From: Candidatus Woesearchaeota archaeon
GTDB lineage: Archaea; Nanobdellota; Nanobdellia; Woesearchaeales; B72-G16
NCBI GenBank assembly: GCA_003650545.1
Contig: QMQO01000014.1
Location: 1 to 32,029, forward strand
DNA length: 32,029 nucleotides
Direction: 5' to 3'
Shown here: positions 1 through 32,029 of the stretch, piece after piece
How positions within the stretch are numbered: position 1 is the first letter of the stretch
How the letters are laid out: every line of letters begins with the position of its first letter
Program-made: the position numbers and the translations under genes
The notes under the pieces: generated by a model
Told to the model about the DNA's origin: nothing
Seen by the model: only the letters and a program-made list of their open reading frames with translations
Database searches by the model: none

Positions 1-30
1 ATAAAAAGGCAAATAAAAATTTTAACAAAA

Positions 31-564
31 ATGGAAGAATACAGCTATGAATTAAAAATACCAAAAGAGCGTATTGCGGTCCTCATTGGTAAAAAAGGGG
101 AAGTCAAAAAGGAAATAGAAGATGCAACAGACACTAAGCTAGAAATAGACTCAAAAGAAGGCGATGTCACAATTCATGGCAAAGATTCTCTGAAAATATT
201 CGATACAAAACTTATCATCCAAGCGATAGGTCGTGGTTTTAATCCGGACGTTGCTATGCAACTATTAAAAATAGATAATACATTTGAATTAATCGATATC
301 TCGGAATATGCAAAAACAAAAAAAGCGCTAATAAGGCTGCGCGGAAGGATAATTGGTAAAGGGGGTCGCTCACGAGCTAATCTGGAACGTTTAACAGATA
401 CAAGTATCTGCATCTACGGGAAAACAGCAGGTATTATTGGCAGAGCCGAAGACGTCCTAACAGCAAGAAAAGCTGTTGAAAGCTTGTTAAAAGGTAGTCC
501 ACATTCCGTGGTATATAAATGGCTTGAGAAGCAACACATGAAAAAAATAATTGGAGAAACATAA
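31..564 (+). CDS. KH-domain RNA-binding protein, archaeal Dim2/Pno1-like
   Basis: The 177-residue protein carries two KH-type GxxG loops, GKKG at residues 20-23 and GKGG at 109-112. The second sits in the sequence RIIGKGGRSR, typical of the Dim2/Pno1/Krr1 family. In that family the protein binds the 3' region of small-subunit rRNA during ribosome maturation. It lies just upstream of the topoisomerase VI B gene on the same strand, a neighbourhood seen in many archaea, often with eIF1A and RIO kinase genes that would fall outside the window here. The start is the first ATG; there is no clear ribosome binding site and only 30 bases of upstream sequence are visible. Family assignment is strong; the exact role in rRNA maturation is inferred from homologues. 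Confidence 0.88.
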   Translation: MEEYSYELKIPKERIAVLIGKKGEVKKEIEDATDTKLEIDSKEGDVTIHGKDSLKIFDTKLIIQAIGRGFNPDVAMQLLKIDNTFELIDISEYAKTKKALIRLRGRIIGKGGRSRANLERLTDTSICIYGKTAGIIGRAEDVLTARKAVESLLKGSPHSVVYKWLEKQHMKKIIGET

Positions 565-598
565 ACTTTATTAACACAATACTTTCCAAGATGAAAAC

Positions 599-2263
599 AT
601 GGTTGAAAAAAAAATAACAAAAGAATCAGGACAAACAAAAGCGCATGAACTTGCAAAAAAGCAGCGAGAGATTGGAGTAGCTGAATTTTTTGCAAAAAAC
701 AGGCACCTTCTAGGATTCGATAATAAAAGAAAAGCATTGATGACAACAATAAAAGAAGCCGTTGATAATTCTTTAGATGCGTGTGAAGATGCGAAAGTGT
801 TGCCAGAAATAAGTGTAGAAGTAATTGATATGGGCAATGATCGCTTCCGCATTATTGTTGAAGACAATGGTCCCGGAATCCTTAAAAACCAAATTCCGAA
901 AATATTTGCAAAACTTCTTTATGGAAGCAAGTTTCATTCTTTAAAACAAAATCGAGGTCAACAGGGCATCGGTATCTCTGCTAGCGTAATGTATGCACAA
1001 CTTACTACAGGTAGACCTGCAAAAATAACATCGAAGATCGGCAAAAATAAGCCAGCCAATTACTATGAGTTGCACATAGATACACAAAAAAATGCCCCCG
1101 AGATTGTAAAAGAAGAAACGATTGAATGGGCAAAAGATCATGGAACCAAAATAGAGCTAGATATTGAAGCTACCTATCAAAAGGGTTCACAAAGCATCGA
1201 TGAGTATTTAAAACAGACCGCAATAGTAAATCCACATGCAACCATCATCTACACCAATCCCAGGGCTGAACAAATCATATTTCCGCGAGCAACCAACAAA
1301 CACCCTATCGAGTCAAAAGAGATCAAGCCACATCCATACGGAGTTGAACTAGGAATTCTAATTAAGATGCTTCAATGGTCCGAATCAAGAACATTGCAAA
1401 GCTTTCTCTCAAACGAATTCTCTAGAGTAAGCCCTGCTACCGCAAAACAGATCTGTGAAAATGCTGTCCTTCCAACAAATCTAAAACCCCAGCAACTTTC
1501 AAGGCAACAGGCAGAGCAACTTATAGAAGGTATCAAAAAGACAAAGATCATGGCCCCTCCAACAGACTGCATCAGTCCTATAGGTGCACAACAACTTGAG
1601 AAAGGTCTGAAAAAAGAGATTAATGCGGAATTCTTTGTATCAACAACAAGACCACCATCTGTTTATCGTGGCAACCCATTCGTAATAGAATGTGGTATTG
1701 CATACGGTGGTGAACTTCCTAAAGAAAACCAAGTTAAGGTTATGCGTTTTGCTAATAAAGTCCCCCTTTTGTTTCAACAAGGCGCCTGCGCAATCACCAA
1801 ATCTGTATCTACAACAAACTGGCGTTCCTATGGTTTAAGCCAGAGCCAGGGCAATCTTCCGATCGGTCCGGTTGTTATTTTAATTCATATGGCGTCTGTT
1901 TGGGTCCCTTTTACATCCGAAGCAAAGGAGGCTATTGCTCACTATCCTGAGATAATAAAAGAGATCAGATTAGCAATACAAGAATGTGGAAGAAAGCTAG
2001 CTAGTTATATCAGCAAGAAAAGGCGCGTTGGCGAAGAATTAAAGAAAAGGAGTTACATTGAAAAGTATATTCCTCATGTTGCAGAAGCGCTAACTGAGCT
2101 TCTCGAACTAAAAAAAACTGACGAACTAAATATTGAAAACTCACTTAAGAAATTACTTGAAAAAAAGCGAGGCAAGCTTGAGAAAGTCGAGATGGAAAAT
2201 ATTGAATATGATGAAGAATTTGCAAAGATAGGTAGAGAAAAAGAGGCTGAGTTAAATGAGTAA
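599..2263 (+). CDS. top6B: DNA topoisomerase VI subunit B (ATPase)
   Basis: This is the GHKL ATPase subunit of the A2B2 type IIB topoisomerase, which passes one duplex through another using ATP. The ATP-binding motifs are clear: the N box EAVDNSLD at residues 53-60, VEDNGPGI at 87-94 and the glycine-rich GQQGIGIS at 120-127. A transducer-like region follows, and the charged C-terminal tail is rich in Lys and Glu. The length of 554 residues fits the archaeal family. Its stop overlaps the start of the A-subunit gene by 8 bases, so the two subunits are almost certainly translated from one message, which would help keep them in 1:1 ratio. The ATG start lies about 34 bases after the KH gene. Confidence 0.97.
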   Translation: MVEKKITKESGQTKAHELAKKQREIGVAEFFAKNRHLLGFDNKRKALMTTIKEAVDNSLDACEDAKVLPEISVEVIDMGNDRFRIIVEDNGPGILKNQIPKIFAKLLYGSKFHSLKQNRGQQGIGISASVMYAQLTTGRPAKITSKIGKNKPANYYELHIDTQKNAPEIVKEETIEWAKDHGTKIELDIEATYQKGSQSIDEYLKQTAIVNPHATIIYTNPRAEQIIFPRATNKHPIESKEIKPHPYGVELGILIKMLQWSESRTLQSFLSNEFSRVSPATAKQICENAVLPTNLKPQQLSRQQAEQLIEGIKKTKIMAPPTDCISPIGAQQLEKGLKKEINAEFFVSTTRPPSVYRGNPFVIECGIAYGGELPKENQVKVMRFANKVPLLFQQGACAITKSVSTTNWRSYGLSQSQGNLPIGPVVILIHMASVWVPFTSEAKEAIAHYPEIIKEIRLAIQECGRKLASYISKKRRVGEELKKRSYIEKYIPHVAEALTELLELKKTDELNIENSLKKLLEKKRGKLEKVEMENIEYDEEFAKIGREKEAELNE

Positions 2264-3386
2264 GAGGAAAAAAGATACTAAAGAGAAGCTAGTCGCTTTA
2301 AGTGATCAAAGGGTTATGAAAGAAATTAAAAATATAGCAAATGAAATATATACTAAAATTATAAAGATAAAGGCCCCCGAAATAAGAATACCCCTTCGTT
2401 CTCTGACAAACGTTAGGTACGATCCAAAAGACGGATATTTTGAACTCCTAGGTAAGATGAAAGGTAGAACTTTAACAGCATCAACGATAAAAACCTTTGC
2501 CCAGAGTTTAAGAATGATGTCTTTAAGCAAAGAATTGATTACATCGAACGATACTGCAACAAAGAGGGAAGCATACTACATAAGTAAGAATTGGGGAGAT
2601 GCTAAATTCAAAGAACAGTCTGATTCTGATTCTGTTATGGATGATATAGAAGCTATGATGAGGGTTAATAGAGAGAAAATGGGTTTTGTACCGGGTGAGC
2701 ATGGTGGCGCTGTTGCAGGAAAACTAACCGTTATTGATAGAGACTTTGACACAGGTAAGGAAGTAAGAATAGACTGCACAAAATTTGGTTCGGGAGCATA
2801 CTCTGTTCCCAGCACTGTTGAACACCTAAAATTTGACACAAAAGCAAAATTCATTTTAGCTATTGAGACGCAAGGTATGTTCGAACGTTTAAATAAACAC
2901 AATTACTGGAAAAAAACCAATTGTATTCTTGTAAGTATGGGTGGAGTACCAACGAGAGCGTGTAGGAGGTTTATGAGAAAATTATCTGACGAGAAAAAGA
3001 TTCCAGTTTACGTTTTTACAGATGGTGACCCTTACGGTTGGCTAAACATCTACAGAACATTAAAAGTTGGTTCTGGTAACGCGGCTCATATAAACGAGTT
3101 CTTCTGTGTACCAAAAGCTAAGTTCTGGGGTATAACAGCAAAAGACATACTTGAGTATAAATTACCAACTCACCCACTAAAGGATGTCGATATCAAAAGG
3201 ATCAAGGATGGTATAAAGAACGATCCATTTGTTCAGCACCATAAACAATGGCAAAAATGTTTGAAAGATCTAATCAAGCTGAAGAAAAGGGCTGAGCAAC
3301 AGGCATTAGCCAAGCACGGTCTTAATTTTGTAATAAGTAACTATCTACCCGAAAAGTTGGAGAATCCTAAATTGTGGCTTCCTTAG
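2256..3386 (+). CDS. top6A: DNA topoisomerase VI subunit A (Spo11-like, cleaving)
   Basis: This subunit makes the double-strand break. The winged-helix catalytic motif KREAYYISKNW places the active tyrosine at about residue 108, the second of the Tyr pair. The TOPRIM domain follows, with its glutamate in FILAIETQGMF and the acidic pair in VFTDGDPYGW, which bind metal. The length of 376 residues is normal. The start overlaps the B-subunit stop by 8 bases. The 3' end overlaps the convergent iscU gene by 20 bases, so the last six codons and stop are shared with the opposite strand. Confidence 0.97.
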   Translation: MSKRKKDTKEKLVALSDQRVMKEIKNIANEIYTKIIKIKAPEIRIPLRSLTNVRYDPKDGYFELLGKMKGRTLTASTIKTFAQSLRMMSLSKELITSNDTATKREAYYISKNWGDAKFKEQSDSDSVMDDIEAMMRVNREKMGFVPGEHGGAVAGKLTVIDRDFDTGKEVRIDCTKFGSGAYSVPSTVEHLKFDTKAKFILAIETQGMFERLNKHNYWKKTNCILVSMGGVPTRACRRFMRKLSDEKKIPVYVFTDGDPYGWLNIYRTLKVGSGNAAHINEFFCVPKAKFWGITAKDILEYKLPTHPLKDVDIKRIKDGIKNDPFVQHHKQWQKCLKDLIKLKKRAEQQALAKHGLNFVISNYLPEKLENPKLWLP

Positions 3387-3741
3387 ACCGGTAGTCCTCA
3401 ATAGCCTTCTTGAGCGCATCAACAGCTAATATGGAACAATGCATTTTCATAGAAGGCAAGCCACCTAATTCTTTTGCAACATCGTCTTTTGTGATCTTCA
3501 ACGCCTCCTCAATCGTCTTACCCTTAACCAAAGTAGTTAAAACTGAGCTTGTTGCAATTGCAGCCACACAGCCATAAGTTTCCCAAGATATATCCTTAAT
3601 CATACCATTTTCAACATAAACATACATTTTCATCACATCTCCACACGTTGGGTTACCCACTTCTCCTATCCCATTCGCGTTTTTTAATTTTCCTTGATTT
3701 TTTGGATGTTTAAAGTGCTTCATAACCCGCTCGGTATACAT
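3367..3741 (-). CDS. iscU: Iron-sulfur cluster scaffold protein IscU/NifU N-terminal family
   Basis: This small scaffold receives sulfur from IscS and assembles Fe-S clusters. All three conserved cysteines are present: C33 in NPTCGD, C58 in YGCVAA and C102 in MHCSIL; the neighbouring D35 is the usual ligand-modulating aspartate. At 124 residues it is a full-length stand-alone IscU. The start ATG follows a GGTGA ribosome binding site at suitable spacing. It is on the same strand as iscS, 101 bases further downstream in transcription direction, so the genes may share a transcript or use a separate weak promoter in the AT-rich gap. The 3' end overlaps topoisomerase VI A convergently. Confidence 0.96.
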   Translation of the reverse strand: MYTERVMKHFKHPKNQGKLKNANGIGEVGNPTCGDVMKMYVYVENGMIKDISWETYGCVAAIATSSVLTTLVKGKTIEEALKITKDDVAKELGGLPSMKMHCSILAVDALKKAIEDYRSKEATI

Positions 3742-3842
3742 AATTTCACCAAATATAATTCTAAATTTTTTTTAATTTAATACTTCTTTTCATTTTAATT
3801 GAGCGATTGTAAAATTAAAAAATTTGAAGATTTATTTCAAAC

Positions 3843-4997
3843 TTATATCTTCTTATATAACGGACTCATCTTCCGAAGATTAGCAACAACCTCTATCAAA
3901 TTCTCAATAAAATAGTCTATCTCTTTCTTTGTTGTAAACTTACTCAAGGTTATTCTGATCGAACCATGGCTTTCTTCTTTCTTGCGCCCCATCGCTAACA
4001 GAACGTGGCTTGGCTTTAAACTTTTAGAGCTGCATGCACTTCCTGTACTAACTGCTATTCCTTTCTCATCCAAAGCAAACAATATGGCTTCTCCTTCAAC
4101 ATTATCAATTGTAAAATGTGCGTTGTTACAAAGTCGATTATTTCGAGGCCCGTTTAAAGTAGTTTTAGGAATTTTTGATAAAACTTTCTCAATCAAATAA
4201 TCTCTTAGCTCTTTCATTCTTTCAACGTCCTTCTCACTAGAAATCTCAACAGCTTTAGCAAAGCCGACTATTCCCGGAATATTCTCTGTTCCAGCTCGTA
4301 AACCTCGTTCATGACCGCCGCCATGCATAAATGGACAAACAAACAATCTTTTTTTAACATATATAGCACCTACGCCTTTTGGACCATGAATTTTATGGCC
4401 ACTTAAACTTGCCAGATCTAAATTATATTTATTTACATCTATAGGAACTTTTGTAAAACTTTGAACAACATCTGAATGAAATATAAGATTCCTACCCTTA
4501 CATATACCCCCTATCTTCTCCAGATCTTGTATCGTACCAACTTCATTATTAGCGTGTATCACAGACACCATCGCTGTTTTAGATGATATTGATTTTTTTA
4601 GTTGCTCCAAATTAATAAAACCGTCTTTATCAACATCTAGATAAGTCACTTTAAAACCGTTCTGCTCCAAAAACTTGCACGAATTCAAAACAGCAGGGTG
4701 TTCTATTTTGGTTGTAATCACATGATTTTTACCTCTACATTTTTCACAAAGTAAAAGCCCCTTTAATGCAATATTATCGGATTCAGTACCGCCTGAAGTA
4801 AAAACAATCTCATCAGGCTCTGCGTTTATCTTTTTGGCCAAAACACTGCGTGCATTCTCTAATGCTTCTTTCGTCTCTCTTCCAAAAACATGCAAACTAC
4901 TTGCGTTACCGTATTTTTCACTAAAATAAGGCTTCATAGCCTCTACAACCACAGGGTCAACTTTTGTTGTTGCACCATTATCCAAATAGACCCTCAT
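3843..4997 (-). CDS. iscS: Cysteine desulfurase IscS/NifS
   Basis: A PLP enzyme that removes sulfur from cysteine and passes it, as a persulfide, to IscU. The PLP lysine lies in SLSGHKIHGPKG (K202 counting from this start), the PLP-stacking histidine is in KIEHPAV, and the persulfide cysteine is in STGSACSSKS (C322). A start seven codons upstream exists in the frame, but I prefer this ATG: it gives the canonical N-terminus MRVYLDNGATT and overlaps the stop of the upstream regulator as ATGA, a normal translational coupling. Length is 384 residues. It forms a two-gene unit with that regulator, and iscU lies downstream. Confidence 0.96.
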   Translation of the reverse strand: MRVYLDNGATTKVDPVVVEAMKPYFSEKYGNASSLHVFGRETKEALENARSVLAKKINAEPDEIVFTSGGTESDNIALKGLLLCEKCRGKNHVITTKIEHPAVLNSCKFLEQNGFKVTYLDVDKDGFINLEQLKKSISSKTAMVSVIHANNEVGTIQDLEKIGGICKGRNLIFHSDVVQSFTKVPIDVNKYNLDLASLSGHKIHGPKGVGAIYVKKRLFVCPFMHGGGHERGLRAGTENIPGIVGFAKAVEISSEKDVERMKELRDYLIEKVLSKIPKTTLNGPRNNRLCNNAHFTIDNVEGEAILFALDEKGIAVSTGSACSSKSLKPSHVLLAMGRKKEESHGSIRITLSKFTTKKEIDYFIENLIEVVANLRKMSPLYKKI

Positions 4998-5362
4998 GTT
5001 TCTAACCTCTCTAAACAAACCTTACATTTCTCTGGAAGATCTTTAACATCATTTTTATGAATCTTACATACGATCTTTTTAATAGCACTTAATCTCATAA
5101 GCCTATTCATCTCACACATATATTTACCACCCTCCTTCAAAATCGCTCTTGCTGTTTTTTCAATTTCCATCTTGATATCTTTTGAGAACTGAACTTCTGT
5201 CGCACGTTTACCTTTCATGTATTGGCTAACTGCAGCTTCTGTTATACCCATTATTTTTGCAATTTCTCTTTGAGTGGCGCCATTGACAATCATAGCCTTA
5301 GCTAGCTCTTTTCTAATTGCTGGTAATACAAACCAAACCTCGATTTCCTGTGGCATCCTCAT
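4994..5362 (-). CDS. HTH regulator with C-terminal four-cysteine motif, candidate Fe-S sensor
   Basis: The 122-residue protein has an XRE-like helix-turn-helix at about residues 28-52 (ATQREIAKIMGITEAAVSQY), as in the archaeal predicted-regulator family COG2522. The C-terminal part carries four cysteines at 83, 99, 113 and 116, the last two as CKVC, which could hold an Fe-S cluster or zinc. Its stop overlaps the iscS start by 4 bases. A perfect 18-bp palindrome lies about 26 bases upstream of the start, at the predicted transcription start. Together these suggest an autoregulated, Fe-S-responsive repressor of sulfur mobilisation, an archaeal analogue of IscR. The fold is seen, the sensing role is inferred. 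An alternative start lies two codons later. Confidence 0.85.
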   Translation of the reverse strand: MRMPQEIEVWFVLPAIRKELAKAMIVNGATQREIAKIMGITEAAVSQYMKGKRATEVQFSKDIKMEIEKTARAILKEGGKYMCEMNRLMRLSAIKKIVCKIHKNDVKDLPEKCKVCLERLET

Positions 5363-5387
5363 TTTTTTTGCATCCTAATTTTAATAG

Positions 5388-5405
5388 ACTTAACAATAGT
5401 TAAGT
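5388..5405. promoter_or_regulatory. Perfect 18-bp palindrome, candidate operator of the HTH-iscS operon
   Basis: The sequence reads ACTTAAC-AATA-GTTAAGT, two perfect 7-base arms around a 4-base spacer. It lies between the HTH start codon and a minus-strand TATA element, about 23-30 bases downstream of that TATA, so it overlaps the expected transcription start. That is a typical place for an archaeal repressor site. Binding by the HTH protein is inferred. Confidence 0.55.
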
Positions 5406-5417
5406 TGAACTCTTTAG

Positions 5418-5427
5418 TATATTTAAA
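5418..5427 (-). promoter_or_regulatory. TATA element for the HTH-iscS operon
   Basis: On the minus strand this reads TTTAAATATA. It would give a start near 5395 and a leader of about 30 bases before the HTH start codon. Confidence 0.5.
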
Positions 5428-5490
5428 TCTTTTGAATTGGATTACAAATCTGAAAATTGTCCGACACCTTACAGTGGCTACAAAAATCTC

Positions 5491-5515
5491 TTTATAAATA
5501 GAAGCATTTATAAAT
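5491..5515 (+). promoter_or_regulatory. TATA elements for the TBP gene
   Basis: Two near-identical TATA-like words, TTTATAAATA at 5491-5500 and ATTTATAAAT at 5506-5515, precede the TBP gene. Either would give a short leader containing the strong GGGGGAG ribosome binding site at about 5549. Two TBP-binding words upstream of the TBP gene itself may allow self-limitation, which is inference. Confidence 0.6.
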
Positions 5516-5561
5516 GACCTATATTCCTTATAATCTAAATCGATTTTTGGGGGAGAATAAT

Positions 5562-6128
5562 ATGGCTGAAACAAAAAAAATAACTGTTGTTAATATCGTC
5601 GTTAGTACCTCTCTTGAGCACGACATTCCGTTAGAAAAGATGGCTGCAACGCTTAGTAATACTGAATATAATCCTGAACAATTCCCTGGTCTAGTGATTC
5701 GCATTAAAGATCCAAAAACATCAGCTTTAATCTTTAGCTCTGGTAAGGTAGTATGTACAGGTGCTCGTAACATCCAAGCTGTACATGACAGCATAAAGAA
5801 AATCATCAAGAGCCTTGAAAAAATTGGCATAAAGATCACAATAAAGCCTAAGATCACAATTCAGAATATCGTTGCAGCTGGTATGATCGGTATGGACCTC
5901 AACTTAAACGTGCTTGCTATGAAGCTTAAAAACACAGAATATGAGCCGGAACAGTTCCCTGGTTTAGTTTATAAGTTAAACATCGCAGGAAAGAAAGAAA
6001 ATTATAAAGCAACATTCTTACTCTTCAGCAACGGTAAAATAGTTTGTACTGGAACTAAAAGCGAGGAACAAGTCAAAGAAGCAGTGGACAAGCTTATTAT
6101 TAATTTAAAGAAAGTTAAACAGAAATAG
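5562..6128 (+). CDS. tbp: TATA-box binding protein (TBP)
   Basis: The 188-residue protein is the two-repeat saddle of TBP. The repeats align clearly: NTEYNPEQFPGLVIR and SSGKVVCTGA in the first half match NTEYEPEQFPGLVYK and SNGKIVCTGT in the second. TBP binds the promoter TATA element and recruits TFB and RNA polymerase. A longer frame opens at 5514, but the ATG at 5562 is chosen because it follows a strong GGGGGAG ribosome binding site and gives the usual N-terminus; the longer start would overlap the promoter. The mcm gene follows after 45 bases on the same strand. Confidence 0.97.
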   Translation: MAETKKITVVNIVVSTSLEHDIPLEKMAATLSNTEYNPEQFPGLVIRIKDPKTSALIFSSGKVVCTGARNIQAVHDSIKKIIKSLEKIGIKITIKPKITIQNIVAAGMIGMDLNLNVLAMKLKNTEYEPEQFPGLVYKLNIAGKKENYKATFLLFSNGKIVCTGTKSEEQVKEAVDKLIINLKKVKQK

Positions 6129-6143
6129 TTTTTTCTTTTTATT
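6129..6143 (+). terminator. T-rich tract after the TBP gene
   Basis: Immediately after the stop codon lies a run of six T, a C and five more T, typical of archaeal intrinsic termination. It may reduce, not abolish, read-through into mcm. Confidence 0.35.
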
Positions 6144-6173
6144 CAAATAAATTCTATTAAAAAGGGGGATTTT

Positions 6174-9100
6174 ATGGAAGCTACAGAACAAATAAACATA
6201 TTTCGCGAATTTTTTGATACTCATTATTATGCAGAACTTCTTGAAAATATTCGAAAAGGAAAGAATTTTATTATTGTCGATTTTGGCAAGTTAGCTAAAT
6301 TTAATCCTGAATTGGCAGAAAATTTGCTAGATCATCCAGAAGAAGTCACTAAAGCAGCAGAGCTAGCAATAGAGCAGTTCGATCTTCCACAAGAAACACA
6401 CAACTTCAGAATTCGCTTTTTTAATCTGCCAGAATCACAAAAAATCATGATACGAAATATTAGAAGTAAACATATTGGAAAACTTTTATGGATGGAAGGT
6501 ACTGTTCGTCAAAAATCTGATGTGAGGCCACAAGTCACAAATGCGCGTTTCGAATGTCCTAGCTGCGGCAACATAATTGCAGTACTACAACTTGATAAAA
6601 AATTTCGCGAACCCTCAACATGCGGATGTGGTCGCAAAGGTAAATTCCGCTTGCTTTCAAAGGAGTTAATAGATGCACAAGGCCTCACAATAGAAGAAGC
6701 TCCAGAAGATCTAGAAGGTGGTGAACAACCAAAAAGAATTCAGGTGTTGCTTAAGGAAGATCTAGTTAGTCCTATAACCGAAAAAAAAACAAACCCTGGA
6801 AGTAAAATTAGACTTATTGGTATAATAAAAGAAGTTCCTATATCTGCACGCGATGGAGGCCAGCTTACTAGATTTGACTTAATTATCGAAGGCAACAATA
6901 TCGAAGCCGTACAAGAAGATTTCACGCAGATAGAGATAACAGACGAAGAAGTGCAAGAACTACTAAAAATTTCAAAAGATCCAAAACTTTATGAAAACTT
7001 GATCGAATCTATTGCCCCCTCAATCTATGGTCTTGAACGAATTAAAGAAGCTTTGCTTTTACAAATGGTTGGCGGTGTTAGAAAAGTCAGAAGTGATGGT
7101 GTTGTAACCCGTGGTGACATGCACATACTGCTAATGGGAGACCCTGGTGCAGCTAAATCCCAGATGTTAAAAAGGGTAGCAGACGTTGCGCCAAAAGCTC
7201 GCTTTGTCTCAGGTAAAGGCGCTTCTGGCGCAGGTTTAACAGCGGCAGTTGTTCGCGATGAATTCATCTCTGGTTGGAGTCTTGAAGCTGGTGCCCTTGT
7301 ACTAGCTAATAAAGGGATTTGTTGCACTACAGAAGATTCCGAGTTTATTTTAGAAAATGGAAAGAAAATATCATTTAAAAAGTTATTTGAATCTGAAATG
7401 AGATCTATAATTTATCCAAAATTCAAAATTCTTGCTCTCAACAATAAAACACTTAAAATTGAGCCATTCGAAATAAAAAAAGCTTTCAAAATTAAAAATA
7501 ATAAAAAAGTATATAAGATTCGAACGAGAACTGGTAGAGAGCTCAATTTAACAGAGGACAATGAAGTTTTAGTTTGCCAAAACTCGAAATTGATCTGGAA
7601 ACCTATCAGGCAGGTTAATAAAGGATCATATATTGCGGTTCCAAAAAAGATCACAATAAATAAAACAGATTCGTACTCTAAAGAGTTTGCTTATATGTGC
7701 GGACTAGTTGCATCTGAAAATCATATGAAAATTAATTCTAAAAATATACAAGCTGGCAATATATCGACAAATAAAAAGACGAAAATAGATATAATCAAAG
7801 ATAAAAAAAACGCTTCAAAGAAAAGCATATATGATGCTCTCGATTCAAAAGATTTCGCTAAAAAACTTATTTTATTTGGCATTCAAACAGAGAATATATC
7901 TACAAAATCTTTACTTGACAATAAGATTCTGACATATTCTGATGAAACAATCTCAAGTTTCTTAAAAGGAATATTCGATGGAGGAAGCTTTATTAACCTA
8001 AATCCTCTTAAAATAACTCTTGTTGCGAAAGTAGAAAAAAATGCTAGATTGTTTCAAGAACTTCTGGTTAGGCTAGGGATCATTTCGTCTGTTAAGAGAT
8101 CTGCTAAGTCATGGTATTGTGAAATCAGAGGTGCAACAAATTGCCTGAAATTCTTTAAAAAAATCGGCACAAACAATGACAACAAGTTTAAAAAACTTAC
8201 AAAAATAAATCTCAAAGAAGTTAAAGAAGGAATAGATGTTTTACCAGAACATCAAAGATTCTTTAAAGAAATAATTAAAAAACATTGTAAGAAATTAGGA
8301 AAAGCGAAACAGAGATATTTTTGGAATCGTGCTAAAAAAGGTATGGCCTTTTCTAAATATGAGCTTGCACAATTAAATAAATTGTTAGAAGATGGGTATA
8401 TAGCTAAGCATGTTGAAAGCGATATACTTTGGGATAAAATAGCATCAATTAGAGAAATCAAAGCAGAATATGTATATGATTTTACTATGAAAAAAACAAA
8501 CAATTTTATTGCAAATAACATCATAATGCATAATTGTATAGACGAAATTGACAAAATGTCTCAAGAGGATACTAGTGCTATGCATGAAGCGTTAGAAGGA
8601 CAAACTGTAACTATCAGTAAGGCAAATATCCAAGCAACATTGAGAGCAGAGACAACAGTGCTTGCTGCAGCCAACCCCAAATTCGGTAGATTTGATCCAT
8701 ATGACATTCCCGCCAAGCAAATTAATCTTCCTCCAACACTAATAAACAGATTTGATCTACTTTTTCCGATAAAGGATACACCTGATGAAGTTAAAGACAG
8801 AAAGCTTGCAACCCATATTTTAGCATTACATCAAGATCCTAAAATGGACGAACCCAAAATTAGCACAAAACTTCTACGGAAATATATAATCTATGCAAAA
8901 CAAAATGTATTTCCAAAATTAACAGATGCTGCTATTGAAGAAATTAAGAATTATTATGTAGAAATCCGCAACAAAGAAACTGGTGAAGCTGGTCTTAAAT
9001 CCGTTCCACTTACTGCAAGACAACTCGAAGCTTTGGTTAGAATGACAGAAGCAAATGCTAGGTTGCGTCTTTCACAGGAAGCAACAAGACAAGATGCTAA

Positions 9101-9404
9101 ACGCGCAATTGATCTGTTACACTACTGTCTAAGTAACATCGGTATCGACCCTGAAACTGGTAAGTTTGATATAGATCGTATTTCTACTGGAATCACAACA
9201 AGCGAGAGAAGTAAATTAGTTGTTGTTCGTGAGATCATAAACGAACTGGAAAATAAAATTGGAAAAACCATTCCAATCGAAGATGTCGTTGAGGCTGCTG
9301 CGGCCCAGGGTGTAGAAGAGAGTCAAGTGGAAGAAGCTATTGAAAAGCTAAAACGTTCAGGAGACATTTTTGAGCCTAGGAGGGGGTTCTTAAGTAAGAT
9401 TTAA
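6174..9404 (+). CDS. mcm: Replicative helicase MCM, interrupted by an intein
   Basis: The archaeal replicative helicase; without its intein it would be 672 residues, the normal size. The N-terminal DNA-binding part holds a zinc finger with cysteines 128, 131, 150 and 152. Walker A is GDPGAAKS at 322-329. Walker B is split: the frame reads GIC (381-383), then a 404-residue intein, then CIDEIDKM from residue 788. The arginine-finger region LINRFDLLF and a C-terminal winged helix follow. The unspliced protein would have its ATPase site disrupted, so helicase activity should depend on protein splicing. The ATG start follows a GGGGG ribosome binding site. It lies between TBP and the convergent PCNA gene. 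Confidence 0.97.
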   Translation: MEATEQINIFREFFDTHYYAELLENIRKGKNFIIVDFGKLAKFNPELAENLLDHPEEVTKAAELAIEQFDLPQETHNFRIRFFNLPESQKIMIRNIRSKHIGKLLWMEGTVRQKSDVRPQVTNARFECPSCGNIIAVLQLDKKFREPSTCGCGRKGKFRLLSKELIDAQGLTIEEAPEDLEGGEQPKRIQVLLKEDLVSPITEKKTNPGSKIRLIGIIKEVPISARDGGQLTRFDLIIEGNNIEAVQEDFTQIEITDEEVQELLKISKDPKLYENLIESIAPSIYGLERIKEALLLQMVGGVRKVRSDGVVTRGDMHILLMGDPGAAKSQMLKRVADVAPKARFVSGKGASGAGLTAAVVRDEFISGWSLEAGALVLANKGICCTTEDSEFILENGKKISFKKLFESEMRSIIYPKFKILALNNKTLKIEPFEIKKAFKIKNNKKVYKIRTRTGRELNLTEDNEVLVCQNSKLIWKPIRQVNKGSYIAVPKKITINKTDSYSKEFAYMCGLVASENHMKINSKNIQAGNISTNKKTKIDIIKDKKNASKKSIYDALDSKDFAKKLILFGIQTENISTKSLLDNKILTYSDETISSFLKGIFDGGSFINLNPLKITLVAKVEKNARLFQELLVRLGIISSVKRSAKSWYCEIRGATNCLKFFKKIGTNNDNKFKKLTKINLKEVKEGIDVLPEHQRFFKEIIKKHCKKLGKAKQRYFWNRAKKGMAFSKYELAQLNKLLEDGYIAKHVESDILWDKIASIREIKAEYVYDFTMKKTNNFIANNIIMHNCIDEIDKMSQEDTSAMHEALEGQTVTISKANIQATLRAETTVLAAANPKFGRFDPYDIPAKQINLPPTLINRFDLLFPIKDTPDEVKDRKLATHILALHQDPKMDEPKISTKLLRKYIIYAKQNVFPKLTDAAIEEIKNYYVEIRNKETGEAGLKSVPLTARQLEALVRMTEANARLRLSQEATRQDAKRAIDLLHYCLSNIGIDPETGKFDIDRISTGITTSERSKLVVVREIINELENKIGKTIPIEDVVEAAAAQGVEESQVEEAIEKLKRSGDIFEPRRGFLSKI
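7323..8534 (+). mobile_element. Intein in the MCM Walker B motif, with degenerate LAGLIDADG endonuclease
   Basis: Residues 384-787 of the MCM frame form an intein. It starts with Cys (CTTEDSEFIL), ends with FIANNIIMHN, and is followed by an extein Cys, so the splice-junction residues, penultimate His and terminal Asn are all present. Block B reads GRELNLTEDNEVLV, where the usual histidine is Asn at intein residue 80 (codon AAT). The endonuclease domain is degenerate. The first motif is GLVASEN (127-133), with Glu and Asn where Asp-Gly is usual. The second is GIFDGGSF, which looks like GIFDGDGSF with the catalytic Asp codon deleted. Homing is therefore probably lost. Splicing must still work if the cell relies on this single MCM. 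Confidence 0.93.
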
Positions 9405-9406
9405 AA

Positions 9407-9430
9407 AAAATTTCATACAAAATTTCATAC
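9407..9430. repeat. 12-bp tandem repeat between mcm and pcn
   Basis: The unit AAAATTTCATAC occurs twice in direct tandem just after the mcm stop, in the short convergent gap before the PCNA gene. No function is evident. Confidence 0.6.
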
Positions 9431-9498
9431 AACAAAACCGTTATAAGCCAAGAATTCTTAAATTTCTATACTAACTTTAGGGTTTTCAGACCAAGCAA

Positions 9499-10245
9499 TT
9501 AATCGTTTTCAACCCTTGGAGCCAAAATAAAACTAAGTAGTACTCTGTCCAACGCTGCAAATTCCAGCTTCATAGGATAGTCGTTATTAAAAGACAGTCT
9601 AACATCATCGCTAATCCTTGCACCCGTAATCATCTTCTTCAAATACTCGATGCTGTATTTAGCTTTAACTTTTTCAGTAGTTTCTGACTTGATCTTTGTT
9701 TCATCATCAGCCTTAATATCAATCCTAGCCTTCGAAAGATCTCCCTCTGCATAAATTGTTAACTTATCTGGTTCGCCAGCAAAAGTAACACTCTCTGCAA
9801 CAACATCAACATCTTCAATCGCATCTGCAATCACACCAGCCGATGTTTTTACAACAAGAGGAAATTTCAAATCAGGCACGCGCTGCTCACTCTCATCCAA
9901 GTCCAAAATAGGTAAACTGAAAGTTCTAACAGATTTTCCTTTAAAAGTGATCAGTAACTTGTTATCTTGATCAACCTCTAAAGTTAGCATATCATTTGCC
10001 TTAGCCCTTTTAAGAACCTGTTTTAAATTGTTTAAATTTACAGCAATCTCAGTAACATCTTTAACATCATACTCCACAAAGCAACTACTCAATAGTTTAA
10101 AAATAACCATCGCTACATTTGCAGGATCCATTGCAGCTAGTTCAATTGCATTTGGAGTAATCTTGAAGCGAGCTTCATTTACTAGTTCTGAAATTATAGA
10201 AATACTATCTTTCAAATACCTAGGTTCTGCTAATGTTAACTTCAT
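9499..10245 (-). CDS. pcn: DNA polymerase sliding clamp PCNA
   Basis: The 248-residue protein forms the trimeric ring that tethers polymerase D and other factors to DNA. The N-terminal MKLTLAEPRYLKDSISIISEL, the central loop region IAVNLNNLKQVLKRAKANDML and the C-terminal LEFAALDRVLLSFILAPR are typical of archaeal PCNA. A frame extends 12 codons upstream, but this ATG follows a GAGGGGG ribosome binding site and gives the normal N-terminus. It converges with mcm and is divided from upstream RNase J by 51 bases that contain a TATA element, so it probably has its own promoter. Confidence 0.96.
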   Translation of the reverse strand: MKLTLAEPRYLKDSISIISELVNEARFKITPNAIELAAMDPANVAMVIFKLLSSCFVEYDVKDVTEIAVNLNNLKQVLKRAKANDMLTLEVDQDNKLLITFKGKSVRTFSLPILDLDESEQRVPDLKFPLVVKTSAGVIADAIEDVDVVAESVTFAGEPDKLTIYAEGDLSKARIDIKADDETKIKSETTEKVKAKYSIEYLKKMITGARISDDVRLSFNNDYPMKLEFAALDRVLLSFILAPRVEND

Positions 10246-10284
10246 AACAATAACCCCCTCTTTTAGCAATTTAAAAACCAACTA

Positions 10285-10294
10285 GTATTTAAAG
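10285..10294 (-). promoter_or_regulatory. TATA element for the PCNA gene
   Basis: On the minus strand this reads CTTTAAATAC, about 45 bases before the PCNA start. It would give a leader of roughly 18 bases that includes the GAGGGGG ribosome binding site. Confidence 0.5.
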
Positions 10295-10296
10295 AT

Positions 10297-11637
10297 TTAT
10301 GTTTTGCTCAAGACAATCTGCTTTCCATCTCGGGAAACAAATATATTCTGTTTAGAATAGCCAACCTCCTGAGCTAGCTCTGCTAGAGCCAAAGACATTT
10401 TCATGACACCGTGAGCAGGAATAATATTTGCTGGCCTTAACATGTTAATTAAGTCACGTAGATCTTCTTTAGCAGCGTGCCCGCTTACATGAATATCACG
10501 AAATATCCTAACCCCTTTAGAACGCAGCTTTTCTTCCAAAGATTTACGGTTCTTGATATTTAATTTATTGGGGATTACAGTGCAAGAAAATATAACAATA
10601 TCATCCTTTCCAAATTTAAAATTATAAAAACGATCAATCATCTTTGACAGCACAGCTTTGGGTTCACCTTGATGGCCTGTTACGACAAGCAAATATCTAT
10701 CTTTATGTTTCGCCACCTGGTCAAGCTTAGCTTTAATCTTCTTCGAGTATTTTATCAACTCCACATCCTTCTTAAAATTTATCAAGTTAATAGATTCTGC
10801 GGAGTTAACATACTTTGCTAAACTTCTACCCAAGAAAATAATCTTTCTACGTAAACGTTTTCCAAACTTAATTATACTTTTCAGTCTAGCTAAATGTGAA
10901 GAAAAGGTTGTCACAATAATCGCTTTACCTTCTGACTCAACACCGGTTAAAACATCTTGCAGCATGCTTTCTGCAACCTTCTCTGAAGGGGTTTTTTTAG
11001 CGTCTTTAGCATAAATACAATCTACAATCAATGCAATAACTTTTTCCTCAGCCAGCTTCTTTAATCTCGCATAATTGGGTTTTTTTCCAAGCATTGGGTG
11101 ACTATCAAACTTAAAATCGTTTGCGTACACAACCACACCTTCTGGTGTATGTAATGCAACCATCACTGTTTGTGGAGTAGAATGTGTCATATTAATAAAC
11201 TCTACACACATTTCATCTGTTAACTTATACATTGAATTAACATTTATAGACTTTATCTCGTTATCTAATCTAATTTTTTCGTCTTTTAATATGGTTTTAA
11301 TAACTGCTTTTGTAAAAGGGGTACATATTATTGGTGCATCAAACTTACGAGCTAAAAAGTGTATTGCTCCAACATGGTCTAGGTGAGCGTGTGTTGGTAT
11401 GATAGCTTTAACTTTACTCTTCCAATCGCCGAGTTTTCTTACATCAGGTATGGCTCCAGCCTTAAGTAGTCTAGAAACAGTTATATTTTTTATATCACCT
11501 TGTTCGTCTTCTGTAACACGGATATAATTCTCAAGATGAAGACCCATATCAAAAATAACAACATCGTTTCCACACTTAATTGCGGTCATATTCTTTCCAA
11601 CTTCGTTATATCCGCCAATAGTTTTGATTACAATCAT
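10297..11637 (-). CDS. rnj: Archaeal RNase J, metallo-beta-lactamase/beta-CASP ribonuclease
   Basis: The 446-residue protein has the signature motifs of the beta-CASP family. The metal-binding THAHLDH spans residues 82-88, the next histidine is in THSTPQ (H152), and the aspartate is in YANDFKFD (D174). The CASP-type motifs VSGHAAKED and IPAHG lie near the C-terminus. Archaeal RNase J is a 5'-to-3' exoribonuclease acting in RNA decay and processing. There is no N-terminal KH region, which argues against the aCPSF1 group. Its start overlaps the stop of the HAD gene as ATGA, so the two are translated as a coupled pair. Confidence 0.93.
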   Translation of the reverse strand: MIVIKTIGGYNEVGKNMTAIKCGNDVVIFDMGLHLENYIRVTEDEQGDIKNITVSRLLKAGAIPDVRKLGDWKSKVKAIIPTHAHLDHVGAIHFLARKFDAPIICTPFTKAVIKTILKDEKIRLDNEIKSINVNSMYKLTDEMCVEFINMTHSTPQTVMVALHTPEGVVVYANDFKFDSHPMLGKKPNYARLKKLAEEKVIALIVDCIYAKDAKKTPSEKVAESMLQDVLTGVESEGKAIIVTTFSSHLARLKSIIKFGKRLRRKIIFLGRSLAKYVNSAESINLINFKKDVELIKYSKKIKAKLDQVAKHKDRYLLVVTGHQGEPKAVLSKMIDRFYNFKFGKDDIVIFSCTVIPNKLNIKNRKSLEEKLRSKGVRIFRDIHVSGHAAKEDLRDLINMLRPANIIPAHGVMKMSLALAELAQEVGYSKQNIFVSRDGKQIVLSKT

Positions 11638-12350
11638 AGTAATCCTCTGATTAGTTTCTTGACATCATATAAATCTTTTGCATAATAATCTGCATATTTC
11701 AGTGCGCTGTGATTCTGAAATCTTTTTGTTTCTATTAAAATAGACGTAATTCCTAATTGTTTTGCTGCAAGATCTTCTACAGGATCGTCACCGATCATGA
11801 TACATTCTTCTGACTTAATTTTACCTAAGAACAAACTTTTTCTCATAAACTTTTTAAATGGTATCAATGTAGATTTTTTCCTAGACCTATCAGCGAAATA
11901 TAACTTATGAAAATATTTTTTGATTTTAAGTTTTTTCAATTCTCTAACAATTCTCAATCTAAAACCATTCGTTATTAAAATAATCTTCACATTTTTCTTT
12001 TTTAAAAACCTCAGTAAGGGTAGAGCCCCCTTTCTTAATCTTAAATTATCCAGAGCATAATTTCTAAAAAGTTTTGTTAATTTGATCTTCTTTCTTAAAC
12101 TTGTTTTTATACCTGCGTGTTGAAAAAATAAATCTGTCCAGTCTAGAAATCTTAAGATGCGTCTTTTCTTAATCTTATTAATCTCCTTTGTTGTTTTTAA
12201 AAGAGCTGTTTTAAACCTCGCAAAAGTAATGTTAACACCATGTTTGTTCAAGATTTTTGTGAAGTTTCTACTTGTCTTAAATCTCTCTATCAATCTTGTG
12301 GTGTCTGCTAAAGTATCATCCCAATCAAATATAACATATTTTATTGCCAT
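11634..12350 (-). CDS. HAD-superfamily hydrolase
   Basis: The 238-residue protein has all four HAD motifs: the nucleophile motif FDWDDTLAD with D9 and D11, motif II LITNGF, a motif III lysine in the RKKSTLIPFKK region, and motif IV MIGDDPVEDLAAK. It has a helical cap between the first two motifs, as in phosphoglycolate-phosphatase-like or haloacid dehalogenase-like enzymes. The substrate cannot be told from sequence. The middle is very rich in Lys and Arg. The start codon lies only 19 bases after the 3' end of the tRNA-Leu gene and the stop overlaps RNase J, so a tRNA-HAD-RNase J transcription unit is possible. Confidence 0.9.
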   Translation of the reverse strand: MAIKYVIFDWDDTLADTTRLIERFKTSRNFTKILNKHGVNITFARFKTALLKTTKEINKIKKRRILRFLDWTDLFFQHAGIKTSLRKKIKLTKLFRNYALDNLRLRKGALPLLRFLKKKNVKIILITNGFRLRIVRELKKLKIKKYFHKLYFADRSRKKSTLIPFKKFMRKSLFLGKIKSEECIMIGDDPVEDLAAKQLGITSILIETKRFQNHSALKYADYYAKDLYDVKKLIRGLL

Positions 12351-12354
12351 TTTG

Positions 12355-12363
12355 AAAAAAAAA
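12355..12363 (-). terminator. Nine-T tract between tRNA-Leu and the HAD gene
   Basis: On the minus strand nine consecutive T follow the tRNA 3' end by six bases. This fits termination of the tRNA transcript, yet it lies just four bases before the HAD start codon, leaving no room for a separate HAD promoter outside the tRNA gene. Confidence 0.5.
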
Positions 12364-12415
12364 GACGGATGCGGGGAGGAGGATTCGAACCCCCGTAGGC
12401 ACTAAGCCAACAGAT

Positions 12416-12466
12416 GGCTCACAGGAGCACTTCATTGCTAAGTTGCTTAGCTCATCACTCAATTAA
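12416..12466 (-). other. tRNA-Leu intron 3 (canonical 37/38, 51 bases)
   Basis: The central helix is CTCA (anticodon loop, 12472-12469) with TGAG (intron, 12421-12418). The bulges are AG|T and CC|A. The outer helix is the anticodon stem ACAGA/TCTGT, complete only after intron 2 has gone. The intron also contains a perfect GCTAAG-CAA-CTTAGC hairpin. Confidence 0.85.
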
Positions 12467-12473
12467 CTTGAGT

Positions 12474-12504
12474 TAGGACGTTTTAGCGCCATATGCCAAA
12501 AACA
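12474..12504 (-). other. tRNA-Leu intron 2 (anticodon stem 30/31, 31 bases)
   Basis: The central helix is GGAC (exon, 12510-12507) with GTCC (intron, 12479-12476). The bulges are AG|T and TA|A, and the inner helix is GTTTT/AAAAC. The exon strand of the central helix uses bases that end up as positions 25-28, so this fold competes with the D stem and anticodon stem of the mature form. Confidence 0.85.
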
Positions 12505-12520
12505 CTGTCCCGTTTGGCCA

Positions 12521-12564
12521 CTCCGGACACATAGCGTGTAGGAGTGCACGAACGCCAGTGAGTT
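12521..12564 (-). other. tRNA-Leu intron 1 (D loop, 44 bases)
   Basis: The central helix is CCGG at 12570-12567 in exon 1 with CCGG at 12526-12523 in the intron. The bulges are AG|A and AG|T, cut after the second base. The inner helix ACTCA/TGTGT has one U-U mismatch, and GCGT/ACGC closes further in. The outer helix is weak. Removal restores a D loop with A14, G15 and the GG pair. Confidence 0.82.
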
Positions 12565-12608
12565 CTCCGGCATCCCCGCAGTTGCGTAATAAGAGAAGTA
12601 AGTATCCA

Positions 12609-12617
12609 TTTATAAAA
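12609..12617 (-). promoter_or_regulatory. TATA element for tRNA-Leu
   Basis: On the minus strand TTTTATAAA lies about 33 bases upstream of the first tRNA base, the expected spacing for a start a few bases before the tRNA. Confidence 0.6.
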
Positions 12618-12643
12618 TTACCTAAAAACAAAAACAAATGAAA

Positions 12644-13099
12644 TCAGACAAGTTTTCCTAACTTGCTTTCTATTTCACCCAATTCAGACTCTAGTTTGTC
12701 CAACTGTGTTGCAATCTTTGGTTTTGCAACAACAATTTTCTTTTCCTTTTTCTTTGAACTAATCTTTTTACCTTTCTTTCCCTTAATCTTTTTCTTAACA
12801 TTTTCTCCTGTCATCCTTGCAGCCTTCTTCTCAATCTTTTCTTCAAATTCTGGTGTCTTAAATCTTAACGAAGTTTTAGGTAAAGAAGCTTTCAACTTTG
12901 CTATATCCCGAGAGATGCTAGATATAAGTTGTTTAAGTCTGTCAACTTCTTCTTGTCTTTCCTTTCTTACAGTTTTAAATTTTTCATAACGCTGTAATAA
13001 TTGTACGACATCTTTTGATGATTCTAGAATAGAACGCCTGATCTCTACAGGATCTTTTATTCCAACATAGACAACATCTTTATCTTTTTCAGCCACCAT
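12644..13099 (-). CDS. Coiled-coil protein of unknown function, operon gene 3
   Basis: I do not recognise the family. The 151-residue protein has a short N-terminal part (VVYVGIKDPVEIRRSILESSK), a long coiled-coil helix at about residues 25-75, a very basic linker rich in Lys around 95-120, and a short C-terminal helix with regular Leu-Glu spacing. It has no signal peptide or membrane segment. The chosen ATG follows AAGGTGAC, a good ribosome binding site; the frame itself opens 16 codons earlier, but that would run into the upstream gene. It is the last of three small genes spaced by about 10 bases. Lys-rich linkers suggest binding to nucleic acid or membrane, which is inference only. Confidence 0.75.
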   Translation of the reverse strand: MVAEKDKDVVYVGIKDPVEIRRSILESSKDVVQLLQRYEKFKTVRKERQEEVDRLKQLISSISRDIAKLKASLPKTSLRFKTPEFEEKIEKKAARMTGENVKKKIKGKKGKKISSKKKEKKIVVAKPKIATQLDKLESELGEIESKLGKLV

Positions 13100-13109
13100 T
13101 TTTGTCACC

Positions 13110-13346
13110 TTAAACGGCATTAGGTTCAAATAAGACTTTATCAACAAAGCTTACTTTTCTTTCTGCTTCATCTAGGGCTGCTTGCCATAGCTCTAGTTCA
13201 GCGTCTTCTTCATTCTTCAGTTCATAAATTTTGCCAAGCGTATCTCTAGCATCAATAATCTTATTTTTAATCATGTTCATTACATCCAACACATCTTTAT
13301 ATTCTTCTATTTTAACAAAGACCGGCATTAATTCGTCTGTCATCAT
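13110..13346 (-). CDS. Small helical protein of unknown function, operon gene 2
   Basis: The product is 78 residues, acidic and almost entirely helical, without signal peptide or membrane segment. Its last 26 residues, ending in RKVSFVDKVLFEP, match the end of the upstream gene's protein, RKLIFVDKTLFEA, at the same distance from a Trp and a run of acidic residues. The two are therefore probably paralogues sharing a C-terminal domain. The start ATG follows GAGGGTGG; a second ATG directly after it could be used instead. It lies 10 bases from both neighbours in the three-gene operon. Confidence 0.72.
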   Translation of the reverse strand: MMTDELMPVFVKIEEYKDVLDVMNMIKNKIIDARDTLGKIYELKNEEDAELELWQAALDEAERKVSFVDKVLFEPNAV

Positions 13347-13356
13347 ACCACCCTCT

Positions 13357-13830
13357 TTATTTTGCTTCGAATAATGTTTTATCAACAAATATAAGTTTTC
13401 TTTGAATATCTTCTAATGAACGCTTCCATTTCTCAAATTCTTTATCTTTATCTGTTTTAAGTTCATCGAGTCTTTTAAGTTCATCATTAGATTTCCTTAA
13501 AACACTGTTTGCAGAAGATATCTCCCTAACCATTTCCATAAAATTTTCTGCCATCACAAATATTGGCTTTGTGAGTACTAAACCCTCTCTTACAGCCAGT
13601 TGCTCTTTTGTCTTTGAAACCGCTCTCCTCTCTAGAGGTGTTACTTTTGTCTCTCTCTCTGTTGACACAACCTCTTCAACTTTAGGTTCTTCTGTTTTCA
13701 CTTCAACTGTTGGTTGTTCTTTCTGCAGAGTTCTCACCCTGTATTCTGGCGGAGCTGGAGGTGCTTCTAATTCTTCTTTAAACTTTTCAGCACCTTCTTT
13801 ATGTCTACCTAAGAATTTTAAAAATGCCAC
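13357..13830 (-). CDS. Coiled-coil protein with Pro/Glu-rich linker, operon gene 1
   Basis: The 157-residue protein has three parts: a short N-terminal segment (AFLKFLGRHKEGAEKF), a linker rich in Pro, Glu, Val and Thr at about 20-70, and a C-terminal helical domain from about 95 with coiled-coil character ending in IFVDKTLFEAK. That last motif recurs in the next gene. The frame opens far upstream, but the GTG at 13830 is preferred: it follows GAGGTGAG, and the longer start would cross the TATA element at 13862-13871. No signal or membrane segment is seen. It heads a three-gene operon of unknown function. Confidence 0.72.
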   Translation of the reverse strand: MAFLKFLGRHKEGAEKFKEELEAPPAPPEYRVRTLQKEQPTVEVKTEEPKVEEVVSTERETKVTPLERRAVSKTKEQLAVREGLVLTKPIFVMAENFMEMVREISSANSVLRKSNDELKRLDELKTDKDKEFEKWKRSLEDIQRKLIFVDKTLFEAK

Positions 13831-13861
13831 ATACTCACCTCTCAATGACAGAATAAAATCC

Positions 13862-13871
13862 CTTATATAAA
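13862..13871 (-). promoter_or_regulatory. TATA element for the three-gene coiled-coil operon
   Basis: On the minus strand TTTATATAAG lies about 36 bases before the GTG start of the first gene, giving a short leader with its ribosome binding site. Confidence 0.55.
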
Positions 13872-13994
13872 CTTTGTGAACTATTATAAAATAATAACAA
13901 AAACGAAAACCGTCAATATATACTCTATATAAAGCACATATTATATAGAAAATATAGAGCAAGTCATAAATAATTCCTTGCCAGTATAATAGTC

Positions 13995-15467
13995 ATGAAA
14001 AAACTCTTAATATTAACTATTGTTTTACTTTTGCCTTGTGTTACCGCAATAAACATAAATGAAATAATGTACAATCCAATAGGAAGAGATAACAACAAAG
14101 AATTTATTGAAATTAAAAACACGATAAATCTAACAGGCTTCATTATTAGCGATTCATCTTCTAATGATACACTCGTTCCACTACAATTTGTTGATAGTAT
14201 CTACGCATTAATCGTTGAAGAAGGTTTTGACTACTCAGACCTAAATTGCTCAATATATTCTGCAGGGTCAACAATAGGTAATGGTCTTAGCAATTCTGGA
14301 GATATTCTTCGATTATATGGAAATAACAACACCTTAATTTCAATTGCTCGGTACAATTCGACGCTTGCGAATGGCAATGGTCATAGCCTTGAATTTATAA
14401 ACAACAGCTGGCAAGAAAGTCAGAAATTAAACGGAAGTCCTTGTTTAGAAAATTCTTTTGTTGAAATCACAATAAATGTATCTGAAAACCAAATTAAAAA
14501 TAACATAACCAATAAAACTGAAAATCCGCGTGATTATATAGAAGAAAATAGTTCTATTGATCAAAATAATTCTATTAATCAAAACCAAACCTTTAATGAC
14601 AGTAACTTTAGAGGTAACAATGGAAATGTTGGCCAAAATTTTACTTTTGACGATTCAAAAAAAAATGTAAATAATAATGATACAAATAACACAATCCAAA
14701 ATGAAACAGAAGAAAGTCTTATAGAAAACAGCCAACCAACAGAGACAAGCGACATTGAAACAGATAACACGCACACAAAAAATTGTTTTAATGAACCAAA
14801 CTCCCACTACAGCATCATAAAGACTTCGAAAAAAATAGAATATTCTGTTCTAAAAAATCACGATAGTGTCGAACAAAATAAAACATTCAAGACAGTTATT
14901 AAGATAGTAAATAATGATGATTTTGAGCATCGTTTCACAATATGGAGTTACATCTATAGAGGTAGTAAAAGTTATCCAAGAAACCGAACAGCCAACCAAA
15001 TTTTTGTGAGTCTAAGCTCAAAATCAGAAAAAGCAATAACATTGACTAACACGGCCTCGGCGCCAGTTGGCAGCTACAGATTCAAAATTAGAATCAAAAA
15101 AGATTTTTTAAAAACGAATTACGAAATAACAAAAAATATTAAAGTAATAAATAATAGACACACCGAAACAATAATTAAAGATTTAGGTATAAAAAAAGGA
15201 GAATCTGATGAAATCAAAGTTATCAAAAACAACACAAATAAAATCCAGACCAGTAAAATAGCAAAAAATGAAACAATAGAAACTATTAATGATAACTTAA
15301 AATTTAAGTTTACATCTAACAAAAGTCCAATATTACCCCTAAAAAATACAACTTCTAGAAAAATATACGAATCAAGCAAATTAAAGAGTAAAAACATTTT
15401 AAAACATATAATTTTGTCTTCGATTGGAGTTCTTCTTTCGATATTTATATGGAAAAAGCCCATCTAA
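13995..15467 (+). CDS. Secreted, membrane-anchored lamin-tail-domain (LTD) protein
   Basis: The 490-residue protein has a signal peptide (about 1-18, MKKLLILTIVLLLPCVTA). A lamin tail domain follows at about 19-130, recognisable by INEIMYNPIG, KEFIEIKN and LTGFIISDSSS. The Asn/Thr/Ser-rich stretch (about 155-265) has many N-x-S/T sequons and may be glycosylated. A beta-sandwich-like region of about 100 residues follows near 275-385, then a Lys-rich stalk and a C-terminal membrane helix (about 469-486) with a short basic tail. This suggests an outward-facing surface protein anchored at its C-terminus. LTD domains in prokaryotes are usually extracellular and often linked to nucleases or adhesion; no nuclease domain is present. 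There is no clear ribosome binding site, so it may be leaderless. Confidence 0.82.
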   Translation: MKKLLILTIVLLLPCVTAININEIMYNPIGRDNNKEFIEIKNTINLTGFIISDSSSNDTLVPLQFVDSIYALIVEEGFDYSDLNCSIYSAGSTIGNGLSNSGDILRLYGNNNTLISIARYNSTLANGNGHSLEFINNSWQESQKLNGSPCLENSFVEITINVSENQIKNNITNKTENPRDYIEENSSIDQNNSINQNQTFNDSNFRGNNGNVGQNFTFDDSKKNVNNNDTNNTIQNETEESLIENSQPTETSDIETDNTHTKNCFNEPNSHYSIIKTSKKIEYSVLKNHDSVEQNKTFKTVIKIVNNDDFEHRFTIWSYIYRGSKSYPRNRTANQIFVSLSSKSEKAITLTNTASAPVGSYRFKIRIKKDFLKTNYEITKNIKVINNRHTETIIKDLGIKKGESDEIKVIKNNTNKIQTSKIAKNETIETINDNLKFKFTSNKSPILPLKNTTSRKIYESSKLKSKNILKHIILSSIGVLLSIFIWKKPI

Positions 15468-15643
15468 AAATAAATACTTCACAACCACAAGTTATTTAAA
15501 CAAAATCTGTTTTCAATTAATCACGAGATAGACAATTAAAAATTAAAGCCAATTTTTATGTAATTTAAAAATAAAGAATAGCAAATAAACAATCTGAAAT
15601 ACTATGAAAATTCAAAAATGTAACAAAGAAAAAGGTTTTGTAA

Positions 15644-16243
15644 ATGACAAAAAAACTTGAAACAATAAGAGCTCGCACTGTAATTGAGGTATTAGGTGCT
15701 CCAAGAGAACATGTAGAGACTTCATTGAAAGGCTACATAGATAAGATTAAAAAAGAAGAATCTTTTAAAATTATAGAAGAATTTATCTCAGAAACTAAAC
15801 CACAGGAAGAATTATTTAGTAACTTCGCCGAATTAGATATCGAATTTAAAGATGCCAAATGTCTTGTTGGTTTTTGTTTTGATTTCATGCCCAGCTCAGT
15901 TGACATCTTAGAACCTAGCAAAATAAGCTTTGATGCTAAAGAGTTAACCGACATCATCAACGATCTCCAAGCCAAGCTTCATAATGTAGATATGGTTGCT
16001 AAAGAAGCAAACGCAAGATTTAAACTAGCAAACATGAATCTTGGTAAACTGATAAAAAACTTCATTGTCTTCTTAAGAAAAGCGGGTGTCAAAAAAGTAG
16101 ATGAAATGGCCAAACATATAGGCGTACAAAAAGAACTTATCGATAAAATAATCAAAAACATGCTTGAAGATAGAAAAAGTAAAATAGAACAAATCAAAGA
16201 AGAAAATAAGAAAAGAAAAAATGAATCTGACAAATCAAGTTGA
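15644..16243 (+). CDS. Protein of unknown function encoded with ScpB
   Basis: I do not recognise the family. The 199-residue protein has an N-terminal alpha/beta part (about 1-95), then a helical segment with coiled-coil character (about 98-125). A helix-turn-helix-like stretch, VDEMAKHIGVQKELIDKIIKN, lies at about 152-172, and the tail is very basic. It occupies the place usually held by ScpA, and its end overlaps scpB by 23 bases, so it could be a partner of ScpB. No kleisin signature is visible. The start follows AAAGG at normal spacing. Confidence 0.78.
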   Translation: MTKKLETIRARTVIEVLGAPREHVETSLKGYIDKIKKEESFKIIEEFISETKPQEELFSNFAELDIEFKDAKCLVGFCFDFMPSSVDILEPSKISFDAKELTDIINDLQAKLHNVDMVAKEANARFKLANMNLGKLIKNFIVFLRKAGVKKVDEMAKHIGVQKELIDKIIKNMLEDRKSKIEQIKEENKKRKNESDKSS

Positions 16244-16898
16244 AGCTGTTCTATTTGCTAGTGGACGCAGAATGAGTATAGAGGAAATCGCAAAGATTTG
16301 TAGAATTAACGATCTTCAGAGGATTAAACAAAGCATAGAAGAACTCAGAAAGAAATACAACGAAGAAAACCCAATCATGCTTACAGAAGACAATGAACAT
16401 TACAAATTAAATGTCCGTGAACAATATCTAAGAACCGTTCGAAAAGTCGCTCCTCAGACAGAACTAAGCAAAACAATGATGGAAACGCTTGCTGTTGTTG
16501 CATGGAAGAGTCCTATTCTACAATGTGACGTTATAAAGATTCGAACTAATAAAGCATACGATCATCTTGCCGAGCTTGAAAAATCCGGTTTCATCACCCG
16601 TGAAAAAAATGGTCGTACCAAGCTAATCAAGCTAACCCAAAAATTTTTGGACTATTTTGACATTGATAATGAAGAAGACATAAAAAAAATCTTCAAAAGG
16701 GCTGAAAAAAAAGATTACACACTTTCCAAAGAAAAAGAGGCAAAACTTGAAAAACTAAAAAAATCTTTCATAAAAGAACAGGAAAAAATAGAAAAAACAA
16801 CTGTGGACAAATTAAATGAAGAAAGCAACATAAGTTTTGAACCTGAAATCGAATCAGAAGGAATTAAGCAAGAAGAAGAAAATGATACTTCTAGTTAA
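16221..16898 (+). CDS. scpB: Segregation and condensation protein ScpB
   Basis: ScpB is the winged-helix accessory subunit of the SMC-ScpA complex that organises and separates chromosomes. The start MNLTNQVEAVLFASGRRMSIEEIAKI, the central METLAVVAWKSPILQCDVIKIR and the GFITREKNGRTKLIKLTQKFLDYF region match the two tandem winged helices of the family. After residue 155 it has an extra charged, coiled-coil-prone tail of about 70 residues. It overlaps the upstream unknown gene by 23 bases and the downstream zinc ribbon by 17. No scpA or smc gene is in the window. Confidence 0.92.
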   Translation: MNLTNQVEAVLFASGRRMSIEEIAKICRINDLQRIKQSIEELRKKYNEENPIMLTEDNEHYKLNVREQYLRTVRKVAPQTELSKTMMETLAVVAWKSPILQCDVIKIRTNKAYDHLAELEKSGFITREKNGRTKLIKLTQKFLDYFDIDNEEDIKKIFKRAEKKDYTLSKEKEAKLEKLKKSFIKEQEKIEKTTVDKLNEESNISFEPEIESEGIKQEEENDTSS

Positions 16899-17007
16899 AT
16901 GCCCGAATTGTAAAAAAAATATGAAGTATGCGCCCAGATCAGTGCCAAAAGTAAAACGTTGTGTTTATTGTGGTAAAAGCTTTATTGTCCTAAAAAACAT
17001 TGCTTAG
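16882..17007 (+). CDS. 41-residue zinc-ribbon protein
   Basis: A short frame overlaps the scpB end by 17 bases and reads MILLVKCPNC at its start and KRCVYCGKSF near its end. The CPNC and CVYC pairs, 16 residues apart, form a standard four-cysteine zinc ribbon. It is basic and has nothing else, so it may be a small RNA- or protein-binding adaptor. Overlap with scpB suggests translational coupling. The regular metal-binding pattern in so short a frame supports a real gene. Confidence 0.75.
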   Translation: MILLVKCPNCKKNMKYAPRSVPKVKRCVYCGKSFIVLKNIA

Positions 17008-17079
17008 TTTCTTTGCATGGGGTGTTGAACTGAACCTCTGAAATTTTGACGATAGAGGCGCTAAATCCGACAGAAAAAC

Positions 17080-17089
17080 TTATAAATAA
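17080..17089 (+). promoter_or_regulatory. TATA element for gyrA
   Basis: TTATAAATAA lies about 35 bases before the gyrA start, giving a short leader with the TTAGGAG ribosome binding site. Confidence 0.55.
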
Positions 17090-17119
17090 TACCCATCATC
17101 AACTTGTTAGGAGATTCTT

Positions 17120-19543
17120 ATGGAAGTCGAAAAACTGGAACATATAAGATCAAAGCTAATAGAAGAAGAAATGAAAGCTTCTTATATAGATTACGCTATG
17201 TCTGTCATCATTGGAAGAGCTTTGCCCGATGTGCGGGACGGTCTTAAGCCTGTTCATCGCAGGATTCTGTATGCGATGCATGAGATGGGCTTATTTTTTA
17301 ACAAACCATTTAAAAAATCTGCAAGAATTGTTGGTGAAGTTTTGGGTAAATTTCACCCACATGGTGACACCGCTGTCTATGATGCATTGGTAAGGATGAC
17401 ACAAGACTTCTCGCTTAGATATCCCTTAATACAAGGCCAAGGAAATTTTGGATCGATTGATGGCGACAATGCTGCTGCAATGCGTTATACTGAAGCTAAA
17501 TTAGCAAAAATAGCTAGTGAACTACTCATTGATATTAAAAAAGAAACTGTTAGGTTTGTTCCTAATTTTGATGGTTCTCTTAAAGAACCAACTGTACTTC
17601 CTTCAAAAGTTCCAAATTTATTAATAAACGGTTCTTCGGGAATTGCTGTTGGCATGGCCACAAACATTCCGCCACACAACCTCAGAGAAGTAAATAATGC
17701 AATTATAGCTCTGATTGACGATCCTGATCTTGAAGAACAAAAACTACTAGATTTCATTAAAGGACCAGACTTTCCAACAGGAGGAATAATATGTGGTAAA
17801 CAGGGCATAGTTTCTGCTTATAAAACCGGCCGTGGTAAAATAACAATTAGAGCAAAAACAGAACTAGAAGAAATTGGCGCAAAACAAACCATCATCGTTA
17901 AAGAAATTCCTTACATGGTTAATAAATCCTCTCTCTTAGAAGAAATTGCAAATGCCATACGCAATAAAAAAGTGCTGGGTGTCTCGGATCTGAGAGACGA
18001 ATCTGATAAAGAAGGACTTAGGATTGTAATGGTCTTAAAAAAAGATACCAATCCAGAAATTGTACTTAACCAGTTATTCAAACATACAAAACTTGAAATA
18101 ACTACGGGTATAAATCTTCTCGCGTTGTGTAATGGCGAACCAAAAACCTTAACACTAAAGCAAATGCTTCTTGCATTTATTGAACATAGAAAAGAAATTA
18201 TAACCAAACGCACAAAGTTCGATCTAGCAAGTGCAGAAAAAAAAGCACATATTCTAAACGGATTAAAAATCGCTCTAGATGACATAGACAAAGCGATAAC
18301 AACAATTAAAGCAAGCAAATCTATTCAAGAAGCAATCGATGCCTTGCTAAAAATATTTCCATTGACTAAAGAACAAGCGCAAGCAATATTGGATTTAAAA
18401 CTGCAGCGTCTCACCTCTCTAGAACAGAACAAGATCAGAGAAGATCTTAGAGCTACACTTAAATTAATAGAAGAACTCAAATCAATCCTTGCCTCTGAAC
18501 AAAAAATCAAAAATCTAATAAAAAAAGATTTGATAGAAACAAGCGATGTCTATGGTGATAAGAGAAAAACACAAATCATTGAGGTGAAAGAGTCACTTGG
18601 TGTTGAAGATTTAATTGAACATGAAAAAACAATTATTACAAGCACTTATCAAGGTTACATAAAACGACAATCTTTAGATGTGTATAAAAAACAAAAAAGG
18701 GGGGGCTCTGGAATTATTGCAACAGGAAAGAAAGAAGAAGATTTCATAAAAGAAATATTTATAGCAGACACACACTCTACGCTACTGGTTTTTACAAATA
18801 AAGGTAAAGTTTACTGGTTAAAGGTTTACCAGGTGCCAGAGTCTTCCAGAACAGCCTTTGGCACTCCGATCATCAACTTAATCAACATCGGCAAGAATGA
18901 AGTGATCCAAGCTATAATCCCAATTGAAAATTTCAGTGAAAAACTATATCTTTCAATTGCTACTAAAAATGGCTTAATTAAGAAAACTCCTCTAATCCAG
19001 TATGCAAAACCGCGCACAACAGGCATAATCGCGATTGATCTGGAAAAAGACGATGAGGTTGTTAATGCTGTTCTAACCGATGGTTCAAAAGACATCATTC
19101 TTGCAACAAAAAATGGTTTAGCAATTAGATTTAATGAAAAAGAAGTAAGGCCCGTAAGGAGAGCTGCAAAGGGTGTAAAGGGAATCAGCCTAAAGAATGG
19201 TGACGAAGTTATAGGCATGGTCATAGCCGCGGATGAAAAAACACTTTTTACTGTCACATCAAATGGCTATGGAAAGAGAACAAAGATAAGCGACTATAGA
19301 CCAATAAGTAGAGCAGGGGTCGGTGTCATAAACATAAAGTGTACTAAACGTAATGGCCATGTTGTAGCCATAAACTTTATAAGTGACGAAGATGAGTTGA
19401 TGCTAATTTCTAAAAATGGTGTTGCAATACGGATTCCTGCAAAAGATATTTCTGTGATTGGGAGAAACACCCAAGGGTTTAGACTCATGAAACTTAAAGG
19501 AAACGATCATGTTGTCGCTTCTGCCAAAATAGTTCACGATTGA
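17120..19543 (+). CDS. gyrA: DNA gyrase subunit A
   Basis: The 807-residue protein is the DNA-cleaving subunit of the bacterial-type IIA topoisomerase that introduces negative supercoils. The N-terminal [20 protein letters not shown] is typical. The catalytic tyrosine is Y123 in [11 protein letters not shown] coiled-coil arm lies at about 360-480, and the C-terminal beta-pinwheel has six recognisable blades. The GyrA box QKRGGSG at 525-531 supports gyrase activity over topoisomerase IV. Archaeal gyrases are regarded as acquired from bacteria. The gyrB partner is not in the window. The ATG start follows TTAGGAG. Confidence 0.96.
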
Positions 19544-19612
19544 AGAAAAATCCGAAAGTTTTAAATATATTCCTAAGATTACAAATCGTATAACCTCGCG
19601 AGGTGAAAAATC

Positions 19613-20158
19613 ATGAAGATTAAGTGGAGTTTTTTGTTTGTTTTGCTTGTAACGATATTAGTAATAACAGCAGCTGGTTGCAAAAAAAAAGAAGAACCAG
19701 TTGTACCGGTGACACCATCAGTTGAACAGGAACCAACACCATCGGTTGTAGAAGTACCTGAAGAACCTGTCAAAGAAGAGGTACCGCCTGCAGAAATTGT
19801 TGAACCAGAAGAACCAGAACTTGGGGAACAATCTAGCTTAGTAACAGAAGAAGCCAAAAAAATATTAGAAGGAATTTCTTGTAGAGACAGATCAATAACC
19901 TTTACAATAACAAACAAAGATGATATGGAACTATATTTCAGCAATGTTGGTGTACCTCTAGATGCAAAGAGAATCTCTATTATCCTAAACGGAGTCGCAC
20001 TTTCGAATATAGACTGTGGTGGTGCGAACACAATTGCTGCTGGTGAAACATTAACTTGTACAAAGGAACCTGTAGCAAATTTATTCTCCGATAAGGAAAA
20101 CAGATTAGCTATTCAGACACCAAATCTGAGATTCACAACAACATTTATGTGTAAATAA
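19613..20158 (+). CDS. Lipoprotein with Pro/Glu linker and four-cysteine C-terminal domain
   Basis: A signal peptide with a lipobox-like end, VITAAGC, places the acylated cysteine at residue 23, so the mature protein would be anchored outside the cell. A Pro/Glu/Val-rich spacer (24-70) leads to a beta-rich domain of about 100 residues with cysteines at 90, 135, 149 and 180, suitable for two disulfides. I do not recognise that domain. The gene has its own TATA-like word (TTTAAATATA near 19560) and a GAGGTG ribosome binding site. It stands next to a second lipoprotein of similar design; their C-terminal domains are not obviously related. Confidence 0.8.
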   Translation: MKIKWSFLFVLLVTILVITAAGCKKKEEPVVPVTPSVEQEPTPSVVEVPEEPVKEEVPPAEIVEPEEPELGEQSSLVTEEAKKILEGISCRDRSITFTITNKDDMELYFSNVGVPLDAKRISIILNGVALSNIDCGGANTIAAGETLTCTKEPVANLFSDKENRLAIQTPNLRFTTTFMCK

Positions 20159-20159
20159 A

Positions 20160-20177
20160 ATTTTTTGTTTTTCTTTT
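20160..20177 (+). terminator. T-rich terminator after the first lipoprotein gene
   Basis: T-runs of six, five and four bases directly follow the stop codon, typical of archaeal intrinsic termination. Confidence 0.5.
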
Positions 20178-20235
20178 AGATGTTTTAGAAAAGCTTATAT
20201 AGAAAAATCTATTCTTTTAAATTGAGGTGGTATAA

Positions 20236-20742
20236 ATGAAATACATGTTAATATTTGTTCTCATTGTATTATTAACATTTGTGGCTGGTTGTGTAGAAGA
20301 GAAACTGCAAACACCAACAGAATCTCCTAAGCAGCCAACAGAACAAAAAGTAACAGAATCTGTTGAATCTCCTACAAAAGAAATAACAGAAAAAGTCGAG
20401 TTACCAACAGAACAAAATAACAAAGTGGTTAATGAAACTGAAGACTTAGAAGTGAACATCTCCACAGAAAATGTCACAGTGATAACCATCACTAATTTTA
20501 AACCAGATATATCCCTCCTAACCTTAAATAAAGGTGACACAGTAAAATGGGTAACAAATGACAAATTTAAAACAATCATTGCGATAATGAACTGGGAAAC
20601 AAAAGAGCAATTAATTGAACTTAAAGATATGGTTGAATTCAGTGTAGGTGGATCTTTTGAGTACACATTTAAAGACGCAGGAACATTCAAATGGTATAAC
20701 TATGTCAGTTCCAAGACTAAAGGCGACATAATTGTAAAATAA
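20236..20742 (+). CDS. Lipoprotein with cupredoxin-like domain lacking copper ligands
   Basis: A signal peptide ends in a lipobox, FVAGC, with the acylated cysteine at residue 19. A Thr/Pro/Glu-rich spacer (20-75) is followed by a domain with the layout of small blue-copper proteins: ITNFKPDISLLTLNKGDTVKWVTND, then FEYTFKDAGTFKWYNYVSSKTKGDIIVK. The copper site is missing. Where the family has His after the N-D turn this protein reads FKTIIA, and the Cys-His-Met loop near the end is replaced by YNYVSSKTK. It is probably a structural or binding domain with no redox role. The gene has a TATA word near 20194-20203 and a GAGGTGG ribosome binding site. Confidence 0.8.
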   Translation: MKYMLIFVLIVLLTFVAGCVEEKLQTPTESPKQPTEQKVTESVESPTKEITEKVELPTEQNNKVVNETEDLEVNISTENVTVITITNFKPDISLLTLNKGDTVKWVTNDKFKTIIAIMNWETKEQLIELKDMVEFSVGGSFEYTFKDAGTFKWYNYVSSKTKGDIIVK

Positions 20743-20778
20743 AAACCTTTTTTAACCTCTTCTTTTTCTTGTTAAAGT

Positions 20779-21792
20779 ATGAAGTTTTTAGCTATAACCG
20801 TCAGCGGATTTGAAGATATCTGCCAAAAAGAATTGAAAGAATTTGGAGCTAAAAAAACAAACATCAAAACTGGTTGCGTCATATTCGAGTTAAATAAAAG
20901 CAAAATCGTCAGCTTGATTGATTTGGGACAATCCTTCTCAAAAATAATAGAAATATGGCACACCGACAAATTCACTTCACTCTCCAGCTTTAGAACTATC
21001 AAGAACATCAGAATAAATATTAAACCAACCAAAACATTTCTTGTTCGGTGCCAAAAAATAGAGAGTAAATACTCATCACATGAAATTGAAGCATGTGTTG
21101 GTGAAAACATCATCAAAAATCTGACAAAAACTGGATTTAAGCCTAAAGTTTCTACTCTAAATCCAGATATCCATGTGTTCACATATGTTACAAAGTCTGA
21201 ATTTTTTCTTGGTCAAGACCTTACAATTAGGGACCTAAGTAAAAGAAAATATCGTGTGTTTGTTCATCCCGCATCATTCAGAGGTCACATTGCCTATTGC
21301 CTTCTACGCTTTTCAGGCTTCAAACCAGGGAAAAGGTTGTTAGATCCAAACTGCCGTGATGGTATAATCCCAATAGAAGCCGCACTTTTCAGTAAAGGAA
21401 AAAGCAAAAAAAGCACTATCGAAGCAACCGATCCATTCATCAAAAACATTCTTATCGCCAAAAAAAATGCTAAAATAGCCAACGTTAAAATTAATTTTAG
21501 CAAGCAAGACTTCGATTGGTTAGAGACTCACTACGAAAGTAATTATTTTGATTTTATTGTAACCGCTCTTCCCAGCCCTACAAAATATAATCAAAAACGC
21601 ATAAAAGAATCATATAAAACCTTGTTTGAATCGGTGTCTGAGATACTAAAACAAAATGGGAAGGTTGCCATACTAGTTAGAAAGCCAGAGCTGCTTAAAC
21701 AGCAAACAAAAAATCGTTTTAAATTGATTGAAGAACGCAACATCTATGTTGGTAAAGAAAGATTCGTAGCACTATTAGCCAAAAAAATTTAG
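20779..21792 (+). CDS. THUMP-domain RNA methyltransferase-like protein with degenerate active site
   Basis: The N-terminal THUMP part (about 1-155) and a Rossmann methyltransferase part (about 160-337) match the family of tRNA guanine N2-methyltransferases (Trm14/TrmG10/TrmN type). The linking sequence HPASFRGHIAYCLLRFSG is typical. However, motif I, usually DPxCGSGT, reads DPNCRDG (189-195), and the catalytic NPPY motif is replaced by ALPS (263-266) within FIVTALPSPTKY. The protein may bind tRNA without methylating it, or use a different chemistry. It is otherwise full length at 337 residues. It starts 36 bases after a lipoprotein gene and has little room for a promoter. Confidence 0.85.
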   Translation: MKFLAITVSGFEDICQKELKEFGAKKTNIKTGCVIFELNKSKIVSLIDLGQSFSKIIEIWHTDKFTSLSSFRTIKNIRINIKPTKTFLVRCQKIESKYSSHEIEACVGENIIKNLTKTGFKPKVSTLNPDIHVFTYVTKSEFFLGQDLTIRDLSKRKYRVFVHPASFRGHIAYCLLRFSGFKPGKRLLDPNCRDGIIPIEAALFSKGKSKKSTIEATDPFIKNILIAKKNAKIANVKINFSKQDFDWLETHYESNYFDFIVTALPSPTKYNQKRIKESYKTLFESVSEILKQNGKVAILVRKPELLKQQTKNRFKLIEERNIYVGKERFVALLAKKI

Positions 21793-21849
21793 AAAAAAAC
21801 ATAAATTTTATATACAAACGCAGTTATTTTAGCCCCAAAGGGGTGGCGA

Positions 21850-22107
21850 ATGATAAAAAAATATCGCAAGCCTAATACATTTGAAATAATTCTGCTTGTA
21901 ATAGGCCTCCTTATATTAGTCACAGGTTTAATCCTGATAAGGAAAGCAATAGTGAGTGGGCCAGAAAGCATAGAAATCCTACAAACAATGTTTCTTTGGT
22001 TAATTCTTGTAGGAATCATAATTCTTGTTGCTGTAAATGAAAATATAAAAGAAGAGATAAAAGATCTGTTGAAAGAAATGCATAAGAAAAAAAGCCAAAA
22101 AAGGTAA
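21850..22107 (+). CDS. Small membrane protein, two transmembrane helices
   Basis: The 85-residue protein has two hydrophobic helices, about residues 12-31 and 46-62, and a charged C-terminal tail (NENIKEEIKDLLKEMHKKK). Positive residues at both ends predict that both termini are cytoplasmic. I do not recognise the family. The start follows AGGGGTGG, a strong ribosome binding site. It ends just before the RNase P RNA promoter. Confidence 0.72.
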   Translation: MIKKYRKPNTFEIILLVIGLLILVTGLILIRKAIVSGPESIEILQTMFLWLILVGIIILVAVNENIKEEIKDLLKEMHKKKSQKR

Positions 22108-22109
22108 AG

Positions 22110-22118
22110 TTTATAAAG
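22110..22118 (+). promoter_or_regulatory. TATA element for RNase P RNA
   Basis: TTTATAAAG lies about 28 bases upstream of the first base of the P1 stem, the expected spacing. Confidence 0.6.
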
Positions 22119-22141
22119 GGCTATCTATCATTAAAGATTAG

Positions 22142-22439
22142 AGTGTAGAAAAGCGCTTGATATCCGCAATTTTGTGAGGAAAGTCCGTCCACCATAAAAA
22201 GGCCACTTCCGTAAGGGAGGCCTATAAGCGGCGGCAACCGCTCAGAAACGAAACCGTCTTGGTTAAGGGTGATACGAGCGAATGCTTCTGAGAAGAAGCA
22301 GAGCTAACCCGTTGACGTTTCCAAGACAAGGATGAAACGGCGAGTCCTGGTCGGTGCAACTTAAGAAAGGCTTAGTAGAATATCAAACAGACCGTCCCCA
22401 TAGGGGTCTGACAAAAGACGGCTTATGCTTTTCTACACT
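22142..22439 (+). ncRNA. rnpB: RNase P RNA (archaeal type A)
   Basis: This RNA is the catalytic core of RNase P, which trims the 5' end of tRNA precursors. A 13-bp P1 stem closes the ends (AGTGTAGAAAAGC with GCTTTTCTACACT). The universally conserved GAGGAAAGTCCGTCC follows at about 22177, the CGGTGCAACTT and TTAGTAGAATATC segments lie further on, and the 3' AAAAGACGGCTTAT ends it, as in bacterial and archaeal P RNAs. The length of about 298 bases is usual. It has its own TATA element and is followed by a T-rich tail. A tRNA gene with three introns lies in the same window, but the two are separate transcripts. Confidence 0.95.
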
Positions 22440-22470
22440 TTTACCTTGCTAAGTGTAGTAAATTGATAAA

Positions 22471-22632
22471 ATGGCCCGTCCAAACAGAATACATATGCCA
22501 AGCAGTGGCGGTGGTCTTGTTCGTTATTTTGACGAGTACAAGAGCAGAGTAGTCATAAAACCATTGCATGTTATAATCTTAATAGGGATTGTTATAATCA
22601 TCATTCTGGCTCTTCATGCAAGGGGTGTCTAA
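22471..22632 (+). CDS. Preprotein translocase subunit Sec61 beta (SecG-like)
   Basis: A 53-residue frame begins MARPNRIHMPSSGGGLVRYF and ends in a single membrane helix (about 32-49) and RGV. The SSGGGLVRYFDEYKS segment and tail-anchored layout are diagnostic for archaeal Sec61 beta, the small subunit of the Sec translocon. The stop codon is directly followed, with no gap, by the ATG of the NAC gene, so the two are translated together. The link with NAC and RNase P fits a protein-export and translation cluster. Confidence 0.93.
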   Translation: MARPNRIHMPSSGGGLVRYFDEYKSRVVIKPLHVIILIGIVIIIILALHARGV

Positions 22633-22968
22633 ATGATTCCTGGAATGAACCCAAGGAAGGCTGCACAGATGATGAGAAAGCTAGGTATTCAACAGCAAGA
22701 GATAGACGCAGAAGAAGTGATCATAAAGACCGCAGACAAAGAGCTCATTATCCGCAATCCTCAAGTTTCTAAAGTAAATGTTATGGGCCAAGAAACCATA
22801 CAGATTATTGGTGACATCGAAGAACACAAGAGAAAGCCCAAGATTAATGAAGAAGACATCAGCACAGTGATGCAACAAACAGGGTGCTCTAAAGAAGACG
22901 CTATCGAAGCTATCAAGAACAACGACTATAATCTCGCTGCCGCAATATTAGCTCTCCAAAAAGAATAA
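22633..22968 (+). CDS. nac: Nascent polypeptide-associated complex protein (archaeal NAC)
   Basis: The 111-residue protein starts MIPGMNPRKAAQMMRKLGI, a typical archaeal NAC N-terminus that binds the ribosome. The NAC beta-barrel follows (about 25-70), then a UBA domain (about 72-110, with TGCSKEDAIEAIKNNDYNLAAA). It forms a homodimer that binds nascent chains at the ribosome exit. It starts immediately after the Sec61 beta stop. Confidence 0.96.
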   Translation: MIPGMNPRKAAQMMRKLGIQQQEIDAEEVIIKTADKELIIRNPQVSKVNVMGQETIQIIGDIEEHKRKPKINEEDISTVMQQTGCSKEDAIEAIKNNDYNLAAAILALQKE

Positions 22969-22982
22969 TTCATCATATAAAA

Positions 22983-22991
22983 ACATATAAA
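22983..22991 (+). promoter_or_regulatory. TATA element for the RPA-like gene
   Basis: ACATATAAA lies about 27 bases before the ATG, so the transcript is probably leaderless; there is no ribosome binding site. Confidence 0.5.
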
Positions 22992-23013
22992 TTCTGCTGT
23001 TTTCTAGAACAAC

Positions 23014-23664
23014 ATGCAAGAATTCCAAAAAAGACTGGTGGCTCACAAGCTTTGGATTAGTGACATTCTAAACTCCCGATACATAAAACAAGAGGGATGG
23101 CAACCAAACTACATTAAATGTGTTGATGGTCGCGAAATATCTAGAGTTAATATTCTAGGCGTTATAGTCGACAAAGAAAATGTCAACGGTGTTCTTCAGT
23201 TCACGTTAGATGATGGTACTGGTCAGATTAACACAAGAGCATTTGAAGCCCCGCTTAAATCAGATGATGTTGACACAGGCAACATTGTTCAAATCATTGG
23301 TAAGGTTCGTGCATACAATGAAAATATCTATATCTTACCCGAGATAATTACAAAAATCAAAGACAAACGATGGATTGAATTAAGAAAACATGAAATACCT
23401 CAACCCATCCAGATACAGGCACCCGAAAAAAATCAAACAAAAGAAAATTATAGTGAAGAAGTGGTTGAAGATTTTGAAAAAGAAGAAACGGATTCTGAAA
23501 AAATATATAAATTAATAAAAGAACTAGATATAGGTGATGGTGCGGATTTTCAAGAAATCATAGACAAATCAAACCTAAGAAATGCTGAATTTATAGTGAA
23601 GAATTTGCTAGCTACTGGAGACATCTTCGAAGTTAAACCTGGTAAACTAAAAACCTTAGATTAA
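23014..23664 (+). CDS. RPA-like single-stranded DNA-binding protein (OB fold plus winged helix)
   Basis: The 216-residue protein has an OB fold at about 40-125, with VNILGVIVDKENVNGVLQFTLDDGTGQINTR and VQIIGKVRAYNENIYILPE. An acidic linker and a C-terminal winged helix (about 160-216) follow. This layout matches RPA32-type subunits of archaeal replication protein A, which coats single-stranded DNA. The last four bases overlap the convergent SpoIIM-like gene. A separate large RPA subunit is not in the window. A general OB-fold nucleic-acid protein is the alternative. Confidence 0.87.
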   Translation: MQEFQKRLVAHKLWISDILNSRYIKQEGWQPNYIKCVDGREISRVNILGVIVDKENVNGVLQFTLDDGTGQINTRAFEAPLKSDDVDTGNIVQIIGKVRAYNENIYILPEIITKIKDKRWIELRKHEIPQPIQIQAPEKNQTKENYSEEVVEDFEKEETDSEKIYKLIKELDIGDGADFQEIIDKSNLRNAEFIVKNLLATGDIFEVKPGKLKTLD

Positions 23665-24536
23665 AAAACAACAGGAATGATAAAAACTTCTACTAAAGCA
23701 GCAACAACTAGTAGTAACACTGCAATCAGGATTAAATTTGTCGCATCAAAAATAACTTTTTCAAAACTTTTTGTACCAAATGTGTGGTTGATAATCGCCA
23801 CTGAGATCAACCCACCAGCAAGACCACCCACAAAATACGCCAGTATTTCTATTGTTCCGTGAATTGCAAATCTTAAATTGCCTAACATATATGCAGAAAG
23901 GTAAGATATATTAGATGTGTTGTGTGTCAGCAACATTGCCGTCTTTGTTTTAACCCAATTACCAATTGCAACAGCTATCACTGAGGCGTTCCAAGTCAAA
24001 ATAAAAATAGCACCAGCGCCATAAATAAAAGAAAACAGTAAACTAAAAACCAACACTTTAAAATTGTTTAAAAAGATCTCAGTAAATGTGAGAAATCTTG
24101 ACGCGGTTATTGTCCGGGTGTTAATCTCAAGTAATGTGTTTGTCTGGATTGAAAAAAGATTTTTTGTAATGTTTTGTGCAACTCCTGGGGAAATTAAACA
24201 AGATAATACTTGAGGTAAAAACAAGTACCAATTAAGATAAGAAAATAAAATCCCGATAAATAAAAACATAAAACTTAACAGAGCTTTGCTATGTTCAATC
24301 AAAAGTGACATTTCATCTAATTTTTCGGTTTCTTTATATTGCTCTAAACGAATTGTGTTAATCATGAAAGGGACACAAGCCAACACTGTTAAAAAAATTG
24401 CAACCAAACTGGCATGACCTTTAAATATCCACAAAGCCAAAAAGATTGCCACAGAAGAATACAAAAAACCTATAAAAAACATCTCCCAGGGATGACGTTC
24501 TGCTTTAAAGGGATTAATCAAAGACTCCAACACCAT
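23661..24536 (-). CDS. SpoIIM-family (DUF95) integral membrane protein
   Basis: The 291-residue protein has about six hydrophobic helices. It opens with MVLESLINPFKAERHPWEMF, common to archaeal members, and contains NNFKVLVFSLLFSFIYGAGAIFIL and HGTIEILAYFVGGLAGG, the core SpoIIM motifs. In bacteria SpoIIM is part of a peptidoglycan-degrading complex; in archaea the role is unknown and may concern membrane or transport functions. The start is 27 bases from a TATA element, so the message is probably leaderless. It diverges from aIF2 beta with a 17-bp tandem repeat between their promoters. Confidence 0.9.
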   Translation of the reverse strand: MVLESLINPFKAERHPWEMFFIGFLYSSVAIFLALWIFKGHASLVAIFLTVLACVPFMINTIRLEQYKETEKLDEMSLLIEHSKALLSFMFLFIGILFSYLNWYLFLPQVLSCLISPGVAQNITKNLFSIQTNTLLEINTRTITASRFLTFTEIFLNNFKVLVFSLLFSFIYGAGAIFILTWNASVIAVAIGNWVKTKTAMLLTHNTSNISYLSAYMLGNLRFAIHGTIEILAYFVGGLAGGLISVAIINHTFGTKSFEKVIFDATNLILIAVLLLVVAALVEVFIIPVVF

Positions 24537-24558
24537 GATGATCGATTTTTAAATTAAC

Positions 24559-24567
24559 TTTATAAAT
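24559..24567 (-). promoter_or_regulatory. TATA element for the SpoIIM-like gene
   Basis: On the minus strand ATTTATAAA is centred 27 bases before the ATG, which predicts a leaderless transcript. Confidence 0.6.
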
Positions 24568-24572
24568 CTTAT

Positions 24573-24606
24573 GTTCCTATCTTTGGCTGGTTCCTATCTT
24601 TGGCTG
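24573..24606. repeat. 17-bp tandem repeat between divergent promoters
   Basis: GTTCCTATCTTTGGCTG occurs twice, head to tail and without mismatch. It sits exactly between the TATA elements of the divergent SpoIIM-like and aIF2 beta genes, just upstream of both BRE positions. Confidence 0.8.
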
Positions 24607-24613
24607 GGTAACA

Positions 24614-24623
24614 TTTATAAAAT
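24614..24623 (+). promoter_or_regulatory. TATA element for aIF2 beta
   Basis: TTTATAAAAT is centred about 27 bases before the aIF2 beta ATG, predicting a leaderless message. Confidence 0.6.
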
Positions 24624-24644
24624 AACCTGCTTTTCCTACAAAAC

Positions 24645-25052
24645 ATGGACTACAAAAAGCTACTAGAACGTGCACGCAAAAATCTACCAGAATCAGTTAT
24701 AACCTCTGAAAGATTTGAAATTCCAAATGTGCGGGGTCATATTCAAGGTAACAAAACAATAATTAGCAACTTTTTTCAGATAGCAGCCACATTAAACAGA
24801 CAGCCAGAACATATGTTGAAATTTATTCTGCGTGAACTGGCAACACCTGGAGAGATTAAAAAAAACTTAGTTATAATAGGTACAAAGGTTCCAGCATCTA
24901 GAATCAATGAAAAAATATACCAATACGCGCGGCAATTCGTTCTCTGTCCTGAATGTGGGAAACCCGATACAAAATTGGTAAAAGAAAAAAACTCTACTTT
25001 CATAAAGTGTTTGGCATGTGGAGCTAAATCAAGGGTGCAGAGTAAAATATGA
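24645..25052 (+). CDS. Translation initiation factor aIF2 subunit beta
   Basis: The 135-residue protein has the family's N-terminal helix, a central alpha/beta domain with GHIQGNKTIISNF and EHMLKFILRELATPG, and a C-terminal zinc ribbon with CPEC and CLAC pairs. It is part of the aIF2 trimer that delivers initiator tRNA to the small ribosomal subunit. Its stop overlaps the DUF424 start as ATGA, so the two are coupled. Confidence 0.97.
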   Translation: MDYKKLLERARKNLPESVITSERFEIPNVRGHIQGNKTIISNFFQIAATLNRQPEHMLKFILRELATPGEIKKNLVIIGTKVPASRINEKIYQYARQFVLCPECGKPDTKLVKEKNSTFIKCLACGAKSRVQSKI

Positions 25053-25339
25053 TAGTCAAAGTACATTCTTCTAAGAATACAACAATCTTAGTAATTAGTG
25101 ATAAAGAAATTGTTGGTAAAAAATTCTCTGATGAACACATCCAACTTGATCTAGACTCTGACTTCTTCAAGGGAAGAGAGATGACGCAGGTAGAGATCGA
25201 ATCACTTCTAAAAACTGCAAACAACATCATTTTTACAGGAAAAAAGGCGGTTAATCTTGGTCTGAAGAAAAACTTGATTGAACAAAACTCCATACTTAAG
25301 ATTCAAGGCGTTCCATACGCACAATGTCTTTTTATCTAA
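25049..25339 (+). CDS. DUF424 family protein
   Basis: The 96-residue protein matches the archaeal DUF424 family, with GKKFSDEHIQLDL near the start and TGKKAVNLGLKKNLIEQNSILKIQGVPYAQ near the end. Members are typically encoded next to aIF2 beta, as here, where it overlaps that gene by 4 bases, suggesting a role in translation or RNA binding that is not established. It converges with DP2, with 6 bases between the stops. Confidence 0.9.
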   Translation: MIVKVHSSKNTTILVISDKEIVGKKFSDEHIQLDLDSDFFKGREMTQVEIESLLKTANNIIFTGKKAVNLGLKKNLIEQNSILKIQGVPYAQCLFI

Positions 25340-25345
25340 AAAGCT

Positions 25346-28300
25346 TTAACCAAACCACTTACCTAAGCCAGTCTGTTTTTCTTTTTCTCTCCCGAAAATC
25401 TGATCGATGTTTCTTCTTAAAAGAAGGAGTGTTTGTTTTAAATAGGCTGGAACTTCGTATTTATTCGCTAGGCTAATACTCGGTTCTAAATATTTAACTA
25501 TACTGCCTTCTGAAACCGTGAAGATGATCTTCCCCCCACAAACTGCACATTTCCCTGTAAGGGGAGGTCTCCGATATTTCTCATTACATTTGACACACCT
25601 GAAAACTTGTTGGGAAAATTTTCTTAGATTTCCTTTTATATCTTTTAAAAAGTGTTTCTCAACAACTAACTTTGCTACATCTGCTTCAACAACAGACACT
25701 AATTTTTCAGCTAAATTCATTTGCCCTCTAAGCTTTTCCTCCATTGATGGTAAGAGTTTATACGCTGAACACAAAACTCCTTTATTTATATTTTTGGTGT
25801 CGTGTGTGAATGTCAAACCTTCAAATTGTTCTTTAGTGCCAAGGACATCACCGATCTTTTTTATTTTAGCATCCCAAGGCATCTTTCTTTCTATACACGC
25901 TTCATAAAACTCCAAAGGATACCTAGATACTATGTCCATATCAAAAACCATATCATCAACCTCTGAAGGATTCAGAACTGATGTGAGTACAAGTGGTGCA
26001 TCCATTGTAGCGCCTCTGTGATTTGGCAAGTATATTTTAGAAAAATTAAGAAAAGCATCCAACAACAAAAACACACAAGACTCGTCTCCATCTAAGTCTC
26101 GTCTCATTGCAGCGTGGAAGATTGGGTTGGCGAAAAAGCCTTGTGTCTTTGAAAAACCAATAATTCTACCAACTATGCCTGCGCTAGTGTGTGGTGCTAA
26201 TCCTACTATAAGTTGTCCCACAAGATCTGCTTTATCATTTAAATTATAATAAGGTTCAAGCCCGTAGAGCTTTACAAGCAGTTCATCTATAAACTTAGTA
26301 GACCTAAAAAGTATATCCGCACAATCTTCATCTGGTGAAACCGGACAAGAAGGCAAAATTACATCTTGGGGAAAAATTTCGAGTAGTTGATCTTCACTCT
26401 CCAGGGGCCTATTACTAACATCTGTAGTATAACCCAACTGTTTAAGTTTCTCTATGGTAGTTCCTATCTCCTTTGGTCTAAAGTGAGTTATTCCGACTTC
26501 ACTTGCATCGTATCTAATTGTGCCATCCTTATTAACAAACAACCCATACTTTGCTCTTAAAACGCCCTTGATCAAATGTTCTGGAACATGGTCTTTATTA
26601 GAAGTTCCTCTAACACCTTTAATCAAATCAGGATATGAATTTGTAGAAAGTTTTTTTAGAATGTGATTAAAAAGACGTCTAATGTCAATTTCCTTACACC
26701 TATAAGTTGAAGCCTGTCCGTGCTTCTCACATTCTGGTTTATCTATTAGGCCACACACACTACAGAAAAATCTTTTTTCTGTTGGTTTATCACAGGCCTC
26801 GCAAACAGAAAATATTGTTTCTCTGTCACAATCTGAACAATAAAATATAGGGAAATCTGCTTTTACCTTACCAACATCCAGAGCAGATTGTATCGACCTT
26901 AATCTTCCACCTTCTTCACCAACAGGAAAAAGTACTTGTGGGCTTCCTGTTAGTTTTCTCATTTTTGCTTTCTCCGGACGACCCATCCTTGCTCCAATGA
27001 ATACACCTGCTTTTGGCCTTATTTGGTAATCAGAAATATCATTTATCACGTCCATTATATCAACAGACTCGTAATCCTTTAATTTTTTTAACAACTCACC
27101 AACACTTTCTTTGTCTATTAGGTTTAATGTGTCTAAAAACGCATTTGCTGTATCACCTTCAACCACAACGAACTCCTTGCTTACTAATTTGTGGGGAAGA
27201 CATAATTTTTCAAATATGATTTTTGCTTTATTGGCAGGTATAACAAATTTAACAACTCTACCATTTTCCTTAAAAATATTGATAGAACCCAGATTGGAAA
27301 TCAAATCATATAAATCGTCATAGCTTAAAGCATCCCAAAAAAATAGAAATTTTGGGTGTAGTGGTACGTTTAATCTCTGACTGATTGCTTTAGCCTCAAA
27401 ATAAGTTATATCTCTTAACAAATAATTCTTTATAAGGTATTCTGTGCGTTTTTCGTCAACCTCGATAATATTTGCAAGTTTATTTAGATCTAATGATCCA
27501 AAAACATCTACAACAGCTCTCTCAACTTCTTGTACCCACCACTCCTCACAATATCCTGGTGGAAGAAGCCTGTGTGCTCTATTAAGAAAATCACCGTATG
27601 AAATTAATAAATCTCCTAGGAACAGAATCTTTGTTATTTTATTTTTCATTTTTTTTGCTTCTTCTTCATTCTCTAATTTGATAACAGAGCCATCCTCTAA
27701 CTGCACTACTGGTCCCTCAATTAGATCACACGAAGTCAATGCTGCGCCTTTACTAGGTCTTTCGACTTTAATGTGTGTTGCCACTGCAATGTAACCATCT
27801 AAAACATGCATTGTTGCAGGGTGTATGGCCATGCTCGAATAGCCGCTAACTCTAGATCTACCATATCTAAGTCTAAATCCTCCGTGTCTCAATGGGTGCC
27901 CAAGAACTGGTCTCCCTGCAACAATATCAGTAATATAAGTATACACAGGTATGATCTTATCTTTTGCTTCATTTACACTACCCAATGCTTTGGCTTTTTT
28001 CTGGATTTTCAAAAAATCTTTTAAAAAGTTCCAGTGATCCAGATCAAAATCTTTACCCCACTTATTTAGCTGTTTCCAAAGTTTCGGCGCCTTAAGTGGA
28101 ACACAACTGGAATGAATTAAACAAAAACCACTTCTAAGAAAATTAGTAGGAATTCTAGGAAGATCTTTGTAGTTACTCACCTCATATTTCTCAGAAGGAT
28201 CGCCACTAATTTGGACTGGCATATTCCTCATTAAAAATTCGACTTCTTCTTTTGAAGGAAAATATTGTAGATTTGTAACGCGTTCATGGTAATCTTCTAT

Positions 28301-28897
28301 TTCAGTAAATGTCCTCTTCACTTCTTCTTCAGTCGGATCGTATTCAGCATAACCCATTTTTTTCCTAACATAATCGGCTATCAACACGCTTACTGCAGCG
28401 TTTGTGCCACCCGCATTCCTTATTGGCCCTGAAAAATTTAGTCTGAAATATTTTCCTCTACCATCAAGTCTATCAATTAAATCAAGCCCAACAAACCCTT
28501 CCAACGGAGACGACACAACACCCACAGTGCTATATGCAAAGCCAGTTCTTATTCCCACCTCCATAGCCTCCTTTTTGTTCTTAAATTTGCAAAATTTCTC
28601 TTGTGAAATCTCTAAAGCTATCTGCAATGCAACCCTCCAATCTAAGACACCGTATTTTTTCTCCAATTCAATAATTCTCTTTTCTGCTCCAGCACCCTTT
28701 ATTTGGGGTGCAACAACAGAAATTAAACCAATAACACGCTCTGCCATGTTCTTTGCAAGAGTCACTTCCACAAAATCAACAGGGTCGTATTTTTTTTCCC
28801 TGGCTTTGGTAGCTATAGAAAACGCCTTTTTGATTTCGTCGTTTATACCATCAAAATATGTTTTAATTTTTGCGCTTGCATCTATTTTAATCACCAA
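25346..28897 (-). CDS. polC: DNA polymerase II (family D) large subunit DP2
   Basis: DP2 is the catalytic subunit of archaeal polymerase D. The 1183-residue protein shows LDLIDRLDGRGKYFRLNFSGP near the N-terminus and the catalytic segment FHAAMRRDLDGDE with its aspartates. PNHRGATMDAPLV follows, and there are zinc clusters CSDC/CEAC/CSVC and CVKC/CAVC. The last residues QTGLGKWF form a clear PIP-box for binding PCNA. There is no intein here, unlike in MCM. The first codon is TTG, with a GTG directly after it; either could be the start, and both overlap the DP1 stop by 8-11 bases. It is the last gene of the orc1-DP1-DP2 set. Confidence 0.97.
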   Translation of the reverse strand: MVIKIDASAKIKTYFDGINDEIKKAFSIATKAREKKYDPVDFVEVTLAKNMAERVIGLISVVAPQIKGAGAEKRIIELEKKYGVLDWRVALQIALEISQEKFCKFKNKKEAMEVGIRTGFAYSTVGVVSSPLEGFVGLDLIDRLDGRGKYFRLNFSGPIRNAGGTNAAVSVLIADYVRKKMGYAEYDPTEEEVKRTFTEIEDYHERVTNLQYFPSKEEVEFLMRNMPVQISGDPSEKYEVSNYKDLPRIPTNFLRSGFCLIHSSCVPLKAPKLWKQLNKWGKDFDLDHWNFLKDFLKIQKKAKALGSVNEAKDKIIPVYTYITDIVAGRPVLGHPLRHGGFRLRYGRSRVSGYSSMAIHPATMHVLDGYIAVATHIKVERPSKGAALTSCDLIEGPVVQLEDGSVIKLENEEEAKKMKNKITKILFLGDLLISYGDFLNRAHRLLPPGYCEEWWVQEVERAVVDVFGSLDLNKLANIIEVDEKRTEYLIKNYLLRDITYFEAKAISQRLNVPLHPKFLFFWDALSYDDLYDLISNLGSINIFKENGRVVKFVIPANKAKIIFEKLCLPHKLVSKEFVVVEGDTANAFLDTLNLIDKESVGELLKKLKDYESVDIMDVINDISDYQIRPKAGVFIGARMGRPEKAKMRKLTGSPQVLFPVGEEGGRLRSIQSALDVGKVKADFPIFYCSDCDRETIFSVCEACDKPTEKRFFCSVCGLIDKPECEKHGQASTYRCKEIDIRRLFNHILKKLSTNSYPDLIKGVRGTSNKDHVPEHLIKGVLRAKYGLFVNKDGTIRYDASEVGITHFRPKEIGTTIEKLKQLGYTTDVSNRPLESEDQLLEIFPQDVILPSCPVSPDEDCADILFRSTKFIDELLVKLYGLEPYYNLNDKADLVGQLIVGLAPHTSAGIVGRIIGFSKTQGFFANPIFHAAMRRDLDGDESCVFLLLDAFLNFSKIYLPNHRGATMDAPLVLTSVLNPSEVDDMVFDMDIVSRYPLEFYEACIERKMPWDAKIKKIGDVLGTKEQFEGLTFTHDTKNINKGVLCSAYKLLPSMEEKLRGQMNLAEKLVSVVEADVAKLVVEKHFLKDIKGNLRKFSQQVFRCVKCNEKYRRPPLTGKCAVCGGKIIFTVSEGSIVKYLEPSISLANKYEVPAYLKQTLLLLRRNIDQIFGREKEKQTGLGKWFG

Positions 28898-30479
28898 ACT
28901 TCATAATAGTAACTTCTCGTGTTTTTAGGCTAACGACGGGTACTCTACACGGCTCAGGTACTATACCGCGCTTCTCCTGATATTCTGTTGAGCTTAGCCA
29001 ACACGAACAATTAAGTAACGTCACAGAACGATAACTAGACACAGCAACCCTGTGTATATGACCTGTAACAAAAAAATCTGGGACAATGTCAATTACTAAA
29101 GGATCGTAATCTGGAACAGGGATATATTGTGTTGATGTATGCGATGGTGCAAGGTGCCTTCTCTGTAATAGAAATCTCATTATTAGGTCAGGTCTTTTCA
29201 GTCCACCTTGCGTTCTGATAGCATCAACAACATCTGCATAATATGGAAAGCTAAATCCATGATATAAAAGTACATTAAAGCCAGAGAATGTATCTGAAGC
29301 ATGTATGTTTACAAGCGCAGGATTACTAACGGAAATTAGATTTGGTAGTTTCTTTGTGTTAATAAAATCTTCGTAAATGGGTGGTTGTGGTTCCGCTATC
29401 CTCACAGCATCGTGGTTGCCAGGGCAAATAATGATTTTTATCTGTTTAGGAATTTTATCAAGATAGTCTAATAAGACCCTATACTGCTCTTTAATATCAT
29501 TTATGTCAAGTTCGTCTTCCTGACCAGGGTAAATTCCTGCACCTTCAACCAAATCACCCACAATAAAAACATATCTAACCTTCGAAGCAATTCTTCTTTG
29601 TTTTTCTCCACCCAAATCACCATTTAACCATCTAATAAATTTTCCAAATTCTTTTTTTAAGAAATTTGTTATGCCAAAATGTGGATCACCCAAGAACGCT
29701 ACATAAACATCGTCAGAACATTTTTTAAGGGCTGTATTTATGGGTATATCTGGCCAATACAATTCGTTTGCAAACACAACCTTGTTTCCATTAACACCGT
29801 TTATAGCTATTACCTCGTCTAAAACGACGTTTTTGGCAGACTCGTATAATTCTGGCTTGTTTTTACTAACAACAACTTTGATGCTACCTGTTTGGTCCTC
29901 TAACGTTAACATCAAATTGTTGTTTTTTGTCTCTCTGATCTCAGCCACCATACCTAATATCGAGATGTGTTCCCGATCTGTCTTGTCTAATACGCGGTTT
30001 ATGCTGACCGTGTTCTGAAGTTCTTGTCTCTGTTTTAATATCTTTTCTATCGCTTTGTATCTAAAATTAAAATAATCAACAAAATCTGCAATGGTGAGTT
30101 TTTTGGGTTGTGTCTTGAAACACTTTAATATTTTTACAGGGGTGGTATCGGCGGTCTTGTTTTTTTCATTTTTAATCACAAGTTTATGTTTATTTTTTGT
30201 TAAATAATCTTTGAATTTGGTGAGTGGTTTTTTGTTGCCATACTTTTGTTCTAAAACCAAACACCGCTCTAATTCAACCCAATTTATTGTCACTTTTGGG
30301 AAAAATTCTAAAAACTCTAATACTTCCGCCGTTATGATCAGTGGTGGTTCTTGGTTCTTTAAATTTTTCAATCTCGATGCTACGAAGCCACTATCTATAT
30401 TTTCTATACCGCTTTCTACAGCAATCAAAAATCCAAGACTTAGCAGAGCTTTAACTTTTTCTTTTGTTATTCTTTTCAT
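28887..30479 (-). CDS. polB: DNA polymerase II (family D) small subunit DP1, proofreading exonuclease
   Basis: DP1 carries the Mre11-like 3'-to-5' exonuclease and an OB fold. The 530-residue protein has an N-terminal helical part that binds partners and an OB fold at about 170-245. The phosphodiesterase motifs are all kept: GDPHFG (D265, H267), VGDLVEGAG (D309), CPGNHD (N355, H356, D357), YHG near 408 and TGHIH near 474. It lies 13 bases downstream of orc1/cdc6 and overlaps DP2, so the three genes form an operon leading away from the origin-like region. Confidence 0.97.
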   Translation of the reverse strand: MKRITKEKVKALLSLGFLIAVESGIENIDSGFVASRLKNLKNQEPPLIITAEVLEFLEFFPKVTINWVELERCLVLEQKYGNKKPLTKFKDYLTKNKHKLVIKNEKNKTADTTPVKILKCFKTQPKKLTIADFVDYFNFRYKAIEKILKQRQELQNTVSINRVLDKTDREHISILGMVAEIRETKNNNLMLTLEDQTGSIKVVVSKNKPELYESAKNVVLDEVIAINGVNGNKVVFANELYWPDIPINTALKKCSDDVYVAFLGDPHFGITNFLKKEFGKFIRWLNGDLGGEKQRRIASKVRYVFIVGDLVEGAGIYPGQEDELDINDIKEQYRVLLDYLDKIPKQIKIIICPGNHDAVRIAEPQPPIYEDFINTKKLPNLISVSNPALVNIHASDTFSGFNVLLYHGFSFPYYADVVDAIRTQGGLKRPDLIMRFLLQRRHLAPSHTSTQYIPVPDYDPLVIDIVPDFFVTGHIHRVAVSSYRSVTLLNCSCWLSSTEYQEKRGIVPEPCRVPVVSLKTREVTIMKFGD

Positions 30480-30492
30480 TTTATGTGTTAAA

Positions 30493-31689
30493 TTATAAAC
30501 CCAAATTATTCTTTAGGCTAGCAAATATCGTTTGTTTTATTGTATTAGGGATAGATAAATTGATTTCTCTTGTGCGCCCATATCTTCCCTTCGAAACAAC
30601 CTTTGCCGTAATCAAACCAAGCATATCAAATTCAGCCAAGATATCCGAAATTCTTCTTTGTGTTAATGGTCGCAGCCCAGCTTTCACACAAAGTTTTTTA
30701 TAATAACTATATATGTCACCTGTATAAACTGTGCTTTGGTTATTTAATGAAAACAAAGCGAAAAGGGTTAGTTGGTATTGCTTTGGTTGATTATCTATAA
30801 CATAAAAAACCGTATCCCGCTCTATTTTTTCTTCTGCTTCATCAACATGCTCTATTCTTATATTTTTTTGATTGGTTCTGTCTGCTATCTCGGCAGCGAC
30901 CCTTAACAGTTCTATTGCTCTCCTAGCGTCTCCATGATCGCGGGCTGCATAAGCAGCACACTTCTCTATAACGCCTTCAGCAAGAACACCTTCTTCAAAA
31001 ACTTCAGAAACTCTTGTTCTCAGAATATCTTGTATTTGAATTGCGTTATATGGCTCAAAAACAATCTCTTCTTCTGACAGAGAAGACTTTACTCTAGGAT
31101 CTAAATTATTTAAAAAAAACAAATCATTACTAATACCAACAATTGAAAGTAAAGTGTTTTTCAACTCTGAGTCAATCCTCGTAAAATTATATAGAATTTC
31201 ATCTCCTGTTTTTTTTATTAACTGGTCAATTTCGTCTAACACTATTATTATTACTCCTCTTTCTTTCTCTATTGCATTAAACAAAACATTATACACTTCA
31301 TCTGTAGGTAAGCCAGTGGTTGGTATTTCCTTACCAAATTCACGTGCTAGTTGTGCAACCACCCTGTATTCTGTATCCGCGATTTTTTTTAATTTACAAT
31401 TAACATAGACTAATTTAAGTGGTATGTTATTTTTTTTTGAAACAGACATCAAATTAGAAAGTACGTGTCTTACTGTTACTGTTTTTCCAGTTCCAGTTTT
31501 ACCATAAATAAATAGGTTAGATGGTTTCTCTAATTTTAGACTTGGAGCCAGAATCTTTGCAATATCTTCTATTTGTTTTTCTCTATGTAAGATCTTTTCA
31601 GGACAATAAGAAGGTAAAAGAACTTTCTTATTCACAAAAATAGAATTTTTTTTAATAAAACCCTCAAAATAACCAGACAGATCCTGCAA
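30493..31689 (-). CDS. cdc6: Orc1/Cdc6 replication initiator
   Basis: This AAA+ initiator recognises origin (ORB) sites and loads MCM. Of 398 residues, the Walker A motif YGKTGTGKT spans 62-70 and Walker B LDEIDQL 151-157. The sensor 1 SIVGISND and the initiator-specific region follow, and a C-terminal winged helix (about 315-398) includes GLRPLTQRRISDILAEFDMLGLI. The start is a TTG after a GGGGTGG ribosome binding site. The gene reads away from a non-coding, AT-rich region with an ORB-like element, the usual arrangement at archaeal origins, and heads the polymerase D operon. Confidence 0.97.
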   Translation of the reverse strand: MQDLSGYFEGFIKKNSIFVNKKVLLPSYCPEKILHREKQIEDIAKILAPSLKLEKPSNLFIYGKTGTGKTVTVRHVLSNLMSVSKKNNIPLKLVYVNCKLKKIADTEYRVVAQLAREFGKEIPTTGLPTDEVYNVLFNAIEKERGVIIIVLDEIDQLIKKTGDEILYNFTRIDSELKNTLLSIVGISNDLFFLNNLDPRVKSSLSEEEIVFEPYNAIQIQDILRTRVSEVFEEGVLAEGVIEKCAAYAARDHGDARRAIELLRVAAEIADRTNQKNIRIEHVDEAEEKIERDTVFYVIDNQPKQYQLTLFALFSLNNQSTVYTGDIYSYYKKLCVKAGLRPLTQRRISDILAEFDMLGLITAKVVSKGRYGRTREINLSIPNTIKQTIFASLKNNLGL

Positions 31690-31730
31690 TCTACCACCCC
31701 ACTTATTAATTCCACACGAAACTCAGGTGA

Positions 31731-31740
31731 TATAAATAAT
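31731..31740 (-). promoter_or_regulatory. TATA element for orc1/cdc6
   Basis: On the minus strand ATTATTTATA lies about 46 bases before the TTG start. The resulting leader would contain the GGGGTGG ribosome binding site. Confidence 0.5.
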
Positions 31741-31761
31741 TTTATGTTCTTAATGTTATAT

Positions 31762-31785
31762 ACCCCCTCCATTTCCTTTGGAAAA
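31762..31785 (-). promoter_or_regulatory. ORB-like origin recognition box
   Basis: Read on the minus strand it is TTTTCC-AAA-GGAAA followed by TGGA-GGGGGT: a dyad TTTCC/GGAAA and then a G-string. This is the layout of archaeal ORB elements bound by Orc1/Cdc6, in which a TTCCANTGGAA-type dyad is followed by a run of G. It stands beside the orc1 gene. Only one copy is seen. Confidence 0.6.
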
Positions 31786-31787
31786 TG

Positions 31788-31827
31788 AAATTAATTTTTT
31801 CTTGAATAAATTAATTTTATCTTGAAT
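31788..31827. repeat. 20-bp tandem repeat in the AT-rich region
   Basis: The unit AAATTAATTTTWTCTTGAAT occurs twice with one mismatch, and a partial third copy (TTTGAAT) follows. It starts two bases after the ORB-like element, so it may be part of the unwinding element. Confidence 0.7.
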
Positions 31828-32029
31828 TTATCATTTGAATTTATTATTTTATAATTATAACTTTTTTCTTTTGTTACCTTGTTTTTTTACTAAATTAACT
31901 TTTATTTTTTATAATTATTACCTTTTTTTACCATAACCTTTATTTTTTACAATTATTTTATTAATTTTAATAATTCTACATTTATTTTCATACTTCTTCA
32001 TATTTTTTTTCTCTTTTAAAACATAAAAA

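Follow-up and report, generated by a model that had tools for sequence, protein, structure and literature searches.

The window, a term used here for the whole 32,029-nt stretch of DNA that was analysed, is a single contig of a fragmented 1.64-Mb MAG that is 85% complete. Its genes include PCNA, RNase J, a HAD hydrolase, an intein-bearing MCM, DNA polymerase D (DP2) and gyrase A. The MCM helicase gene (6174-9404) carries an in-frame intein with splicing and LAGLIDADG domains, and a full-length archaeal RNase P RNA (124 bits) lies at 22145-22436. On the minus strand, a 210-nt gene for pre-tRNA-Leu(CAA) is interrupted by three introns and accompanied by TATA-box-like and terminator-like stretches:

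12609..12616, minus strand: TATA-box-like TTTATAAA, 30-37 nt upstream of the tRNA start, a candidate read directly from the sequence
12370..12579, minus strand: pre-tRNA-Leu(CAA) gene, 210 nt, three introns (gene model, ARAGORN on the spliced form, blind search, orthologues)
12565..12579, minus strand: exon 1, positions 1-15
12521..12564, minus strand: intron 1, 44 nt, in the D loop at 15/16, with a CCGGAG repeat on each side and central helix CCGG/CCGG
12505..12520, minus strand: exon 2, positions 16-30
12474..12504, minus strand: intron 2, 31 nt, in the anticodon stem at 30/31, central helix GGAC/GTCC
12467..12473, minus strand: exon 3, ACTCAAG, positions 31-37, anticodon CAA
12416..12466, minus strand: intron 3, 51 nt, at the canonical 37/38 site, central helix CTCA/TGAG
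12370..12415, minus strand: exon 4, positions 38-73, with variable arm, T arm and acceptor, no encoded CCA
12353..12362, minus strand: terminator-like oligo-T run just downstream of the gene, ends approximate, a candidate found by the same direct reading

Excision of 44, 31 and 51 nt after positions 15, 30 and 37 yields GCGGGGATGCCGGAGTGGCCAAACGGGACAGACTCAAGATCTGTTGGCTTAGTGCCTACGGGGGTTCGAATCCTCCTCCCCGCA, an 84-nt class II tRNA-Leu(CAA) with a complete cloverleaf in which all stems are paired, and ARAGORN calls this spliced 84-mer tRNA-Leu(CAA). All three junctions combine a 4-bp central helix with 3-nt bulges, the predicted cuts falling after the second bulge base. Only intron 3 occupies the canonical 37/38 site, while introns 1 and 2 lie at 15/16 and 30/31. 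An earlier note on this DNA had proposed a gene with exactly these coordinates, intron lengths and junction motifs with their bulge cuts; in tRNA numbering, its 'anticodon stem' intron is the one at 30/31 and its D-loop intron the one at 15/16. Intron 1 has CCGGAG at either end, a repeat that prevents its exact cut site from being fixed from the product.

The relatives of the host RNase J are overwhelmingly records of Candidatus Woesearchaeota or 'Nanoarchaeota'. The host, a tiny uncultured archaeon, belongs to a DPANN order, in agreement with the DPANN guess of the earlier note; the named relatives in this order are mostly Woesearchaeota. Two contigs labelled Aminicenantes bacterium and Methanosarcinales (L037, L069) also carry close relatives of the woesearchaeal-type RNase J; these labels are probably binning errors in the public records.

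The unspliced gene receives no call from ARAGORN and has no Rfam tRNA match, bearing out the warning that it could be missed. An intron-aware finder that was given no prior intron positions ranked the three-intron solution first, which is again the gene model of the earlier note. With three free introns the search space is large, and the tRNA likeness of a pseudogene or chance assembly could stem from a generous choice of introns; when the acceptor stem and T arm were fixed and the interior was dinucleotide-shuffled, shuffles scored up to 30.5. However, none of the 400 anchored shuffles reached the 32.8 of the window gene, and false solutions in about 160 other stretches of the host genome scored at most 28.2. 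The 85%-complete host genome yielded no second intact tRNA-Leu(CAA), which according to the earlier note would make this copy a pseudogene; the other DNA matches there are tRNA-Leu(TAG) and tRNA-Leu(GAG). Together with the 41 orthologues described below, which share two of the junctions with compensatory changes, these results already strongly contradict a pseudogene or chance reading, which we consider hardly credible.

For the orthologue set, the order was searched with the window gene and the matches were parsed blindly by the finder. The pair of introns at 30/31 and 37/38 is present in the tRNA-Leu(CAA) of 41 other genomes of the same DPANN order, and this solution is top-ranked in 40 of them. 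Mean identity to the window gene is 90% in the exons and 66% in the introns. In all 42 genomes the central helix of the 30/31 junction, formed between exon and intron, is paired, and it shows 14 both-side changes. The anticodon stem, although split by the two introns, is likewise paired throughout (100%), again with 14 both-side changes. Such compensatory changes across the predicted intron-exon helices support the gene model. Fifteen of the pre-tRNAs are present unchanged in named public contigs. Among the 34 loci that are long enough, RNase J is a conserved neighbour in 19 and an upstream gene in 22; the latter corresponds to ORF 12644-13147, which, like ORF 13357-13962 upstream of the tRNA, has no Pfam match. 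The earlier note had called several introns in such a genome unexpected. The introns themselves stand, but multi-intron tRNAs are already listed for the DPANN members N. equitans and ARMAN (PMC4033280) and for Asgard archaea (PMC11291895), and the 30/31 and 37/38 pair is common in the order.

A third intron occurs in nine of the 41 other genomes, at 21/22, 59/60 or in the variable arm, and the tRNA-Leu(CAA) of G023 (L123) has four predicted introns, at 15/16, 30/31, 37/38 and 59/60. The 15/16 intron of the window gene recurs in two other genomes only (L123 and L130), with inserts that are unrelated in sequence and, in L123, form a strong hairpin. Its absence from nearly all orthologues, the perfect 6-nt CCGGAG repeat at its ends, as left by a recent insertion, and a BHB that exceeds the minimum fold by about 5 kcal/mol would all suit a reading in which only the introns at 30/31 and 37/38 are spliced, and a recent D-loop insert inactivates this copy or leaves in another way. 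Against this stand the BHB introns located at exactly 15/16 in the two further genomes, the intact exons of the window gene and the lack of another detected tRNA-Leu(CAA) copy. Moreover, the D-loop insert carries a usable BHB: CCGG is self-complementary and pairs with itself, so that an insertion duplicating CCGGAG makes a BHB at once, which may account for repeated gain at 15/16. We regard the reading with only two spliced introns as very unlikely. The best explanation is that the 30/31 and 37/38 pair is widely conserved in the order and that the intron in the D loop was added in a lineage-specific manner.

With the gene model, its conservation and an EndA gene in hand, we infer how splicing and its order would run. 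We are highly confident that this is a working, apparently single-copy gene whose three BHB introns are removed by EndA and a ligase in an ordered manner, two of them forming the conserved pair. A single EndA-type endonuclease would cut every 3-nt bulge of the pre-tRNA-Leu(CAA), and a putative RtcB-type ligase would join the exons. Of the conserved pair, the 30/31 intron would leave first: its central helix takes up bases 25-28, two of which (27 and 28) are needed by the anticodon stem. Since the 37/38 junction has this stem as its outer helix, splicing there would wait for removal of the 30/31 intron. For other cases, the work on tRNAscan-SE 2.0 reports a dependency of this kind (PMC8450103). 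In nearest-neighbour folding, the 37/38 BHB of the partly spliced intermediate of the window gene lies about 9 kcal/mol above the preferred fold, and averaged over 50 genes it lies about 6 kcal/mol above the minimum-energy fold. The 30/31 BHB of the window gene is about 1 kcal/mol above the minimum, and for most other single introns of the host genome the BHB is the minimum fold. Since minimum-energy folding disfavours these BHB forms, it is uninformative on the order of the three splicing steps.

Intron-bearing tRNAs are abundant in the host genome. Rfam counts six tRNAs there versus 9-43 in 39 relatives. In a survey that was based on T-arm patterns and is therefore incomplete and biased, the intron-aware finder resolved 18 tRNAs, 15 of which are interrupted by at least one intron. 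When an intact T arm was required, only 7 of the 18 were recovered; the rest emerged by allowing an intron at 59/60 and including more stretches. Six tRNAs carry three introns each, namely Lys, Leu(CAA), Leu(TAG), Ser(GCT), Val(TAC) and Phe. Two of the finder's assignments, L005 (Pro GGG) and L008, are doubtful as to intron or anticodon, and L006/L211 (tRNA-Met CAT), L113 and L114 were only partly resolved by eye. Introns in the T loop at 59/60, whose central helices read TTCR/YGAA, occur frequently in the host genome (L118, L115, L019, L176, L213, L214, L237, L238) and hide the affected tRNAs from T-loop-based searches.

The endonuclease gene of the host encodes a 177-aa EndA in which the catalytic Y, H and K residues are present. 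It aligns collinearly with the EndA of M. jannaschii, interrupted by a single one-residue gap, and its best matches include N. equitans alpha. The known specificity loops of broad-specificity EndA are Lys-bearing insertions beside the active site. The insertion of about 10 residues that marks the site of the Crenarchaea-specific loop in A. pernix alpha is absent from the aligned host protein, and 12 genomes are alike in this respect; judged by the same alignment site, the ARMAN loop would also be absent. PF01974 has one match in the host genome, even at E<=10. Across 60 genomes there is one match in 55, two in two, of which one may reflect a gene split where a contig stops, and none in three. 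A divergent copy or an assembly gap could possibly hide a beta subunit.

The M. jannaschii enzyme is alpha4 and of the 'narrow' class. The 'narrow' class has been reported to be inefficient at relaxed BHB motifs (PMC6379350), and according to reviews only (alpha-beta)2 and epsilon2 EndA efficiently remove relaxed-BHB introns (PMC6379350, PMC4033280), loops being the structural basis of broad specificity (PMC12397907). As read from the predicted structures, the 30/31 junction is a relaxed BHB: its inner helix is strong, whereas the outer side has no more than one pair. A lone loop-free EndA alongside non-canonical introns appears to be a new point, at odds with the reports on the narrow class.

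The 37/38 intron contains a conserved element:

12425..12460, minus strand: conserved hairpin in intron 3 with a kink-turn signature (tandem GA/AG, 3-nt bulge), from RNAalifold and a covariance model
12457..12462, minus strand: TTGAGT, complementary to ACUCAA (positions 31-36)
12455-12452, minus strand: NUGA box, one base after TTGAGT

RNAalifold recovered this hairpin unguided; 97% and 93% of cells in the two stems form pairs. With its covariance model, each genome has essentially a single match, which lies in tRNA-Leu(CAA); genes for elongator tRNA-Met(CAT) are matched in addition. By eye, the core features of a hammerhead ribozyme or an H/ACA guide are missing, and both readings were rejected. 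A tentative idea, which is compatible with the splicing reading given above, is that the 37/38 intron has a second role and, as a reduced guide of the box C/D-like type, directs the 2'-O-methylation of C34 in tRNA-Leu(CAA) and tRNA-Met(CAT). In 35 of 50 genes, all six bases of TTGAGT, the 5' stem strand of the hairpin, are complementary to positions 31-36, versus 1.1% of shuffled introns; these counts are not independent since the sequences are related. Counted upstream from the NUGA box, the fifth base, the G in TTGAGT, faces C34, and the tandem G.A/A.G is kept in 38 of 42. The same intron element is found in four tRNA-Met(CAT) genes (L211 of the host genome, L345, L346 and L347), two of which match U36. 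Precedents are the Pyrococcus C/D RNAs that target position 34 of tRNA-Leu(CAA) and tRNA-Met, and the tRNA-Trp intron, which is a box C/D guide (PMC7994747). Yet of a full box C/D set (C, D, C', D' and two kink-turns) intron 3 shows one kink-turn-like motif only, the second kink-turn not being seen, and the guide stretch spans only about 6 bp. GAGU also pairs with ACUC within the intron, and L300 and L305 keep that pairing but lose the guide match. We consider a guide function possible, though doubtful. Unlikely, in our view, is the broader proposal that a lone loop-free EndA removes up to four relaxed-BHB introns per tRNA and that the 37/38 intron of Leu(CAA) and Met(CAT) is a single-kink-turn C34 guide that refolds before splicing.

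BHB introns, several per tRNA, are already known from Thermoproteales, Asgard archaea and ARMAN; in a search of the open-licence literature, no description of tRNA introns in Woesearchaeota was found. What is added here is that such introns abound in a DPANN order, that its tRNA-Leu(CAA) has an ancient pair of introns, that one tRNA is predicted to have four, that these introns occur beside a lone loop-free EndA, and that the 37/38 intron holds a conserved element. Current accounts tie non-canonical introns to loop-bearing (alpha-beta)2 or epsilon2 EndA and give a maximum of three introns per tRNA (PMC4033280, PMC6379350, PMC12397907, PMC8450103). The DPANN order studied here appears to violate both rules, so that one small enzyme and short RNAs allow a direct test of the rule of EndA-intron co-evolution. 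In addition, tRNA counts, which are often used to judge the completeness of such genomes, may be badly low.

ARMAN-1/2 and N. equitans are likewise DPANN with multiple-intron tRNAs (PMC4033280). However, ARMAN possess an epsilon2 EndA with the ARMAN loop and N. equitans an alpha/beta EndA (PMC6379350), whereas in the host neither an extra loop nor a beta subunit was detected. The intron guide in the pre-tRNA-Trp of Euryarchaeota shares with the element described here a kink-turn-like motif and an antisense to its own anticodon (PMC7994747); the present element differs in residing in tRNA-Leu(CAA) and tRNA-Met(CAT), in its single kink-turn and in its short antisense, and a guide function is only putative for it. 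In the Asgard lineages Atabeyarchaeia and Freyarchaeia, 92-95% of tRNAs are interrupted, often at non-canonical sites and many by multiple introns (PMC11291895). These are another lineage, and the likeness compared here is that of intron richness. In Thermoproteales such as Pyrobaculum calidifontis, too, a tRNA can have as many as three BHB introns, located at canonical and non-canonical sites, and such genes are missed by simple searches (PMC8450103, PMC4033280, PMC3218864). In contrast to their (alpha-beta)2 EndA, which in Crenarchaea bears a specific loop (PMC4033280, PMC6379350), the DPANN order described here has one loop-free alpha-type EndA per genome, and one of its members is predicted to carry four introns in a single tRNA.
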